From the NCBI GenBank assembly GCA_016214125.1, contig JACRPC010000030.1, forward strand, positions 1-64,000: a stretch of DNA of 64,000 nucleotides, given 5' to 3'. Source of the DNA: Rhodospirillales bacterium. Lineage in GTDB: Bacteria > Pseudomonadota > Alphaproteobacteria > Rhodospirillales > WMHbin7. The notes below the pieces were generated by a model, which did not search any database, had not been told where the DNA came from, and saw only the letters and a list, made by a program, of their open reading frames with translations. Position numbers and translations under genes: made by a program. Of the stretch, positions 1 through 64,000 are shown piece after piece (within the stretch, counting starts at the first letter, position 1; each line of letters starts with the position of its first letter).

Positions 1-108
1 CACTCGGCGCTGGGCTACCGGCCGCCGGTTGAGTTCGAGGAAAACCTGTTCCCCCAGCGGGCCGCTGGCCAGCGGCCCGCTGGGGTGGTTGACGCAACCT
101 GTCCCTAA
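1..108 (+). pseudogene. C-terminal end of an IS3-family transposase (partial, window edge)
   Basis: Frame 1 is open from the window edge to the TAA at 106-108. It begins HSALGYRPPVEFE, which resembles the end of the DDE integrase domain of IS3-type OrfB proteins (family pattern H-S-A-L-G-Y-x-S-P). Only about 35 residues are visible, so it cannot be said whether the element is intact upstream. The sequence downstream of the stop would hold the right inverted repeat of the element, but the other end is not available to confirm it. The repeat-rich DNA that follows fits an insertion hot spot. Confidence 0.6.
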
Positions 109-163
109 TTACGCTGTCTCACCCATGGGGTGCAGTCCATCCATCTTAATTCGCTTAATTCGG

Positions 164-197
164 CGTTAATTCGGCGACAGCGTTAATTCGGCGACAG
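164..197. repeat. Perfect 17-bp tandem repeat
   Basis: CGTTAATTCGGCGACAG occurs twice head to tail (164-180 and 181-197) with no mismatch. The second copy overlaps the left arm of the 22-bp inverted repeat. Further partial TTAATTCG copies lie just upstream (146-153 and 156-163). Confidence 0.9.
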
Positions 198-505
198 GAT
201 ACGAATTAAAAGCACCGCGGAGCCCGCAGAGAGCGCCGAGCGTTCATCCGTGTCTATTCGCGTTTATCCGTGTCTTTTATGACCGGCCCTTGAGACCGAC
301 ACGGATGGACACCGATCAACACGGATCAACAGGATTGGAAACGACGAAAGGGGCGTTGGGGCTTTCGTGCCCGGGCACCTTGGCGGCGGGCAATGGTCTT
401 GATCTTGGCGATCCTTGGCGGTCTTGGCGTTTAACGTCTTCGCTTTTTTCTTCTCCGCGCTATCGAGCCAGCTTTGCCGTGAATTTAATTCGTATCCTGT
501 CACCG
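189..505. repeat. 317-bp segment bounded by a 22-bp inverted repeat
   Basis: Positions 189-210 (core GACAGGATACGAATTAAA) and the reverse complement at 484-505 match at 21 of 22 bases. The enclosed DNA is made of degenerate GACACGGAT/ATCCGTGTC palindromic units and CTTGGCG runs. The layout recalls a non-autonomous foldback or MITE-like element, but no flanking target-site duplication was identified. Confidence 0.7.
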
Positions 506-576
506 TTTTGCGTTTTGCCCCAGTCAACGTTTTGTCCTAGGCCCTGCATACCCCGTTAGGCGTTCCGGGGCCGGTG

Positions 577-1461
577 TCAGCCGGCTGGCGCGGATTGCCG
601 GGCTGCCGCCCTTAGAATCACCAGCGCCGCGCCGATGATCAGCGCCGCGCCCACCAGCGTCGCCGCCTTGGGCGCCAGATCGAACAGAAGCGCATCGATT
701 GCCAACGCCAAGGCAAGCCTCAGATAATCGAGCGGCATCACCAAGGCGACCGGCGCCAGCCGGCAGGCGTTGATGAACAGGCCCTCGGCAACGATCGACA
801 AGAGACCCGACAGGATCAGCAGAAAGCCGGCCAAGAGGGTGTCGGGCCAAACGCCGTAAAGAAAGGTGGGCAGGCCCAAGGTCGCCATCATGCCGATGCT
901 GGTCGCCAAGAGAAAGGTGCCGGTGCGCTCGCCCGGCGCGGCGATGCGCAACAGCACGCTGTCCAGCGCGCCGATGAAGGCGGTGAGGATGGCACCGGCC
1001 ACGGCGGGTTCCAGCATCCGGCCGGGCGGGGCGATCGCCAACACGCCCAGAAAGCCCACCGCCACCGCGATCCGCACCCCCCAGCCCTGGCGTTCCTTCA
1101 GCCACCAGGCGGCCAAGGGCACGGCGAACAGCGGGCCGGCGAAGGTGAGCGCGGTCGAATCCTGAAGCGGCAGGCCGACGATCGCCACCGTGGCGACGAA
1201 GCTGCCCACCCCCATCAGGCTGCCGCGCGCCAGGATGAAGCGGTCGCGCGCCCAGCGGCCGATCCACAGTTTTCCCGGCTTGAAGAAGGCCAGCACCACC
1301 AGCCCCTGCACGGCGCCGCGCACGAAGGCAAGCTGGGCGGGCGGAAAACTTTCGCCCAGATGCTTGATCAAGGTGAAATTGGCCTGCACCGCCACCAGGC
1401 AGCCCAGCATGGCCAGCGCCCCCAGAAGGGCGGGGGGAAGGGGGCGGGCGGCCGCCATCAT
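577..1461 (-). CDS. EamA/DMT-family inner-membrane transporter
   Basis: 294-residue, very hydrophobic protein with about ten predicted membrane spans in two repeated halves, the layout of the drug/metabolite transporter (EamA) family. The substrate cannot be read from sequence. The ATG at 1461 was chosen because it overlaps the TGA of the upstream phosphorylase gene as ATGA, implying translational coupling. The same open frame extends much further upstream, but only as a shadow of the phosphorylase gene. Pairing with a nucleoside phosphorylase hints at export or import of a nucleoside-related metabolite; that is inference. Confidence 0.85.
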
Positions 1462-2942
1462 TGGATGGCGTAGCCCGAATTCTCGCGCGCCATGCCGGTG
1501 GCGAAGGCGAAATCGGCGGCGAAGCCGGCCTGGATGCGGTAAAGCGGATCGCCCTTCCTTACCCGATCGCCCACCTTCTTCATCAGATCGAGCCCGGCGC
1601 CCTTGTCCATCGGCGCCCCGGCCAGCCGTGCGATGCGATTGATCCGGTAGCAATCGATGGCGGCGACGGTGCCGCTTTGACCGGCCGGAATGTCTTCGGC
1701 GTAATGGCCGTTGCCGCGCCAGGCGGGCGGCGGACCTTGGGCGGCGATGATCGCCTCCATGGCGGCCTGGGCGCGGCCGGAATCGAGGATCTCGCGCGCC
1801 AATTGGGCGCCCGAGCCGCCGCGCACGCCCGGATCGAAATCGAGAATCCGCCCGGCCAAAAGGATCGATTTCTCGCGCAGATCGAGCGGCTGGGCGGGAT
1901 CGTTGCCAAGCACCCGCATGACGTCGCGCGCTTCCAGGGCGGGGCCGATGCCCCGACCGATCGGCTGGCGACCATCGGTGATCGTCACCTCGAGCGTCAG
2001 GCCAAGCTGGCCGCCCACATATTCGAACAGCTTGCGGATGCGGATGGCGTCCGATTGGCTGCGCACCTTGGCGGTGGGGCCGACCGGAATGTCGATCAAC
2101 AGATGTGTCGAACCCGCCGCCACCTTCTTGGCCAGGATCGAGGCCACCATCTGCTCGGGCGTGTCCATATTGAGGGGCCGCTCGACCGAGATCAGCACGT
2201 CGTCGGCCGGCGCCAGATTCATGTGGCCGCCCCAGACCAGGCAGCCGCGCTGGCGCTCGACCATGTCGCGCATGCGCGTCACCGACAGATCGACATTGGC
2301 CAGCACCTCCATGGTGTCGGCGGTCCCGGACGGCGAGGTGATGGCGCGCGAGCTGGTCTTGGGAATCGGCAGGCCGTGCGCCGCCACGATCGGCACCACC
2401 ACCATCGAGGTGCGGTTGCCGGGAATGCCGCCCACGCAATGCTTGTCGGCCACCACCGGATCGGGCCAGGTAAGGCGGTTGCCCACTTCGGCCATGGCGC
2501 GGGTCAGCGCCAGCACTTCTTCGGTGGTCATGAAGCCTGCGGTGGAGACCAGGAAGGCCGCCAGCTCCATCTGCGAATAGCGGTGCGCCGCGATGTCTTC
2601 GACGATGGCGCGGTATTCGGTGGCTTCCAAGGTGCGGCCGCGAATCTTCGAGCGCACCGATTCCAGGCTTTCGGGCGGGCTGGCCTGGCGGACTTCCACC
2701 TCGGCGCCCTCGGGCAGGCCCAGGGTGGCAAAGGGCTGCATCGACAGGCCCAATTCGTCGGGTCCGACGATCAGGCCGTTGTCGGCGATGTTGAGGGTGG
2801 CGAGAATGCGGCGCGAGCCGGCGCTGACCTCGATCTTGGCCAGGGCGCGGAAGCCTTCGGCGCGATAGGCGGCGCAATCGCGGCTTAGGAAGGCCACGTA
2901 TTCGCGGTGGGTATCAAGGGGAATGCGGCGCAGTTTGAGCAT
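1458..2942 (-). CDS. Thymidine phosphorylase / AMP phosphorylase-like (DeoA superfamily)
   Basis: 494 residues with the glycosyltransferase-family-3 phosphorylase core: [15 protein letters not shown] at about 167-180 and the [18 protein letters not shown] block at about 195-212, which corresponds to the phosphate/nucleobase-binding region of thymidine phosphorylases. The extra N-terminal domain of about 90 residues and the total length match the roughly 500-residue archaeal AMP phosphorylase / 'putative thymidine phosphorylase' subfamily rather than the 440-residue bacterial DeoA. I chose the start MLKLRRIP; a longer frame to 2990 would overlap the divergent neighbour. A -10-like TATCAT lies only 9 bases before the ATG and no SD is evident. 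Whether the substrate is a deoxynucleoside or an NMP is not decided by sequence. Confidence 0.85.
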
Positions 2943-2950
2943 GGGGGGAA

Positions 2951-2957
2951 TATGATA
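2951..2957. promoter_or_regulatory. Overlapping divergent -10 elements (phosphorylase / DUF1848)
   Basis: The 46-bp gap between the two divergent starts contains TATGAT on the plus strand (2951-2956) and TATCAT on the minus strand (2957-2952), overlapping almost completely. The plus-strand box lies 32 bases before the DUF1848 ATG; the minus one lies 9 bases before the phosphorylase ATG. Use of one would probably exclude the other. No convincing -35 boxes were found. Confidence 0.4.
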
Positions 2958-2988
2958 GCATCCGCGCCGGAAAACCAGACGGATTCCC

Positions 2989-3915
2989 ATGATCCTTTCC
3001 GCCAGCTACCGCACCGACATCCCGGCCTTCTACGGCGCCTGGTTCCAAAACCGGCTCGATGCCGGCTCTTGCCTGGTCGAAAGCCCCCATGGCGGCAAGC
3101 CGGCCAAGCTGTCGCTGCGGCCCGACGCGGTCGAGGCTTTCGTTTTCTGGACCCGCAACATCGCCCCCTTCGCCCCGGCGCTGGAAAAGGTGCGGGCGAC
3201 GGGAACTCCCTTCATGGTCACCCACACGCTCACCGGCTACCCCAAGGAACTGGAGCCCCGGGTGATCGATGCCGGGCGAGCCCTGGCGGCAATGCGCGAT
3301 CTGGCCGATCGCTTCGGGCCGCGCGTCCTGGTCTGGCGTTACGATCCGATCCTCGTCACCAGCCTCACGCCCCTTGACTGGCACCGCGAGAATTTCCGCA
3401 CCCTGGCCCAGGGTCTTCGGGGCGCCACCGACGAGGTGACGGTGTCCTTCGCCCACATCTATCGCAAGACGGCGCGCAATTTGGGGGCCGCCGCAAAGCT
3501 GGGGGGCTTCGACTGGACCGATCCGCCCGTCTCGGCCAAACGCGCCCTGATCGCCGATCTGGCCGACATCGCCCGCTCATATCAGATGCGCCTCACCGTC
3601 TGTTCGCAGCCCGAATTTCAGCCCGAGGGCGTGGCGGCGGCACGCTGCATCGATCCCCACCGGCTGGCCGCGATCGCCGGCCGCCCGATCCCCCATCGCC
3701 TGAAGGGAAACCGGCCCGATTGCGCTTGCGCCGAATCGCGCGACATCGGCGCCTATGACAGTTGCCCGCAAGGCTGCGTCTATTGCTACGCGGTGGGCAC
3801 CCGGGCCAAGGCGCGGGCGCGCGCCCATTCCCACGATCCTTGGGCGGAAAGCCTGATTCCGGGGCTGGTTTCCCACGCATCGGCCCAGTCCGATCTGTTC
3901 GCGGTCAAGCCTTGA
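2989..3915 (+). CDS. DUF1848 family protein with C-terminal cysteine cluster
   Basis: 308 residues beginning [16 protein letters not shown], a typical DUF1848 N-terminus. The C-terminal third carries five cysteines (C245, C247, C259, C263, C266) in the pattern CxC...CPxGCxYC, suggesting an iron-sulfur site similar to spore-photoproduct-lyase and radical-SAM-like proteins. No member function is known to me. The gene stands alone between a divergent phosphorylase and glnD. Confidence 0.85.
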
Positions 3916-3921
3916 GGATGC

Positions 3922-3927
3922 TATAGT
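3922..3927 (+). promoter_or_regulatory. -10 box immediately upstream of glnD (possible leaderless transcript)
   Basis: TATAGT (5 of 6 to consensus) ends 6 bases before the glnD ATG at 3934, which would put the transcription start at or beside the start codon. No Shine-Dalgarno sequence is visible between them. A very similar arrangement, TATAGT plus six bases plus ATG, precedes grpE. Confidence 0.4.
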
Positions 3928-3933
3928 GGGCGC

Positions 3934-6732
3934 ATGACCGCGCACGCCGTAGCCAAGCCTCGCGCCATCCTGGACCGCAAAGCCCTGATCGGAACGATCG
4001 AGGCCCTGGCCGCCGACCCCGCCATTTCCCGCGGCAAATTCCGGCCCAAGCTGGTGGAAGCCCTGAAGGCGGCCCTGGCCCATGGGCGGACGGAAATCCG
4101 CGGCCGCTTCGAATCGGGCCGGGCGACCGGGCTTGAGGCGGCGCACGCCACCAGCCGGCTGGTCGATCAGCTTGTGCGGGTGATCCACGATGTCGCGGTC
4201 GAGAAGCTGTTGCCCCAGGGCGTGCGCACGGCGGGCGAACAGCTCACCATCGTCGCGGTCGGCGGCTATGGGCGGGGCGAGCTGTCGCCCTTTTCCGACA
4301 TCGACCTCTTGTTCCTCCATCCCCAGGCCAAGCCCACCGCCTACACCGAGCAGGTGGTGGAGACCATTCTTTATCTGCTTTGGGATCTGGGATTCACGGT
4401 GGGCCACGCGACGCGCTCGGTCGAGGAATGTCTGCGCCAGGCCAAGGGCGACATGACCATTCGCACCGCCCTTCTCGAGGCGCGTTGGCTGTGGGGCGAG
4501 CGTGCCCCCTTCGACCAATTGAAAGCCCGCTACCGCAAGGAGCTGGCGGCCGTCGCGCCCGAAACGTTCGTCGAGCAGAAACTGGAGGAGCGCAACCAGC
4601 GCCACGAGCGGCTGGGCGATTCGCGCTATCTCTTGGAGCCCAACGTCAAGGAGGGTAAGGGCGGGCTGCGCGATCTGCACACGCTGGGTTGGATCGCCAA
4701 ATATCTCTACGGCATCACCGACATGCGCGATCTGGCGGAGTTGGGTCTGATCTCGGTCGAATCGGCAGCGCGCTTCGCCCGGGCGCGCAATTTCCTTTTG
4801 GCGGTGCGCGCCCATCTGCATTACCTCAGCGGGCGCGAAGAGGATCGTCTTACCTTCGACGTCCAATCCGCCCTGGCCGAACGGATGGGCTATGCGGCGC
4901 GCGCCGGCGCCAAAAGCGTCGAGCGCTTCATGAAGCACTATTTCCTGATCGCCAAGACAGTGGGCGATCTCACCCGCATCGTCTGCGCCCTGATCGAAAC
5001 CCGCCACGCCAAGAAGCCGAAGGCGCGCCTCTTGGCCCGCTTCCCGCTCTTCAAGCGCCCGATCGAGGGCTTTCGCGTCGCCAGCGATCGGCTGGACGTG
5101 GTCGACGACAACGCCTTCGTCAAGGAGCCGATCCGGCTACTTTCCATCTTCAAGACGGCGCTCGATCACGATCTCGACATTCACCCGCGCGCCCTGGGGC
5201 TGATCGACCGCCATCTGCGCCGGCTCGATGGGCTGCGCCACGATCCCCAGGCCAACCGGCTGTTCCTCGACATCCTGGTCGGCGCCAAGGATTCGGAAAT
5301 CTGCCTGCGCTCGATGAACGAGGCCGGGGTTTTCGGCCGCTTCCTGCCCGATTTCGCCCGGGTGGTGGGGCAGATGCAATACGACATGTATCACGTCTAC
5401 ACGGTCGACGAGCACACCATCCGCGCGCTGGGCATCTTGCATCGGATCGAGACCGGGGCGCTCAAGGACGAGCACGCGGTCGGTCATCAGATCATGCAGA
5501 CCCTGCAATCGCGGCGCGCCCTTTACGTGGCCGTGCTGCTGCACGACATCGCCAAGGGCCGGGTGGGCGACCATTCCGAAGTCGGCGCCGAGATCGCCTT
5601 GAAGCTGGGGCCCCGGCTGGGGCTGGAGCCCGAGGAGACCGAAACGGTCTCCTGGCTGGTGCGCCACCATCTCGACATGAGCCGCACCGCCTTCAAGCGC
5701 GACATCGACGATCCCAAGACCATCCAGGATTTCGCCGATCTCGTGCAATCGCCCGAGCGCTTGAAGCTTCTTCTCTTGCTCACCTTCGCCGACATTCGCG
5801 CCGTCGGGCCCAGCGTGTGGAACAATTGGAAGGCCGGGCTGCTGCGCGAACTTTATTGGCGGGCCGACGAGGTGATGTCGGGCGGGCTGGCGGCCGGCGA
5901 AAGCCGGCGCGCCCGCGCCGAGCAGGTGAAGACGGCGCTGCGCCAAGCCCTGGCCGCAAGCTGGAGCGCCGAGGCGATCGAGGCCCATCTGGCGCGGGGC
6001 AATCCGTCCTACTGGCTGTCGGCCGATCTCGAAACGCTGATCGCCCAGGCCGAACTGGTCCGCGAGGCCGAGGACAGCCAGACGCCGCTCACCGTGCGCC
6101 ACCGCATCGACGCCCAGCACGCCGCCACCGAGGTGACAATCTACACCGGCGATCATCCCGGCCTGTTCGCCCAGATCGCCGGCGCCATGGCGCTGTCGGG
6201 CGCCTCGATCGTCGATGCCCGGATCGTCACTCTGGCCAACGGCATGGCGCTCGACAGCTTCTGGATTCAAGACGCGGCCGAAGGCGGCGCCCTATCCCGC
6301 CCCGATCGCCTGACCCGGCTGGCCGACACCATCGAGAAGGCCTTGAAGGGCCAGATTCGGCTCGACCGCGAACTCAAGGCCAAGCGTTCGACCCTGCCCA
6401 GTCGGACCCGCGTCTTCACGGTGGCGCCGCGCGTCATTCTCGACAACCGCGCCAGCCGCACCCACACGGTGATCGAGGTCAACGGGCGGGACCGCCCCGG
6501 ATTTCTCTACGACGTCACCGCCGCGCTCACCGCCCAGGGTCTCCAAATCTTTTCCGCCCACATTTCCACCTATGGCGAGCGGGCGGTCGACGTGTTCTAT
6601 GTCAAGGATGTCTTCGGCATGAAGGTCGATCACGAAGGCAAGCTCAAGCAGATTCGCGAAGCCCTGCTCGACGCGGTGGCCGGCGCCGAAGGCGCAATCG
6701 AGACCCCGGCCAAGCTGGCGGTGGCGGGCTAG
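3934..6732 (+). CDS. glnD: Bifunctional [PII] uridylyltransferase / uridylyl-removing enzyme
   Basis: 932 residues, the usual length for GlnD. It senses glutamine and uridylylates or deuridylylates PII proteins, so it sits at the top of the nitrogen-control cascade. Domains in order: nucleotidyltransferase with the GGYGRGELSPFSDID signature at 110-124; a GlnD linker; a metal-dependent HD domain with LLHDIAKGRVGDHSEVG near residue 535, responsible for uridylyl removal; and two C-terminal ACT domains (HPGLFAQIAGAM and RPGFLYDVTAAL) that bind glutamine. The gene has no RBS but has a -10 box abutting the ATG. murJ follows after 7 bases, so the two are probably co-transcribed. Confidence 0.97.
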   Translation: MTAHAVAKPRAILDRKALIGTIEALAADPAISRGKFRPKLVEALKAALAHGRTEIRGRFESGRATGLEAAHATSRLVDQLVRVIHDVAVEKLLPQGVRTAGEQLTIVAVGGYGRGELSPFSDIDLLFLHPQAKPTAYTEQVVETILYLLWDLGFTVGHATRSVEECLRQAKGDMTIRTALLEARWLWGERAPFDQLKARYRKELAAVAPETFVEQKLEERNQRHERLGDSRYLLEPNVKEGKGGLRDLHTLGWIAKYLYGITDMRDLAELGLISVESAARFARARNFLLAVRAHLHYLSGREEDRLTFDVQSALAERMGYAARAGAKSVERFMKHYFLIAKTVGDLTRIVCALIETRHAKKPKARLLARFPLFKRPIEGFRVASDRLDVVDDNAFVKEPIRLLSIFKTALDHDLDIHPRALGLIDRHLRRLDGLRHDPQANRLFLDILVGAKDSEICLRSMNEAGVFGRFLPDFARVVGQMQYDMYHVYTVDEHTIRALGILHRIETGALKDEHAVGHQIMQTLQSRRALYVAVLLHDIAKGRVGDHSEVGAEIALKLGPRLGLEPEETETVSWLVRHHLDMSRTAFKRDIDDPKTIQDFADLVQSPERLKLLLLLTFADIRAVGPSVWNNWKAGLLRELYWRADEVMSGGLAAGESRRARAEQVKTALRQALAASWSAEAIEAHLARGNPSYWLSADLETLIAQAELVREAEDSQTPLTVRHRIDAQHAATEVTIYTGDHPGLFAQIAGAMALSGASIVDARIVTLANGMALDSFWIQDAAEGGALSRPDRLTRLADTIEKALKGQIRLDRELKAKRSTLPSRTRVFTVAPRVILDNRASRTHTVIEVNGRDRPGFLYDVTAALTAQGLQIFSAHISTYGERAVDVFYVKDVFGMKVDHEGKLKQIREALLDAVAGAEGAIETPAKLAVAG

Positions 6733-6739
6733 ACCGGCC

Positions 6740-8287
6740 ATGGCCCTGTTGCGCGCCATCACCACGGTCGGCGGCTTTACCTTGATCAGCCGCGTCACCG
6801 GCTTCGCCCGCGACATTCTGGTCGCCGGCTTTCTGGGCGCCGGCATGGTGGCCGACGCCTTTTTCGTCGCCTTCAAATTTCCCAATCTGTTTCGCCGCCT
6901 GTTCGCCGAAGGGGCCTTCAACGCCGCCTTCGTGCCGCTTTATGCCCAGGCGCTGGAACAAGGCGGCGATGACAAGGCCCAGGCCTTCGCCCGCCAGGCG
7001 CTCTCCGCCCTGGCCGCGCTGCTGCTGGTCTTCGTGCTCGCCATGCAGATCCTCATGCCCTGGGCGATGCTTCTGTTCGCGCCCGGCTTTCTCGAGGTGC
7101 CGGGCAAGTTCGATCTGACCGTGCTGTTCACCCGCATCACCTTTCCCTATCTGCTGCTGATCGCGCTGGTGTCGCTGCTCTCGGGGGTTTTGAACGCCCA
7201 GGGGCGCTTCTGGGTGGCGGCGGCGACGCCGATCCTGCTCAACCTGTCGCTGATCGGGGCCTTGCTGGCGCTGTCGCCGCTTCTGCCGACGCCCGGCCAC
7301 GCCCTGGCCTGGGGCACCAGCCTGGCCGGCCTGCTGCAATTGGCCTGGGTGTGGATCGCCTGCCGGAAAGCCGGGCTCGACATCCGCCTGATCCGCCCGC
7401 GCTGGACATCCGAGGTGGCGCTTCTGTTGAAGCGGGTGGTGCCGGGCGCTTTGGGTGCCGGCATCTATCAGGTGAATCTGCTGGTCGACACCATCCTGGC
7501 CTCGTTTCTGGTGCAGGGCTCGGTCTCCTATCTTTACTATGCCGATCGGGTGAACCAATTGCCGCTGGGCGTGGTCGGCACCGCCATCGGCACCGCCCTG
7601 TTGCCCACCCTGTCCCGCCAATTGGGCGCCGGCCACACCGACGCCGCCCTGCACAGCCAGAATCGGTCGCTGGAATTCGCGCTCGTCATCACCCTGCCGG
7701 CCATGCTGGGGCTGGTGGCGCTGTCGGTGCCGATTGTCGGCGTGCTGTTCGAGCGCGGCGCCTTCGGACCCGAGGCGACCCGCGCCACCGCCGACGCGCT
7801 GGCCGCCTTCGCGCTCGGCCTGCCCGCCTTCGTGCTGGTCAAGGTGCTGACGCCCGCCTTCTTCGCCCGCCACGATACCGCCACCCCGGTCAAGGTGGCG
7901 GTGACGGCGATGATCGCCAATGTGGCGTTAAGTCTGGTGTTGATGATTCCCTTGAAGCATGTCGGCATCGCGCTGTCCTCGGCCTTGGCCGCTTGGCTCA
8001 ATGTCGGGCTCTTGGCCTATCTGGTGCACAAGCGCGGCTATTTCGCCCTCGACGAACGCTTGAAGCGCCGGCTGCCGCGCTTGGCGGTGGCCGCCCTGGC
8101 GATGGGGGTGGCCTGCCATCTGGCAGCGGGCTGGATCGCCGGCGGGCTCGTGGTCAAGGCCCTGCTGCTGGCCGCGGTCATTGTGGGTGGGGTAATTCTT
8201 TATGCCGGTTTGGCGTTGGTGCTGGGGGGTGCCACGCTGGGCGACATCCGCCGGCGCGGCCGTAATGGAAACGAGGCGAAGCCATGA
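6740..8287 (+). CDS. murJ: Lipid II flippase MurJ (MviN)
   Basis: 515 residues of polytopic membrane protein of the MOP superfamily with about 14 predicted spans. The N-terminus has the family motif RVTGFARD followed by VADAFFVAFKFPNLFRRLFAEGAFNAAFVPLY-type sequence, diagnostic for MurJ. It moves the peptidoglycan precursor lipid II across the inner membrane. It starts 7 bases after glnD and its TGA overlaps the ald start by 4 bases, so glnD-murJ-ald-macro form one transcriptional block. Confidence 0.96.
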   Translation: MALLRAITTVGGFTLISRVTGFARDILVAGFLGAGMVADAFFVAFKFPNLFRRLFAEGAFNAAFVPLYAQALEQGGDDKAQAFARQALSALAALLLVFVLAMQILMPWAMLLFAPGFLEVPGKFDLTVLFTRITFPYLLLIALVSLLSGVLNAQGRFWVAAATPILLNLSLIGALLALSPLLPTPGHALAWGTSLAGLLQLAWVWIACRKAGLDIRLIRPRWTSEVALLLKRVVPGALGAGIYQVNLLVDTILASFLVQGSVSYLYYADRVNQLPLGVVGTAIGTALLPTLSRQLGAGHTDAALHSQNRSLEFALVITLPAMLGLVALSVPIVGVLFERGAFGPEATRATADALAAFALGLPAFVLVKVLTPAFFARHDTATPVKVAVTAMIANVALSLVLMIPLKHVGIALSSALAAWLNVGLLAYLVHKRGYFALDERLKRRLPRLAVAALAMGVACHLAAGWIAGGLVVKALLLAAVIVGGVILYAGLALVLGGATLGDIRRRGRNGNEAKP

Positions 8288-9399
8288 AAATCGGCGTTCC
8301 CAAGGAGATCAAAACCCATGAATACCGGGTCGGGCTGGTACCGGGTTCGGTGCGCGAACTGGTCCATCACGGGCATGAGGTGCTGGTGGAACGGGGCGCC
8401 GGGCTGGGCGCCGGCTTTCCCGACCCGGCTTACGCGCAGGCCGGAGCGACGCTGGTCGACGGCGCCTTGGAGGTTTTCGAAAAGGCCCGGCTGATCGTCA
8501 AGGTCAAGGAGCCGCAGGCCCAGGAATGCGGGCGCCTCAAGCCCGGTCAGATGCTGTTCACCTATCTGCATCTGGCGCCCGACGCGGCGCAGACCCGGGC
8601 CTTGATGGAATCGGGGGCCACGGCGATCGCCTACGAGACCGTCACCGACCGCGACGGCCGCCTGCCGCTGTTGGCGCCGATGAGCGAGGTGGCGGGGCGG
8701 ATGGCGATCCAGGTCGGCGCCCATTGTCTGGAGAAGGAGCAAGGCGGCGCCGGCATTTTGTTGGGCGGCGTGCCCGGCGTGCCGCCCGGCCGGGTGGTGG
8801 TGCTGGGCGGCGGCGTGGTCGGCTCGAACGCGGCACGGATGGCGATCGGGCTGGGCGCCCGGGTCACCGTCATCGACAAGAATCTGAAGCGGCTGGCCGT
8901 GCTTGACGATCATTTCGGCACCCGGCTCACCACGGTCTACGCGACGCTCGACGCCATCGAACGCCATGTGGCGCGAGCCGATCTGGTGGTGGGCGGCGTG
9001 CTGGTGCCGGGCGCCGCCGCGCCCAAGCTGGTGTCGCGCGCCCAGGTGGCGGCGATGAAACCCGGTTCGGTGATCGTCGACGTCGCCATCGATCAGGGCG
9101 GCTGTTTCGAAACCAGCCGCCCCACCAGCCACGCCCAACCCACCTATGTCGAGGAGGGCGTCGTGCATTACTGCGTCACCAACATGCCGGGCGCGGTGGC
9201 GCGCAGCTCGGCGCAGGCCTTGAACAACGCCACCCTGCCTTTCGTGCTGGCCCTGGCCGACCAGGGATGGCAAAAGGCGCTGGCCGACGATCCGCATCTG
9301 CGGGCGGGTCTCAACATTCACGCCGGCAACATCGCCCATCCGGCGGTGGCCGAGGCGCAGGGCCTGGCCTACACGCCACCCGAGACGCTGCTGTCATGA
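8284..9399 (+). CDS. ald: Alanine dehydrogenase
   Basis: 371 residues, the standard length. It interconverts L-alanine and pyruvate plus ammonia with NAD(H). N-terminus [17 protein letters not shown]; the residues known to bind or catalyse in characterised Ald (R15, K75, H96, D270) are all at the same numbers here. The Rossmann loop [16 protein letters not shown] lies at 171-186. The ATG overlaps the murJ stop, and its own TGA overlaps the macro-domain ATG. Linkage with glnD fits a nitrogen/ammonia theme. Confidence 0.96.
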
Positions 9400-9926
9400 C
9401 GCGGCTGGAGATCGCCCTGGGCGACATCACCAAGCTGGCGGTGGACGCCATCGTCAACGCCGCCAACGAATCGCTGTTGGGCGGCGGCGGGGTTGACGGC
9501 GCCATCCACCGCGCCGCCGGACCCGAGCTGCTGGCCGCCTGCCGCAAGCTGGGTGGCTGCCCGACCGGTGACGCCAAAGCGACGCCCGGTTTTAACTTGC
9601 CGGCGAAATGGGTGATTCACACCGTGGGGCCGGTCTGGCAAGGCGGCGGCCAGGGCGAGGAGGCGTTGCTCGCCTCGGCCTATCGCCGATCCTTGGAGGA
9701 GGCGGCGAAGCTGGGCGCCGCCTCGATCGCCTTTCCGGCCATCTCGACCGGGGTCTATCGCTTCCCGATCGCGCGGGCCGCCCACATTGCGGTGGCGACC
9801 GTGCGCGATGTTTGCGCCACCCATCCGACGATCGCGCGGGTGGTCTTCTGCTGCTTCGGCGCCGAAACGACCGCCGTCTATCGCAAGGCACTGGCGCAAT
9901 CCCTGCGGCCTTCGCTCAGCGATTGA
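9396..9926 (+). CDS. Macro-domain protein (O-acetyl-ADP-ribose deacetylase type)
   Basis: 176 residues forming a single macro domain. The ADP-ribose-binding motifs are visible: [20 protein letters not shown] at about 18-37 and [15 protein letters not shown] in the second half. Close relatives (MacroD/YmdB type) hydrolyse O-acetyl-ADP-ribose or remove mono-ADP-ribose from proteins. The ATG at 9396 overlaps the ald TGA (ATGA), so it is translationally coupled to an NAD-using enzyme. There is no DarT-like toxin beside it, so a DarG antitoxin role is not supported. Confidence 0.92.
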
Positions 9927-10227
9927 CCACCGCCAACACCGCTTGGGGGTCGTTGGCGATTACCGCGAAGAGCACCCGGGCCGGACCTTCGGGACTTCGC
10001 CGGCCCTGTTCCCAATTGCGCACCGTATCGAGACTGACGCCGAAATTGCGGACGAAATCCCTTTGGGTCATGCCCAGCTTGTGGCGCGCCGCGCGAACAT
10101 CGACCGTCGGCACCGCCACCCGATGGGTAACCGCGCGCCCCTTTCGCCCCTTGGCATAGGCCAGAGCCTCGGCGAGACCGGCCATGATCTTGTCGTGGGC
10201 TTTTTTGGAATGAATCAAACGATACAT
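9916..10227 (-). CDS. Solitary HTH antitoxin-like regulator (HigA-2/NadS type)
   Basis: 103 residues. The C-terminal half is a Xre/HTH_3 domain: [21 protein letters not shown] followed by the [20 protein letters not shown] recognition segment typical of HigA-2/NadS antitoxins. The ATG at 10227 has a GAGG six bases upstream; a TTG at 10242 is less likely. Its 3' end overlaps the macro gene by 11 bases on the opposite strand. No RelE/HigB-like toxin is encoded upstream (10228-10526), where the partner would be expected, so it looks like an orphan. Confidence 0.8.
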
Positions 10228-10526
10228 CGGCAGCCTCAACAATAATCGTCGTTTTTGTTACGCCTGCGGATTATTCACCAAATACATGATAATTTGACTC
10301 GACTCAAACCACATCGTGTGGAATCGATTCCGATTGGATATTCGTAAAAAACGTTAACGCCCCAGTGTATCAGCACTGGGGCGTTTACGGGGTACGGGCC
10401 ACGTGTTCCCTGAGACCGGCGTGGACCGCAAGAAACCTCATCCCCGCGTATCGTGTATATTTCACGCTACCACGGGTCAGGATACTTGTCCAATACGGTT
10501 TCGTATTCGACGAACGGAGACTTGTG
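10228..10526. other. AT-richer intergenic stretch with palindromes
   Basis: About 300 bases without a gene between the HTH antitoxin and the 59-aa protein. Base composition is visibly lower in GC than the neighbours. It contains the perfect palindrome GGAATCGATTCC (10320-10331), a strong 12-bp hairpin (10356-10385), an imperfect hairpin around GTATCGTG...CACGCTAC (10449-10471), and AATACG-GTTT-CGTATT (10492-10507) just before the next RBS. No toxin-like ORF is present. Confidence 0.6.
10356..10385 (-). terminator. Strong hairpin with T-run on the minus strand
   Basis: AACGCCCCAGTG and CACTGGGGCGTT form a perfect 12-bp stem with a 6-base loop. Read on the minus strand, the stem is followed within four bases by six Ts, as in an intrinsic terminator; on the plus strand there is no T-run. 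No minus-strand gene lies upstream of it (10387-11520), so it would end either an unannotated RNA or nothing known. Confidence 0.55.
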
Positions 10527-10706
10527 ATGTCGAAGACAACCGAACCTAGCTATCGCATCCGAGCAAGCGATGTACCGATGATTAAAAAGCGCATTCGCTT
10601 AGGTGAGTATCTCAATCGAATCGCGGCGGATTACGACGTGAACCCGGGCCGTATTTCCGAGATCAAGAACGGCCAAAAGTTCGCGGATATCGAGGCTGCC
10701 GCTTAA
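10527..10706 (+). CDS. Small HTH-like protein, 59 aa
   Basis: 59 residues starting MSKTTEPSYRIRASDV, with CGGAGA 8 bases upstream of the ATG. The segment IRLGEYLNRIAADYDVNPGR looks like a helix-turn-helix; similar short proteins with a 'FGVNxGRIAEI' motif occur in many alphaproteobacteria. Function unknown. Codon use is less GC-rich than in neighbouring core genes (GTA, TTA, CGA and CCT codons are used), which together with the adjacent TA genes suggests acquired DNA. Short hairpins upstream could be operators. Confidence 0.6.
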   Translation: MSKTTEPSYRIRASDVPMIKKRIRLGEYLNRIAADYDVNPGRISEIKNGQKFADIEAAA

Positions 10707-10835
10707 CGGATGCCCTTGACTTGGCAGGGAGGAAAACCTCCCCGCCACTTATCAACCCTACCTTGACTTGCTCCCCGCATCGCCCACCTGTCCGATCACC
10801 TGGGCGGCGGCCGGGCGCAATGTGAAAATGGCGCT

Positions 10836-10854
10836 TGGTCCCAATATGGGACCA
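10836..10854. promoter_or_regulatory. Palindromic operator of higBA
   Basis: TGGTCCC-AATAT-GGGACCA is an inverted repeat with perfect 7-bp arms located 15 bases upstream of the higB GTG. Type II TA operons are normally autorepressed by the antitoxin bound at such a palindrome overlapping the promoter. A -10-like TGCTAG follows at 10855-10860. Confidence 0.65.
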
Positions 10855-10869
10855 TGCTAGGCTTTGGGG

Positions 10870-11172
10870 GTGCGGATCATCGCGCTCGGCACCTTGAAGG
10901 GGTTTCTCGATCGGCATCCGGCCTATGCCGATGCCCGCGAACCTTTGATGGCTTGGTATCGATTGGCCCGGCGGGCCGATTGGGCTTCGCCGGCCGAGAT
11001 CAAACGCGAGATCGCCAGCGCCAGCATTTTGCAAGACGGCCGTGTCGTCTTCAACATTGCCGGCAACAAGTATCGCCTGGTGGTGTGGATCAATTACCCC
11101 TACCGGGTGGTTTATATACGGTTCGTGGGAACGCACCGAGCTTACGATGCCATCGACGCCCAGACGATTTGA
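10870..11172 (+). CDS. higB: HigB-family mRNA interferase toxin
   Basis: 100 residues (GTG start chosen so that it begins VRIIALGTLKGF, matching HigB N-termini; a TTG six bases earlier is possible). It contains the family core ADWASPAEIK and GNKYRLVVWINYPYRVVYIR followed by FVGTHRAYD. HigB toxins cleave mRNA on the ribosome. It is followed after 9 bases by its antitoxin, the toxin-first order typical of HigBA. Confidence 0.9.
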   Translation: MRIIALGTLKGFLDRHPAYADAREPLMAWYRLARRADWASPAEIKREIASASILQDGRVVFNIAGNKYRLVVWINYPYRVVYIRFVGTHRAYDAIDAQTI

Positions 11173-11181
11173 GGTTGGCTT

Positions 11182-11547
11182 ATGACCATCACCCCCATTC
11201 GCAATCCGCGCGACTACCGGCGCACCTTGAAGGACATCGAGCGGCTGATGGGTGCAAGGCGCGGCACGGCCGAGGGCGATCGGCTGGATGTCCTGGTCAC
11301 CCTCGTCGAGGCCTGGGAGGCCGCCCATTATCCGATGGATCTGCCCGATGCGGTGGCGGCAATCCGCTTTCATATGGATCAGAAGGGTCTTAAGCCCCGC
11401 GATCTCATTCCCTATATCGGCAGCCGCAACCGGGTTTCCGAAATCCTCAACCGCAAGCGCCCGCTCACCTTGAAGATGGTCTGGCGCCTGCACACCGGCC
11501 TGGGCATTCCCGCCGATTCCCTGATCAGGGTCGGCCAGCCCGGCTAG
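11182..11547 (+). CDS. higA: HigA-family antitoxin (COG5499)
   Basis: 121 residues. N-terminal toxin-binding part contains GTAEGDRLDVLVTLVEAWE; the C-terminal part is an HTH domain with PYIGSRNRVSEILNRKRPLT, the hallmark of this HigA group. It neutralises HigB and probably represses the operon through the palindrome at 10836-10854. A GAGG lies in the gap after higB. The 3' end overlaps the convergent gene at 11525 by 23 bases. Confidence 0.9.
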   Translation: MTITPIRNPRDYRRTLKDIERLMGARRGTAEGDRLDVLVTLVEAWEAAHYPMDLPDAVAAIRFHMDQKGLKPRDLIPYIGSRNRVSEILNRKRPLTLKMVWRLHTGLGIPADSLIRVGQPG

Positions 11548-12757
11548 CCGAAACCCGCCAGATCACCTGGGCGGCGTCGTCGGCGATCAAGAGCCCGCCC
11601 TGCGAATCGAAGGCCAGGCCGACCGGGCGGCCCCAAACCTGGGGCCTTCCGCCTTGGCTTCCCAACAGGAATCCGGTGGCGAAGGCTTCGTAATGACCGA
11701 GCGGCTTGCCGTCCTTCATCGGCACCCGGACCACCATATAGCCTTCCGGCTGGCTGGAATTCCACGAGCCATGCAAAGCGACGAAGGCGTCGCCTTTCAT
11801 TTCGGGGGGAAAGGACTCGCTGCTGTTGAAGGCCAAGCCCAGCGGCGCCGAGTGCGAACGGAACAACAGATCGGGCACCAGGGCGCTGGCCACCCGGTCG
11901 GGACGGCGGTTGGCGAAATTGGGCTGCGGGTTGGCGCCGATATAGCTGTAGGGCCAACCATAGAATCCGCCCTCGACGAGGCGGGTGAAATAATCGGGCA
12001 CCAGCCCATCGCCCAGCCCGTCGCGCTCGTTGACCACCACGTACAGATCGGCGCTGCCGGGGCGAAAGGCGATGCCGACCGCGTTGCGCAGCCCCGAAGC
12101 GAAGACCCGTCCGCCCGAGCCGTCGATCTTGAATTCCATCACCGTGGCGCGCGGCGCCTCTTCCTCGGCGATGTTGGCCTGCGAACCCACCGCCACAAAA
12201 AAGCGGGTGCCGTCGGGATGGAAGGCCAGGTTGCGCGTCCAATGGCCGTAGCCCTCGCCCAAGGCGCCGGGCGGGGTGATCCGCTTGGGCTTTTCGGCGT
12301 TGCGGGTGCGACCCGGCCGCCAATCGAGCCGCCACACCGCCTCGGTGTCGGCGACATAAAGCGCATCGTTGTGGAAGGCCAGACCGTGCGGGCGCTCGAA
12401 CCCCTCGGCAAAGGTTTCGCGGACTTCCGCCACCCCGTCGCCATCGCCGTCGCGCAGCACGGTGATCCGCCCGGCGCCCGGCTCGGCCAGAAAGACGTCG
12501 CCATTGGGCGCCACCGCCAGCCAGCGCGCATGGCGAAGCCCCTGGGCGAACAGGGTGACGGTGAATCCCGCCGGCACCTGGGGCTTCATCTCGGCGGTGC
12601 GGTGGATGATCTGCGAGGAATTGGCGACGCTGGCGGTGGCGCCGGGGCGGGGCAGGTCGGTCGGCGCAAGCTGGAAGCGCTGGCCGGGCTTGGGCGGCTC
12701 GGCCGCCTGGGCGGTGGCGGCCAACAGCGCGAGCGCAAGGGCAAGCCCTGCCCTCAT
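11525..12757 (-). CDS. Sorbosone-dehydrogenase-like PQQ-type beta-propeller protein
   Basis: 410 residues with a cleavable signal peptide (MRAGLALALALLAATAQA). The body repeats blade motifs such as HARWLAVAPNGDVFLAEP, RPHGLAFHNDALYVAD and GLAFDSQGGLLIADD, as in the glucose/sorbosone dehydrogenase family of soluble periplasmic quinoproteins. Substrate and true PQQ dependence cannot be decided here. It starts one base after the grpE stop, so it may be co-transcribed with hrcA-grpE. Confidence 0.8.
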   Translation of the reverse strand: MRAGLALALALLAATAQAAEPPKPGQRFQLAPTDLPRPGATASVANSSQIIHRTAEMKPQVPAGFTVTLFAQGLRHARWLAVAPNGDVFLAEPGAGRITVLRDGDGDGVAEVRETFAEGFERPHGLAFHNDALYVADTEAVWRLDWRPGRTRNAEKPKRITPPGALGEGYGHWTRNLAFHPDGTRFFVAVGSQANIAEEEAPRATVMEFKIDGSGGRVFASGLRNAVGIAFRPGSADLYVVVNERDGLGDGLVPDYFTRLVEGGFYGWPYSYIGANPQPNFANRRPDRVASALVPDLLFRSHSAPLGLAFNSSESFPPEMKGDAFVALHGSWNSSQPEGYMVVRVPMKDGKPLGHYEAFATGFLLGSQGGRPQVWGRPVGLAFDSQGGLLIADDAAQVIWRVSASRAGRP

Positions 12758-12758
12758 C

Positions 12759-13358
12759 TCAGGCCACCGTATCGACGCCGCCCTCGGCGGGCGGGGCCTT
12801 GGGGCCGCCCTTGGAAACGCCGACCAGGGCGGGACGGATCAAGCGGTCGTTCAGCACGTAGCCGGCCTGCATCACCTGCACCACCTGGCCCGAGGGCCGG
12901 GTGGGGTCTTCGACCTCGAACATCGCCTGATGAAGATTGGGGTCGAAGCGCTGATCAAGCGCCGGCACCATCTTGACGCCGTATTTCTCGAAGGCGGCCG
13001 CCAGCGCCCGCTCGGTCATCTCGACGCCCTCATAGAAGCCCTTGACGCTTTCGGCGGCGCGCTGCTCGGCCGGCAGCGAGTCGAGCGCCCGGCGCAGATT
13101 GTCGCCGACGCCCAACAGATCGCGGGCAAAACCGACCAGAGCGAATTTCACCTTGTCTTCGGCTTCGCGCTCGATGCGCTTGGCGCGGTTGATCGCCTCG
13201 GCGGCGGCGCGCTTCAAGGAATCCATTTCGCCCGACAGGCGAACGATCTCGGCTTCGGCTAGGGCCAGGGGATCGGGCGGCGTCTCGGCCGCCGGCGGTT
13301 GGGCTTCGGCGGCGGGGGCAACGGTCTCGGCGGCGGGTTGGGCGCTCTCGTCGGTCAT
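12759..13358 (-). CDS. grpE: Nucleotide exchange factor GrpE
   Basis: 199 residues. An acidic alanine/proline-rich N-terminal tail precedes a long coiled-coil (about 45-90) with RAAAEAINRAKRIEREAEDK, then the beta-domain ending in RPSGQVVQVMQAGYVLNDRL, diagnostic of GrpE. It drives ADP release from DnaK. It lies 22 bases after hrcA. A -10-like TATAGT sits 6 bases before the ATG and an AAGGAG lies further upstream. Confidence 0.96.
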   Translation of the reverse strand: MTDESAQPAAETVAPAAEAQPPAAETPPDPLALAEAEIVRLSGEMDSLKRAAAEAINRAKRIEREAEDKVKFALVGFARDLLGVGDNLRRALDSLPAEQRAAESVKGFYEGVEMTERALAAAFEKYGVKMVPALDQRFDPNLHQAMFEVEDPTRPSGQVVQVMQAGYVLNDRLIRPALVGVSKGGPKAPPAEGGVDTVA

Positions 13359-13364
13359 CGCAAC

Positions 13365-13370
13365 ACTATA
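13365..13370 (-). promoter_or_regulatory. -10 box directly upstream of grpE
   Basis: On the minus strand TATAGT ends 6 bases before the grpE ATG, inside the 22-bp hrcA-grpE gap. This is the same geometry as at glnD and would give a leaderless or nearly leaderless grpE message independent of hrcA. The -35 region is poor. Confidence 0.3.
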
Positions 13371-13380
13371 CTCCTTTGTC

Positions 13381-14436
13381 TCATCCGATCATCCGCCCGA
13401 TCACCTTGGCCGTATAGTCGACCAGGGGGATGATGCGGGCATAATTGAGCCTTGTGGGGCCGATGACGCCGATGGCGCCCACGATCTGCTCGCGGCTGTT
13501 CTGGTAGGGCGCCACGATCATCGAGCAGCCGGCCAGGTTGAACAGCTCGTTCTGGGCGCCGATGAAGATCTGCACGCCCGGCGCCTGGTTGGCGCGATCA
13601 AGCAGGCGCACCAACTGTTCCTTGGTCTCCAGGGCCTCGAAGAGGGCGCGGATGCGCTCGAGATCGGCCAGGGCGGTGACGTCTTCCAGAAGACGCGCCT
13701 GACCGCGCACGATGAGCGAGCCGCCCTTGTCGCGTTCGCCCGCCCAGACGGCCAGCCCGGCTTCGACCACCTTCTGGGTCAATTGATCGAGCTGGCTGCG
13801 GTGATCGGCCAGTTCGCTGCGGATCTCGGTCAGGGCTTCGTCGAAGGTGCTGCCGGCAAGCTTGGTCGAAAGGTAATTGCCGGCCTCGACCAGCGCCGAG
13901 ACCGGCAGGCCCAGCGGCACGTCGATGATCCGGTTCTCGACCAGCCCGTGCTCGTTGATCATCACCACCAGGGCGCGGCCGGCCGCCAGCGGCACGAATT
14001 CCAGATGTTTGAAGCCCGATTCGGTCTTCGGCGCCACCACCAGGCTGATGCAGCGCGACAGGCCGGAGAGCAGGGTGATCGCCTCGTCCAGCGTCTTCTC
14101 GACGCTCTTGCCTTGGGCGGCGCAACGGGCGTCGATGTTCTGGCGCTCCTCGGGCGCCAGGCGGCCCACTTCGAGAAGGCCGCTCACGAACAGCCTTAGC
14201 CCGGTTTCGGTGGGCAGCCGCCCGGCCGAGGTGTGCGGGGCATAGAGAAGGCCCAGATCCTCGAGATCGGCCATGACGTTGCGGATGGTGGCGGGCGAGA
14301 GCGGCCGGGCCAGCTTCTTGGAAAGCGCCCGCGAGCCCACCGGCTCGCCGGTCGCCACATAGGCGTCGACGATCTGGCGGAAGATTTCCCGCGAGCGTTC
14401 GTTCAGTTCGGCGATGGCGGTGTCGCGCCTTTGCAT
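13381..14436 (-). CDS. hrcA: Heat-inducible transcription repressor HrcA
   Basis: 351 residues from the ATG at 14436; the open frame extends 20 codons further, but the family begins near [20 protein letters not shown]. An N-terminal winged-helix domain ([11 protein letters not shown]...[16 protein letters not shown]) is followed by the inserted GAF-like dimerisation region. It represses chaperone genes through CIRCE operators; I saw no CIRCE element around hrcA or grpE here. It is divergent from rph and followed by grpE. Confidence 0.96.
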
Positions 14437-14572
14437 GGGCCGGCTTCGGTCTTTCAAGCTTGGATCGGGTTGGGAATGTAGTGACAAGCCCCCCAAGCGT
14501 CAACGCGAGCGCTGGACGCGCCGGCCATTGCTGGCTAGGTTGGCGGCCGTTTCCAAGGACAAGGACCCCGAC

Positions 14573-15292
14573 ATGAGAGCCAATGGCCGCGGCCCAGACC
14601 GCCTGCGCCCGATCAGCCTGGAGCCCGGCTTCAGCAAATACGCCGAAGGCTCCTGCCTGGCCCGCTTCGGCGACACCCATGTGCTTTGCACCGCCTCGGT
14701 CGAGGAGCGGGTGCCGCCTTTCCTGCGCAATTCCGGCAAGGGTTGGGTGACCGCCGAATACGGCATGCTGCCGCGCGCCACCCATGAGCGCACCGACCGC
14801 GAAGCCGCCAAGGGCCGCCAGACCGGGCGCAGCCAGGAAATCCAGCGCCTGATTGGGCGATCCTTGCGCGCCGTGACCGATCTGGCCCTGATGGGCGAGC
14901 GCCAGATCAAGGTCGATTGCGACGTCTTGCAGGCCGATGGCGGCACCCGCACCGCCTCGATCACCGGGGCTTGCGTGGCGCTGCATCTGGCCCTCGGGCG
15001 GATGCTGACCCTGGGGATGGTGAAATCCCACCCGATGACCGATCTGGTGGCGGCCATCTCGTGCGGCCTGGTCGACGGCACGGCCCGGCTCGACCTTGAT
15101 TACGCCGAGGATTCCCAGGCTCAGGCCGATGCCAATTTCGTGCTCACCGGCGCCGGTCGGATCGTCGAGATCCAGGCCACGGCCGAGAAATTCGCCTTCG
15201 GCCATGACGAATTCCTGAAGCTGATCGCCTTGGCCGAAACGGGGGTGGCCGAACTGATCGGCATGCAGAAACAGACCCTGGGCCTGAAATGA
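14573..15292 (+). CDS. rph: Ribonuclease PH
   Basis: 239 residues starting [17 protein letters not shown], the usual RNase PH N-terminus, with AAGGACAAGGA 7-17 bases upstream as RBS. It contains [20 protein letters not shown] and [16 protein letters not shown] (phosphate/RNA-binding core). It trims the 3' ends of tRNA precursors by phosphorolysis. Its TGA overlaps the rdgB ATG. Confidence 0.97.
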
Positions 15293-15897
15293 GGCCTTGG
15301 GCGGGCGGAAGGCTGGTGATCGCCAGCCATAATCCGGGCAAGGTCACCGAGATCGCCGATCTTCTGCGCCCCTTCGCCGTCGAGGTGGTGGGGGCGGCGG
15401 CGCTGGGCCTGCCCGAGCCCGAAGAGACCGGAACCAGCTTTGCCGCCAACGCCCGCCTGAAGGCCGAAGCTGCCGCCAAGGCCTCCGGCCTGCCCTCCCT
15501 CTCCGACGATTCCGGCCTGGTGGTGCCGGCCCTGGGCGGCGCCCCCGGCATCCATTCGGCCCGCTACGCCAAGGAGGTCGGCGGTTTTGGTCCGGCCATG
15601 GAACGATTGCATAGGGAGCTGGCCGCCAAACAAAATAACAACGACCGAAATGCGTATTTTGTTTGCGCTTTGGCGATGGCTTGGCCCGAAGGCAGGACCC
15701 TGGACTTCGAGGGCCGGGTCGATGGGGTCCTGGTCTGGCCGCCCCGGGGCGAAAACGGTTTCGGCTACGACCCGATCTTCCAGGCCCATGGCCAAAGCCA
15801 GACCTTCGGCGAAATGGAGCCTCAAGCCAAGCACGCCATCAGTCATCGAGCCCGCGCCTTCACCAAGCTGGTCGAAGAGGTCTTCGCCAAGCCATGA
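15289..15897 (+). CDS. rdgB: XTP/dITP pyrophosphatase (RdgB/HAM1)
   Basis: 202 residues. N-terminal [13 protein letters not shown] and central [15 protein letters not shown] are the substrate- and metal-binding signatures of the HAM1 family, and [11 protein letters not shown] follows near the C-terminus. It removes non-canonical purine triphosphates. ATGA overlaps at both ends (with rph and hemW) mark a tightly coupled three-gene operon. Confidence 0.97.
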
Positions 15898-17057
15898 GCC
15901 AGGAGGCGATCGCCGTCTATATCCATTGGCCCTATTGCCGGTCGAAATGCCCCTATTGCGACTTCAACAGCCAGCCAATAGATAACGGAATCGGCGAAGA
16001 AATTTGGCTAAAGGCGCTGCTCGCCGAACTTGATCGTTCTCTAATCGAAACAGACCCCGCCCCCATCGCCACAGTCTTTTTTGGCGGCGGCACGCCCTCG
16101 CTGATGGGCGCCAAGAGTGTCGGCACCATCCTGGATCGCTTGGCCAAGGCCCGGCCGATCGCCCATGATCTCGAGGTGACGCTCGAGGCCAACCCCACCG
16201 CCAGCGAGAAAAGGCGCTTCCAGGGATTTCGTTCCGCTGGCGTCACAAGATTATCGCTGGGAATTCAATCGCTTGACGATCAGGCGTTGAAATTCTTGGG
16301 CCGGCGCCATTCGGCCAAGGCTGCGCTGGAGGCGCTCGATCGTGCCCGCACCCTTTTCGAGCGCGTTTCCGCCGATTTCATCTATGCCCTTCCGAATCAA
16401 TCGCCCGCCGCCTGGGAGGGCCAGCTTGAGCGGATCGCCCTCCTTGGCCTTGATCATCTCTCGCTCTACCAGCTTTCCCTTGAACCGGGCACGCCATTAT
16501 TTTCCGATATGGAACAAAGCCGCTTCCAACCGCTCGATGCCGATTTGGCGGCCGGTCTTTACGAGATCACCCAACAGGTGCTGGAGGCGGCCGGTTTGCC
16601 GGCCTATGAGATTTCCAACCATGCAAGGCCGGGTTTCGAATGCCGGCACAATCTCAATGTCTGGCAAGGGGCGGCCTATATCGGGCTGGGGCCGGGGGCG
16701 CATGGGCGGGAATACCGGCAAGGTCGGCTTTATGCCAGCGAGCGAATCGCCCACCCGGCCCTTTGGCGCGAGGAGGTGGTTCGCCACGGCCAGGGCACCT
16801 CCCACACCGAACCGGTGTTACCGGGCGAGCGGGCCCAGGAACTGATCCTGATGGGCCTGCGTCTGACCGGGGGTATCGACCGCGCGCTCTTTGCCCGGCG
16901 ATCGGGCTTCGCCCTTGAGGAGGTCTTCGATGCCCAGGCCCTGGTCCGGCTGGAGGCCGACGGATTCTTGGAAGCGGACGCCCGATCGGTCCGCGCCACG
17001 CCCAAGGGCCGGTTGGTCCTCAACGCGCTGCTCGCCGCATTGTTGGCGGGGCGATGA
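15894..17057 (+). CDS. hemW: Radical SAM heme chaperone HemW
   Basis: 387 residues. The radical SAM cluster site is C15-x3-C19-x2-C22 ([16 protein letters not shown]), followed by the SAM-binding [10 protein letters not shown]. The HemN-like C-terminal domain is present. The CxxxCxxCDFN form and the absence of the longer HemN N-terminus favour HemW (heme binding/insertion) over true coproporphyrinogen dehydrogenase. Its ATG overlaps the rdgB stop. Confidence 0.93.
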
Positions 17058-17096
17058 AGGTGTTATAAGAGCCAAAATCAAATCCCGAGGAAACGC

Positions 17097-17903
17097 GTGC
17101 CCTTCGTCCAACTTGTGGTTCTGGCCCTAGTGCAGGGCATGGCCGAGTTCCTGCCCATCAGCTCCTCGGGCCATCTGATCCTGGTGCCGGTGCTGACCGG
17201 CTGGCCCGACCAGGGCCTGATCCTCGACGTCGCCATGCATGTCGGCACGCTGGTGGCGGTCTGCCTGTATTTCTGGCGCGATCTGTGGCGGATTCTTCTC
17301 GATCTGCCCAGCCTGATCCAGGGCCGCCCGAAGCCGGGCGCCAAACTGGCGCTTTATCTGGTCGTGGCCACCATTCCCGCGGTGATCGCCGGGCTCGCCA
17401 TGCGCCATTATGTCGGCGACGCCATCCGCAATCCGGCCCTGGTCGGTTGGGCGATGGTCGGCTTTGCCGTCGTGCTTTATGTCATCGACCGTTTCGGCCT
17501 CACCATCTGGCGGCTCGAACACATCACGCTGGGCCAGGCCCTGTTCATCGGCGTCATGCAGTGTCTGGCCTTCATTCCCGGCACCAGCCGTTCGGGCGTC
17601 ACCATGGTCGCCGGGCGCCTGCTGGGCTATGAGCGGGCCGAGGCGGCGCGCTTTTCCATGCTGCTGTCGATTCCGGCCATTGTCGCCGCCGGCGGCAAGG
17701 AGGGCTGGGAGCTTTATCAGACCGGCGATGCCGGCCTGATGTCGGACGCGCTGATCGGCATGGGCCTTTCGGCCTTCTTCGGCCTCATCGCCATCGCCTT
17801 TCTGATGTATTGGCTGAAGCGCGCCACCTTCACCCCCTTCGTCATCTATCGCTTGGTGGTGGGCGGCGCAGTCTTGGTCTATGTCTACCGGTACATGGGC
17901 TGA
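17097..17903 (+). CDS. uppP: Undecaprenyl-diphosphate phosphatase UppP (BacA)
   Basis: 268 residues, multi-spanning membrane protein. The two catalytic regions are clear: GMAEFLPISSSGHL (E17, H27) and PGTSRSGVTM. It recycles the lipid carrier for cell-wall synthesis and gives bacitracin tolerance. Start is GTG at 17097 with CGAGG 7 bases upstream. The last 19 bases overlap the convergent Bax-like gene. Confidence 0.96.
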   Translation: MPFVQLVVLALVQGMAEFLPISSSGHLILVPVLTGWPDQGLILDVAMHVGTLVAVCLYFWRDLWRILLDLPSLIQGRPKPGAKLALYLVVATIPAVIAGLAMRHYVGDAIRNPALVGWAMVGFAVVLYVIDRFGLTIWRLEHITLGQALFIGVMQCLAFIPGTSRSGVTMVAGRLLGYERAEAARFSMLLSIPAIVAAGGKEGWELYQTGDAGLMSDALIGMGLSAFFGLIAIAFLMYWLKRATFTPFVIYRLVVGGAVLVYVYRYMG

Positions 17904-18898
17904 GGCAGGGTGCGCCGGCTCAAGCGGGCGTCGTCGAGCGCCGCCAGCCCGTTCTTGCGGATGATGGTGCGGATGGTCTCGACATAGCCTTCGCCGCGCG
18001 CCGAATAGCCCGACAGGGTCCCGGCCAACTCCAACCCGTCGAGGTCCTTGCCCTCTTCGCGGGCCCGCCAGCGGGCCTGGCGGAAATCGCGATAGGCTTT
18101 GTGGGTGTTGAGATTGAGCGTGTAGGAGCGCACCGCCTCGGCCAGCGAGCCGAACCGGCGCACCGCATAGGGGCCCTTGCCCTGGCGCTCGGTGGGCACG
18201 ATGCCTTTTTCCTCGTTGATCGTGCCCTGACCAAAAAGGGCGTTGCCGTCGCGGGCAAAACGCGAGGTGCCCCAGCCGCTTTCCTCGGCCGCCTGGGCCA
18301 GGGCGAGCGAGACCGGGATCACATCGACCCGATTGAACAGGGTGAGGAAGTCGAGATCCTCGACCTCGTAGCGCCGCCCCAGATCGACCAGCCAATCGCC
18401 CTCGGCCGGCGTGGGCCGGTCACCCTGGGCGATGCGCTGGGCCAGATCGAGCAGCAGGCGCCGCTCGGCCAGAATGGTTTCGTTGGCCTTGAGGACGAGC
18501 GGCAGCAGGCCGCGCAGGAACAGCGCCTTGCGCTGGGCCGGCTCGTCGATGTCGTCCATGTCGGCGGGCAGCGAGGCCAGGAACAGCCTTGGCACTTCAC
18601 GATCGCCCTTGCCGATTTCCTCGAGATCGTAGCCCAAGCCGGCCAGCGCTTGGGAAAGCTGCTGGGCGTTCGGGCGCTCTTCCTCGTCGGGCAGGGCGGG
18701 CGGCAGAAGGCCGCGCGCCACCAGGATTTCCCGGGGAAGGTCGAGACCCCGGGAAAACGAGTTGGTGAGGCTGGCGGCGTAAAGAGCGGCGACGCTGGCG
18801 ACCAGGCCCAAGATGGCCACGCCCTCGAACCAAAGGCGCGCCCGGCCCTTCCCCGCCCGGCCGATCCTTGCCGGGTTAATGTTGCGGTTCCGTTCCAT
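17885..18898 (-). CDS. Bax-like glucosaminidase-domain protein
   Basis: 337 residues from the ATG at 18898. One N-terminal membrane span (about 29-47) anchors a domain ending in a glucosaminidase fold: PVSLALAQAAEESGWGTSRFARDGNALFGQ contains the catalytic-Glu region (AAEESGWGTS) shared by Bax and FlgJ-type peptidoglycan hydrolases, followed by SLAEAVRSYTLNLNTHKAY. Probably a periplasm-facing cell-wall hydrolase. Confidence 0.85.
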   Translation of the reverse strand: MERNRNINPARIGRAGKGRARLWFEGVAILGLVASVAALYAASLTNSFSRGLDLPREILVARGLLPPALPDEEERPNAQQLSQALAGLGYDLEEIGKGDREVPRLFLASLPADMDDIDEPAQRKALFLRGLLPLVLKANETILAERRLLLDLAQRIAQGDRPTPAEGDWLVDLGRRYEVEDLDFLTLFNRVDVIPVSLALAQAAEESGWGTSRFARDGNALFGQGTINEEKGIVPTERQGKGPYAVRRFGSLAEAVRSYTLNLNTHKAYRDFRQARWRAREEGKDLDGLELAGTLSGYSARGEGYVETIRTIIRKNGLAALDDARLSRRTLPQPMYR

Positions 18899-18970
18899 GA
18901 TGCGGTGCAACGTAACGGATTCGCTTTCGCCTGTCCAGCGAAAAAGAGCCGCCTATTTATAAATTGATAA

Positions 18971-19516
18971 CTATTCGACGGCCTGGACCGCCATCACTTC
19001 CGGCACATAGTAGCGCAGCATGTTCTCGATGCCGTGCTTGAGGGTGGCCGACGAGCTGGGGCAGCCCGAACAGGCGCCTTGCATGTGCAGATAGACGGTG
19101 CCGTCCTCGAAGCCGCGGAAAATGATGTCGCCGCCGTCCTGGGCGACCGCCGGGCGGATTCGCGTATCAAGCAATTCTTTGATTTTCATCACGATTTCGC
19201 TATCGATGCCGACCTCGCCCTGGGCCTCGGCCTCGTTGACGATCGGCCGGCCCGAGGTGAAATGATCCATGATGGCGCCCAGGATCTGCGGCTTGATCAC
19301 CGCCCAATCCTTGTCGTCGCGCTTGGCCACGGTGATGAAATCGGAGCCGAAGAAGACGGTGGAAACGCCATCGATGGCGAAGAGCTGCTGCGCCAAAGGC
19401 GAGCGCCCGGCGCCCTGGGCCGAGGGGAAATCGGCGGTGCCGCGCGCCATCACCGTCTGCCCCGGCAGGAATTTGAGGGTGGCAGGGTTTGGGGTGGTTT
19501 CGGTTTCGATGAACAT
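18971..19516 (-). CDS. NifU-like Fe-S cluster carrier (Nfu)
   Basis: 181 residues: an Nfu N-terminal domain (MFIETETTPNPATLKFLPG) joined to a NifU C-terminal domain with the cluster-binding C149-S-G-C152 pair. It transfers [4Fe-4S] clusters to apo-proteins. AGAGGAG lies 6-12 bases upstream of the ATG. It is followed on the same strand by nothing until the convergent uppP/Bax pair. Confidence 0.93.
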   Translation of the reverse strand: MFIETETTPNPATLKFLPGQTVMARGTADFPSAQGAGRSPLAQQLFAIDGVSTVFFGSDFITVAKRDDKDWAVIKPQILGAIMDHFTSGRPIVNEAEAQGEVGIDSEIVMKIKELLDTRIRPAVAQDGGDIIFRGFEDGTVYLHMQGACSGCPSSSATLKHGIENMLRYYVPEVMAVQAVE

Positions 19517-19596
19517 CGCAGTCTCCTCTTGGGCGGGCGTCGGTTTGGACAGGTAAGGCGGGATCGAGCCAAAGATGGGTCGTTTCAGGCCTTATA

Positions 19597-20085
19597 TCAA
19601 GTGATGCGCATAATGTCTTCGTCGGACAGGCTGCCCGGCACGATCGCCATCGGAATGCGCAGCCGGTCGCGGTATTTGCCGGTAAGGGCGGTGATCAGCG
19701 GCCCCGGCCCTTCCGAGCCGGTGCCCGAGGCCAGCACCAGGATCGAGATGGTGGGGTCTTCGTTCAGGAGCTTCAAGAGCTCCTCGCGCGGGTTGCCTTC
19801 GCGGACATAGAGCACCGGCGTCTCGCCCGAGCAGGCATAGACCTCGTTGGCCATGCGATGCAAAAGCATCTCGGCCTCCTCGCGGGCTTCTTCATGCATC
19901 AGCTTGCCCACGCCGACCCATTCCCGATAATCGTTGGGCTCGACGATGCGCAGCAACGCCACCCTGCCGCCAGTGTGGCGGGCCCGCCGACAGGCGTAGC
20001 GCAGCGCGGCCCGCATTTCCTCGGAATCGTCCACCACCACCAGGAAGACCCGGTGGCCGTGGTCGCCGTCGTCGGGTGCGGCCAT
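19597..20085 (-). CDS. Universal stress protein (UspA family)
   Basis: 162 residues starting with VFLVVVDDSEEMRAALRYA after a short polar leader; the C-terminus has ISILVLASGTGSEGPGPLI and ends IPMAIVPG, as in single-domain Usp proteins. The ATP-binding glycine motif is recognisable but not canonical. GAGGGAAAG precedes the ATG. Cytoplasmic stress adaptor; specific role unknown. It lies between trpS/TauE and nfu on the same strand. Confidence 0.88.
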   Translation of the reverse strand: MAAPDDGDHGHRVFLVVVDDSEEMRAALRYACRRARHTGGRVALLRIVEPNDYREWVGVGKLMHEEAREEAEMLLHRMANEVYACSGETPVLYVREGNPREELLKLLNEDPTISILVLASGTGSEGPGPLITALTGKYRDRLRIPMAIVPGSLSDEDIMRIT

Positions 20086-20163
20086 TCTTTCCCTCGGAAC
20101 CGTTTTCGTTGGCCCGACTCTAGGAGAAGAGCCAACCCGACGCCAGGGGGAAGAGTCGGAGGG

Positions 20164-21072
20164 TCAACTCAAGGAATAGAGATCGGCCGGTGTTCGCACC
20201 AAATCGAGGGCAAGCTTGACGCCGACGCCCAGCACGATCAACGCCAGAATGATTCGAAGCTGCTCGCCCTTCAAGCGGGTGGAAAGCCGCACCCCGAGCT
20301 GGGAACCGATCACCCCGCCCGCCAGGAGAATCAGCGCCAGGACGGCATCGACGCTCTGGTTGGCGACTGCCTGCAAGAAGGTGGTTGCGGCGGTAAGAAA
20401 AATGATTTGGAACAGGCTGGTTCCCACCACCAGGGCGGTCGGCATGTCGAGCAGATAAACCATCGCCGGCACCATGACGAAACCGCCGCCCACCCCCATG
20501 ACCGCCACCATGACCCCGACCATCGCCCCGATCAGGATCGGCGGAATGACGCTGATGTAAAGCCGCGAACGGCGAAAACGCATCTTCAACGGCAAGCCAT
20601 GGGTCCAGCCGTGCGGATGCAATTTGCCCCGGATCAGGCCGCCCCGGCGGGCGCGGATCAGCGTCGTCACCGATTCGCCCAGCATCAGCAGGCCGACGAT
20701 GCCGAGAAAGCCCGCGAAGGCGACCGCGATCACCAGATCGATCTGTCCCAGCCGCTTGAGCCAGCCGGAGAGAAAGACACCGCCGACCGAACCGGCCAGC
20801 CCCCCGGCCAGCAGGACCAGGCCCATCCGAACATCGACGTTGCGCCGGCGCCAATGGAAAAGCACGCCGGAAACCGAGGAGCCGATCAGTTGGTTGGCGC
20901 CCGAGGCGGCGGCGATCGGCGCCGGGACGCCGAGCAAGATCAAGAGTGGCGTAAGGAGAAAACCCCCGCCGACGCCGAACAGGCCGGAAAGCAGGCCGAC
21001 GCCCGCCCCCAGCCCAACCAGAAGCGGCAGGCTGACCGAAAGACCGGCAATCGGCAGATAGATCGATAGCAT
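20164..21072 (-). CDS. TauE/SafE-family sulfite/anion exporter
   Basis: 302 residues with about eight membrane spans in two repeats, each opening with a glycine-rich motif (GLLSGLFGVGGGFLLTPLLI and GVMVAVMGVGGGFVMVPAM), which is the TauE/SafE signature. Members export sulfite, sulfoacetate and related anions. Genomic context does not identify the substrate. Confidence 0.9.
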   Translation of the reverse strand: MLSIYLPIAGLSVSLPLLVGLGAGVGLLSGLFGVGGGFLLTPLLILLGVPAPIAAASGANQLIGSSVSGVLFHWRRRNVDVRMGLVLLAGGLAGSVGGVFLSGWLKRLGQIDLVIAVAFAGFLGIVGLLMLGESVTTLIRARRGGLIRGKLHPHGWTHGLPLKMRFRRSRLYISVIPPILIGAMVGVMVAVMGVGGGFVMVPAMVYLLDMPTALVVGTSLFQIIFLTAATTFLQAVANQSVDAVLALILLAGGVIGSQLGVRLSTRLKGEQLRIILALIVLGVGVKLALDLVRTPADLYSLS

Positions 21073-21150
21073 CGACGTCCCGTCCGAAATCCGCTCCGGG
21101 GCATGAGCCCCGATTGTGGCGGATTTTGGACGGTATGGCCCCTCGCCCGC

Positions 21151-22149
21151 TTAAGGCCTTAGGAAGCCCACGATGTCATAGACCTGGGCCAGGATCGGCT
21201 CGGACAGGGCGCGGGCGCGTTGGGCGCCGTCCCGAAGCACGGCGTCGATCTGGGCCGGATCGGCCATCAATCGCTTCATCTCGGCGTTGATCGGGCCCAG
21301 TTTCGCCACCGCCAGATCGACCAGATCGTTCTTGAAGGCCGAGAACTGGGCGCCGGCATAGCGGGCGAGCACCGGCTCGACCGCCTGATCGCTAAGGGCA
21401 GCGTAGATGCCGACCAGATTGGCGGCCTCGGGCCGGGTTTCCAACCCATCGGGCCGTTCGGGCAGCGGATCGGGATCGGTCTTGGCCTTGCGCACCTTCT
21501 GGGCGATGGCGTCGGCGTCGTCGGTCATGTTGATGCGCGAATAGTCGGAGGGGTCCGACTTGCTCATCTTCTTGGTGCCGTCGCGCAGACTCATCACCCG
21601 CGAGGCCACCCCGAAGATCAGGGGCTCGACCAGGGGGAAGAACTCGGTCTTGAAGTCGTTGTTGAATTTCTGGGCGATGTCGCGGGTCAACTCCAGATGC
21701 TGCTTCTGGTCCTCGCCCACCGGCACATGGGTGGCCTTGTAGAGCATGATGTCGGCCGCCATCAGGTTGGGATAGGCGTAAAGCCCGACCGAGGCGTTCT
21801 CGCGGTGCTTGCCCGCCTTCTCCTTGAACTGGGTCATGCGGTTGAGCCAGCCCAGGCGGGCCACGCAATTGAACACCCAGGCCAGCTCGGCATGGCCGGG
21901 CACCTGGCTTTGATTGAACAGGATGTTCTTCTTGGGATCAATGCCCGCCGCAATCAGGCCGGCGGCCACTTCGCGGGTGTTGGCCTTGAGCTGCGCCGGC
22001 TCCTGCCAGACCGTGATGGCGTGCATGTCGACCATGCAGAACAGGCACTCATACTGGTGCTGCAAGGCGACCCAGTTGCGAATGGCGCCCAGATAATTGC
22101 CGAGATGAAGGTTGCCGGTGGGCTGAACGCCCGAGAAGATGCGATTCAT
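21151..22149 (-). CDS. trpS: Tryptophanyl-tRNA synthetase
   Basis: 332 residues, class I synthetase. The HIGH-equivalent HLGN is at 15-18 and KMSKS at 194-198; the N-terminus [20 protein letters not shown] is typical for TrpRS. It charges tRNA-Trp. No attenuator or leader peptide with Trp codons was seen in the 95 bases upstream. Confidence 0.98.
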
Positions 22150-22244
22150 GGGAACTCCGCGTTCGGGTGGAGGGAACGTGACGCCGCGTTCCGGTGGAAC
22201 GGTCGCGGCGGAAGGGGCGGAGTTAGACGATTCTCACCGGCGGG

Positions 22245-22583
22245 TCAAGGGCGCCTTCCGGCGAGACCGAGAAAGACCAGCAAAGACCGGTCGAGTCGCA
22301 CCCGATCGGCGTCGTCCAGCTCTCCGATTCGCTTGCCCAGGCTCTGTCGGGCAACCGTGACGACCTTATCGACCATCAGGTGCGAAGAATCGCGCAGGCC
22401 ATTCGCCGGGCTGGGCTCGATCCGCAAGCGAAAGAGCGGCGCTTCGGTCGTGTCGGTCGTAAAGATGGCAAGCGTGACCGACGCGGTGGCGTCGAAGCGG
22501 TCGTCTTGGATGATGACGGCCGGCCGGGGCTTGCCGGCATAGCCCTTGCCGGCGGCCACGGTCCAAATCTCGCCCCGCTTCAC
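22245..22583 (-). CDS. MazF/PemK-like endoribonuclease toxin
   Basis: 112 residues from a GTG at 22583. VKRGEIWTVAAGKGYAGKPR followed by PAVIIQDDRF is the conserved opening of the MazF/PemK fold; HLMVDKVVTVARQSLGKRIG near the end corresponds to the second conserved strand-helix. The GTG overlaps the antitoxin TGA (GTGA), so synthesis is coupled. Expected to cleave mRNA. Confidence 0.88.
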   Translation of the reverse strand: MKRGEIWTVAAGKGYAGKPRPAVIIQDDRFDATASVTLAIFTTDTTEAPLFRLRIEPSPANGLRDSSHLMVDKVVTVARQSLGKRIGELDDADRVRLDRSLLVFLGLAGRRP

Positions 22584-22816
22584 GGCGATTCGTCGATGAA
22601 GGCGACCGCGTCGATAAAGGCTTGATCGAGGGCGGCCTTCTTGGACCGGGCCACCGCCAAAGACTGGCGGTGCGCTTGCTTGCGGAAGGATTCGGATCGG
22701 GTATCGGGAACCCAAATCTGGATCGGCCGCAGACCTTGGGCGCGCAGGCGGTCGCGATAGGCCTGAACCTTGGCCCGCGTGGTTGCGGTCTTCGTCGACT
22801 TTGGCAGGGTCGTCAT
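22580..22816 (-). CDS. MazE-like antitoxin (DUF3018 family)
   Basis: 78 residues. ATG at 22816 chosen because GGGAGGTG lies about 6 bases upstream (a GTG at 22822 falls inside that RBS). The sequence KVQAYRDRLRAQGLRPIQIW then VPDTRSESFRKQAHRQ is typical of DUF3018 antitoxins paired with MazF toxins. The perfect palindrome at 22831-22844 just upstream is a likely binding site. Confidence 0.85.
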   Translation of the reverse strand: MTTLPKSTKTATTRAKVQAYRDRLRAQGLRPIQIWVPDTRSESFRKQAHRQSLAVARSKKAALDQAFIDAVAFIDESP

Positions 22817-22830
22817 GCCCACCTCCCATG

Positions 22831-22844
22831 GGTTACATGTAACC
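22831..22844. promoter_or_regulatory. Perfect 14-bp palindrome, likely MazEF operator
   Basis: GGTTACATGTAACC is self-complementary over 14 bases and lies 15 bases upstream of the antitoxin ATG, partly preceding its RBS. The position fits autoregulation of the TA operon by the antitoxin or the TA complex. Confidence 0.6.
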
Positions 22845-22965
22845 TAACGCCTTCCGATGGCGTGATCAAGGATCGGTGCGACGAAAAAATGCCCCGCCCT
22901 TTCCAACCGAAGGGGAAGGCGTTAGGCTGGTTTGCCTTGATTTTTCGAGACAGTATCGGGTTTCC

Positions 22966-23151
22966 ATGAAAATCGTCGAGCGCCCTCCCTCCCGGGCTTT
23001 GGACAAGCCTCCCAAGACCCTGTTCCCGCCCACCCAACTGGACCAGGTTGCGGGCGAACTGCGGAACCCGGTCATCGGTCGGCCTTTGAGCGTCCGGGAT
23101 ATGGACGAACGGGTGGCCGAAGCGTTTGCGAGACGCCGTGACGATCTCTGA
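22966..23151 (+). CDS. Hypothetical protein, 61 aa
   Basis: Starts MKIVERPPSRALDKPPKT with no strong RBS and ends 14 bases inside the following glycosyltransferase. No membrane segment and no recognised domain; composition is basic and proline-rich, with RPLSVRDMDERVAEAFARRR as the most helix-prone part. The frame extends upstream to 22876, but that part looks non-coding. Could be a genuine small gene coupled to the GT9 gene; moderate confidence only. Confidence 0.4.
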   Translation: MKIVERPPSRALDKPPKTLFPPTQLDQVAGELRNPVIGRPLSVRDMDERVAEAFARRRDDL

Positions 23152-24175
23152 TCCGCGCCCCCCCCTCGCTCCCCGCACCATCTTGGTCTATGTCGGGCTC
23201 GACCGGGTGGGCGATTCGCTTCTGAAGCTGCCTTTCGTGCGCGGCCTGCGCCAGGCCTTCCCCGAGGCCCACATCACCTGGGTGGCCGGCAAGGACACCA
23301 GCGTCTACGCGACGGTGATGGCACCGGTGGTTCGGGGCCTGATCGACGAGGTGATCGAGCGGGCCGGCATCGGGCTCGATCCCTTGGAATTGCTGCGCCG
23401 GCCCCTGGGCGGGCGGCGCTTCGATCTGGTGATCGATTCCCAGCGGGTGGCGCTGGCCTCGCTGGCGCTGTTGCGCATTCCCTGCCGCTGGCGGATTTCG
23501 CCCTTCGCCCGCTTTTTGTTTTCCACCGTCAAGCCGGCCAAGACCTATCGCTTTCCCAAGACCATGCTGCGCCAGATGCTCGATTTGCTCGAACTGGCCA
23601 GCGGCCAAAGCTTCCCTTCGCCCGCATTCATCGCCCTTCCCATCGACGAGGCGCAGGACAAGGACGCCGCCGGCCTGCTTCCCCCCGGTCCCCTTTATAT
23701 CGGCATCGCGCCCGGCGCCGGCGGCTTGCCGAAATGCTGGCCCTTGGAGCGCTTCGCCCAATTGGCCAACGCCCAGCGCGACAAGGGGCGGGTGCCGGTT
23801 TTCCTCTTGGGTCCGGCCGAGATCGATTGGCAGACGAAGCTGGAAGCCTTGGCGCAAGGCGCGCTCTTCCCCTTGCAGGCGCCGGGGGTGCGCGAGCGCC
23901 ACGGCTTTTCGCCGCTGTTCACCGTGGCCTTGGGCCGGCGCCTGGCCGCCGCGATCGCCAACGATTCCGGCGTCGGCCACATGCTGGCCGCCACCGGCCG
24001 GCCTTTGGTGTCGCTCTTTGGCCCCACCAGCCCGGCCAAATTCACCCCGATGACCGACCGGCTGGTCCTGGTCACCGCGCAAAGCTTCGGCGGGCGCGAG
24101 ATGGAGCGGATACCCCTTCACGCCGCCTTGGAGGCGCTGGAAACCGCGCTCCAATCCGATGCGCCTGCCGCTTAA
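23138..24175 (+). CDS. Glycosyltransferase family 9 (heptosyltransferase-like), first copy
   Basis: About 345 residues from a GTG at 23138 (a TTG at 23126 is an alternative). N-terminal TILVYVGLDRVGDSLLKLPF and C-terminal AIANDSGVGHMLAATGRPLV with LFGPTSPAKF are the GT9 acceptor- and ADP-heptose-binding signatures. Likely adds heptose or a related sugar to lipopolysaccharide core at the cytoplasmic face. Overlaps the next GT9 gene by 17 bases. Confidence 0.88.
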   Translation: MTISDPRPPLAPRTILVYVGLDRVGDSLLKLPFVRGLRQAFPEAHITWVAGKDTSVYATVMAPVVRGLIDEVIERAGIGLDPLELLRRPLGGRRFDLVIDSQRVALASLALLRIPCRWRISPFARFLFSTVKPAKTYRFPKTMLRQMLDLLELASGQSFPSPAFIALPIDEAQDKDAAGLLPPGPLYIGIAPGAGGLPKCWPLERFAQLANAQRDKGRVPVFLLGPAEIDWQTKLEALAQGALFPLQAPGVRERHGFSPLFTVALGRRLAAAIANDSGVGHMLAATGRPLVSLFGPTSPAKFTPMTDRLVLVTAQSFGGREMERIPLHAALEALETALQSDAPAA

Positions 24176-25271
24176 GCTCGTCGATCGCCTGATCGCCCCC
24201 TTCCTGGGCCGTCCCCGGACGGCGCCCAAGGGCGTGCTCCTGGTGGCAGCCGGCGGCCTGGGCGATACCGTGCTCCTGCTCGCCCTCATCGACCGCTTTT
24301 TGGGCCTGGCCCGACCGGACGAGAGGGTGACGCTGCTCTTGCGCTCCGACGCCGCCAAGATGGGTTTCCTGGCCCCGCCGGGGCTTGAGATTCTCGCCGT
24401 CGATTTCAAACGCCTGGCGCGCGATGCCTGGTATCGTTTCCGAAGCCAGGCCGATCTTCGGCGTCGCGGCTATCGCTTGGCGGTGAGCCTCGATTATTTG
24501 CGCCATCCCGATCTTGACGAGGCGCTGATCCGTGCCGCCCAGGCGCCCGAAAGCGCGGCGATGATCGCCCGACCCTGGCCCAAGCACCAGCGGGCGCTCG
24601 ACGCCAACCAGGCCCTTTTCGGCCGCCTTTTTAACAGTGGCCCGCCCCGGCACGACAAGGCGCTTCGTTGGGCCGCCTTTGCCGATTGGCTGCAAGATGT
24701 CAGGCGCGATGCGCCGGTTCTGCGCCTGCCCGACGAGCGGCTGCCGGCGCCGGACCCGTTCGAGGCGCCGACGGTGATGATCCAGCCCTTTTCGGCGGTG
24801 GCGGCCAAGCAGATCGCGCCCGCAAGCTGGCAAGCCATTCTCGATTCCCTGCCCGCCGATCATCGGGTTCGCATCTTGGGCGCGCCCAGTGATCTCGACC
24901 GCAACCCGGCCTATCGGGCCTTGCTCGATCCGGTGCGGGTGACGTTTGATTCCCGTCCTTTCCAAGCGCTGTTGCCCAATCTGCGCGCCGCCCGGCTGGT
25001 GATCAGCGTCGACACCGCGCTCATGCATCTGGCGGCGCTTTCGGGCGCGCCCACCTTGGGCCTGGCCAGCGCCGCCTTCGTGGGCGAAATCGTGCCCTAC
25101 GATCCGACGATCATGCCGGCCAATCTGCGGGTGCTTTATCAGGCCATGCCCTGCGCCGGCTGTTTGGGCGATTGCCGCTATCCCCTCGAGGGGGGCATGT
25201 ATCGCTGTTTGGCGGCGCTCGAACCCAACGCGATGATCGCCGAAATCCAAGCGATGCTGGGGGTTGGATGA
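24159..25271 (+). CDS. Glycosyltransferase family 9, second copy
   Basis: 370 residues. GVLLVAAGGLGDTVLLLALI is the GT9 N-terminal motif; the C-terminal nucleotide-sugar site reads LVISVDTALMHLAALSGAPT. It ends with a cysteine cluster (MPCAGCLGDCRYP), also seen in the third copy (MPCYHCFWRC), suggesting these two are closer relatives. Its TGA overlaps the permease ATG (ATGA). Confidence 0.87.
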   Translation: MRLPLKLVDRLIAPFLGRPRTAPKGVLLVAAGGLGDTVLLLALIDRFLGLARPDERVTLLLRSDAAKMGFLAPPGLEILAVDFKRLARDAWYRFRSQADLRRRGYRLAVSLDYLRHPDLDEALIRAAQAPESAAMIARPWPKHQRALDANQALFGRLFNSGPPRHDKALRWAAFADWLQDVRRDAPVLRLPDERLPAPDPFEAPTVMIQPFSAVAAKQIAPASWQAILDSLPADHRVRILGAPSDLDRNPAYRALLDPVRVTFDSRPFQALLPNLRAARLVISVDTALMHLAALSGAPTLGLASAAFVGEIVPYDPTIMPANLRVLYQAMPCAGCLGDCRYPLEGGMYRCLAALEPNAMIAEIQAMLGVG

Positions 25272-26524
25272 CCGGCTGGCGCGCCTCGATCGGGGTCTAT
25301 GCCGACCGCCGGATGGCGGCCATCCTGTTCCTGGGCTTTTCGAGCGGCCTGCCTTTGGCGCTGACCGGCACCACGCTGGCCGCCTGGTTGACCGAATCGA
25401 AGGTAAGCCTGGCCGCCATCGGCCTGTTCGCCCTGGTGGGCACGCCCTACAGCCTCAAATTCCTGTGGGCGCCCTTTCTCGATCGGCTCGATCCGCCGCT
25501 GATCGGCGGACTGGGCCGGCGGCGCGGCTGGGGCCTGTTGATCCAGCTTTTCTTGGCGATCTTGCTCTTGCTGCTCGGCCAAACCGATCCCCTGGCGGCG
25601 CCCGAACGCATCGCCCTTCTGGCGGTTCTGGTGGCTTTCGCCTCGGCCAGCCAGGACATCGTCATCGACGCCTTCCGGGTGGAAATTCTCGACGAGCGTC
25701 AGTACGGCGCCGGCGCCGCGATGATCCAGCTTGGCTATCGGCTGGGCATGCTGGCCTCGGGGGCCGGCGCGCTGTTCCTGGCCGAGGCCCTGCCCTGGTC
25801 GGGCGTCTTTGCGGTGATGGCGGGATTGGTGGGCGTGGGCGCGCTCACCTTGCTTTTCAACCGCGAACCGGCCAGCGAACCGAAAAGCGAAACGCCGGCC
25901 TCCTGGCTGGCCGACACCGTCTTGGCGCCCTTCGCCGATCTGGTCGGCCGCATGGGCTGGTCGCTGGCGGCGGTTTTCGCCTTCATCGTCCTTTACAAGC
26001 TGGGCGACGCCCTGGCCGGGGTGATGAGCATGCCCTTCTATCTCACGATGGGTTTTTCCAAAACCGAGATCGCCGAGATAAGCAAGATCTTCGGCCTGGG
26101 GGCGACGCTTTTGGGCACTTTTCTGGGGGGCGCGGCGGTGGCGCGCTTCGGGCTTAAGCCCAGCCTTCTGGTCTTCGGCGTCTTTCAGATGGCGTCCAAT
26201 CTGATGTTCGCCGCCCAGGCGATGCGCGGCCATGATGTGGGCTTTCTCTATCTCACCATCGGCATCGAGAATCTGGCGGGCGGGCTGGGCTCGGCTGCCT
26301 TCGTCGCCTATCTGTCGGGCCTGTGCCGGCGTTCCTTCACCGGCACCCAATACGCGCTGTTGTCTTCGCCGGCCGCTCTGGGGCGCACGCTGTTCGCCGC
26401 CTCGGGCGGCTGGCTGGTCGAGCGCATGGGCTGGGTCGATTTCTTTCTCGCCAGCACCGCCGCCGCCCTGCCCGGCCTTCTGCTGCTGCTGTGGATGGTG
26501 CGCCGCTTCCCGGCCGAGAAATGA
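25268..26524 (+). CDS. AmpG-like major facilitator permease
   Basis: 418 residues, about 12 membrane spans. The N-terminus has FLGFSSGLPLALTGTTLAAW, and GTPYSLKFLWAPFLDRLDPP is the family-typical loop of AmpG muropeptide permeases (also found in related acyl-CoA/sugar MFS transporters). Probably imports anhydro-muropeptides for cell-wall recycling; assignment within the family is not certain. Translationally coupled to the upstream GT9 gene. Confidence 0.82.
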   Translation: MTGWRASIGVYADRRMAAILFLGFSSGLPLALTGTTLAAWLTESKVSLAAIGLFALVGTPYSLKFLWAPFLDRLDPPLIGGLGRRRGWGLLIQLFLAILLLLLGQTDPLAAPERIALLAVLVAFASASQDIVIDAFRVEILDERQYGAGAAMIQLGYRLGMLASGAGALFLAEALPWSGVFAVMAGLVGVGALTLLFNREPASEPKSETPASWLADTVLAPFADLVGRMGWSLAAVFAFIVLYKLGDALAGVMSMPFYLTMGFSKTEIAEISKIFGLGATLLGTFLGGAAVARFGLKPSLLVFGVFQMASNLMFAAQAMRGHDVGFLYLTIGIENLAGGLGSAAFVAYLSGLCRRSFTGTQYALLSSPAALGRTLFAASGGWLVERMGWVDFFLASTAAALPGLLLLLWMVRRFPAEK

Positions 26525-27730
26525 TTATTCCGCCGCCCGGTGCTGCGGCCGGGCAGGAACCATGCTTTCCAATTCCCGCCAGACATCGTCGATGGCGATC
26601 TCGGCAACGCAGGGAAAGACATGCTCCTTGGTCGGACGTTTGTCGCAGCGCCAGAAGCAGTGATAGCACGGCATTTCGTGATAGACGAAGTGGGCCGCGG
26701 GCGGCGTCGCCTCGGGCGGATAGGGCACGAAGCTCCCGAAATGGCCGCCGCCCAAGATCACCACGGTGGGCGCGCCCAGGGCAATCGCCAGATGCGCCGG
26801 ACCGGTGTCGTTGGAGAGCACGGCGGCGGCGTGCTTCATCAGATCGAGCAAGTCGGGCAGCTTGGTTCGCCCGATCAGATTGATCACGCCCGGCCGGTTC
26901 AATTCACGCCGCAGCCGGCCCACCTGGGCCTTTTCAGCGGCGCTGCCGCCGGTGAAGGCCACCCGATAGCCGCGCTCGAGAAGCCGGCGGGCGATGGCGA
27001 GGAAGGAATCGAACGGCCAGCGCCGGCCGGGCTCGTTGGAGCCGAAATTCAGAACCACATAGGGCGGACCTTCGGCGACCGGCGGCGCCCGATCGCGCCA
27101 GGCGATCTGGGGCGGCTCGGGAGCGATCGTCTTGCCGGCGATCTCCGAGATGAAACGGAAATGGCGCAGGATTTCGTGGGTCGGATAGGGGCCGGTGTCG
27201 ATCAGCCGGGTCGCCTTCTGCATGTAGTAGCCGAACTCGGCCCTTGTGGCGTCGCTCACATAGGGACGCGACAAGACGCTCACCGGCGCCGCCGCGAACC
27301 AGACCAGGCTGTCGGCGGTCAATGCCTTCCGGAAGAAGATGTCGGAAACCGCGACCTGGAAACCCTGTCGGCGCACCCATAAGGCCTCGCGGAAGCGGTA
27401 CAGCGGCTGGCGCTCGAAGGCGTGTTCGTCGATCACCTTGAGGCGATAGCCGGCGAAAACTTCGCCGACCAGACTGCCCCAGGAGGTGCAGCCCAAGACG
27501 GTGACCGCCCCGGGCTCGATCCCGAAGGCTTCGGCATAGTGATCGAGGGTGCGGCGAAACAGCACCATGTCGCCGATGCCGTCCATCCGCACCACCAGCA
27601 GCCCCTGGGGTTTCTTGAAGACCGGCCAGAGCCGCACCAAAAGATCGAGCGGGCGGAACATCCACCAGCGCCGGCGCATGCCGAGCAGCCAAAGCGGCGA
27701 GGTTTGGGCGGATTCCGGGGTCGAATTCAT
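26525..27730 (-). CDS. Glycosyltransferase family 9, third copy
   Basis: 401 residues on the opposite strand, converging directly on the AmpG-like gene with no gap. LLVVRMDGIGDMVLFRRTLD opens the GT9 domain and AAAVLSNDTGPAHLAIALGA is the donor-site motif; PCYHCFWRCDKR near the end gives a cysteine cluster. A 60-residue N-terminal extension carries no signal peptide. Likely lipopolysaccharide or related glycan assembly. A -10-like TAGCAT lies 5 bases before the ATG. Confidence 0.87.
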   Translation of the reverse strand: MNSTPESAQTSPLWLLGMRRRWWMFRPLDLLVRLWPVFKKPQGLLVVRMDGIGDMVLFRRTLDHYAEAFGIEPGAVTVLGCTSWGSLVGEVFAGYRLKVIDEHAFERQPLYRFREALWVRRQGFQVAVSDIFFRKALTADSLVWFAAAPVSVLSRPYVSDATRAEFGYYMQKATRLIDTGPYPTHEILRHFRFISEIAGKTIAPEPPQIAWRDRAPPVAEGPPYVVLNFGSNEPGRRWPFDSFLAIARRLLERGYRVAFTGGSAAEKAQVGRLRRELNRPGVINLIGRTKLPDLLDLMKHAAAVLSNDTGPAHLAIALGAPTVVILGGGHFGSFVPYPPEATPPAAHFVYHEMPCYHCFWRCDKRPTKEHVFPCVAEIAIDDVWRELESMVPARPQHRAAE

Positions 27731-27771
27731 GGCCTATGCTACGGTGTCGGGCCCCGCCGGCAACAGGAAAA

Positions 27772-29589
<1,818 letters not shown>

Positions 29590-29599
29590 GAGCGGTGGC

Positions 29600-30589
29600 T
29601 TATCCCATTTTTTCGGCAATGAGCCGGTCGAGTGGCCGGCCGGGCCGGGCGCCGACATGGCCGATGACTTCGGCGGCGCAGATGCCGCCCAGGCGGGCAC
29701 AATCGGCCAGGCTGCGGCCGGTGGCCAGGCCGTGCAGGAAACCGGCGGCGTAAAGATCGCCGGCGCCGGTGGTGTCGATCACTGCGACGTCGGCTTCGGC
29801 GTCGATGATGTGGACTTCGTCGCCCGCCAGCACGACCGAGCCCTTTTCCGAGCGGGTCAGCGCCGCGATCTCGCAATGGCCGCGCATCGCCTGAAGGGCG
29901 TCGTCGAACTCCACCGTCTGGTACAGCGCGCCGATCTCGTTTTCGTTGGCGAACAGGATGTCGACATGGTTCTTGACCAGATCGAGGAATTCGGCGCGGT
30001 GGCGGTTGACGCAGAAGCCGTCGGACAGCGAGAGCGCCACCTTGCGACCCGCCTTGTGGGCCAACGTGGCCGCTTTGGTGAAGGCTTCCTTGGCGGCCGG
30101 CGGATCGAAGAGATAGCCTTCGAGGTAGGTGACCTTGGATTGGGCGATCAGATCGGCGTCGATGTCCTCGGGGCCCAATTGGGTGCAGGCCCCCAGATAG
30201 GTCTGCATCGTGCGCTGGGCGTCGGGGGTGACCAGGATCAGGCAGCGCGCCGTCGTCGGCCCCTTGCGCATCGGCGGGGTGGCGAAATAGACCCCGGCGG
30301 CGGTGAGGTCGTGGCGGAAGACCCGGCCCAGTTCGTCGTCATGCACCTTGCCGATATAGGCGGCGCGCGAACCCAGCGAGGCCAGCCCGGCCATGGTGTT
30401 GGCGGCCGAGCCGCCCGAGCATTCGACGCCCGGCCCCATCTCGGCATAGAGCCGCTGCGCCTGGTGGGCGTCGATCAACGTCATGCCGCCCTTGGGCAGG
30501 CTGTGCCGGGCCAGGAAGGCGTCGGTGGAATGGGCCAGCACATCGACGATGGCGTTGCCGATGCCGACCACATCGAAGGGAGCGGCCAT
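29600..30589 (-). CDS. PfkB-family adenosine kinase-like sugar kinase
   Basis: 329 residues from the ATG at 30589. [13 protein letters not shown] at the N-terminus, [15 protein letters not shown] in the middle and the PfkB signature [20 protein letters not shown] with the catalytic Asp near the C-terminus. The arrangement is that of bacterial adenosine kinases common in alphaproteobacteria; inosine-guanosine or sugar specificity cannot be excluded. Divergent from the EI24 gene. Confidence 0.88.
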
Positions 30590-30673
30590 GAAGCGACCCT
30601 GTCTTGATTGATAAAGCCGGCGGGAGTATAGCGACGCTTTGCCGAACCACAAGGCCGAAGGCAAGGTGCCGTC

Positions 30674-31345
30674 ATGATTGTTGGCCTGTTCAAGGCCCTG
30701 GCGCAACTGAACGATCCCCGCCTGCGACGGGTGCTTTGGGCGTCGCTGGGCTGGGCCTTCGTGCTTCACGCCGCCCTCTACGCCGTTTTGGGCTTTGCCC
30801 TTCAGCATCTGCCCACCACCGATCTGGCCTGGCTCGACACCCTGTTGCGGGTCGTAAGTGGGCTGGGCGCCTTCCTGGCCAGCCTGTGGCTGTTTCCGGC
30901 CGTGGTCAGCGTCATCCTGGGCTTCTATCTCGAGCAGGTGGTGGCGACGGTCGAAAACCGCCATTACCCGAACCTGCCGAGACCAAGGGCCCAGCCGGTG
31001 GTGGAATCGGTGGCGACCGCGCTGCGCTTCGCCGCCGTCGCCGTGGGTCTGAACATCCTGTTTCTGCCGCTCTATCTGATCCCGGTGATCAATGTCGGCG
31101 CCTTTCTGCTTCTCAACGGCTATCTGCTCGGGCGGGAATATTTCGAGCTGGTGGCCGCCCGGCGCCTGGAGCCCTTGGCGATGCATCAGACCCGGCTGCG
31201 CCATCGCGGTCGGTTTCTTCTGTTGGGCATCGCGGCGGCGGCTTTGCTGCTGGTGCCGCTCGTCAATCTGGTGGCGCCGATCGTTGCCGCCGCCTGGATG
31301 GTTCACCTGCTGGAATCCTTGCGTTGGCGAGACGAACGGCTATAA
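30674..31345 (+). CDS. EI24-domain (CysZ-like) membrane protein
   Basis: 223 residues with about four to five hydrophobic segments and the conserved NVLFLPLYLIPVINVGAFLL-like region of the EI24/CysZ family, of which CysZ is a sulfate-linked permease. Whether this member transports sulfate is unknown. The promoter of the next gene overlaps its stop codon. Confidence 0.82.
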   Translation: MIVGLFKALAQLNDPRLRRVLWASLGWAFVLHAALYAVLGFALQHLPTTDLAWLDTLLRVVSGLGAFLASLWLFPAVVSVILGFYLEQVVATVENRHYPNLPRPRAQPVVESVATALRFAAVAVGLNILFLPLYLIPVINVGAFLLLNGYLLGREYFELVAARRLEPLAMHQTRLRHRGRFLLLGIAAAALLLVPLVNLVAPIVAAAWMVHLLESLRWRDERL

Positions 31346-31346
31346 T
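31319..31346 (+). promoter_or_regulatory. Sigma-70-type promoter for the bactofilin gene
   Basis: A perfect -10 TATAAT (31341-31346) overlaps the EI24 stop codon, with a weak TTGCGT 16 bases upstream. The expected leader of about 67 bases contains the hairpin CTTGCC-GCCGCG-GGCAAG (31367-31384) before the GAGGGAAAGG RBS. Confidence 0.55.
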
Positions 31347-31419
31347 ATAATTGCGTGTGCCAAGCGCTTGCCGCCGCGGGCAAGGCAGCCGCGATTCTTT
31401 GAGGGAAAGGTCTAACCGA

Positions 31420-32034
31420 ATGTTCCGGCGCAAGAATCCCGAGGACGAGGATCTCAAATCTTCTCCGTCGGCTGAAAGCGATTCCGATCTCGACGAGATG
31501 GGCGCGCCGCCCCTGAAACCCTTTACCCGCAAAGGATCGCATATGCCCAACAAACCGCCGGCGCAGCCCTTCCGGCCGGATATTCCCAGGCGGGTGGTCG
31601 ATATTCCGGGCGCGCCCCGGCGCAACGACCGGCCCAACGAGGGCGACGGCAAGAAGCTGATCGTCGGCCGCGAGATCTGCCTGACCGGCGAAATCAGCGC
31701 CTGCGACCGTCTGGTGGTCGAGGGCACGGTCGAGGCTTCGCTGTCCAACGCCCGCTCGATCGACATCACCGAAACCGGCCTTTTCAAGGGCAATGCCGAA
31801 GTCGACGACGCCACCATCAACGGCCGCTTCGAAGGCCGGCTGTCGGTGCGCGGCCGCTTGGTGGTGCGCGCCCTGGGCAAGGTGTCGGGCACCGTTCGCT
31901 ATGGCAGCCTGGTGGTCGAATCCGGCGGCGAGATCGCCGGCACCGTCGAGGTCGTCCGCGCCGCCAACGAGGAACAGCCCCTCTTGGGATTCAGCCACCC
32001 GCCGGCCGCGGCCGACGGCGAGTCCAAGGCCTGA
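31420..32034 (+). CDS. Bactofilin family cytoskeletal protein
   Basis: 204 residues from the ATG at 31420, preceded by GAGGGAAAGG. A polar, charged N-terminal tail of about 75 residues leads into the DUF583 beta-helix (LIVGREICLTGEISACDRLVVEGT... through ...LVVESGGEIAGTVEV), built of short right-handed turns. Bactofilins polymerise without nucleotide and organise cell-wall enzymes or stalk/shape proteins. Its stop overlaps the next start by one base. Confidence 0.92.
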   Translation: MFRRKNPEDEDLKSSPSAESDSDLDEMGAPPLKPFTRKGSHMPNKPPAQPFRPDIPRRVVDIPGAPRRNDRPNEGDGKKLIVGREICLTGEISACDRLVVEGTVEASLSNARSIDITETGLFKGNAEVDDATINGRFEGRLSVRGRLVVRALGKVSGTVRYGSLVVESGGEIAGTVEVVRAANEEQPLLGFSHPPAAADGESKA

Positions 32035-32492
32035 TGGCGATCCGGCCGGGCGCGCGCTGGGCGGCCTTGGGGGCGATGGCGCTTCTGCTGCCCGCCTGCT
32101 CGCTGTCGAATGTGGGGGCCGAGGCCCCGCCAAGCGCCACCGCCCAGGCGCGCTTCGAAGCCGCCCAGTCCCCCGCCGCCCAGCCCGAGACGGAGACCGC
32201 CTCGATCCCGGCGCCGGCCGCCCTCCCCGTTCCCGCCCCCAATCCCGAGGAGCTGGTGGGACTGGCGTCGCGCGAGGTGGCCGAGCTGTTGGGCTTTCCC
32301 CAGCTCAGGCGGCGCGAAAGCCCGGCCGAGCTTTGGCAGTACGCCAATCAAAGCTGCATCCTCGATCTCTTCTTTTCGAAAGAGACCGAGCCGGCCCGGG
32401 TCGCCTATGTCAATCTGCGCAGCCTCAATCCGGTGAAGATGTCGCGCGGCCAGTGCATGGCCGAGCTGATGCCGAAACCCGGGCGCAGTTGA
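32034..32492 (+). CDS. Hypothetical lipoprotein
   Basis: 152 residues. Signal with lipobox LLPAC (Cys22), a low-complexity Ala/Pro/Glu linker (about 28-75), then a compact domain LVGLASREVAELLGFPQLRR...LWQYANQSCILDLFFS resembling the fold of SmpA/OmlA-like small lipoproteins. Two cysteines (in SCILD and GQCMAE) could form a disulfide in the periplasm. Start overlaps the bactofilin stop (tgATGg), suggesting joint expression. Function unknown. Confidence 0.7.
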   Translation: MAIRPGARWAALGAMALLLPACSLSNVGAEAPPSATAQARFEAAQSPAAQPETETASIPAPAALPVPAPNPEELVGLASREVAELLGFPQLRRRESPAELWQYANQSCILDLFFSKETEPARVAYVNLRSLNPVKMSRGQCMAELMPKPGRS

Positions 32493-32652
32493 CCCGCCGA
32501 GGCGGGCGCCGCATCGGCCGTTCGAACCCAAAGCGGGGACCAGGATCCCCAGATCGTTACGTTTTCCATATCCTATCCTTTGATAACCCCGATTTCGGGA
32601 AAAAATCGGTTCGGTAACCGTCAAGGGTTCTTGCGCCGGCGGTTTGGGGCGC

Positions 32653-32681
32653 TTGACGTTAATACCCTCCAATACGATACT
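32653..32681 (+). promoter_or_regulatory. Candidate sigma-70 promoter of the TRAP-flavoprotein operon
   Basis: TTGACG (32653-32658, 5 of 6) and GATACT (32676-32681, 4 of 6) are separated by 17 bases. The first copy of the CTTCGATGATCG repeat begins two bases after the -10 and could be an operator. Confidence 0.5.
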
Positions 32682-32860
32682 GCTTCGATGATCGGCCGGG
32701 GAATGGGACCCACGGCAGGCCGGCTTGGGGATCGTCCGATCCTGCGCATCCTTCGATGATCGCTCAAAGAGCGTCCGAGCTGAAACTTGATCCGCCGGCC
32801 GAGGGCCGATGCACCATTTTCCCGGCCCCACCGTCGACGGAAATTGCCGGCAAAGAATTA

Positions 32861-32884
32861 GGGACACCGGAGCCACCGGTGCCC
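32861..32884 (+). promoter_or_regulatory. Hairpin adjoining the RBS of the TAXI gene
   Basis: GGGACACCGG pairs with CCGGTGCCC (9 bp, one bulged A, 5-base loop AGCCA). It ends six bases before the GGGAGG Shine-Dalgarno at 32891. It could modulate translation start or mRNA stability; it lacks a U-run, so it is not an obvious terminator. Confidence 0.45.
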
Positions 32885-32902
32885 ATAAATGGGAGGCTTA
32901 CC

Positions 32903-33862
32903 ATGAAGATTCTTACCACCCTGGCGGCAATGATTGTGTCGCTGCTCGGTGCCAGCGCCAACGCCGCCAGTTGGGGGGTGGGCAGCGGGCCGCAGGGCAC
33001 GGTTATCTACACCTCCGCGGCGGCAATCGCCAAACTGGCTAGCGAGAAGGCGGGGCTCGACCTGCGGGTCCAGCCCTACGGTGGCTCGTCGCAATACGTA
33101 CCCCTGGTCGGCACCAAGGAAATCGACTTTGCCCTCGCCAATATTCTCGAGGTCAGTTCGGCGGTGGATGGAACCTTGATCTTCCAGGGCCGCAAAAGTC
33201 CCGACATCCGGGTGGTGGCGGTGATCTTTCCCTTGACCGGGAGCTTTTTCGTCCGGGCCGATTCGCCGATCAAGAGCCTCAAGGATTTGAAGGGCAAGCG
33301 GTTGCCGACCGGCTATTCCAGTCAGGCGATCATTCGCCCGCTGACCGACGCGGTGTTGGCCAATGGCATGATCTCGACCGACGATGTCAAAGCCGGTCCG
33401 GTGCCCAACGTCATCCGTGCGGCCGAGGACTTCGCGCAGGGCAAGGCCGACGCCTTTTTCTTCGGGATCGGCGGGGCCAAGGTCGCCGAGGTGGCGGCGG
33501 GTGTCGGCGGCGTGCGCCTGTTGCCGCTCGATGACGATCCGCGAGCGGTGGCGGCGATGCGCAAGATCGTGCCGCAGTCCTATATCACCACCCTGCAGCC
33601 TTCGGACAAATATGTCGGCGTGGTCGGGCCGACCAAGGTCATGGCCTATGATTTCCTGCTCATCGCCGGCGCCCATGTTCCCGACGAGATCGTCCACAAG
33701 CTGACCGCGACGATCGCCGCCAACAAGGCCGATCTGGCGGCGGCGGCGCCGTTTTTCTTCGATTTCGAGGTCGCCAAGATGGCCAAGAAAAACGGCCTTT
33801 CCTACCATCCGGGGGCGGTGAAATTCTATCAGGAAAGCGGTCTTTGGCCACCCAAGGACTGA
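32903..33862 (+). CDS. TAXI-type TRAP transporter solute-binding protein
   Basis: 319 residues with a signal peptide (MKILTTLAAMIVSLLGASANA) and the TAXI-family body: GTVIYTSAAAIAKLASEKAG, VQPYGGSSQYVPLV and DFALANILEV near the N-terminus. Periplasmic; delivers an organic acid-like ligand to the fused permease encoded 4 bases downstream. GGGAGG lies 6 bases before the ATG. TAXI proteins bind diverse carboxylates, so the ligand cannot be named; the linked redox genes are the best clue. Confidence 0.92.
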   Translation: MKILTTLAAMIVSLLGASANAASWGVGSGPQGTVIYTSAAAIAKLASEKAGLDLRVQPYGGSSQYVPLVGTKEIDFALANILEVSSAVDGTLIFQGRKSPDIRVVAVIFPLTGSFFVRADSPIKSLKDLKGKRLPTGYSSQAIIRPLTDAVLANGMISTDDVKAGPVPNVIRAAEDFAQGKADAFFFGIGGAKVAEVAAGVGGVRLLPLDDDPRAVAAMRKIVPQSYITTLQPSDKYVGVVGPTKVMAYDFLLIAGAHVPDEIVHKLTATIAANKADLAAAAPFFFDFEVAKMAKKNGLSYHPGAVKFYQESGLWPPKD

Positions 33863-33866
33863 CCGG

Positions 33867-35825
33867 ATGCCGCCCGAGCAATTGCCCGACGAATCAAATG
33901 TTGGCGATGCCCGTCAGGCCTCGCGCCTTGTTCGGGCGAGCGCGGATACGCTGGCGGCGCTGATCGTCATTTCCTCGGTGGTTTGGGCGGCCGACATCCC
34001 CCGGATGTTCGGCTTCATCGCCTACACCGAGCAGTTCCTGGCCATGATGTTGGGCTTGGCGCTGGCTCTTGCCTATCTGCGCCTCCCGGTTGGCGGGGGC
34101 AAGCGCCAGCGATTGCCCTGGTACGATGCTCTCGCCGCCGGTCTGGCCCTGGTGATTTGCCTCTACGTCGCCGCCCAATACACCATCTTGATCGATGAAA
34201 CCACCTTCCGACCGCTCAAGCTGGTTGTCGTCGGGGTCCTGTTGACGGGGTTGCTCTTGGAAGCCCTGCGCCGGATGGTGGGGCCGACCCTCTGCCTCGT
34301 CGTCCTGGTGTTTATCCTCTACGCTTTGTTCGGGCACCTGATCCCCGGCCGCCTCGCGGGGCGGCCGATCGCCATCGACCGTCTGGCCGTCTACATCGGG
34401 ATCGATTCCAATGCCGTCTTCGGCATGCCGATGATTGTCGGCACCATCGTCGTCATTCCCTTTATTCTGCTTGGCCAGGTCTTGGGGCGCTGCGGCGGTT
34501 CGGATTTCTTCACCGACATCGCGATCGCCTTGATGGGGCGCTACCGCGGCGGCTCGGCGAAAATCGCCGTGGTCGGCTCGGGCCTGTTCGGCATGATCTC
34601 GGGCAGCGCCGTCGCCAACGTCGCCACCGTCGGCACCATCACCATTCCGATGATGCGCCGGGCTGGCTACCCGGCGGCGTTGGCGGGGGCGATCGAGGCG
34701 GTGGGATCGACCGGCGGCCAGTTGATGCCACCGGTGATGGGCGCCGCCGCCTTCCTGATGGCGGAATTCCTGCAAACCAGCTACGGCGCGGTGTGCGTCG
34801 CCGCGACCATACCGGCCATCCTCTATTATCTCTCGCTGTTCGTGCAGGTCGATCTCGAGGCGGCGCGCAACGGCATCGCCGCCGTCAAGTCCGAGCGTTC
34901 GGTGCGAGCGGTCCTGGCTCAGGGTTGGCATGTTCCGATCCCGTTCGTCGTCCTCATCGTCGCCCTTTTCGGCTTCAACCTGCAGCCGGAATCGGCGATG
35001 CTGGTGGCGCTGCTGCCGCTTCTGGCCACCGGCTTTGCCTTGGGCTACCGCGGCCGCAAGCTGGTCTGGCGCGACCTGTGGCCGATTCTTTGCGCCGCCG
35101 GGGTCGGGGCACTGGACATCATCCTGATCTGCGCCGCCGCCGGCATCATCATCGGCATCCTCAATCTCTCGGGCCTGTCCTTCGCCCTGACCATGATCCT
35201 GGTCGAACTTGGCCACGGCAGCCTCGCGGTGCTGTTGCTGGCGGCGGCGGTGATCGCCCTGATCCTGGGCATGGGAATGCCGACGGTCGGCGTCTACGTC
35301 CTGGTCGCCACCCTGGTCGCGCCGGCGATGATCGAGATGGGAGTCTCGCCAATGGCCGCCCACATGTTCGTTTTCTATTTCGGGATGCTGTCGATGATCA
35401 CCCCGCCGGTCGCTCTCGCGGCCTACGCCGCCGCCAGTTTGGCCCACTCGGACGTCATGCGGGTCGGCTGGACCGCCTGCCGGGTCGGCTGGGTGGCCTT
35501 CATCGTCCCCTTCCTGTTTGTTGCCGCGCCCAACCTGCTGATGGTCGGCCATTGGTCCGACATCGGCTTGGCCTTGATCACCGCCATCGCCGGTTTGTGG
35601 TTCACGGCGGTCGGTGTGGTTGGGCATCTGAACGCGTCGTTGCGCCCCCTGCAACGCGCCCTGTTCACCATCGCCGGCATCCTGCTGCTGATTCCGGCCC
35701 AGGCCTTCCCCGGTGCGGTATGGACCGATATTCTTGGTGCCCTTCTGGGGCTTTTTCTTCTTTTCGTTCATTTCCCCAAGTTTCGCCGCCGTCTGTCGCC
35801 GACCCGCATTTCCGGAGGTTCGTAA
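33867..35825 (+). CDS. TRAP transporter fused permease (4TM/12TM)
   Basis: 652 residues, all membrane protein. A short N-terminal small-subunit-like part (about 30-150) is fused to the DctM-like large subunit with GMISGSAVANVATVGTITIP (about 245-265), GSTGGQLMPPVMGAAAFLMA and LGMGMPTVGVYVLVATLVAP, the hallmarks of TAXI-associated fusion permeases. Secondary, Na+-coupled uptake is expected. Stop codon directly abuts the flavoprotein start. Confidence 0.93.
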   Translation: MPPEQLPDESNVGDARQASRLVRASADTLAALIVISSVVWAADIPRMFGFIAYTEQFLAMMLGLALALAYLRLPVGGGKRQRLPWYDALAAGLALVICLYVAAQYTILIDETTFRPLKLVVVGVLLTGLLLEALRRMVGPTLCLVVLVFILYALFGHLIPGRLAGRPIAIDRLAVYIGIDSNAVFGMPMIVGTIVVIPFILLGQVLGRCGGSDFFTDIAIALMGRYRGGSAKIAVVGSGLFGMISGSAVANVATVGTITIPMMRRAGYPAALAGAIEAVGSTGGQLMPPVMGAAAFLMAEFLQTSYGAVCVAATIPAILYYLSLFVQVDLEAARNGIAAVKSERSVRAVLAQGWHVPIPFVVLIVALFGFNLQPESAMLVALLPLLATGFALGYRGRKLVWRDLWPILCAAGVGALDIILICAAAGIIIGILNLSGLSFALTMILVELGHGSLAVLLLAAAVIALILGMGMPTVGVYVLVATLVAPAMIEMGVSPMAAHMFVFYFGMLSMITPPVALAAYAAASLAHSDVMRVGWTACRVGWVAFIVPFLFVAAPNLLMVGHWSDIGLALITAIAGLWFTAVGVVGHLNASLRPLQRALFTIAGILLLIPAQAFPGAVWTDILGALLGLFLLFVHFPKFRRRLSPTRISGGS

Positions 35826-37520
35826 ATGTCCGCATGGCTTTCCGGTGAAGTTCACCGCATCAAGACCGACGTCGCCGTCATCGGCGGGGGCACCGCCGGC
35901 CTCAACGTCGCCATGGCGGCGCGCGAAGCTGGAGCCAGCGTGCTGATTGTCGATAAGGCGCACATCATGCGCTCGGGCGCGATTGCCGGGGGTATCGACC
36001 ATTTCATGGCCTATCTCGACACCGGCGAATCCTGGGACACCCGCGAGGCTTGGCTCAAATACGTCGGCAAGGTGGCGCGCGGCGCTGCCGATTTGCGCAT
36101 CCACGAGAAGGTGTTCTGCGACGAACTGCCCGCCGCCTTGGCGCGGGTCGAGAAGATCGGCATTTCGCTGCGCCAGAAGGATTCGGGCGAGATTTTCCGC
36201 ACCCAGACCCTCGGTCAACCGGGGCCGTACTCGATCAACTTCGACGGCAAGTTCCTCAAGCCGGCGATGGCCAAGGAAGTGGCGCGGCGCCGCTGCAAGG
36301 TGATCAATCGCGTGCAGGTTACCAACCTCTATCTGCACGATGGCGAACTTGCGGGCTTCGCCGGCTGGGACATGCGGACCGGCGACTTCTATGAGGTCCA
36401 GGCCAAGGCGGTGGTGATCGCCACCGGCAACACCAACCGCATGTTCAAGAGTCAGACCGGCAACCCGTTCAATCTGTGGTATTGCCCGGCCAATACCGGC
36501 GATCTGCACCGAGCCGCCTGGGACGCGGGGGTGGAACTGGCCAACGTCGAATACGTGCGCATGACCATTGTTCCCAAGGGCTTCAGCGCCCCCGGCTTCA
36601 ACGCCTTTTTCGGCATGGGCGGCAAGTTCGTCAACGGTCTGGGCGATGCGTTCATGAACACCTACCATCCGATGGGCGACAAAGCGCCGCGCAATGTGAT
36701 GGTGTGGGGGGCGCTGCAGGAGGTGCGGGCCGGCCGGGGGCCGATCTACATCGACGTTCGCCACCTCAAGCCGAAGGATCTCGAGCATCTGTTCTTCACC
36801 CTCGGCATCGACAAGGATACCCTGCCCGAGTTCCTCCACGCCAAGGGCTACAGCCGCGAGGGAACGATGATCGAGATGACGATTTCCGAGCCGATGCAGG
36901 CGCGGCCGTCGGAAATGTGCGGGGCGGGAATCAAGATCGACGAAACCTGCGCCTCCAACATTCCGGGCGTTTTCGGCGCCGGCGACGCGTCCGATCAGAT
37001 GGGCTGCCTGCACATGTGCATGGCCGGCGGTTTTGCCGCGGGCAAGCACGCCGCCCGTTATGCGCTCCGCCAGACGCGCCACCGTCCCCTTGATGCCAAG
37101 GTGCTGACCGCCGAGCGCAAGCGCGTCTTTGCCCCGTTGACCCGGCGGGCCGGCCTGCATTACGGCGAGTTCGAGGGCATCGTCCGCATCATCACCACCG
37201 ATCATTTCGGGCCGATCAAGACCGAGATCAGCCTGACCTCGGGCATCGCCAAGCTCGACCAGCTCGATTCGCACCGTGAGGAACTCAAGGCGTCCAATCT
37301 CCATGAGCTTATGCGTTGCCACGAGGCGATGAACATTCACGCGATGGCCAAGATCGTCGCCCACGCCTCGCTGGCGCGGCCCGAATCGCGCTTCAGTCCC
37401 TACCATCACCGGGCCGATCATCCTGAAACCAAGGACGAATATTGCGGTCTGGTGGTGGTTGGCAAGGGCGCCGACGGCCGCCCGACCACCCGTTTCCAGC
37501 CGCTTCACTACGCTGTCTGA
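35826..37520 (+). CDS. FAD-dependent oxidoreductase, AprA/FrdA-like subunit of unknown substrate
   Basis: 564 residues. N-terminal dinucleotide motif DVAVIGGGTAGLNVA (G20-G25), then VLIVDKAHIMRSGAIAGGID, which resembles adenylylsulfate reductase AprA more than SdhA/FrdA; GRGPIYIDVRHL and the second FAD motif IPGVFGAGDASDQMGCLH follow. By eye, the AprA segment that normally supplies an APS-binding Asn (G-L-x-A-I-N-x-Y) reads GIDHFMAYLD here, so true APS reductase activity is doubtful. Cytoplasmic, no twin-arginine signal. Partner ferredoxin is 12 bases downstream. Likely reduces or oxidises the solute imported by the TRAP system; inference. Confidence 0.82.
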   Translation: MSAWLSGEVHRIKTDVAVIGGGTAGLNVAMAAREAGASVLIVDKAHIMRSGAIAGGIDHFMAYLDTGESWDTREAWLKYVGKVARGAADLRIHEKVFCDELPAALARVEKIGISLRQKDSGEIFRTQTLGQPGPYSINFDGKFLKPAMAKEVARRRCKVINRVQVTNLYLHDGELAGFAGWDMRTGDFYEVQAKAVVIATGNTNRMFKSQTGNPFNLWYCPANTGDLHRAAWDAGVELANVEYVRMTIVPKGFSAPGFNAFFGMGGKFVNGLGDAFMNTYHPMGDKAPRNVMVWGALQEVRAGRGPIYIDVRHLKPKDLEHLFFTLGIDKDTLPEFLHAKGYSREGTMIEMTISEPMQARPSEMCGAGIKIDETCASNIPGVFGAGDASDQMGCLHMCMAGGFAAGKHAARYALRQTRHRPLDAKVLTAERKRVFAPLTRRAGLHYGEFEGIVRIITTDHFGPIKTEISLTSGIAKLDQLDSHREELKASNLHELMRCHEAMNIHAMAKIVAHASLARPESRFSPYHHRADHPETKDEYCGLVVVGKGADGRPTTRFQPLHYAV

Positions 37521-37532
37521 GAGGTTCCAGCC

Positions 37533-37733
37533 ATGACTGCCGTCATCGACAAGAAAAAGTGCAACGGCTGCGGCCTCTGCGCCCTCTATTGCCCGCTCGA
37601 CGTCATCTACATGGAAGACGGCATTGGCCATGTCGTCTATCCCGACGAATGCTGGCATTGCGGCGCCTGTCGGCAGGAATGCGCCAAGGGTGCGGTCCGC
37701 TTCGAGTTCGGGGCGATGATGCTGGCGGTGTGA
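37533..37733 (+). CDS. Small 2x[4Fe-4S] ferredoxin (AprB-like)
   Basis: 66 residues holding two clusters: C10-x2-C13-x2-C16-x3-C20-P and C40-x2-C43-x2-C46-x3-C50. The CWHCGACRQEC block is like AprB, but the long C-terminal tail of AprB is missing. It should pass electrons to or from the FAD protein encoded just upstream. GAGAGG precedes the ATG. Last gene of the operon. Confidence 0.92.
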   Translation: MTAVIDKKKCNGCGLCALYCPLDVIYMEDGIGHVVYPDECWHCGACRQECAKGAVRFEFGAMMLAV

Positions 37734-37920
37734 ACGCGACCATCGCTCCTCTTCGACCGCTCACTGGGCCACGACCTTCCGCCAATTCGCGCTTTCAAAC
37801 CGCCAAGTCACGAAGACACCAAGGTGAAACCGCCTCAAGGGTTTCGCCCGCTGTTCGCGCCGTTTCGGGCGCCGGTTCGCAAGGGTTGCGGTGGCCTGAT
37901 CGGGCCCCGAGCCTCGATGT

Positions 37921-39474
37921 TCAATTCACCGGCTTGGCGAAGGTCTGGGCGGCGGGGCTGACCACCCGGTGGCGGCCGCGCTGGATTTCCATCACCGCCA
38001 GGCTGCGTTCGGTGGTGCCGTCGGACAGAAAGCGGAATATGCCGTCGACGCCGGCAAAGCCGTTCGGATTGGCCAGCGCCCGGGCCGAGAAATCGCCGCC
38101 CTGGGCCAGAATGGCGGCCAGTGCGGTGGCGTCATAGGCCAGGCTGGCGATCCGGGGCGGCTTGGCGCCGAAATTCTTCTGATAGCGGTTTTCGAATTCG
38201 GCCCGCGCCTCGGGCGGTGGGGCTCCATACCAGGCGCCGGCCAGCGCCGGCTCGGCGCCCAAGGTGGTGTCCTCCCAAAGCAGCGTGCCCAGAAGCCGCA
38301 CCTTGGCCGGATCGATGTCGTAATAGGGCAGCAGCGCGGCGATGGCGCGCAGCCGCCCGCCATCCTCGGGCAGGAACAGGGCCTCGAAGCCGACCTCGCC
38401 CAGCGTTTCCAGATTGGCAAGCCTTGCCAAGGCCGATTTGGCGGCCTCGTCGCCTTTCTCGCGCCGCGCCTCCAGTTCGCGCCGTTGCGCCAGCAGCGCC
38501 CGATGGCGGGCATCGTAATTGGCCAGCTTCTTGACCGTGTCGTTATGGTCCTTGGCGTTGGGATCGTAAGATTCGACATCGACGACCTGGCCGCCCTGGG
38601 CGGCCACCGCGCCCCGGAAGGCCTCGAGAAACACCCGACCCGATTCGTTGGAAGGCACCAGGGCGGCAAAGCGCGACAGGCCGCGGGCCCGCGCATGCCC
38701 GACCACCCGATCGACCTGCAGGCGGGGCAGGATGCTCAAGAGATAGGTTCCGGCTTGCGCCGCCGTCCGGTCCGAGGAAAAGGCGACCAGATTAAGCCCG
38801 TTGCGCCGTGCCACGGGCGCCGCCGCCTTCACCTCGGCGGAAAAGAGCGGGCCCAGAATGAGCTTGGCGCCCTGCGCGCCGGCCCGCTCGGCGGCCCGGG
38901 CGGCGCCCTCGGGCGTGCCCTGAGTGTCGAGCGGCAAAAGGGTGAAATCCTCGTCGGCGATCTCGAACAGGGCAAGCTGGGCGGCGTTGAGCAGCGCCTG
39001 GCCCAAAGCGGCCTGCGGCCCCGAAAGCGGCAGCAGGATCGCCGCCTTCGAGGGTCCGGCCTTAGGCAAGGGCGCGGCCGAGTCCAAGCCGCCCTCTTCG
39101 GCCGGGGGAATGACGGTCTCGACGATTTCCTCTTCCTCGTCGGGCTCGGCCGCGTCGGCCTTCGGCTGGGCGGCGGCGGGCGGAGCGGAAACCGCGGGCG
39201 CCGGGGTGGCGCTGGGCGGCGGCAAGGGCACGCTTTCGATGCGAACGCGCGGCGCCACTCTTTCGCCGGGCGGCGGTTCGGTGGGCGCGCGCGCCGCGCC
39301 CGGCAGGGGCGGGGGCGGCGTTTGAGTCGTGGCTTGCGGGGATGGCTTAACCTCGGGCCCCAGGAATGGTACATCCAGAGTCTCGCACCCCGTCACCACC
39401 AGCACGGCCAGCAGCCATGGGACGATCGCCAGCCGGCGCCAAGCGCCCAACCAAATCGACCCGCGATGCGCCAA
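37921..39474 (-). CDS. LpoA-like penicillin-binding-protein activator (periplasmic-binding fold lipoprotein)
   Basis: 517 residues. Signal with lipobox VTGC (Cys30), a roughly 100-residue Pro/Ala/Glu-rich linker, and a C-terminal type-1 periplasmic-binding domain (AAILLPLSGPQAALGQALLNAAQLAL, then ILGPLFSAEVKAAAPVA). This layout matches alphaproteobacterial 'penicillin-binding protein activator' proteins related to LpoA. Probably outer-membrane anchored and reaching peptidoglycan synthases. Divergent from and overlapping the rsmI start region, the common lpoA/rsmI arrangement. Confidence 0.85.
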   Translation of the reverse strand: MAHRGSIWLGAWRRLAIVPWLLAVLVVTGCETLDVPFLGPEVKPSPQATTQTPPPPLPGAARAPTEPPPGERVAPRVRIESVPLPPPSATPAPAVSAPPAAAQPKADAAEPDEEEEIVETVIPPAEEGGLDSAAPLPKAGPSKAAILLPLSGPQAALGQALLNAAQLALFEIADEDFTLLPLDTQGTPEGAARAAERAGAQGAKLILGPLFSAEVKAAAPVARRNGLNLVAFSSDRTAAQAGTYLLSILPRLQVDRVVGHARARGLSRFAALVPSNESGRVFLEAFRGAVAAQGGQVVDVESYDPNAKDHNDTVKKLANYDARHRALLAQRRELEARREKGDEAAKSALARLANLETLGEVGFEALFLPEDGGRLRAIAALLPYYDIDPAKVRLLGTLLWEDTTLGAEPALAGAWYGAPPPEARAEFENRYQKNFGAKPPRIASLAYDATALAAILAQGGDFSARALANPNGFAGVDGIFRFLSDGTTERSLAVMEIQRGRHRVVSPAAQTFAKPVN

Positions 39475-40388
39475 ACCCAGCCTCCGCCGCCCATCCGAAG
39501 AATGGGGGCAAGACTAATCGCGCCACCGTTGGAAGTAAACCGCCGGGGCGCCCCTGGTCGGGTCTGGCGGTGGTGGCGACGCCGATCGGCAATCTGGGCG
39601 ACATCACGGTCCGCGCCGCCCGCATTCTGGCCGAGGCCGACGCGGTGATCTGCGAGGACAGCCGGGTCACCGGCAAGCTGTTGACCCATCTCGGCATCAA
39701 GGCCTCGATGATCGCCTATCACGATCACAACGCCGACAAGATCCGCCCGGCGATCCTGGCCCGCCTGCGCCAGGGCGAAGCGCTGGCGCTGGTTTCCGAC
39801 GCCGGCACGCCGCTCGTTTCCGATCCCGGCTTCAAGCTGGTGCGCGAGGCGTCGGCGGAAGGGATCGCGCTCACCGCCCTGCCCGGCCCCTCCTCGGTCC
39901 TCACCGCCCTGGTGCTGGCCGCCATCCCCTGCGAGCGCTTTCTGTTTGCCGGTTTCCTGCCCGCCAAGGCCCAGGCCCGGCGCAGCCTGCTGGCCGAACT
40001 GGCGTCGGTTCCGGCCGCTCTGGTGTTGTTCGAATCGCCCAACCGGCTGGCGGACTCGCTGGCCGATCTGGCCTCGATCCTGGGCGATCGGCCGGCGGCG
40101 ATGGCGCGCGAAATGACCAAGCTGTTCGAGGAGGTGCGCCGCGCCCCGCTGGTCGAGCTGGCGGCGCAGTACCGCGACGCCCCCGCGCCCAAGGGCGAGC
40201 TGGTGCTGGTGGTGGGCCCGCCCCTGGCGCCCTCCCTGCCCAGCGAAGCCGATCTCGACAGCCTGATCGGCAACGCCCTGACGACCATGAGCGTGCGCGA
40301 CGCCGCCCAGGCGGTGGCGGTGGCGACCGGGTTGCGCAAAAAGGACGTCTACGCCCGCGCGCTGGCCCTGGCGGCGGCGAAGGGATGA
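39417..40388 (+). CDS. rsmI: 16S rRNA C1402 2'-O-methyltransferase RsmI
   Basis: 323 residues from the ATG at 39417; the conserved domain starts only at about residue 46 ([15 protein letters not shown]), so the exact start is uncertain, and it overlaps the divergent lipoprotein by 58 bases. The tetrapyrrole-methylase fold is shown by [19 protein letters not shown] and the [14 protein letters not shown] region. Methylates the decoding site. Followed by yraN with an ATGA overlap. Confidence 0.93.
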
Positions 40389-40768
40389 ACCGCGCCCAGG
40401 CCGAACGGCGCGGCCGATGGGCGGAGGCCGCCGCCATCCTGCTGCTGCGGCTCAAGGGCTACGCCATCCTGGCCCAACGTTACCGCACTGGGCCGGGCAC
40501 CGGTGCGGGCGAGGTCGATCTCATCGCCCGCAAGGGCAATCTGGTGGCCTTCGTCGAAGTGAAGGCGCGCGCCGATGCCGACCGGGCCGCCCACTCGATC
40601 ACGCCCCGCCAGCAGGCCCGCATCGCCCGAGGCGCCGAGGCCTTTTTGCAGGCCCATCCCGAACTGGCGGGGCTCGATGCCCGTTTCGACGTCGTGCTGG
40701 TGGCGCCCCTGCGCCCGCCGGTCCATCTCGAAAACGCCTGGCAGACCGATTCGGCCGGCCATTTTTGA
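40385..40768 (+). CDS. YraN/UPF0102 endonuclease-like protein
   Basis: 127 residues with the restriction-endonuclease-like core [20 protein letters not shown] (E-x-D...E-V-K) typical of UPF0102 proteins. Role unknown, possibly DNA processing. Coupled to rsmI by a 4-base overlap, as in many proteobacteria. Confidence 0.92.
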
Positions 40769-40797
40769 TTAACCACTCCGTGCTAGACTTGGACCCC

Positions 40798-41400
40798 ATG
40801 AAGACGACGCGCTGGACACCGATCGCCCTCTTGCTGGCGCTGGCGGGCTGCACGCCTTTGGGCGCCGCCGTGGGGGCGGGCGCCTCGGTGGGGGTGGCGG
40901 CCGTCGAGGAACGCGGCCTGGGGGGCGCCATCGACGACGCCAAGATCCGCCTCGACATCAACCATCTCTGGTTCCAACACGATCTCGAGATGTACCGCCA
41001 GGTGACGCTCGCCATCACCGAGGGCCGGGTGCTGCTCACCGGCACGGTCGACAAGCCCGAATACCGGCTCGATGCCGTGCGGCTGGCCTGGCAGGCGGCC
41101 GGCGTGCGCACGGTGATCAACGAAATCCAGGTGAGCGACCAGACCGGCTTTGCCGATCTGGCCACCGACCTCAAGATCGCCAACCAGCTTCGCTCGAAGC
41201 TTCTCTTCGACAAGGCGATCAACAACGTCAATTACACCATCGACAGCGTCAACAGCGTCGTCTATCTGATGGGTATCGCCCAGAACCAGGCCGAGATCGA
41301 CCGGGTGGTGGGCCATGCGCGCGAGGTGCCGCACGTCAAACGCATCGCCAACCATGTGCTGCTCAAAAGCGATCCCCGCCGCTTCGAGTTCCAACGCTAA
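40798..41400 (+). CDS. BON-domain lipoprotein (DolP/OsmY-like)
   Basis: 200 residues. Lipobox LALAGC (Cys18) after MKTTRWTPIALL; two tandem BON domains follow (about 42-105, ending VRTVINEIQV; and about 115-190, ending VKRIANHVLL). Related to DolP, which maintains outer-membrane integrity. A -10-like TAGACT (40784-40789) lies 8 bases before the ATG and no SD is visible. Confidence 0.88.
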   Translation: MKTTRWTPIALLLALAGCTPLGAAVGAGASVGVAAVEERGLGGAIDDAKIRLDINHLWFQHDLEMYRQVTLAITEGRVLLTGTVDKPEYRLDAVRLAWQAAGVRTVINEIQVSDQTGFADLATDLKIANQLRSKLLFDKAINNVNYTIDSVNSVVYLMGIAQNQAEIDRVVGHAREVPHVKRIANHVLLKSDPRRFEFQR

Positions 41401-41415
41401 GATCGAAAGGCCCGT

Positions 41416-42363
41416 GTGCCGATGTCCCTCGCCGTCGCCATCCAGATGGACCCGATCGAATCGATCAACATCGAGGCCGATTCCACCTTCGTCCTGGCGC
41501 TGGAAGCGCAGCGGCGCGGCCACACGCTCCATTATTACCATCCGCGGGCGCTGGCGCTGTCGGGCGGCCGGCTCACCGCCAGCGCCCGCCCGCTTCGGGT
41601 GCGCCGCGAGCCCGGCAACCATTTCACCTTGGGTCCGCCCGCGATCCTCGATCTCGGCACCCAGGATGTGGTGCTGATGCGCCAGGACCCGCCCTTCGAC
41701 ATGGCCTACATCACCGCCACCCATCTGCTCGAGCACATCCACCCCAAGACGCTGGTGGTCAACGATCCGGTGCATGTGCGCAACGCGCCCGAGAAGCTGT
41801 TCGTCACCCGCTTCGACCATCTGATGCCGCCCACCCTGATCACCGCCGACCGGGCGGCGATCTTGGAGTTCCGCGACCGGCACAAGGATTTGATCTTGAA
41901 GCCGCTGTTCGGCAATGGCGGCGCCGGGGTCTTCCACATCCGCGAAGACGACGAGAATCTGAACGCGCTGCTTGAGCAATTCACCCAGCTCTACCGCGAG
42001 CCGATCGTCGTCCAGCGCTATCTGCCCGCCGTGCGTCAGGGCGACAAGCGGATCATCCTGATCGACGGGGTGGCGGCGGGGGTCATCAACCGGGTGCCGG
42101 CCCAGGGCGAGGCGCGCTCGAACATGCATGTCGGCGGCCGGCCGGAAAAGGCGGCGCTGTCCCCCGACGACCGCGCCATCTGCGAGGCCATCGGCCCCGA
42201 GCTGAAGGCGCGCGGCCTGATCTTTGTCGGCATCGACGTCATCGGCGGAAAACTGACCGAGATCAACGTCACCTCGCCCACCGGCATCCAGGAGATCAAC
42301 CGTTTCGACGGCGTCCGGCTGGAAGAGCGGGTGTGGGAGGCCATCGAGGCCAGGCGCGCGTGA
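41416..42363 (+). CDS. gshB: Glutathione synthetase
   Basis: 315 residues from the GTG at 41416 (GAAAGG 5 bases upstream); the ATG at 41422 is an alternative start. [19 protein letters not shown] is the typical GshB N-terminus, with the ATP-grasp elements [29 protein letters not shown] and [13 protein letters not shown]. Adds glycine to gamma-glutamylcysteine. Overlaps the next gene by GTGA. Confidence 0.96.
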
Positions 42364-43031
42364 CCGCCTCGGATTACGATCTCGAGCATCTGGCCCAGAA
42401 GACGGTCGCCAATCATCTGGGGATGGTGCGGACTGAGGCCACCTTGGCCGAAGCCAACCGGGCGCTCGTCCAGCTCTACGAAGAACTGACGGCGATCCTT
42501 CTCGACAAGGTGCCGCCCGACCGGCCCTTCGCCTGCAGGGCCGGCTGCTCCTATTGCTGTTCGGCCCTGGTGGCGGTGTCACCCCTGGAGGCGATCGCGC
42601 TGGCCCGCCATCTCGCCACCCGGCCCGATTTGGCTGGGCGTCTGCGCGCCCTGGCCGGGGAGAACCCGCCCCGCGACGTCGCCGGCTGGTGGCGGGCCCG
42701 CCTGGCCTGCCCCTTTCTCGACAAGAAAAATTGCGCCGTCTACGCGCAGCGCCCGCTTTCCTGTCGCGCCGTGCTCTCGCCCAGCCGCACCCGCTGCGAG
42801 AGCCTTTGGAAGCACCGCGAGCGGGCCGGCGAGATGCTCTATTACCATCCCACCGTCGAGGCCAGGCGCAAGATCGGCTTTGGCGTGCGCGAGGGGCTGA
42901 AGGCACTCGGCCTGGACGGCGCCGATCTGGCCCTGGTGCCGGCGGTGGCGCTGATTCTCGACGATTCCGGCCTGGTCGCCCGCTTTCTCGCCGGCGAGGC
43001 GGTGTTCACCCCGGCCCGGGCCGTGGAGTAA
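42360..43031 (+). CDS. YkgJ-family cysteine-cluster protein
   Basis: 223 residues from the GTG at 42360, overlapping the gshB stop. The zinc/iron-chelating family pattern is present: [19 protein letters not shown], then [21 protein letters not shown]. Probably binds an Fe-S cluster or zinc; function unknown. Translational coupling to glutathione synthase is the only context clue. Confidence 0.85.
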
Positions 43032-43161
43032 GAGCCTGCCCCCCTTCGTCGCCCGGCAGCGACGGATGAATTGGCCTAATCCACGCTTATTAGGTTTCTT
43101 CGTTTGTGGCCGAGGGCGGGTTCCGTCAACCTCGTTGTCGCCACGAACGAGGAGGCGCCAC

Positions 43162-43992
43162 GTGACCACCCAAACCCCAAAGGACGGACGGCCGTTGATT
43201 GAGATCGCCAACGGGATTGCCGTTCTGACATTCAATCGTCCCGACGTTCTCAACGCGATCGACTTCGCCACGCTCGATGCGCTGTCAGATTATCTCGACC
43301 GGATCGAGCGGGATTCTTCGATTGGCGCCGTCATCCTCACGGGGTCGGGGGACCGCGCCTTCAGCGCCGGTGCCGACATAAAGGAATTCGCGCGCAGCAT
43401 CGCCGCCGGACCCGACGTGGCGCTGCGTGAATTCGTTCGTCGGGGCCAATCCTTCACGCGTCGGGTGGAGAGTTTTTGCAAGCCGATCATCGCGGCCGTA
43501 AACGGTCTTGCCTACGGCGCCGGTTGCGAAATCACCGAAGCCTGCCCTCTGGCACTCGCCAGCGAGGTCGCCCGGTTCGCCAAACCGGAGATCGCCTTGG
43601 GTTTTCCTCCTCCTTTCGGCGGTACACAGCGCCTCCCCCGCCATATCGGGCGCAAACGGGCTTTGGAAATGATTCTCACCGCTCAGCCGATTTCGGCCGA
43701 CGAGGCGTTCCGCACGGCTCTGGTGAACCGTGTTGTGCCTCATGCCCGGCTGATGGAGGAAGCTTTCGCGCTGGCGCATCGTATTCTTAACCATGCGCCC
43801 GATGCGGTTGCGGCCTGCCTGGCCAGCGTCACCCGCGGCCTAAATCTTTCGATTGACGAAGGACTGGCGGTGGAGGCGGCGCAATTTGCCCTCCTGGCAC
43901 CGACCCTAACCGTTCAGCAAGGCATTCGCGCATTTTTGGATCGTCATCGGATGCCGGGCCAAACGACCGCGGTTCCCGCCAACGCCGAATGA
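43162..43992 (+). CDS. Enoyl-CoA hydratase/isomerase family protein
   Basis: 276 residues from a GTG at 43162 with a strong GAGGAGG 7 bases upstream. Crotonase fold with the oxyanion-hole AFSAGADIKEF and both glutamates corresponding to crotonase E144 and E164 (AYGAGCEITEA and KPEIALGF), so hydratase activity is plausible. It stands alone, with different intergenic texture on both sides. Pathway unknown. Confidence 0.88.
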   Translation: MTTQTPKDGRPLIEIANGIAVLTFNRPDVLNAIDFATLDALSDYLDRIERDSSIGAVILTGSGDRAFSAGADIKEFARSIAAGPDVALREFVRRGQSFTRRVESFCKPIIAAVNGLAYGAGCEITEACPLALASEVARFAKPEIALGFPPPFGGTQRLPRHIGRKRALEMILTAQPISADEAFRTALVNRVVPHARLMEEAFALAHRILNHAPDAVAACLASVTRGLNLSIDEGLAVEAAQFALLAPTLTVQQGIRAFLDRHRMPGQTTAVPANAE

Positions 43993-44072
43993 GGCTTCGC
44001 CACGGACAAACCCCATAACCTCACAATTATTGGGCTTGTCTTTTCCGACCGATAACCCACATTCTTTTCGGC

Positions 44073-44080
44073 TATATAAA
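44073..44080 (+). promoter_or_regulatory. Possible -10 region of the globin-coupled cyclase gene
   Basis: TATATAAA sits 25 bases upstream of the preferred GTG start and is framed by CTTTTC and GAAAAG, which could pair. -35 is not clear. Confidence 0.3.
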
Positions 44081-44104
44081 GAAAAGGTCTTGGGGGTTAC
44101 GACG

Positions 44105-45493
44105 GTGGCAATCCAAAAGCAGGATCGGCAACGGCTTGCCGACATTTATGGTGCGCTCGACGCGCCGCTCTTGCGGCATGTGCGCGACCTCTTGGGCGCC
44201 CGGGCGCCGGCGATGATCGAAGCCTTGTTCGCCGATCTGATGCGGCGTCCGGAAAACGCGTCCTTCCTGGCCATGGAGTCGGTGACGGCCCGGCTGAAGA
44301 CGGCGCTGGCCGGCTGGCTCGACGACCTCTTTCAGCCGCGCGGAGCCGAGGCGATCGACACCTTGTTCAAGCGTCAGGCGGCGATCGGCGCCGTGCATGC
44401 GCGCATGAACGTGCCCCTGGCCAGCGTCACGCGCGCCGCCGGCCTGCTCAAGGAAGAGATCTTCCGCTGTCTCATCCAATCCGACCTCGAGCGCGAACGG
44501 CTTGCCGATGCGGTTATCCTGGCCGACAAGCTGATCGACGCGGCGCTTTCGGCGATGAACGATGTCTATCTCGACGATCTGATGGCCAGCACCCGCCAAA
44601 GCCAGGCGCTCAAGATGCAGTCCCTGGGCACCAATTTGGCTCTTCAATGCGAGCGGTTGAAAAGCTCGCTGCTCGATTGGTGGCGCCAGACTTTGGCCAT
44701 GCTGCTAAGCCCGAAGCCGTTCGACGGCGTCTGGCCGGCGGTGCGCTACACCGATTTCGGCCTTTGGGTCAGCCACAAGGCGGCGCTGGTGCTGTCCGAG
44801 GATATCGAGGTGTCCGAGCTGCAAGGCGCGCTCGACCGCCTGGACACCGATGTCCGCGAAGCCTTCGCCTTTCGCCAGCAAGGTCAGGCGGCCCAGTTGG
44901 CCGAGGCGGTTGCGCGGCTCGATTCCGACATCACGGTGGCCAGCCGCGTGCTGGGCGAGATCAGCCAGCGCACCTTGGTGTTCGAGGGCTCGCGCGATCC
45001 CCTAACCCGCCTGTTCAACCGCCGCTTCATGACGGCGATCCTGCAGCGGGAAACCGAGCTTAGCCTGAAAAGCGGCCGTCGGTTCGCCCTTTTGATGATC
45101 GACATCGACCATTTCAAGCGGGTCAACGACCAGCACGGTCACGCGGCGGGCGATCGGCTGCTCACCCAGTTGAGCGACATCCTGACCCAGGCGATCCGGG
45201 CCGGCGATTTCGTCTTCCGCTATGGTGGCGAGGAATTCCTGGTGGTGCTGGGCGAGGTCGATGCCGAGCAGGCCTGGCGGATCGGCGAGAAAATCCGCCT
45301 GCAGGTGATGGCAACCCGCTTCCAGCTTGGCGAGAGCGAGGCGATCGGCGCCACGGTGAGCGTCGGCGTGGCGCTCCATGACGGCCATCCCGATTTCAGC
45401 CGGGTGATCGAGGCGGCCGACGCGGCGCTGCTGGTCGCCAAGGCCAGCGGACGCAATCAGGTCCATCTTGCCCAGGCCCGGGTTGCGGCCTAA
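44105..45493 (+). CDS. Globin-coupled-sensor diguanylate cyclase (DosC-like)
   Basis: 462 residues from the GTG at 44105 (GGGGG upstream; a TTG at 44090 is possible). Residues 1-155 match the sensor globin of E. coli DosC, with proximal heme ligand H98 (AIGAVHARMNVP). A middle domain contains the DosC-like TDFGLWVSHK (216-225). A GGDEF domain follows (about 295-455) with DPLTRLFNRR, active-site GGEEF at 374-378 and an I-site RAGD at 365-368. Expected to make c-di-GMP in response to O2 or CO. The DosC distal tyrosine (Y43) appears to be phenylalanine here (F42). Confidence 0.9.
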   Translation: MAIQKQDRQRLADIYGALDAPLLRHVRDLLGARAPAMIEALFADLMRRPENASFLAMESVTARLKTALAGWLDDLFQPRGAEAIDTLFKRQAAIGAVHARMNVPLASVTRAAGLLKEEIFRCLIQSDLERERLADAVILADKLIDAALSAMNDVYLDDLMASTRQSQALKMQSLGTNLALQCERLKSSLLDWWRQTLAMLLSPKPFDGVWPAVRYTDFGLWVSHKAALVLSEDIEVSELQGALDRLDTDVREAFAFRQQGQAAQLAEAVARLDSDITVASRVLGEISQRTLVFEGSRDPLTRLFNRRFMTAILQRETELSLKSGRRFALLMIDIDHFKRVNDQHGHAAGDRLLTQLSDILTQAIRAGDFVFRYGGEEFLVVLGEVDAEQAWRIGEKIRLQVMATRFQLGESEAIGATVSVGVALHDGHPDFSRVIEAADAALLVAKASGRNQVHLAQARVAA

Positions 45494-45504
45494 CGAGGAA
45501 TCCC

Positions 45505-45975
45505 ATGCCGCCCAGCTTGAAACCGCCGGCGCTTGATCCCGCCACCATCGAATCGAAAAGCGCCTCGATCTATCCCAAACCCTTCCAGGCGGCGGTCAAG
45601 GGCCGCTCGCGCCGTCGCTTGGGCGACGCCCTGGGGCTCACGGATTTTGGTGTCAACCTCACCCGCCTCGAGCCAGGCGCCGCCTCGGCGCTGCGCCATT
45701 GGCACACCCACGAGGACGAATTCATCTATGTCCTCGAGGGCGAGGTGACGCTGGTCACCGAAGCCGGGGCGCAGAATTTGGGACCGGGCATGGTCGCCGG
45801 CTTTCCCAAGGGCCAGGCCGACGGCCATCATCTGGTGAATCGGGGCATGGTGCCGGTGGTGTATCTGGAGATCGGCGCCCGCCACCCGGCCGACGAGGCG
45901 CGCTATCCCGATGTCGATCTCGATCTGGTGCGCAAGCGCCTCTTCGTCCACAAGGACGGCACCCCCTGGGATTAG
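45505..45975 (+). CDS. Cupin-domain protein
   Basis: 156 residues, single cupin. Motif 1 is HWHTHEDEFIYVLEGEVTL (H-x-H-x4-E metal ligands) and motif 2 contains GHHLVNRG. Similar small cupins are metal-binding proteins of unknown activity. It begins 12 bases after the cyclase stop, with GAGG before the ATG, so the two may be co-transcribed. Confidence 0.85.
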   Translation: MPPSLKPPALDPATIESKSASIYPKPFQAAVKGRSRRRLGDALGLTDFGVNLTRLEPGAASALRHWHTHEDEFIYVLEGEVTLVTEAGAQNLGPGMVAGFPKGQADGHHLVNRGMVPVVYLEIGARHPADEARYPDVDLDLVRKRLFVHKDGTPWD

Positions 45976-46042
45976 CGCCAGCCCTTCCTTTTCCCGGCCA
46001 ACCTCCCTTCCCATCCCGCCCGCCCATCTTCTTATACCAATT

Positions 46043-46068
46043 TGCGTTGATCGTGACCGATCAACGCA
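46043..46068. repeat. Perfect 11-bp hairpin with 4-base loop
   Basis: TGCGTTGATCG-TGAC-CGATCAACGCA; no T-run follows on either strand. Confidence 0.85.
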
Positions 46069-46157
46069 CCCTCAAGCGCCGGGCGTTCGCCTCCGGCTCG
46101 CTTGGCTCTCGCGCCACAGGGCGCGCGGCCGCAAAGCGCGATCCATGGCGCGGCCGA

Positions 46158-46192
46158 CCACGATGCAATGAGTCACGCTCATTGCATCGTGG
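46158..46192. repeat. Perfect 15-bp hairpin with 5-base loop
   Basis: CCACGATGCAATGAG-TCACG-CTCATTGCATCGTGG. The stem is long and GC/AT balanced, with no T-run after it, so it is not a standard terminator. Confidence 0.88.
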
Positions 46193-46226
46193 TATTACCG
46201 TCTTGAACCGCCCTCGGCCGAGTGGT

Positions 46227-46245
46227 ATGATTGTCATACAATCAT
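46227..46245. promoter_or_regulatory. Palindromic operator of the AbrB/PemK module
   Basis: ATGATTG-TCATA-CAATCAT has perfect 7-bp arms and lies just upstream of the antitoxin start, in the most AT-rich part of the area. Fits autorepression by an AbrB-fold antitoxin. Confidence 0.6.
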
Positions 46246-46250
46246 ATGGT

Positions 46251-46487
46251 ATGAATTTCATGTCGACCAAAAGCCTCGCTTTGTCCCGTTTGGGGGCGCG
46301 CAGCCAGACCGTGGTGCCCAAGGAAGTCCGCCAGGCCCTTGGCCTGGCGCCGGGCGATCGGGTGGGCTTCCTGATCGAGAACGGCCGGGTCGAGCTGATC
46401 AAGCTGTCGGCTCGGGGCGACGATCCTTTTGCCACCTTCCGCGAATGGGGCGGCGATGCCGACAGCCAGGGCTACGCCGGTCTGTGA
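46251..46487 (+). CDS. AbrB/MazE-fold antitoxin
   Basis: 78 residues from the ATG at 46251 (MNFMSTKS); the ATG at 46260 is equally possible and an ATG at 46227 lies inside the operator. SRLGARSQTVVPKEVRQALG then LAPGDRVGFLIENGRVELIK is a SpoVT/AbrB swapped-hairpin DNA-binding domain. The acidic tail (EWGGDADSQGYAGL) probably binds the toxin. No clear SD. Overlaps the toxin gene by 32 bases. Confidence 0.82.
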   Translation: MNFMSTKSLALSRLGARSQTVVPKEVRQALGLAPGDRVGFLIENGRVELIKLSARGDDPFATFREWGGDADSQGYAGL

Positions 46488-46830
46488 TCCCTTCGACGTG
46501 GTGGCGCTGCCGTTCCCCTATGGCGAACGGCCGGTGCGCCAACGCCGCCCCGCTTTGGTGATCTCGGCGTCCTTTCTGGCGCGCGAGCAGGGGCTGGCCT
46601 GGGTGGCGATGATCACCGCCAGGGCCAATCCCGCCCAGCCGGGCGACATCGCGATCGCCGATTGGGCCGAGGCCGGGCTGCCGATCGCCTCGGTGATCCG
46701 GCCGGGTAAGATCGCCACCGTCGAGGCCGATCGGCTGGAGATTCTTGGCCGGCTTGACCCCGCCACCATCGCCCAGGTGCAAGAGGCGCTTAGCCGCCTG
46801 GGCGCCGCCTGGCTTACTCGTCCTTCATGA
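46456..46830 (+). CDS. PemK/MazF-family toxin
   Basis: 124 residues from the ATG at 46456. FDVVALPFPYGERPVRQRRP then ALVISASF is the PemK-like opening, and SVIRPGKIATVEADRLEILG the second conserved strand region. Predicted endoribonuclease, paired with the AbrB-fold antitoxin. Its end overlaps the convergent pentapeptide gene by 17 bases. Confidence 0.85.
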   Translation: MPTARATPVCDPFDVVALPFPYGERPVRQRRPALVISASFLAREQGLAWVAMITARANPAQPGDIAIADWAEAGLPIASVIRPGKIATVEADRLEILGRLDPATIAQVQEALSRLGAAWLTRPS

Positions 46831-48073
46831 TGGCGCTGGTCAGATCGGCGTCCTTCAGATTGGCGTCGATGGTCTTGGCGTTTTCCAGATTGGCACCCGT
46901 GAGGTTGGCCCGCGTCAAATTGGCGCGCTTCAGATTGGCGCCGTAGAGATCGGCCTTGCTGAAATTGGTCGGCCATTCCTTGTTGGTCGACAGGCCCTGG
47001 CGGTCGAGGATTTCCTTGGGGCTGGCGTCGGCGTCGCGCAGATTGGCGTAAAGCAGGAGCGCGTTGGCGAAATTGGCGCCGCGCATCTGCACGCCCATCA
47101 TGTTGGCGTTTTCCAGATTGGCGCCGGTAAGGTCGGCCATGTTGAGTTCCATGCCGGCCAGATTGGCGCCGGTGAAATCGACCCTTTTCAGCGAGGCGCC
47201 GCTGAGATTGAACGAGCGGAAATCGACATAGCTGAAATCGAGGCCGTCGAGCACGGCGCGGGTGCCCTGGGTGCCCAGGGTGGCGATCCAGGCGGCGTGC
47301 TCGCGCAACACCTTGCGGATGTCGATCGACAGGGCGACCAGGTCGCGGGTCGTCTTGGCGTTTTGCATCTTGGCCTTCGACAGATCGACGCCTTCCAGAT
47401 TGCACGAGGCCAGATTGACGTTGTTGAAATTGGCGCCGCGCACATCGGCCCCGGCCAGATTGGCGCCGCACAGATTGACGCCCGATAGATTGGCGTTCAT
47501 CAGCTTGGCGCCGCTCAGATCGACGTCGGTGAGCACGGAATCGGTCAGATCGGCGTCGTTCAAGATGGCGCCGGTAAGCGAGGCGCCGGTGAGATCGGTC
47601 TGGATGATGGTGGCCCGGGCCAGCCGGGCGCCCCGCAACGACACGCCGGTGAGATCGGCGAGCTGGGTGCCCTTCAATTCGTGGCGATGCGCCAGGAACT
47701 TGATTTCGCCGGTGCCGCCCACCGCCAAGGTGCCGTCGCGCAGATCGGCGCCTTCGAGATTGGCGTGGTCGAGCACCGCGCCGCGCAAATAGGTGCCGCG
47801 CAGATCGCAGCCCTTGAGATTGGCCTGGGCCAGATTGGCGTTGAAGAAATCGGCGGCATACAAATCGGCGCCTTCGAAATCGACGCCGATCAGCAGGCAA
47901 TCGCAAAAGGCGGCGCCGACCAGCTTGGCGCCCCGAAGGGTGACGCGGGTGAAATTGTTGCCCGACAGATCGGTGAGGGTGAAATCGGCCTGGGCGCCGC
48001 CCTCTTTCTTGAGCCAGAGCTTGTGGTCGCGCAAGATGGAAACGATCTGCGACGGAGTCAGGTTCTTCCGCAT
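46814..48073 (-). CDS. Pentapeptide-repeat protein
   Basis: 419 residues dominated by A(D/N)LxxA five-residue repeats in two blocks (about 45-230 and 270-419), forming right-handed quadrilateral beta-helices. The blocks are separated by a non-repeat helical segment (TTRDLVALSIDIRKVLREHA). The N-terminus MRKNLTPSQIVSILRDHKLW is conserved in similar alphaproteobacterial proteins. No signal peptide. Function unknown; some pentapeptide proteins mimic DNA or scaffold membranes, but nothing here supports either. Confidence 0.88.
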   Translation of the reverse strand: MRKNLTPSQIVSILRDHKLWLKKEGGAQADFTLTDLSGNNFTRVTLRGAKLVGAAFCDCLLIGVDFEGADLYAADFFNANLAQANLKGCDLRGTYLRGAVLDHANLEGADLRDGTLAVGGTGEIKFLAHRHELKGTQLADLTGVSLRGARLARATIIQTDLTGASLTGAILNDADLTDSVLTDVDLSGAKLMNANLSGVNLCGANLAGADVRGANFNNVNLASCNLEGVDLSKAKMQNAKTTRDLVALSIDIRKVLREHAAWIATLGTQGTRAVLDGLDFSYVDFRSFNLSGASLKRVDFTGANLAGMELNMADLTGANLENANMMGVQMRGANFANALLLYANLRDADASPKEILDRQGLSTNKEWPTNFSKADLYGANLKRANLTRANLTGANLENAKTIDANLKDADLTSAIMKDE

Positions 48074-48241
48074 GCTCCCCTACCCCTGATGCGCCGGCCT
48101 CCGGCCGGCCTGGCCCGCCCCTGAACGCATCCTAGTGGAATCGCCGGGCCGCTTCCAGCCACCCCGGCGGGCCGGCACAAATCGGTTTTCCCAAAGCCCG
48201 ATTCATCCTAGCCTGTCGGTTCCGACAAGCCGAGGTGATTC

Positions 48242-48499
48242 ATGGCGCATCCCGACGTGATCGAGGCCAAAGTGATCGGCGAACTGGAACTCCAGGTGGC
48301 GTTCGCCGACGGGCTGGAGGGCAAGGTGCAGTTCCGCCAACGATTCCTGCAAGGCCCGCTGGCCGCCCTTAGGGACCCCGATCTGTTTTTCCAGGTTGCG
48401 GTCGAGGACGGCGCCATCCTTTGGCCGGGCGGCATCGAGCTGAATATCGATCCCCTCTACGAGGCGATCCTGCGCGACGGCGTCTGGATCGGGGAGTGA
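48242..48499 (+). CDS. DUF2442 domain protein
   Basis: 85 residues: VIGELELQVAFADGLEGKVQ ... LNIDPLYEAIL matches DUF2442, a small alpha/beta protein often next to DUF4160 or TA genes. No DUF4160 partner here. GAGG lies 6 bases before the ATG. comM follows after 13 bases. Confidence 0.82.
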   Translation: MAHPDVIEAKVIGELELQVAFADGLEGKVQFRQRFLQGPLAALRDPDLFFQVAVEDGAILWPGGIELNIDPLYEAILRDGVWIGE

Positions 48500-48512
48500 G
48501 GGAAGCGCCCGC

Positions 48513-50036
48513 GTGATCGCCCGCGTCTCCACCGTCGCCTTCGCCGGCATCGAGGTTCTGGAAATCGACGTCCAGGTGCAGATGGCGGCCGGGCTGCCCG
48601 CCTTCACCCTGGTCGGCCTGCCCGACAAGGCGGTGGGCGAAAGCCGCGAGCGGGTGCGGGCCGCCCTGGTCGCCTTGGGTCTGGCTTTGCCGCCCAAGCG
48701 CATCACCGTCAATCTGGCGCCCGCCGATCTTCTGAAGGAAGGCAGCCATTTCGATCTGCCGATCGCCTTGGCCCTGTTGGTCGCCATGGGCGTCCTGCCC
48801 GGCCCCGAGATCGAAGGCTATGTGGCGCTGGGCGAGATGGGGCTGGATGGCTCGCTGGCGCCGGTGGCCGGGGTCTTGCCCGCCGCCATCGCCGCCCTTC
48901 GGCTGGGCAAGGGGCTGATCTGCCCCAAGCCCCAGGGCGGCGAGGCCGCCTGGGCCGGCGATCTTTCCGTGCTCGCCCCGGCCTCCTTGCTGGCGCTGGT
49001 CAATCATTTCAAGGGCACCCAGGTGCTGTCGGCTCCCGAACCGGTCATGGAAGAGGATGGCGCCCTATTGCCCGATCTGGCCGAGATCAAGGGCCAGGAA
49101 ACCGCCAAGCGGGCGCTCGAAGTGGCCGCCGCCGGCGGCCATAATCTGCTGATGATCGGCCCGCCCGGCTCGGGCAAATCGATGCTGGCCCAGCGCCTGC
49201 CCGGCCTTTTGCCGCCCCTCTCGCCCAGCGAAGCCCTGGAGGTGAGTCTGATTCACAGCGTCGCCGGCAAGCTGGCGGGCGGGCGGCTGTTGCGCAGGCG
49301 CGGCTTTCGCGACCCGCACCATTCGGCCTCGATCCCGGCCTTGATCGGCGGCGGCCTGCGCGCCCGGCCAGGCGAGGTGTCGCTGGCCCATCTGGGGGTG
49401 CTGTTTCTCGACGAACTGCCCGAATTCCAGCGCCCGGTGCTCGAAGCGCTGCGCCAGCCGATCGAGTCGGGCAAGGCGGTGGTGGCCAGGGCCAACGCCC
49501 ATGTCTCCTATCCGGCCCGCTTCCAGCTTGTGGCGGCGATGAATCCCTGCCGCTGCGGCTATCTCGACGATCCCCAGCTTGCCTGCAACAAGGTGCCGCG
49601 CTGCGCCGCCGAATACCAGTCGCGCATTTCCGGGCCCCTGTTCGATCGCATCGATCTGCATGTCGAGGTTCCCGCGGTCAATCCGGCCGATCTTTCGCTG
49701 CCGCCGCCGGCCGAAGGCTCGGCCGAGGTGGCCAAGCGGGTCGCCCAAGCCCGCCGCCGCCAGCTCGAACGTTATCGGGACGAGGGCATCCGCACCAACG
49801 CCGAGGCCGACGGCGCCCTTCTCGACCGGGTGGCCAAGCCCGACGCCGAGGGACGGCGCCTCTTGGCCGAGGCCGCCGAAAGAATGCGCTTGTCGGCCAG
49901 GGCCTACCATCGCATCCTGAGGGTGGCGCGGACCTTGGCCGATCTCGAGGAACGCGAAGGCGTCAACCGCCTGCACATCGCCGAGGCGCTGTCTTACCGG
50001 CGCATCATGCCCGGAAGGCCGGGGCTTAACGGATAA
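48513..50036 (+). CDS. comM: YifB/ComM Mg-chelatase-like AAA ATPase
   Basis: 507 residues from a GTG. N-terminal Lon-like ChlI domain (MIARVSTVAFAGIEVLEIDV), Walker A GPPGSGKS at 216-223, Walker B VLFLDELPEF, and the C-terminal Mg-chelatase domain with MNPCRCGY. ComM drives branch migration during integration of transforming DNA. It is followed by the URO-D family gene after 22 bases. Confidence 0.93.
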   Translation: MIARVSTVAFAGIEVLEIDVQVQMAAGLPAFTLVGLPDKAVGESRERVRAALVALGLALPPKRITVNLAPADLLKEGSHFDLPIALALLVAMGVLPGPEIEGYVALGEMGLDGSLAPVAGVLPAAIAALRLGKGLICPKPQGGEAAWAGDLSVLAPASLLALVNHFKGTQVLSAPEPVMEEDGALLPDLAEIKGQETAKRALEVAAAGGHNLLMIGPPGSGKSMLAQRLPGLLPPLSPSEALEVSLIHSVAGKLAGGRLLRRRGFRDPHHSASIPALIGGGLRARPGEVSLAHLGVLFLDELPEFQRPVLEALRQPIESGKAVVARANAHVSYPARFQLVAAMNPCRCGYLDDPQLACNKVPRCAAEYQSRISGPLFDRIDLHVEVPAVNPADLSLPPPAEGSAEVAKRVAQARRRQLERYRDEGIRTNAEADGALLDRVAKPDAEGRRLLAEAAERMRLSARAYHRILRVARTLADLEEREGVNRLHIAEALSYRRIMPGRPGLNG

Positions 50037-50058
50037 GATTCGACAAGGGAGGCTGGGG

Positions 50059-51318
50059 ATGGACGCGATCGTCGACAAGAAGGCGATGTTCGAGGAAAAG
50101 ACCAAGCGTTTGAACGACGCCGTCGCGCTCAAAGAGACCGACCGGGTGCCGGTCGCCTATTCGGCCATGTTCTGGCATTCCTTCTATGCCGGCGAGACGG
50201 TGCGGCGCGCAATGTACGATTATGACTGGCTGGCTGAGATCACGCTTAAGATCGCCCAGGATCTCGATCCCGACGGCGTCAACCCGCCGCACATGATCAA
50301 CGCGCTCGGTCCCACCATGGACCTGATCGGCTACAAGCAACTCGAATGGCCGGGCCACGGGGTCGATGAACATTCGGGCTATCAGTATGTCGACGCCGAA
50401 TACATGAAACCCGAGGAATACGACGACTTCATCATGGACCCGAGCTGGTTCTACCTGACCAAATTCATGCCCAGGGTGGCCGACATCTACGCCCCCTTTG
50501 CAAAATTGCCGCAGTTTCCAGCCTTCCAGCACACCCGCATGATCCAGATGAGCCGCTTCTTCGCCAACCCCGATCTCCAGGCGGCCTTCGACCGGCTGGG
50601 TAAGGCGGGCGAGGAAATGCTGCGCATGTTCGCTCGCGCCAACCGCTTCATCGACGAGTTGAAGGTGTTGGGATACCCCTTGTCGCAATCGACGACCAGC
50701 GCCGCGCCTTACGATTATTTCGCCGACTATCTGCGCGGCTCGAAGGGCATCATGCTCGATCTCTTCCGGCGTAAGGACAAGCTCTTGGAGGCGATGGAGC
50801 GCCTGGTGCCGATCCTGGTCCGCAACGGCGTGTTGGCCATCCAGCCTTTCGAGTGCAAGGTGATGTTCATGCCCATGCATTGGGGCCTGGATGGATTCAT
50901 GTCGCTCGACCAGTTCAAGACCTTCTTCTGGCCGCAACTGCGCAAGGTGATGATGGGCTTCATCGAAAACGGCATCGTGCCGCTCATCCTTTGGGAGGGC
51001 GATTGCGCCTCGCGCCTGGAAACCATCGCCGATGTTCCCAAGGGCACCTGCATCTACTGGTTCGAGCGCACCGACCTTCGCCTGGCCAAGGCGGTTTTGG
51101 GCAGCCATGTCTGCCTTAGGGGCAATGTGCCGCCCTCGCTTTTCAACACCGGCAACCCCGATGACGTCACCGACTATTGCCGCAGCCTGATCAAGGACGT
51201 CGGCAAGGGTGGCGGATTCATCCTGGATGGGGGCGTCGGCATCCCCGACGAGGCGAAAATCGAGAACGCAAGGGCCATGTACCAGGCCGCCAAGCGCTTC
51301 GCGCCCGGGGTGGGGTGA
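50059..51318 (+). CDS. Uroporphyrinogen decarboxylase superfamily protein (divergent)
   Basis: 419 residues with the URO-D/MtaA TIM-barrel: TDRVPVAYSAMFW near the N-terminus and LRGNVPPSLFNTGNPDDVTD near the C-terminus. It is about 70 residues longer than HemE and lacks the HemE N-terminal RPVWLMRQAGR signature, so it is not heme-pathway HemE. Where corrinoid/CoM methyltransferases of the family have an H-x-C motif, I see WEGDC. A methyltransferase or demethylase role is possible but unproven. Preceded by GGGAGG. Confidence 0.78.
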   Translation: MDAIVDKKAMFEEKTKRLNDAVALKETDRVPVAYSAMFWHSFYAGETVRRAMYDYDWLAEITLKIAQDLDPDGVNPPHMINALGPTMDLIGYKQLEWPGHGVDEHSGYQYVDAEYMKPEEYDDFIMDPSWFYLTKFMPRVADIYAPFAKLPQFPAFQHTRMIQMSRFFANPDLQAAFDRLGKAGEEMLRMFARANRFIDELKVLGYPLSQSTTSAAPYDYFADYLRGSKGIMLDLFRRKDKLLEAMERLVPILVRNGVLAIQPFECKVMFMPMHWGLDGFMSLDQFKTFFWPQLRKVMMGFIENGIVPLILWEGDCASRLETIADVPKGTCIYWFERTDLRLAKAVLGSHVCLRGNVPPSLFNTGNPDDVTDYCRSLIKDVGKGGGFILDGGVGIPDEAKIENARAMYQAAKRFAPGVG

Positions 51319-51516
51319 GGCGTAACATACTGTAATCACATGTGTTTTTCAGGACTGTGGGTAACTTCATCCGTTGTTTTCCACCGCCCGCCGGGCTGTG
51401 AAAATTAACGAATCTGCGATTGCAGTTGAAAACCCGGCCTCTTCCGCGCCGTTTTTAACTACGAATGTTGTTTGTAGCCGGGCTGGTCAAGAAATTCCCA
51501 CCGACAGCCGAAACAT

Positions 51517-51525
51517 TTATCCACA
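51517..51525 (+). promoter_or_regulatory. DnaA box 1
   Basis: TTATCCACA, perfect match to the consensus. Confidence 0.75.
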
Positions 51526-51536
51526 GAAATTCTGGC

Positions 51537-51545
51537 TTATCCACA
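51537..51545 (+). promoter_or_regulatory. DnaA box 2
   Basis: TTATCCACA, perfect match, same orientation as box 1 and two helical turns away. Confidence 0.75.
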
Positions 51546-51653
51546 GGGCGGGCAAGTAGATCCGCCGCCGGACCCCGTTTTCCCGTCGTCTTCATGACGG
51601 GACGCAAGGAAAGGAAAAATTTATATTTTCCGGCCGAGCCGACCGGCGCCGAC

Positions 51654-52040
51654 TCAATCGGTCTTCGAAACGCTTTCCGGCGGCTTGGGAACCATGCGCC
51701 CGAGCCTCCTTCCGCCGAAGACATGGACATGGACATGCGGCACTTCCTGGCCGCCCTCGGGGCCCGTGTTGACCAAGATGCGATAGCCCGATTGCTCGAC
51801 GCCCCTGGCCTTGGCCACCCGATGCGCGCCCCGGATCAGGGCGGCGATTTCCCCGTCCGAAGCCTGCTCGCAGAAATCGTTCAGGGTTGCGTATGATTTT
51901 TTGGGGATCACCAGCACATGCACCGGCGCCTGGGGCTGAATATCCTCGAAAGCCAGGATTTCCGTGTCTTCCAGAACCTTTTTGCAGGGCAATTCGCCCC
52001 TAAGGATGCGGGCGAAGACGTTGTTGGGATCGTAGCTCAT
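51654..52040 (-). CDS. HIT-family nucleotide hydrolase (HinT-like)
   Basis: 128 residues with the histidine triad HVHVHVFGG near residue 101 and NVFARILRGELPCKKVLEDT at the start. Typical purine nucleoside phosphoramidase of the Hint branch. Lies 14 bases after hisE, last in the his transcript. Confidence 0.94.
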   Translation of the reverse strand: MSYDPNNVFARILRGELPCKKVLEDTEILAFEDIQPQAPVHVLVIPKKSYATLNDFCEQASDGEIAALIRGAHRVAKARGVEQSGYRILVNTGPEGGQEVPHVHVHVFGGRRLGRMVPKPPESVSKTD

Positions 52041-52054
52041 GGTTCAGCCGTTGC

Positions 52055-52384
52055 TTATTTGCCGTTGCGGGCTTTTTTCTCGTCGACGCCCGAGGTGCCC
52101 ATCCGCTCGGCCAGCTTGGCCCAGACATGGTGGGGCTTGACGCCGCATTCCGCCCACAGAACGAGCAGGTGATAGAACAGATCGGCGCTTTCGCCGGCCA
52201 CATGGTCGGGGCTTTCCGACAGGGCGGCCACCACCGTTTCCACCGCCTCTTCGCCCACTTTCTGGGCGATTTTCTTCCGTCCCTTGGCGAACAGCTTGGC
52301 CGTATAGGATTTTTCGGGATCGCCGCCCTTGCGGCTCTCGATCACCTTGTAAAGCTCTTCCAGGATGGTGGGTTCGACCTTCAT
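52055..52384 (-). CDS. hisE: Phosphoribosyl-ATP diphosphatase
   Basis: 109 residues from the ATG at 52384. MazG-like all-alpha domain with KVGEEAVETVVAAL and ESADLFYHLLVLW, the metal-binding Glu/Asp signature of HisE. Second step of histidine synthesis. 78 bases separate it from hisF; TATATATA in that gap could be a -10. Confidence 0.96.
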   Translation of the reverse strand: MKVEPTILEELYKVIESRKGGDPEKSYTAKLFAKGRKKIAQKVGEEAVETVVAALSESPDHVAGESADLFYHLLVLWAECGVKPHHVWAKLAERMGTSGVDEKKARNGK

Positions 52385-52462
52385 GGGACGAACTTTAGCC
52401 GAATCCTTCCGGCTTGTCACCAAATATGGGTGGGGCGAAGCCAACACCCAATATATATAGAG

Positions 52463-53227
52463 TCAGCCTTCGATCCGTACCGCGATGCCGGCGGCTTTCA
52501 TATGCTCTTTGGCCTGGCGGATGGAGTAGGTGCCGAAATGGAAGATCGAGGCGGCCAGCACCGCCGTGGCGTGACCTTCGCGGATGCCGTCGACCAGATG
52601 GTCGAGATTGCCGACGCCCCCTGAGGCGATCACCGGAATGGTCACCGCATCGGCCACCGCGCGGGTGAGCGGCAGATCGAAGCCCTGTTTGGTGCCGTCG
52701 CGGTCCATCGAGGTGAGCAGAATCTCCCCCGCCCCATAGCCGGCCATTCGTTTCGCCCACTGAACGGCGTTGATTCCGGTCGGTTTTCTCCCGCCATGGG
52801 TGAAGATTTCGAATTCTCCTTCACCCACTTTCTTTGCATCGATCGCCACCACGATGCATTGGCTGCCGAATTTCTCGGCCGCTTCGGCCACGAATTCGGG
52901 CCGGTGCACCGCCGCCGTGTTGATGGAAACCTTGTCCGAACCGGCCAGGAGCAGCTTGCGGATATCCTCGACCGTGCGCACGCCGCCCCCCACAGTAAGC
53001 GGCATGAAGCATTGCTCGGCGGTGCGGGCGACCACGTCATAGATGGTGTCGCGGTTCTCGTGGCTGGCGGTGATGTCGAGGAAGGTCAGTTCGTCGGCGC
53101 CCTCGCGGTCATAGAGCTTGGCCTGCTCGACCGGATCGCCGGCATCGACCAGATTGACGAAATTGACCCCCTTGACGACGCGGCCGTCCTTGACGTCCAG
53201 GCAGGGAATGATTCGCATCTTTAACAT
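52463..53227 (-). CDS. hisF: Imidazole glycerol phosphate synthase, cyclase subunit
   Basis: 254 residues, TIM barrel. [20 protein letters not shown] carries the first catalytic Asp and [11 protein letters not shown] the second; GGVGNLDHL closes the phosphate site. Works with HisH. Start overlaps the hisA stop by 7 bases. Confidence 0.98.
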
Positions 53228-53949
53228 TCGTCGAAAACCCTTATGGCCTCAACGAGATCGAGCCTGCCGTCATAGAGCGCCCGGCCCGTTATAACGCCCT
53301 GGATTCCCGACCCCTCTTGGGCCTTCACCGCCCTTATGTCGGCGATCGAGGCCACGCCGCCCGAGACGATCACCGGGGTGGTGATCCGCCGCGCCAGCTC
53401 GGCCGAGGCCTCGACATTGGCGCCCACCAGCACCCCGTCGCGGTCGATGTCGGTATGGATGATGGCGGCCGCCCCGGCATCCTCGAATTTGAGGGCGAGG
53501 TCGAGCACCGTAAGTTCCGAGGTCTCCGCCCAGCCCTCGATGGCCACTTTTCCGCCTTTGGCGTCGATCCCCACCGCCACCTGGCCGGGGAATTTCCGGC
53601 AGGCCTCCTTGACCAGGGCAGGGTTGCGCAAGGCCACGGTGCCCAGGATGACCCTACGTAAGCCCTTGGCCAGCCACATCTCGATGGTGGCGAGGTCGCG
53701 GATGCCACCGCCAAGTTGAACCGGGATCGAAACGGTCTTCAGGATCGATTCGACGGCTTGGGCGTTAACGGGCTTACCGGCGAAGGCGCCGTTGAGATCG
53801 ACCACATGCAGCCAGCGGCAGCCGGCCTTGGCAAAGCGGGCGGCCTGGTCGGCCGGGTCGGTGTTGAACACCGTCGCCTGGTTCATCTCGCCCTTGACCA
53901 GGCGGACGCAGACCCCGTCCTTGAGATCGATGGCCGGGAAGAGGATCAT
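53221..53949 (-). CDS. hisA: ProFAR isomerase
   Basis: 242 residues, TIM barrel related to His[18 protein letters not shown] has the catalytic Asp, [16 protein letters not shown] the second; [13 protein letters not shown] and [10 protein letters not shown] bind the phosphates. Isomerises ProFAR to PRFAR. ATGA-type overlap with the hisH stop. Confidence 0.98.
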
Positions 53950-54593
53950 GGCGACCAGGCCAGGAAGTTGGCGATCAGGGTCAGACCGGCGGCCTGGCTC
54001 TTCTCGGGATGGAACTGGGTGCCGACGATGTTGTCCCGCCCGATCACCGCCGCCACCGGCCCGCCATAGCCGACCCGGGCCAGAACCTGCGAATCCTTTT
54101 CGGCTACGAAATGATAGGAGTGGACGAAATAGGCATGCCGCCCCTTCCCCAGCCCTTCAAGTATCGGATGAGGTGTGGCCGGAATCTCAAGTTCGTTCCA
54201 GCCCATATGAGGAATTTTTAAGGTTGGATCGGAAGGGGTGAGCGGCCGCACCTCGCCCTTGATCCAGCCCAACCCGGCATGGCTGCCGTGTTCGAGCCCC
54301 CGGTCGGCCAGAAGCTGCATGCCGACGCAGATGCCCAAGAAGGGCCGCTTCTCCTCGAGCACCGCGCGCGCCAGGGCCTCGCCCACGCCGGGCAGGCCAT
54401 CGAGGCCGCGCTTGCAATCGGCGAAGGCCCCCACCCCGGGCAGCACGATATGGCCGGCTTGGGCCAGGTCCTTGGCCTGGGCGGTCACCCGCACCCGGCG
54501 CTTATCGCCCCTTTCGGCCAGGGCGCGCTCGAAGGCCTTGGCGGCCGAGCGCAGATTGCCCGAGCCGTAATCGATGATGACGACCGCGCTCAT
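53946..54593 (-). CDS. hisH: Imidazole glycerol phosphate synthase, glutaminase subunit
   Basis: 215 residues, class I amidotransferase. Nucleophile Cys in [12 protein letters not shown] and the His/Glu pair in [20 protein letters not shown] at the N-terminus. Supplies ammonia to HisF. Starts 6 bases after hisB. Confidence 0.98.
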
Positions 54594-54599
54594 CGACGC

Positions 54600-55187
54600 T
54601 TACAAGACCCCCTTGGTCGAGGGGATGGCGTCGGAGCGGCGGGGATCGATGGCCACCGCCTGACGCAACGCCCGGGCCAAGGCCTTGAAGGCCGATTCGA
54701 CGATGTGGTGGCTGTTCTCGCCATAGAAGGTTTCGGCGTGCAGCGTGATGCCCCCGGCCTGGACGAAGGCCTGGAACCACTCCTTGAACAGCTCGGTGTC
54801 CATTTCGCCCACCTTGGGCTGGACGAAACCCACCCGCCAGACCAGCACCGGCCGGTTGGATAGGTCGAGCACCACCCTTGTCAGGGCCTCGTCCATCGGC
54901 GCGTGCGCCTCGCCGTAGCGGGCGATGCCCTTGCGATCGCCCAAGGCCTTGGCGAAGGCCTGGCCCAGCGTGATGCCCACATCCTCGGTGGTGTGATGGA
55001 AATCGATGTGCAGATCGCCCTCGGCCTTCACCGTGATGTCGAACAGGCCGTGGCGGGCCAATTGCTCCAGCATATGGTCGAGAAACCCGATGCCGGTGGC
55101 GACCGAATAGAGCCCGGTGCCGTCGAGATCGATCTCGGCGGAAATCCGGGTTTCCTTGGTGGCGCGTTCGACTTTGGCCTTGCGCAT
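54600..55187 (-). CDS. hisB: Imidazoleglycerol-phosphate dehydratase
   Basis: 195 residues from the ATG at 55187 (monofunctional type, no phosphatase domain). The manganese ligands are in [25 protein letters not shown] and [16 protein letters not shown]. First gene of the minus-strand his block; hisG, hisD and hisI are not in the window. Divergent from hslV over an 87-base gap. Confidence 0.98.
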
Positions 55188-55274
55188 GGCGATGTCCTTG
55201 CTTAACCCCGCGCACTCATAGCAGGAAATCGATTCCCTTTGAAGGCCGGCTTGAGAGATGGCATGTATAGGCCC

Positions 55275-55829
55275 ATGAGCGAATCCCGATCCGAAAACCT
55301 CTGGCACGGCACCACCATCCTTTCGGTCCGCAAGGCGGGCAAAGTGGTGATCGCCGGCGACGGCCAGGTCAGCCTGGGCGCCACGGTGATCAAGTCGAAC
55401 GCCAAGAAGCTGCGCCGGCTGGGGGGCGAAAAGGTGATCGCCGGCTTTGCCGGCGCCACCGCCGACGCCTTCACGCTGTTCGAGCGCCTGGAAGCCAAGC
55501 TGGAAAAGCATCCCGACCAGTTGGCCCGGGCCTGCGTGGAACTGGCCAAGGATTGGCGGACCGATCGCTATCTGCGCCGCCTGGAAGCCATGATGGCGGT
55601 GGCCGACGCCAAGGTCTCGCTGGTCCTTACCGGCACCGGCGACGTGCTTGAGCCCGAGGACGGGCTGATCGGCATCGGTTCGGGCGGCACTTACGCCCTA
55701 GCCGCCGCCCGGGCCCTGATCGATCTCGACGCTCTCGATGCCGAGGCGATCGCTAGGAAGGCGATGGGCATCGCCGCCGACATCTGCGTTTACACCAACC
55801 GCAACATTTTGATCGAATCGCTCGGATGA
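55275..55829 (+). CDS. hslV: ATP-dependent protease subunit HslV (ClpQ)
   Basis: 184 residues from the ATG at 55275. After processing, the N-terminal Thr of [20 protein letters not shown] becomes the nucleophile; [14 protein letters not shown] and a C-terminal ADICVYTN follow. Proteasome-like chamber, partner of HslU. Its TGA overlaps the hslU ATG. Confidence 0.97.
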
Positions 55830-57166
55830 ACCCTCCCGCCGCCGCCCCGGGCGCCCAGATGAGCCCGCGCGAGATCGTCTCGGAACTGGACCGCCACATC
55901 GTCGGCCAGCAGGACGCCAAGCGCGCGGTCGCCATCGCGCTTCGCAATCGCTGGCGCCGCCAGCAGCTTTCGCCCGAACTGAAGGAAGAGGTTCTGCCCA
56001 AGAACATCCTGATGATCGGCCCCACCGGGGTGGGCAAGACCGAGATCGCGCGAAGACTGGCCAGGCTCGCCCAGGCGCCCTTCCTCAAGGTCGAGGCCAC
56101 CCGCTTCACCGAAGTGGGCTATGTCGGGCGCGATGTCGAACAGATGATCCGCGATCTGGTCGATGTCGCGCTGTCCCAGGTGCGCGAGCGCCAGCGCCAC
56201 AGCGTCGAGGGCAAGGCCGAGCTGGCGGCCGAGGAACGGCTTTTGGACGTGCTGGTGGGCGAGAACGCCCAGCCCGACACCCGCCAGAAATTCCGCAAGA
56301 AGCTGCGCGAGGGCTCGCTGGCCGAGCGCGAGGTGGAAATCCAGGCCGCCGACACCTCGTCGCTGTCCATGCCCACCATCGACATTCCCGGCATGCCGGG
56401 CGCCGGGGTGGGGATGCTCAATCTGAACGACCTTCTGGGCAAGATGATGGGCGGGCGCACCCGCACCCGCAAGGTGAGCGTCGCCGAGGCCCTGACGATC
56501 TTCGAGGCCGAGGAGGCCGACAAGCTGCTCGATCCCGAGGCGGTGGTGCGCGAGGCGATCGCCGCGGTCGAGAATCACGGCATCGTCTTTCTGGACGAGA
56601 TCGACAAGATCTGCGCCCGCTCCGAGGAACACCGCATCGGCGGCGACGTCAGCCGCGAAGGCGTGCAGCGCGATCTGCTGCCCTTGATCGAGGGCACCAC
56701 GGTCTCCACCAAGCATGGCGCGGTGAAAACCGATCACATCCTCTTCATCGCCTCGGGCGCCTTTCATCTCGCCAAGCCGTCCGATCTGTTGCCCGAGCTG
56801 CAGGGCCGGCTGCCGATCCGGGTCAATCTGAAGGCGCTCGATCGTGACGATTTCGTGCGCATCCTCACCGAACCGCAAGCCAGCCTGATCACCCAATACA
56901 AGGCGCTGTTGGCGACCGAAGGGGTGACGCTCGATTTCACCCCCGAGGCGATCGGCGCCCTGGCCGATCTGGCCGCCGCCATCAATCAAAGCGTCGAGAA
57001 CATCGGCGCCAGGCGCCTGCACACGGTCTTGGAAAAGCTCTTGGAGGACATCAGCTTCACCGCCCCCGATCAGAGCGGATCGACCATCGCCATCACCGCC
57101 CAGATGGTGGCCGAAAAGGTGGGCGGCCTGGCGCGTGACACCGACTTGTCGCGGTTTATCTTGTAG
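55826..57166 (+). CDS. hslU: HslU ATPase (ClpY)
   Basis: 446 residues, AAA+. [20 protein letters not shown], Walker [15 protein letters not shown], an I-domain of about 120 residues, Walker [12 protein letters not shown], and the conserved C-terminal DTDLSRFIL used to open HslV. Runs to within 9 bases of the convergent methyltransferase gene; a T-run lies in that gap. Confidence 0.97.
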
Positions 57167-57175
57167 GTTTTTTTC

Positions 57176-58405
57176 TCACACCACCTGCACGCCCTTGATG
57201 GGCAGGATCCATTGTCCGCCCTTGGCTCGCCAGGCCTGTTCCTTGGCCTCGATCTCGGCGAAATGGTTCCAGGCGAACAGCACCGCGAAATCGGGCGGGT
57301 CTTGGGCGAAGCGCTGGGGCGGCACCACCGGAATGTGCGAGCCCGGCGCGAAGCTGTGCTGCTTGGCCGGCGTGGTGTCGCTGATGTAGGCGATGTCGTC
57401 GGGCGAAAGCCCGCACCAGTTCAAGATGGTGGCGCTCTTGGCGGTGGCGCCGTAGCCGGCGACCGTCTTGCCCTTAGCGCGCAGATCGCGCACCAGTTCG
57501 GTCAGGCGGGCCCGCGCCCGCTCGCAATCGGCGCGAAAACGTTCGAAGGTTTCCGGGCGATGCAGGCCGAGCGCGTTTTCGTGCGCCAGGGCCTCGCGAT
57601 AGGCGTCGGTCGGCGCGTGGACGCCCTTGCGGCCCAGATGGTAGCGCATGCAGCCGCCATGATGGCGGTTGCGCGCCACGTCGAACACTTCCAGCCCGGC
57701 CCGGCCGAAGGCGTTGTTCATGGCGGTGATCGACCAGATGTACATGTGCTCGGCATAGATCTGATCGTAGGCGCCGATCTCGATCATGTCGCCCAGATAG
57801 GGGTCTTCCGAAATCATCACGCCTTCGGGGCCAAGGAGCGCCGCCACGCCTTCGGCCACCCCGTTGGTGTCTTCGATATGGTGCATGGTGTTGGTGGCGA
57901 TGAAGAGATCGGCCGGGCCGTGCTGAGCGCGGATCGCCCGGGCGGTCTCGGGATTGAAGAAAGCGGTCAGGGTGGCGACGCCGTTGGCCCTGGCGGCTTC
58001 GGCGACATTGGCCGAGGGCTCGACGCCCAGATGGCGGATGCCCTTGTGCGCGAAATTGCGCAACGTGATGCCGTCGTTGGAGCCGATCTCGACCACGAAG
58101 GGATCGGGGCCCGCCAGAAAGCGCGCCGTCGCCTCCTCGGCCATGCGGGCGAAATGGGCGGTCATCACCGTCGAGGCGGTGGTGGCGAAATAGGCGTAAT
58201 GGTCGTGAAACATCTGTTCGGGCGCCGGGATCTCGACGATCTGGAAGGTGGCGCAGTGGGCGCAATGGGCGGGCGCCAGCTCGAAGAAATATTCCTTGGC
58301 GAAATCGGCGGGCGATTTGAGAAACGCGTTGCCGATCGGCTGGCGGCCCAGACTCATGAAGGGCCGGATCGGCTGGGCGCAGATGCGGCAGCGCTCATGT
58401 CTCAT
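57176..58405 (-). CDS. Sugar C-methyltransferase-like SAM enzyme, paralogue 1
   Basis: 409 residues from the ATG at 58405. Three-part architecture of NDP-sugar C-methyltransferases: zinc-binding N-domain (C6, C9, C48, C51), Rossmann SAM domain with VVEIGSNDG at 104-112, and a C-terminal domain with GYGATAKSATILNWCG. The catalytic-type motif Y217-A-E219-H220 corresponds to the Tyr-x-Glu-His triad of TcaB9/TylC3. Probably C-methylates a nucleotide-linked 4-keto sugar. Separated from rfbD by 55 bases. Confidence 0.83.
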   Translation of the reverse strand: MRHERCRICAQPIRPFMSLGRQPIGNAFLKSPADFAKEYFFELAPAHCAHCATFQIVEIPAPEQMFHDHYAYFATTASTVMTAHFARMAEEATARFLAGPDPFVVEIGSNDGITLRNFAHKGIRHLGVEPSANVAEAARANGVATLTAFFNPETARAIRAQHGPADLFIATNTMHHIEDTNGVAEGVAALLGPEGVMISEDPYLGDMIEIGAYDQIYAEHMYIWSITAMNNAFGRAGLEVFDVARNRHHGGCMRYHLGRKGVHAPTDAYREALAHENALGLHRPETFERFRADCERARARLTELVRDLRAKGKTVAGYGATAKSATILNWCGLSPDDIAYISDTTPAKQHSFAPGSHIPVVPPQRFAQDPPDFAVLFAWNHFAEIEAKEQAWRAKGGQWILPIKGVQVV

Positions 58406-58460
58406 CGGTTGGCCGTCTCCCCCTTGAAAGGCGAGAAGGTGGCGCGGCCGATTCCCGCCG

Positions 58461-59327
58461 TCAAGCGCGATCCTTGAGATAGGCGGCCAGGCCGTCCTGC
58501 CAGGGGCCAAGCGCAATGCCCAGCCCTGCCGCCTTGCGGTTGGCCAGCACCGAATAGGGCGGGCGGCGGATCGGGCCGTAATCGCCCTGGCGATCGATCG
58601 GCACCACCTGGCAGCGCACCTTGGCCAAATCGAAGATCGCCTGGGTGAATTCGGCCCAGGAGCATTGGCCCTGCGCAGTCAAATGATAGACGCCGCCTTG
58701 GGCCAGGGGGTGGGCGGCCAGCGCCAACAGGGCTGGGGCCAGCGCGGCCGTGCTGGTGGGGGTACAGACCAGATCGCACCCCACGTCGAGACGATCGGTT
58801 TTGGCGGCGTCGGCCAGCCGCTTCTCGACGAAATTGGTGCCCCGGCTTTGGCTGCCGCCCCGCCCATAAAGACCACAGGTCCGCACCACCAGCGCCCCTT
58901 GGGGATCGGCGGCAAGCGCCGCCCGCTCGCCTTCCAGGCGCGAACGGCCATAGGCCTGCAGGGGATTGGGCGGATCGTCTTCGCCATAGGGCGTTCTCGC
59001 CAACCCGTCGAAGACGTAGTCGGTGGAGATTGCGAGCAGCCGCGCCCCAGCCTGCTGGCAGGCCGCCGCCAGCTCGCCCACCGCTTGGGCGTTGACCCGG
59101 TGCGCTTCGGCTTCGTCGGCTTCGCACTGGAAAAGATCGTGGAAGGCGGCGCAATTGATCACGATTGCGGGCCGAACTTCGTTCAGCGCCCTCGTGATGG
59201 CCGCCCGGTCGGTGACGTCCAGCTCCCGGTGCGCCGGATCGGCCACCATCCAGCCCTTGGCCCTGGCCGCCCGCGCCAGATCGCGGCCCAATTGTCCCTG
59301 GCCGCCGATCAACAAGAGCCGGGTCAT
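58461..59327 (-). CDS. rfbD: dTDP-4-dehydrorhamnose reductase-like SDR enzyme
   Basis: 288 residues. NAD(P)-binding LLLIGGQGQLGRDLA, NCAAFHDLFQCEADE and ISTDYVFDG are as in RmlD. The catalytic Tyr is kept (Y126), but the YxxxK Lys is Arg (R130, YGRSRLEGE), read directly from the codon CGC. It reduces the 4-keto group in rhamnose or related deoxysugar synthesis. ATGA overlap with rfbC. Confidence 0.88.
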   Translation of the reverse strand: MTRLLLIGGQGQLGRDLARAARAKGWMVADPAHRELDVTDRAAITRALNEVRPAIVINCAAFHDLFQCEADEAEAHRVNAQAVGELAAACQQAGARLLAISTDYVFDGLARTPYGEDDPPNPLQAYGRSRLEGERAALAADPQGALVVRTCGLYGRGGSQSRGTNFVEKRLADAAKTDRLDVGCDLVCTPTSTAALAPALLALAAHPLAQGGVYHLTAQGQCSWAEFTQAIFDLAKVRCQVVPIDRQGDYGPIRRPPYSVLANRKAAGLGIALGPWQDGLAAYLKDRA

Positions 59328-59860
59328 GCGCCCAGCCGGAAGTCGGGCCAGGCGCGATCCTTGTCGGCGATGACGGTGATGGGGCCGGGCCAGGACAGGG
59401 AAAAGGCCGGATCGTCCCAGCGCACCCCGGCGCTGGCTTCAGGCCGATAAGGGGGGGTGATGTGATACCCGACCAAGGTGTCGTCGGCCAGCGTCTGGAA
59501 GCCATGCGCCAGCCCGGGCGGAATGTAGAGCGCCCGCCCGGAGGCGCCGCCCAGTTCGACGGCGACGCTTTGGCAATAGCTGGGCGAATCGGGCCGAAGA
59601 TCGATCACCGCGTCCAGGATGGCGCCCTGAAGGCAGGTCACCAGCTTGGTCTCGGCATGGGGCGGGCGCTGGTAATGCATGCCGCGCACCGTGCCGGCCC
59701 GTTTGTTGAACGAGCGGCTCCATTGCGGCCAGTCGGTGTTGAGGCCAAGGCGGGCGAACTCGGCCTGGTCGTAGGTGCGGGCGAACCAGCCCCGATCGTC
59801 GCCGATCGGTTCGGGCTCGACGATCCACAGGCCGGGGATGGCGGTTGCGGAGACGATCAC
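59324..59860 (-). CDS. rfbC: dTDP-4-dehydrorhamnose 3,5-epimerase
   Basis: 178 residues from a GTG at 59860 overlapping the upstream stop (GTGA). RmlC cupin: VRGMHYQRPPHAETKLV with catalytic H62, YIPPGLAHGFQTLAD and GVRWDDPAF are conserved, and the tyrosines of VGYHITPPYRPE are present. Epimerises C3 and C5 of a 4-keto-6-deoxysugar nucleotide. Confidence 0.93.
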   Translation of the reverse strand: MIVSATAIPGLWIVEPEPIGDDRGWFARTYDQAEFARLGLNTDWPQWSRSFNKRAGTVRGMHYQRPPHAETKLVTCLQGAILDAVIDLRPDSPSYCQSVAVELGGASGRALYIPPGLAHGFQTLADDTLVGYHITPPYRPEASAGVRWDDPAFSLSWPGPITVIADKDRAWPDFRLGA

Positions 59861-61086
59861 GGTCCGACCTCGAGCTTGGGAATGGCGGTGACGAACCGCC
59901 CGCCCCAATCGCGGATCGACGCCATCTGCTCGGCGATTTCCGCCTTGAGGTTCCAAGGCAGGATCAACAGATAATCGGGCTTGCTTTCCCCCACCCGCTC
60001 GACCGGATGGATGGGAAGGCCGCTGCCGGGCAGGAAGCGTCCCTGCTTGTGGGGGCTGCGATCGACGACGTAATCGAGGAAATCGCCGCCGATGCCGCAA
60101 TAATTCAAGAAGGTGTTGCCCTTGGCCGCCGCGCCATAGCCCACCACCGATCGACCGGCCCGCTTGGCGCCGATCAGGAATTCCAGAAGATCGCGCTTCA
60201 CCCGCCTGGCGTCCTCGGCAAAGCCCCGATAGCGGGCGAGCGCGCCATAGCCGCCGGCTTCTTCGCTCCCGATCAGGCGCGCGACTTCGGGCGACACCGC
60301 ATGGTCGCCCGCATGCCCGGCGTAAAGGCGCAGCGAACCGCCATGGGTGGGCAGTTCCTCGACGTCGTAAACCGCAAGCCCCTGACTGGCCAGGATGCGA
60401 CGCGCGGCGAGCAAGGTGAAATAGGAGAAATGTTCGTGATAGATGGTGTCGAACTGAACCTCTTCGATCATCTTGCGGGCGTGAGGAAATTCGAGCGTCA
60501 CGGTGCCCCGGGGCGCCAAGGCCGCCTTGAGGCCTTTGACGAAATCGGCCAGGTCGGGCACATGGGCGAAGACGTTGTTGCCCAAGATGAGATCGGCCTT
60601 GCCCCATCGGCCTGCCAGGCGGGCGGCGGTGTCGGCGCCCCAGAAGGCGACCAGGCTTTCCACCCCTTTGGCCTTGGCGGCCTGAGCGACATTGGCGGCC
60701 GGCTCGACGCCCAGACAGGGAATGCCCGCCTTGACGAAGAATTGCAGCAGATAGCCGTCATTGCTGGCGATCTCGATCACCTTGGAGCGGCCGTCCAGGC
60801 CCAGGCGCGTCCCGATCATCTCGACATAGCGCCGCGCGTGCTCGACCCAGCTTGAGGAGTAGGAGGAGAAATAGAGATAGTCGGAAAAGAGCTGATCGGC
60901 GCCCACGGCGGGAATGGTCTGCAACAGGGCACAGGAGGGGCAGAAGAGCAGCGGCAGGGGAAAATGCGGCTCCATGCGGTCCCACTCCTCGGCCGCCCGG
61001 TAGGCGTTGGCCAGCGGCTGCGACCCCAGATCGAGAACCAGGGCGGGATCGGGCTGGGCGCAGAAGCGGCAGAAGCGGCTTGTCAT
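59857..61086 (-). CDS. Sugar C-methyltransferase-like SAM enzyme, paralogue 2
   Basis: 409 residues, the same length and layout as paralogue 1: zinc cysteines C6, C9, C49, C52; VIEIASNDG at 103-111; catalytic motif Y216-H-E218-H219; C-terminal GYGAAAKGNTFLNYCG. The two differ widely in sequence, so the duplication is old. It sits between rfbF and rfbC with a GTGA overlap to rfbC and a 10-base gap after rfbF. Confidence 0.85.
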   Translation of the reverse strand: MTSRFCRFCAQPDPALVLDLGSQPLANAYRAAEEWDRMEPHFPLPLLFCPSCALLQTIPAVGADQLFSDYLYFSSYSSSWVEHARRYVEMIGTRLGLDGRSKVIEIASNDGYLLQFFVKAGIPCLGVEPAANVAQAAKAKGVESLVAFWGADTAARLAGRWGKADLILGNNVFAHVPDLADFVKGLKAALAPRGTVTLEFPHARKMIEEVQFDTIYHEHFSYFTLLAARRILASQGLAVYDVEELPTHGGSLRLYAGHAGDHAVSPEVARLIGSEEAGGYGALARYRGFAEDARRVKRDLLEFLIGAKRAGRSVVGYGAAAKGNTFLNYCGIGGDFLDYVVDRSPHKQGRFLPGSGLPIHPVERVGESKPDYLLILPWNLKAEIAEQMASIRDWGGRFVTAIPKLEVGP

Positions 61087-61096
61087 CGGGTCCGGA

Positions 61097-61873
61097 TCAG
61101 GGCCAGATTTTCCAGGGCGGCCGGCCGCTGGACCAGAGGTTCTCCAGATGGGTCTTATCGCGCAAGGTGTCCATCGCCGCCCAGAAGCCGTCATGGCGGT
61201 AGGCGCGAAGCTGGCCGTCCTTGGCCAAGCTCTCCAGGGGCTCGCGTTCGAGCACGGTGGCGTCGCCGTCGATGCGCGCCAGCAATTGGGGCTCGAACAC
61301 GAAGAAGCCGCCATTGATCCAGCCGCCATCGCCCGAGGGCTTTTCCTGGAAGCGGCGCACCGTGCTGTCGGCCTCCATCACCAGGGCGCCGAAGCGGCCG
61401 GGCGGCTGCACGGCGGTGACGGTGGCCGCCTTGCCATGCGCCTTGTGGAAAGCGAGCAGCGCCTTGAGATCGACATCGGCCAGGCCGTCGCCATAGGTGA
61501 CGAGGAAGGTTTCGTTGTCGAGATAGCCGGCGATCCGCTTCAGGCGGCCGCCGGTCTGGGTGTCGGTGCCGGTGTCGACCAGGGTGACCCGCCAGGGCTC
61601 GAGCCCGTGCTCGTGCACTTCCATCTGGCCGCCCTTGGCGAAATCGAAGGTGACATCGGCGACATGGAGAAGGTAGTTGGCGAAGAATTCCTTGATGATA
61701 TAGCCCTTATAGCCCAGGCAGATGACGAAATCGTGGAAGCCCTGGGCGGAATAGAGCTTCATGATGTGCCACAAGATGGGCTTGCCGCCGATCTCGACCA
61801 TCGGCTTGGGGCGCAGCCCGGTTTCCTCGGCCAGCCGGGTCCCCAGCCCGCCCGCCAACAGCACGACCTTCAT
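61097..61873 (-). CDS. rfbF: Glucose-1-phosphate cytidylyltransferase
   Basis: 258 residues from the ATG at 61873. MKVVLLAGGLGTRLAEETG and RPKPMVEIGGKPILWHIMKL form the nucleotidyltransferase signature; GYKGYIIKEFFANY and YGDGLADVDL are typical of RfbF. Makes CDP-glucose, the first step to CDP-linked deoxy or branched sugars. No CDP-glucose 4,6-dehydratase is in the window. Overlaps the GT2 stop by 4 bases. Confidence 0.93.
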   Translation of the reverse strand: MKVVLLAGGLGTRLAEETGLRPKPMVEIGGKPILWHIMKLYSAQGFHDFVICLGYKGYIIKEFFANYLLHVADVTFDFAKGGQMEVHEHGLEPWRVTLVDTGTDTQTGGRLKRIAGYLDNETFLVTYGDGLADVDLKALLAFHKAHGKAATVTAVQPPGRFGALVMEADSTVRRFQEKPSGDGGWINGGFFVFEPQLLARIDGDATVLEREPLESLAKDGQLRAYRHDGFWAAMDTLRDKTHLENLWSSGRPPWKIWP

Positions 61874-62823
61874 GACGTCACCCGCGAGCGTTTCGGTTCG
61901 AAGAGGCGTTCGGCGGCCAAGGTGGTGCGCTGGCGATCGACGATGAAGGTCGGCCGGCCGACCGAATCCTTGTAGATGCGCGAGACATAGGTGGACAGGG
62001 CGGCGGCGGCGGTAAGCCCGACCGCCGCGTCGAGCACCAGAAGGCGCAGCAGATGGGCGTCGGCGAGAAGGAACACCGCCAGCAGATTGGCGGGCACCAA
62101 GAGGGCGCCCAGATAGACGATCATCCGCAAGGGGAAGGTCGAGGCGGACAGAATCCCCGCCACCGCGAATTGGGTCATGCGCAGAAGGTTGTAATGGGTG
62201 GCGCCGTAAAGGCGCGGCTGGCGGGCATAGGGAATGCCGATCCGCTTGAAGCCGACATAGGCCAGTTCGCTGCGGATGAAGGGGAAGGTCGAGGAGACGC
62301 GCAGCACCTGCTCGCGCACCCGGCGGGTGAACAGCGAGAACTCGGCCATGTCGATGATGAATTCCCAATCCGCGATGTGATGGGTGAGCCGGTAGAACAG
62401 CTTGCGCATCGCCTTGATGGCGGCGGCCTCGGGCCGATCGGCGCGGATGCCGTAGACGATGTCGTAACCCTGGCGCCAACGCTCGATGAAGGTGGCCAGC
62501 ATTTCCGGCGGGTCCTCGCAATCGGCGTCGATGATCACCGTGGCGTCGCCGGTGGCGTGCACCAGCCCGCACAGCACCGAGGCCTGGTAGCCGAAATTGC
62601 GCGCATGGGTGATGATCTCGATGCGGGGGTCCTTGGCGCGCAGATCGTGCAGCACGGCCAGGGTGTCGTCGCTGGAATCGTTGTTGACGAAGAGAAGCTC
62701 GCAATCGAGATCGGCGCCAAAGGGGGCCAGGGTGTCGCAAAGCCGCTGGTGAAAGACGGGCAGGTTCAGGGCCTCGTTGTGCACGGGGCAGATGACGGTC
62801 ATCGTTTTGCGTGCCGACGTCAT
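61870..62823 (-). CDS. GT2 glycosyltransferase with C-terminal membrane spans (GtrB/DPM-like)
   Basis: 317 residues. MTVICPVHNEALNLPVFHQR and VIIDADCEDPPE (D-x-D) mark GT2; RADRPEAAAIKAMRKLFYRL is typical of polyprenyl-phosphate glycosyltransferases. Two hydrophobic segments (about 238-258 and 270-285) anchor it to the inner membrane. Probably loads the cluster's sugar on undecaprenyl phosphate. First gene of the minus-strand sugar operon. Confidence 0.86.
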   Translation of the reverse strand: MTSARKTMTVICPVHNEALNLPVFHQRLCDTLAPFGADLDCELLFVNNDSSDDTLAVLHDLRAKDPRIEIITHARNFGYQASVLCGLVHATGDATVIIDADCEDPPEMLATFIERWRQGYDIVYGIRADRPEAAAIKAMRKLFYRLTHHIADWEFIIDMAEFSLFTRRVREQVLRVSSTFPFIRSELAYVGFKRIGIPYARQPRLYGATHYNLLRMTQFAVAGILSASTFPLRMIVYLGALLVPANLLAVFLLADAHLLRLLVLDAAVGLTAAAALSTYVSRIYKDSVGRPTFIVDRQRTTLAAERLFEPKRSRVTS

Positions 62824-63044
62824 GAGGCGCTCACCCGACCCTTCCTATCGGCCCGGCCGGGAATCGATATTCTCGTTGACAATACAAGCTTCTGGCTGCC
62901 CGGCCGGACCCCTTGGGGCGGATGTTAGTTTATGGGGGCATTCCAGGCAATGCCGCGTTTTCCCAAAGCTGGCGCGCCAAGGCGGTTCCGGTTAAGGTTG
63001 CCCCCTTTCCCAAGACGCGCCCGCTTCCCATCTGTTGAGACGCC

Positions 63045-64000
63045 ATGGCCGAAATCCTTCTCATCAACCCCAACACCGGAAGCTGGGATCTGATGTCGCT
63101 CCGCCTGCCGGAATCGCTCTTGGCGGTGGCCAGCGTGCCGGTGGCGAGGGGCTATTCGGTCCGCCTGATCGACGAGCGGGTCACTCAAAGTTTCGAAGCC
63201 GATATCCAGGCCGCGGTGGGGCCGGAAACGGTGTTGGTCGGGCTCACCGCCATCACCGGCGAGCAGATTCGCCACGCCCTTCGGGCAACCCGGCTGGTCA
63301 AGCGGCTTTATCCGCATCTGCCGGTCTGCTGGGGCGGCGTGCACGCCACCTTGATGCCCGAGCAGACGGCCGAACATCCCCTGATCGATTACGTGGTGGT
63401 GGGCGACGGCGAATTCGTGTTTTGCGAATTGTTCGAGCGGCTGCGCGACAAAAGGCCCATCGACGATCTGCGCGGCCTGGTCTATCGCCAGCCGGGATCG
63501 GAGGTCCGCTCCAACGCCGGCCAGCTCGAAGTCACCGCGCTTGGCCCCAAGAGCTACAGCTTCGTGCGCAAGAACGGCGCCGTCGACATTCTCAACGACC
63601 TCGATTCCCTGCCGCCCATTCCCTACCAGCTCATCGACCTCACCCGATACAACGTCTTCTACACCAAGGAGAAGATGCTGCAGACGACGCTCAACACCTC
63701 GCGCGGCTGCCCGTTCCGCTGCAAATTCTGCTCGGACCCGGTGATCAATCTCGGCCGCTGGCGGGGCTACAGCGCCCAAAAGGTGATCGAGAAGGTGCGC
63801 GTCCTGCACGAGGAGCACGGCGTCGGCCTGATCTATTTCATGGACGACTATTTCCCCGGCTCGAAGAAGCGCTTCTTGGAAATCCTGGAAGGCCTGGCTC
63901 GTTTCGAGCGTCGCCTGAAATGGACGGCGATGGGCATTCGCGCCGACATCCTCTCCAAGATGAGCGAGGACGAGCTTGATCTTCTGTGGCGCTCGGGCTG
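63045..64000 (+). CDS. B12-binding-type radical SAM protein (partial, runs off the window)
   Basis: 318 residues visible, start ATG at 63045. An N-terminal Rossmann-like cobalamin-binding domain (ILLINPNTGSWD ... GLTAITGEQI ... VCWGGVHATLMPE) lacks a DxHxxG motif, so any B12 would bind base-off without a His ligand. It precedes the radical SAM site C222-x3-C226-x2-C229 (TSRGCPFRCKFCSD). Enzymes like this methylate unactivated carbons or cut C-C bonds. Divergent from the sugar cluster, possibly part of it. Confidence 0.88.
   Translation, partial: MAEILLINPNTGSWDLMSLRLPESLLAVASVPVARGYSVRLIDERVTQSFEADIQAAVGPETVLVGLTAITGEQIRHALRATRLVKRLYPHLPVCWGGVHATLMPEQTAEHPLIDYVVVGDGEFVFCELFERLRDKRPIDDLRGLVYRQPGSEVRSNAGQLEVTALGPKSYSFVRKNGAVDILNDLDSLPPIPYQLIDLTRYNVFYTKEKMLQTTLNTSRGCPFRCKFCSDPVINLGRWRGYSAQKVIEKVRVLHEEHGVGLIYFMDDYFPGSKKRFLEILEGLARFERRLKWTAMGIRADILSKMSEDELDLLWRSG

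Follow-up and report, generated by a model that had tools for sequence, protein, structure and literature searches.

The PAPS reductase of Methanothermococcus thermolithotrophicus (PDB 8a8o) is built from an alpha subunit and a ferredoxin-like beta subunit with two [4Fe-4S] clusters; according to the accessible text of its description, a role in electron transfer has been suggested for Trp42, the enzyme retains the catalytic residues that were put forward for APS reductases, and it co-occurs with sulfate-assimilation genes (PMC10322725). In another described system, the opa o-phthalate cluster of Pseudomonas PTH10, a TAXI-TRAP transporter is found together with the ACMSD-like decarboxylase OpaD, the hydroxymuconic semialdehyde dehydrogenase OpaE and an o-phthalate dioxygenase system (PMC6362003; review PMC13040137; both as far as their accessible text goes). 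No paper describing a TAXI protein combined with a flavoprotein and a ferredoxin was found by word-matching searches of the open-licence literature, which are weak evidence of absence.

Such a combination is encoded in the window, i.e. the whole stretch of 64,000 nucleotides analyzed here. Four genes, all on the + strand, encode a TAXI-family TRAP solute-binding protein (319 aa, 32903..33862), a fused, DctQM-type TRAP permease (652 aa, 33867..35825), an FAD flavoprotein of the fumarate reductase/AprA superfamily, here called FLAV (564 aa, 35826..37520), and a 66-aa ferredoxin with two [4Fe-4S] clusters, FDX (37533..37733). The intergenic gaps of 4, 0 and 12 bases agree with those given by the first-pass annotation. 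The TAXI open reading frame opens at 32756, and the preferred start is the ATG at 32903, which is preceded by GGGAGG and followed by a signal-peptide-like N terminus. A promoter-like site, TTGACG-17-GATACT (32653..32681, + strand), was recognized by consensus match only and is weak, since four such sites were found in the region vs 1.1 expected in shuffles; its first base, 32653, is where the first-pass annotation had set the start of the region it described. When the open reading frames of the window were read by eye, the neighboring genes looked housekeeping-like, and no regulator or catabolic gene was seen adjoining the operon. Taken with the family matches and the recurring linkage described below, this layout bears out the earlier view that an importer of acid type is coupled to a redox pair resembling AprAB: an organic acid is probably taken up by the products of the four genes and handed directly to a two-part redox enzyme built like AprAB, with a different active site.

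Both transporter components exceed the cut-offs of their families, as expected of a TAXI-TRAP system: the solute-binding protein matched TIGR02122 with 153.8 bits (cut-off 84.35), and the permease matched TIGR02123 with 551.4 bits (cut-off 320.65) and PF06808 with 297.4 bits. The solved proteins nearest to the TAXI protein are 1us4, 8u79, 9oz4 and 8s4j. We take 9oz4 to be VcGluP with an offset of 28, which fits V44-Y45-Y46, S75 and Q93; under this assumed equivalence, the phmmer alignment places Ile and Asn of the window protein at the positions of Y45 and Q93. These two residues are given as the main binding determinants of the glutamate-binding TAXI protein VcGluP in the accessible part of its description (PMC11574862). 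Glutamate uptake was rejected on this basis, as neither residue is kept.

FLAV matched FAD_binding_2 with 110.6 bits. Its best NCBIfam match, nearly full length, was NF006131 (PRK08275, 'fumarate reductase/succinate dehydrogenase flavoprotein subunit'), yet the score of 296.5 bits lies well below the cut-off of 587. In the tree, FLAV and nine orthologues (66-77% identical) formed a clade of their own (G1), separate from AprA and from SdhA/FrdA/NadB. The FLAV model (AlphaFold, 13-row alignment, pLDDT 78, pTM 0.84) supersedes a 10-row run (pLDDT 58, pTM 0.59); in it, residues 51-56, 129-132, 202-224, 254-257, 329-333 and 355-359 score below 50, so that part of the active site is not confidently modelled. 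The closest solved fold is the PAPS reductase alpha subunit (8a8o_A, TM 0.87/0.89, Z 45.4, 537 residues), which is also the best PDB match by sequence (180.9 bits). The model aligned to fumarate reductase 1kf6 with Z 42.0, and the AprA fold is present as well (2fja_A, Z 39.7, rmsd 2.9, 540 residues).

The linkage of importer and redox pair recurs in distant bacteria. At nine of 12 loci, FLAV has a TAXI gene no more than 10 kb away, vs the 0.61 loci that the TAXI counts of 11 genomes would predict (matches at E <= 1e-15, a few fragments included); P would be about 1e-10 for independent loci, an assumption that does not fully hold. One of these nine, the TAXI gene of locus L018, scored 75.4 bits, below the family cut-off. 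At L015, an NMT1-type protein (56.8 bits) about 8 kb from FLAV was excluded from the count; at this locus and at L019, FLAV lies at a contig end. The linked TAXI proteins are 21-48% like that of the window where alignable (L018, 35% over only 65 residues; L012, no direct match), and gene order and strand vary among the loci. For these reasons the linkage is not merely one inherited block. FDX lies within 200 bases of FLAV at 9/12 loci, and no FDX match was found in the 17.5-kb slice of L014. In the sister set of 13 loci, a TAXI protein and/or TRAP permease is linked at seven and an amidohydrolase at eight; several of these loci also have molybdopterin oxidoreductase genes nearby. SUB2, one of the sister groups, is a working label: with L092 included it does not form a single clade (28% of bootstrap trees), and its count omits L094, L096 and L098, whose flavoproteins are 36-40% like the nearest reference. 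Gene calls in the fetched loci came from a codon-usage script, sister-set neighbors were named after their best blastp match among about 60 reference proteins, and a few further names, TctABC included, come from reading the sequences; all such names are homology labels rather than curated annotation.

The transport partner of FLAV differs by locus (TAXI, TctABC-like, DctPQM-like or MFS), and at L010 FLAV and FDX stand beside an MFS gene, with TAXI absent. It could thus be argued that the transporter merely adjoins the redox pair and shares no substrate with it, FLAV-FDX working on an internal metabolite with the importer as a bystander. We regard this as improbable: the linkage recurs across three flavoprotein subfamilies and involves unrelated importers (TAXI-TRAP, TctABC-like), and the gaps in the window are of 12 bases at most. 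The possibility raised at the outset, that TRAP genes and redox pair would prove unlinked in other genomes, was not borne out by the neighborhood survey.

With regard to AprAB, FLAV shares the fold, the FAD motifs and the RSGA segment, and W218 stands at the place of AprA W234. Asn74, Arg265 and His398 of AprA are signature residues of APS reductase. Both segments read by the first-pass annotation, RSGAIAGG and GIDHFMAYLD (35991..36020, + strand), were found in FLAV, and alignment puts M61 of the latter at the Asn74 place. Asn occurs there in none of the ten G1 rows (F, F, M, M, M, S, H, H and V in the other nine), the Arg265 place is Val in 10/10 rows, and there is no conserved His at the His398 place: the stretch 354-373 lacks His in nine of ten rows, L015 having one at 364. 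Unlike AprA, FLAV matched TIGR02061 with only 125.9 bits (cut-off 641.75), and a genuine AprA is encoded elsewhere in the same genome (966.7 bits). On the residues, the score and the presence of this true AprA, we agree with the earlier reading that FLAV is probably not an APS reductase. FDX was identified with 4Fe-4S models and aligned with two AprB proteins: C40-W41-H42-C43 (37650..37661, + strand) matches their C-W-E-C, and the same CWHC is present in the ferredoxin of L016. FDX ends where the AprB tail starts (66 aa vs about 140-150 in the two AprB), so that the tail is missing as had been noticed before.

Since the fold of FLAV is close to that of PAPS reductase, sulfur chemistry was kept in play. 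FLAV-FDX could reduce or split an imported sulfonate or other S-oxo compound by flavin-N5/sulfite chemistry of the kind used by APS and PAPS reductases, and the AprB-type CWxC of FDX and the weak score of the TAXI protein against the SsuA family (26.3 bits, cut-off 163.5) point in this direction. So do three plasmids carrying distant AprA-like and ferredoxin pairs near ABC transporter genes, with one substrate-binding protein annotated NrtA/SsuA/CpmA and one pair accompanied by a sulfite exporter. However, these plasmid pairs fall in a different clade, with AprA (a join flagged as possible long-branch attraction), and their flavoproteins keep Asn and GHS as in AprA, whereas the G1 rows do not keep the signature residues. 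FLAV itself is about 25% identical to the PAPS reductase alpha subunit; although the two share fold and subunit pairing, FLAV lacks the tested APS-reductase catalytic residues which that enzyme, in the accessible text of its description, retains, and it is linked to an importer. Furthermore, the genome already has its AprA, and the recognized enzyme neighbors (not every neighbor was annotated) are a decarboxylase-type amidohydrolase and, at two loci, ring-cleavage genes. We therefore consider a sulfur enzyme quite unlikely, and sulfonates, proposed earlier as candidate substrates, less likely.

The comparison with SdhA, FrdA and NadB gave a mixed picture. In E. coli SdhA, H242, E255, H354 and R399 have catalytic roles. 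The first two correspond to T247 and N259 of FLAV, R399 falls in a gap, and the H354 place is S362, E363 or M364 depending on the aligner, with no conserved His (that of L015, at 364, is the exception). There is also no His for covalent FAD attachment, and the partner is a 66-aa ferredoxin instead of SdhB/FrdB. Succinate dehydrogenase, fumarate reductase and aspartate oxidase were rejected on these four places; among the families tested, none of those characterized took in FLAV with its catalytic residues kept; had one done so, the first proposal would have been refuted. What FLAV does share with them, besides the superfamily fold, is R289 (codon 36690..36692, + strand), aligned with SdhA R286, FrdA R288 and NadB R290, an arginine that serves as proton shuttle in these enzymes. 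It is present in all 10 G1, 10 SUB2 and 5 SUB3 rows aligned, and hhalign also pairs it with the NadB and FrdA arginines. In MAFFT, AprA R317 stands opposite M292 and not R289; hhalign to AprA was also run, and since the two did not fix the equivalence of R317, R289 is claimed only against SdhA/FrdA/NadB.

The fumarate-reductase fold, the retained R289 and the molybdopterin oxidoreductase genes of the sister loci would suit a respiratory module, in which an imported unsaturated acid serves as terminal electron acceptor, in the style of fumarate or urocanate reductase, and is not assimilated. Nevertheless, the FLAV open reading frame shows no obvious secretion signal, and its product is paired with a small ferredoxin and not with quinone-linked FrdB/C/D. 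In the Burkholderiales loci L012 and L018, moreover, FLAV-FDX is found among oxygen-requiring ring-cleavage genes, and we judge a respiratory role improbable. The genes accompanying the pair at these two loci, which speak for the catabolic route preferred below, are an extradiol-dioxygenase-like gene and those for hydroxymuconic semialdehyde dehydrogenase and an HpaH-type hydratase.

An enzymatic partner is suggested by three Desulfobacterota loci (L014, L016, L017), where an ACMSD-like amidohydrolase lies within the FLAV run. In the genome of the window it is encoded on another contig (G000 C6), in a cluster that also comprises a ThDP enzyme, aldehyde dehydrogenases and a TctABC-like importer. 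The operon had been called self-contained, which this gene in trans does not support, and the statement that no regulator or catabolic enzyme accompanies it stands only for the genes beside it. The amidohydrolase was found in all ten FLAV genomes searched, that of the window included, vs 2/59 other relatives; these two lack a G1 FLAV. The co-occurrence argument is weakened by the 6-26 amidohydrolase relatives (E <= 0.001) in each FLAV genome. The ThDP enzyme exceeds its cut-off in only 7/10 FLAV genomes, and it does so too in the two genomes without FLAV that were searched. It should be noted that the C6 cluster, which is not linked to the operon, brings an importer of its own, and thus the two may serve different acids.

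On the evidence of sequence and gene order, we give about an even chance to the operon serving as entry module to a catabolic route for organic acids, from importer to AprAB-shaped oxidoreductase to decarboxylation. The TAXI protein would bind its organic acid in the periplasm for import through the fused permease. FLAV, with its FAD, and FDX, with its two clusters, would form an AprAB-shaped heterodimer in which electrons may pass between FAD and clusters via W41. The substrate of FLAV would be either the acid as imported or the first product made from it; the likeliest reaction is a hydrogenation or dehydrogenation across a C-C bond, R289 occupying the position of the proton-shuttle arginine, and we lean slightly to oxidation. 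The product would then go to the metal-dependent amidohydrolase of ACMSD/gamma-resorcylate-decarboxylase type, here the one in the C6 cluster. The substrate is possibly an unsaturated, aromatic or alicyclic carboxylate, our favored guess being one of the latter two. A bolder and rather unlikely extension is that FLAV-FDX typifies a new class of ferredoxin-coupled enzymes, which (de)hydrogenate free, not CoA-bound, aromatic or alicyclic carboxylates right after import and hand the product to a TIM-barrel decarboxylase, as an oxygen-independent entry route in Desulfobacterota and ring-cleaving proteobacteria.

Gene types kindred to those of the opa cluster surround L012 and L018; unlike there, a ring-cleavage gene was not seen beside the window operon, and the accessible text on opa does not mention a FLAV-FDX pair. 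Benzene activation as described in Desulfobacterota in 2026 was dropped, since the cluster concerned, as far as the accessible text goes, holds a GlcDEF-like complex and the main text of that paper is without the terms amidohydrolase, TRAP and thiamine (PMC13101534). The gene set probably marks an uncharacterized route of organic-acid breakdown, and the adjoining TAXI gene offers a handle on the substrate, as its ligand would make the reaction testable. Flavoproteins of this superfamily commonly carry the label fumarate reductase or succinate dehydrogenase subunit, as the plasmid matches show. If several bacterial groups do share a clade that has an active site of its own and is tied to acid importers and a decarboxylase-like enzyme, then a whole enzyme family would have been misannotated.

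The operon consists of genes for a TAXI solute-binding protein (32903-33862), a fused TRAP permease (33867-35825), FLAV, a flavoprotein of 564 residues (35826-37520), and FDX, a ferredoxin (37533-37733). The four genes lie where the first-pass annotation had placed them, except for the first start: the TAXI gene begins at 32903, and the left end given in that annotation, 32653, coincides with the opening base of a promoter-like sequence. Both importer proteins scored above their NCBIfam cut-offs. Judging by sequence reading, the operon appears to be flanked by housekeeping genes: bactofilin-like and lipoprotein-like genes upstream, and an LpoA-like gene (opposite strand) and an RsmI-like gene downstream. 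Its G+C content (0.63-0.65 per kb) is slightly lower than that of most flanking DNA (0.64-0.72). Across the window, ARAGORN found no tRNA and Rfam gave nothing at gathering score. Elsewhere in the window, 50059-51318 encodes a URO-D family protein (70.6 bits across the C-terminal half).

FLAV reached none of the NCBIfam cut-offs tried: 296.5 bits against PRK08275 (cut-off 587), 245 against the APS reductase alpha model PRK06854 (557) and 125.9 against the aprA model TIGR02061 (641.75). Its top PDB sequence match was the alpha subunit of the M. thermolithotrophicus PAPS reductase (180.9 bits). In a 38-row tree, FLAV and nine orthologues formed a clade, G1 (support 100/100), nested with the sister groups SUB2 and SUB3 in a bigger group (96/91); SUB2 including L092 was not recovered as a single clade. 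AprA paired with a plasmid-borne flavoprotein set (96/95), and SdhA/FrdA/NadB were the outgroup, both being places where, by the program's warning, long branches meet. A second AlphaFold model of FLAV (pLDDT 78, pTM 0.84; pLDDT below 50 at 51-56, 129-132, 202-224, 254-257, 329-333 and 355-359) has 8a8o_A as its nearest fold (TM 0.87/0.89, Z 45.4, rmsd 2.8, 537 residues), and it gave Z 42.0 with FrdA 1kf6 and Z 39.7 with AprA 2fja.

The residues compared next follow the usual numbering and roles in AprA and SdhA. In the 38-row alignment, SdhA H45, H242 and E255 correspond to FLAV G51, T247 and N259; opposite R399 there is a gap. Which residue stands at the H354 place varies with the aligner (S362, E363 or M364); 9/10 G1 rows contain no His in the stretch 354-373, and the single His of L015 is at 364, where the clade varies. 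SdhA R286 matches FLAV R289, upheld by hhalign against NadB and FrdA, and the Arg is kept in all 10 G1, 10 SUB2 and 5 SUB3 rows; in the branch that (de)hydrogenates C-C bonds, this arginine shuttles protons. The place of AprA Asn74 is taken by M61 (the remaining G1 rows show F, M, S, H or V, Asn in none) and that of Arg265 by V249 (Val in 10/10), His398 has no conserved His counterpart in G1 rows, and W234 matches W218, within the low-confidence segment 202-224. FLAV thus carries neither known site in full, yet it retains the arginine. FDX has eight cysteines; its C40-W41-H42-C43 aligns with C-W-E-C of two AprB, and the same alignment bore out that the AprB tail is missing. In the methanogen PAPS reductase, a Trp42 has been proposed to act in electron transfer (PMC10322725).

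The pair is AprAB-type in architecture, and by the tests made FLAV lies outside AprAB, SDH/FRD and NadB. A genuine AprA is present in the same genome (contig C3 15121-16965; TIGR02061, 966.7 bits), adjoined by an AprB-like frame, so FLAV is not needed as APS reductase; the organism may carry out dissimilatory sulfur oxidation or sulfate reduction. With the AprA cut-off missed, the AprA residues replaced and a true AprA elsewhere, the earlier view that FLAV is probably not an APS reductase holds.

A search of 84,980 species genomes with exact 8-residue patterns, of limited recall, gave 10 loci with relatives; together with the window and the orthologue L117, 12 G1 loci were examined. FDX adjoins FLAV at nine (window, L010-L013, L016-L018, L117) and was not found at L014, L015 and L019, where the FLAV of the last two stands at a contig end. 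A TAXI gene lies within 10 kb of FLAV also at nine (window, L011-L014, L016-L018, L117; none at L010, L015 or L019), against 0.61 expected (P ~1e-10 if loci are independent), that of L018 scoring 75.4 bits, below the 84.35 cut-off. Hence the proposed linkage of TAXI, AprA-like and ferredoxin genes does recur, and the importer-plus-redox module is real. The TAXI genes stand upstream, downstream or divergent relative to FLAV; their products are 48% (L013), 46% (L011) or 21-25% (L014, L016, L017 and L117) like the window's, the L018 alignment spans 65 residues only, and L012 gave no direct alignment. At L010 an MFS gene lies 3' of FDX. Among the SUB2 loci (L085-L093, L095, L125-L127), 7/13 have genes for TAXI, TRAP permease or both, and 8/13 have an amidohydrolase, in one case a fragment at the edge of its contig. 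In SUB3, 8/9 loci carry genes resembling TctA and TctC (L118-L121, L123 and L124 by blastp; L059 and L060 by reading sequences); at L122 there are only fragments of TctC. G1 is rare: class-wide, 4/384 other genomes match FLAV at E <= 1e-40 (maximum identity 32%, up to three candidates scored per genome), 2/59 other relatives match at E <= 1e-60 (both 34%), and G1-level scores were reached in 2/85, 2/399 and 1/316 genomes, including four starting or known FLAV genomes. The clade is uncharacterised in anything found.

A possible partner is a metal-dependent amidohydrolase (PF04909; 120 bits at L014), which lies inside the FLAV run at L014, L016 and L017. The window genome has a 63% identical orthologue (contig C6 55893-56906). 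In the nine other FLAV genomes searched (all except G541), the best match was 100% in the genome that supplied the query, then 79, 77, 66, 66, 60, 57, 52 and 46%. Thus 9/10 FLAV genomes have one at 52% or more, whereas at E <= 1e-50 it occurs in 2/59 relatives besides the window genome (60 relatives in all; Fisher P ~1e-8, rising to 5e-8 once the genome that supplied the query is dropped). Because the controls come from one order while FLAV genomes span phyla, and each FLAV genome holds 6-26 weaker relatives, this co-occurrence is support, not proof. The nearest solved proteins are 3ij6 (an uncharacterised hydrolase), gamma-resorcylate decarboxylase and ACMSD. All 13 sequences aligned share H8, H161, H215/H216 and D295. 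In the usual HxH motif the first His binds metal; here Phe or Tyr replaces it in 13/13 (including L047 9394-10422), and the second His is kept.

Near the C6 amidohydrolase there are a MarR regulator, two aldehyde dehydrogenases, a PanE-like reductase, TctBAC-like genes (by reading sequences) and a ThDP enzyme of PRK08327 (614.8 bits, cut-off 456). A PRK08327 gene comes after the TAXI and permease genes at L016 (686.9 bits) and adjoins the amidohydrolase at L054 and L057, the latter from G015, a genome without G1 FLAV. Its cut-off is exceeded in 7/10 FLAV genomes (G441, G443 and G447 are the exceptions) and also in G015 and G022, the two non-FLAV genomes searched.

Circumstantially, the neighbours point to aromatic or alicyclic carboxylates as the substrate class. 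L012 carries a member of the LigB family (73.2 bits) together with HpaH (367 bits) and 2-hydroxymuconic semialdehyde dehydrogenase (913 bits), both of which pass their cut-offs. Its fourth such gene resembles class II aldolases and scores weakly as a 3,4-dihydroxyphthalate decarboxylase (78.9 of 200 bits); L018 (L128) has close homologues of all four. By reading, we take the neighbours of the L019 FLAV to be boxB and boxC. No ring-cleavage gene was seen beside the window operon. Phthalates are taken up through MFS, TTT, ABC or TAXI-TRAP routes (PMC13040137), and the vicinity of FLAV likewise has MFS, TctABC-like and TAXI-TRAP genes; an o-phthalate cluster of Pseudomonas PTH10 has TAXI-TRAP genes and an ACMSD-like decarboxylase (PMC6362003). 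By our residue matching, both main glutamate-binding residues of VcGluP are missing from the window TAXI protein.

Other loci deserve mention. Plasmids of Cupriavidus, Pseudanabaena and Rhizobium (L020, L021, L022) carry a distinct AprA-like flavoprotein with a ferredoxin, a HEAT-repeat protein and nearby ABC transporter genes; it retains an Asn where AprA has Asn74, as well as an AprA-like GHS, at L021 a TauE/SafE sulfite exporter is encoded close by, and the protein is possibly an organosulfur enzyme. Within ~16 kb, one Desulfobacterota contig (L097, G443 C100; L017) gathers two amidohydrolases and three paralogous flavoproteins along with a TAXI-TRAP and a TctABC-like set. Molybdopterin oxidoreductase genes lie near flavoproteins of the FLAV branch or its relatives at L086-L089, L052 and L013 (called by Pfam for L087 and L013, NCBIfam for L052, blastp only for the others). 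Finally, the flavoprotein at L018 9989-11675, in a MAG, is split across two frames, as is that of L091, through either a sequencing error or a broken gene.
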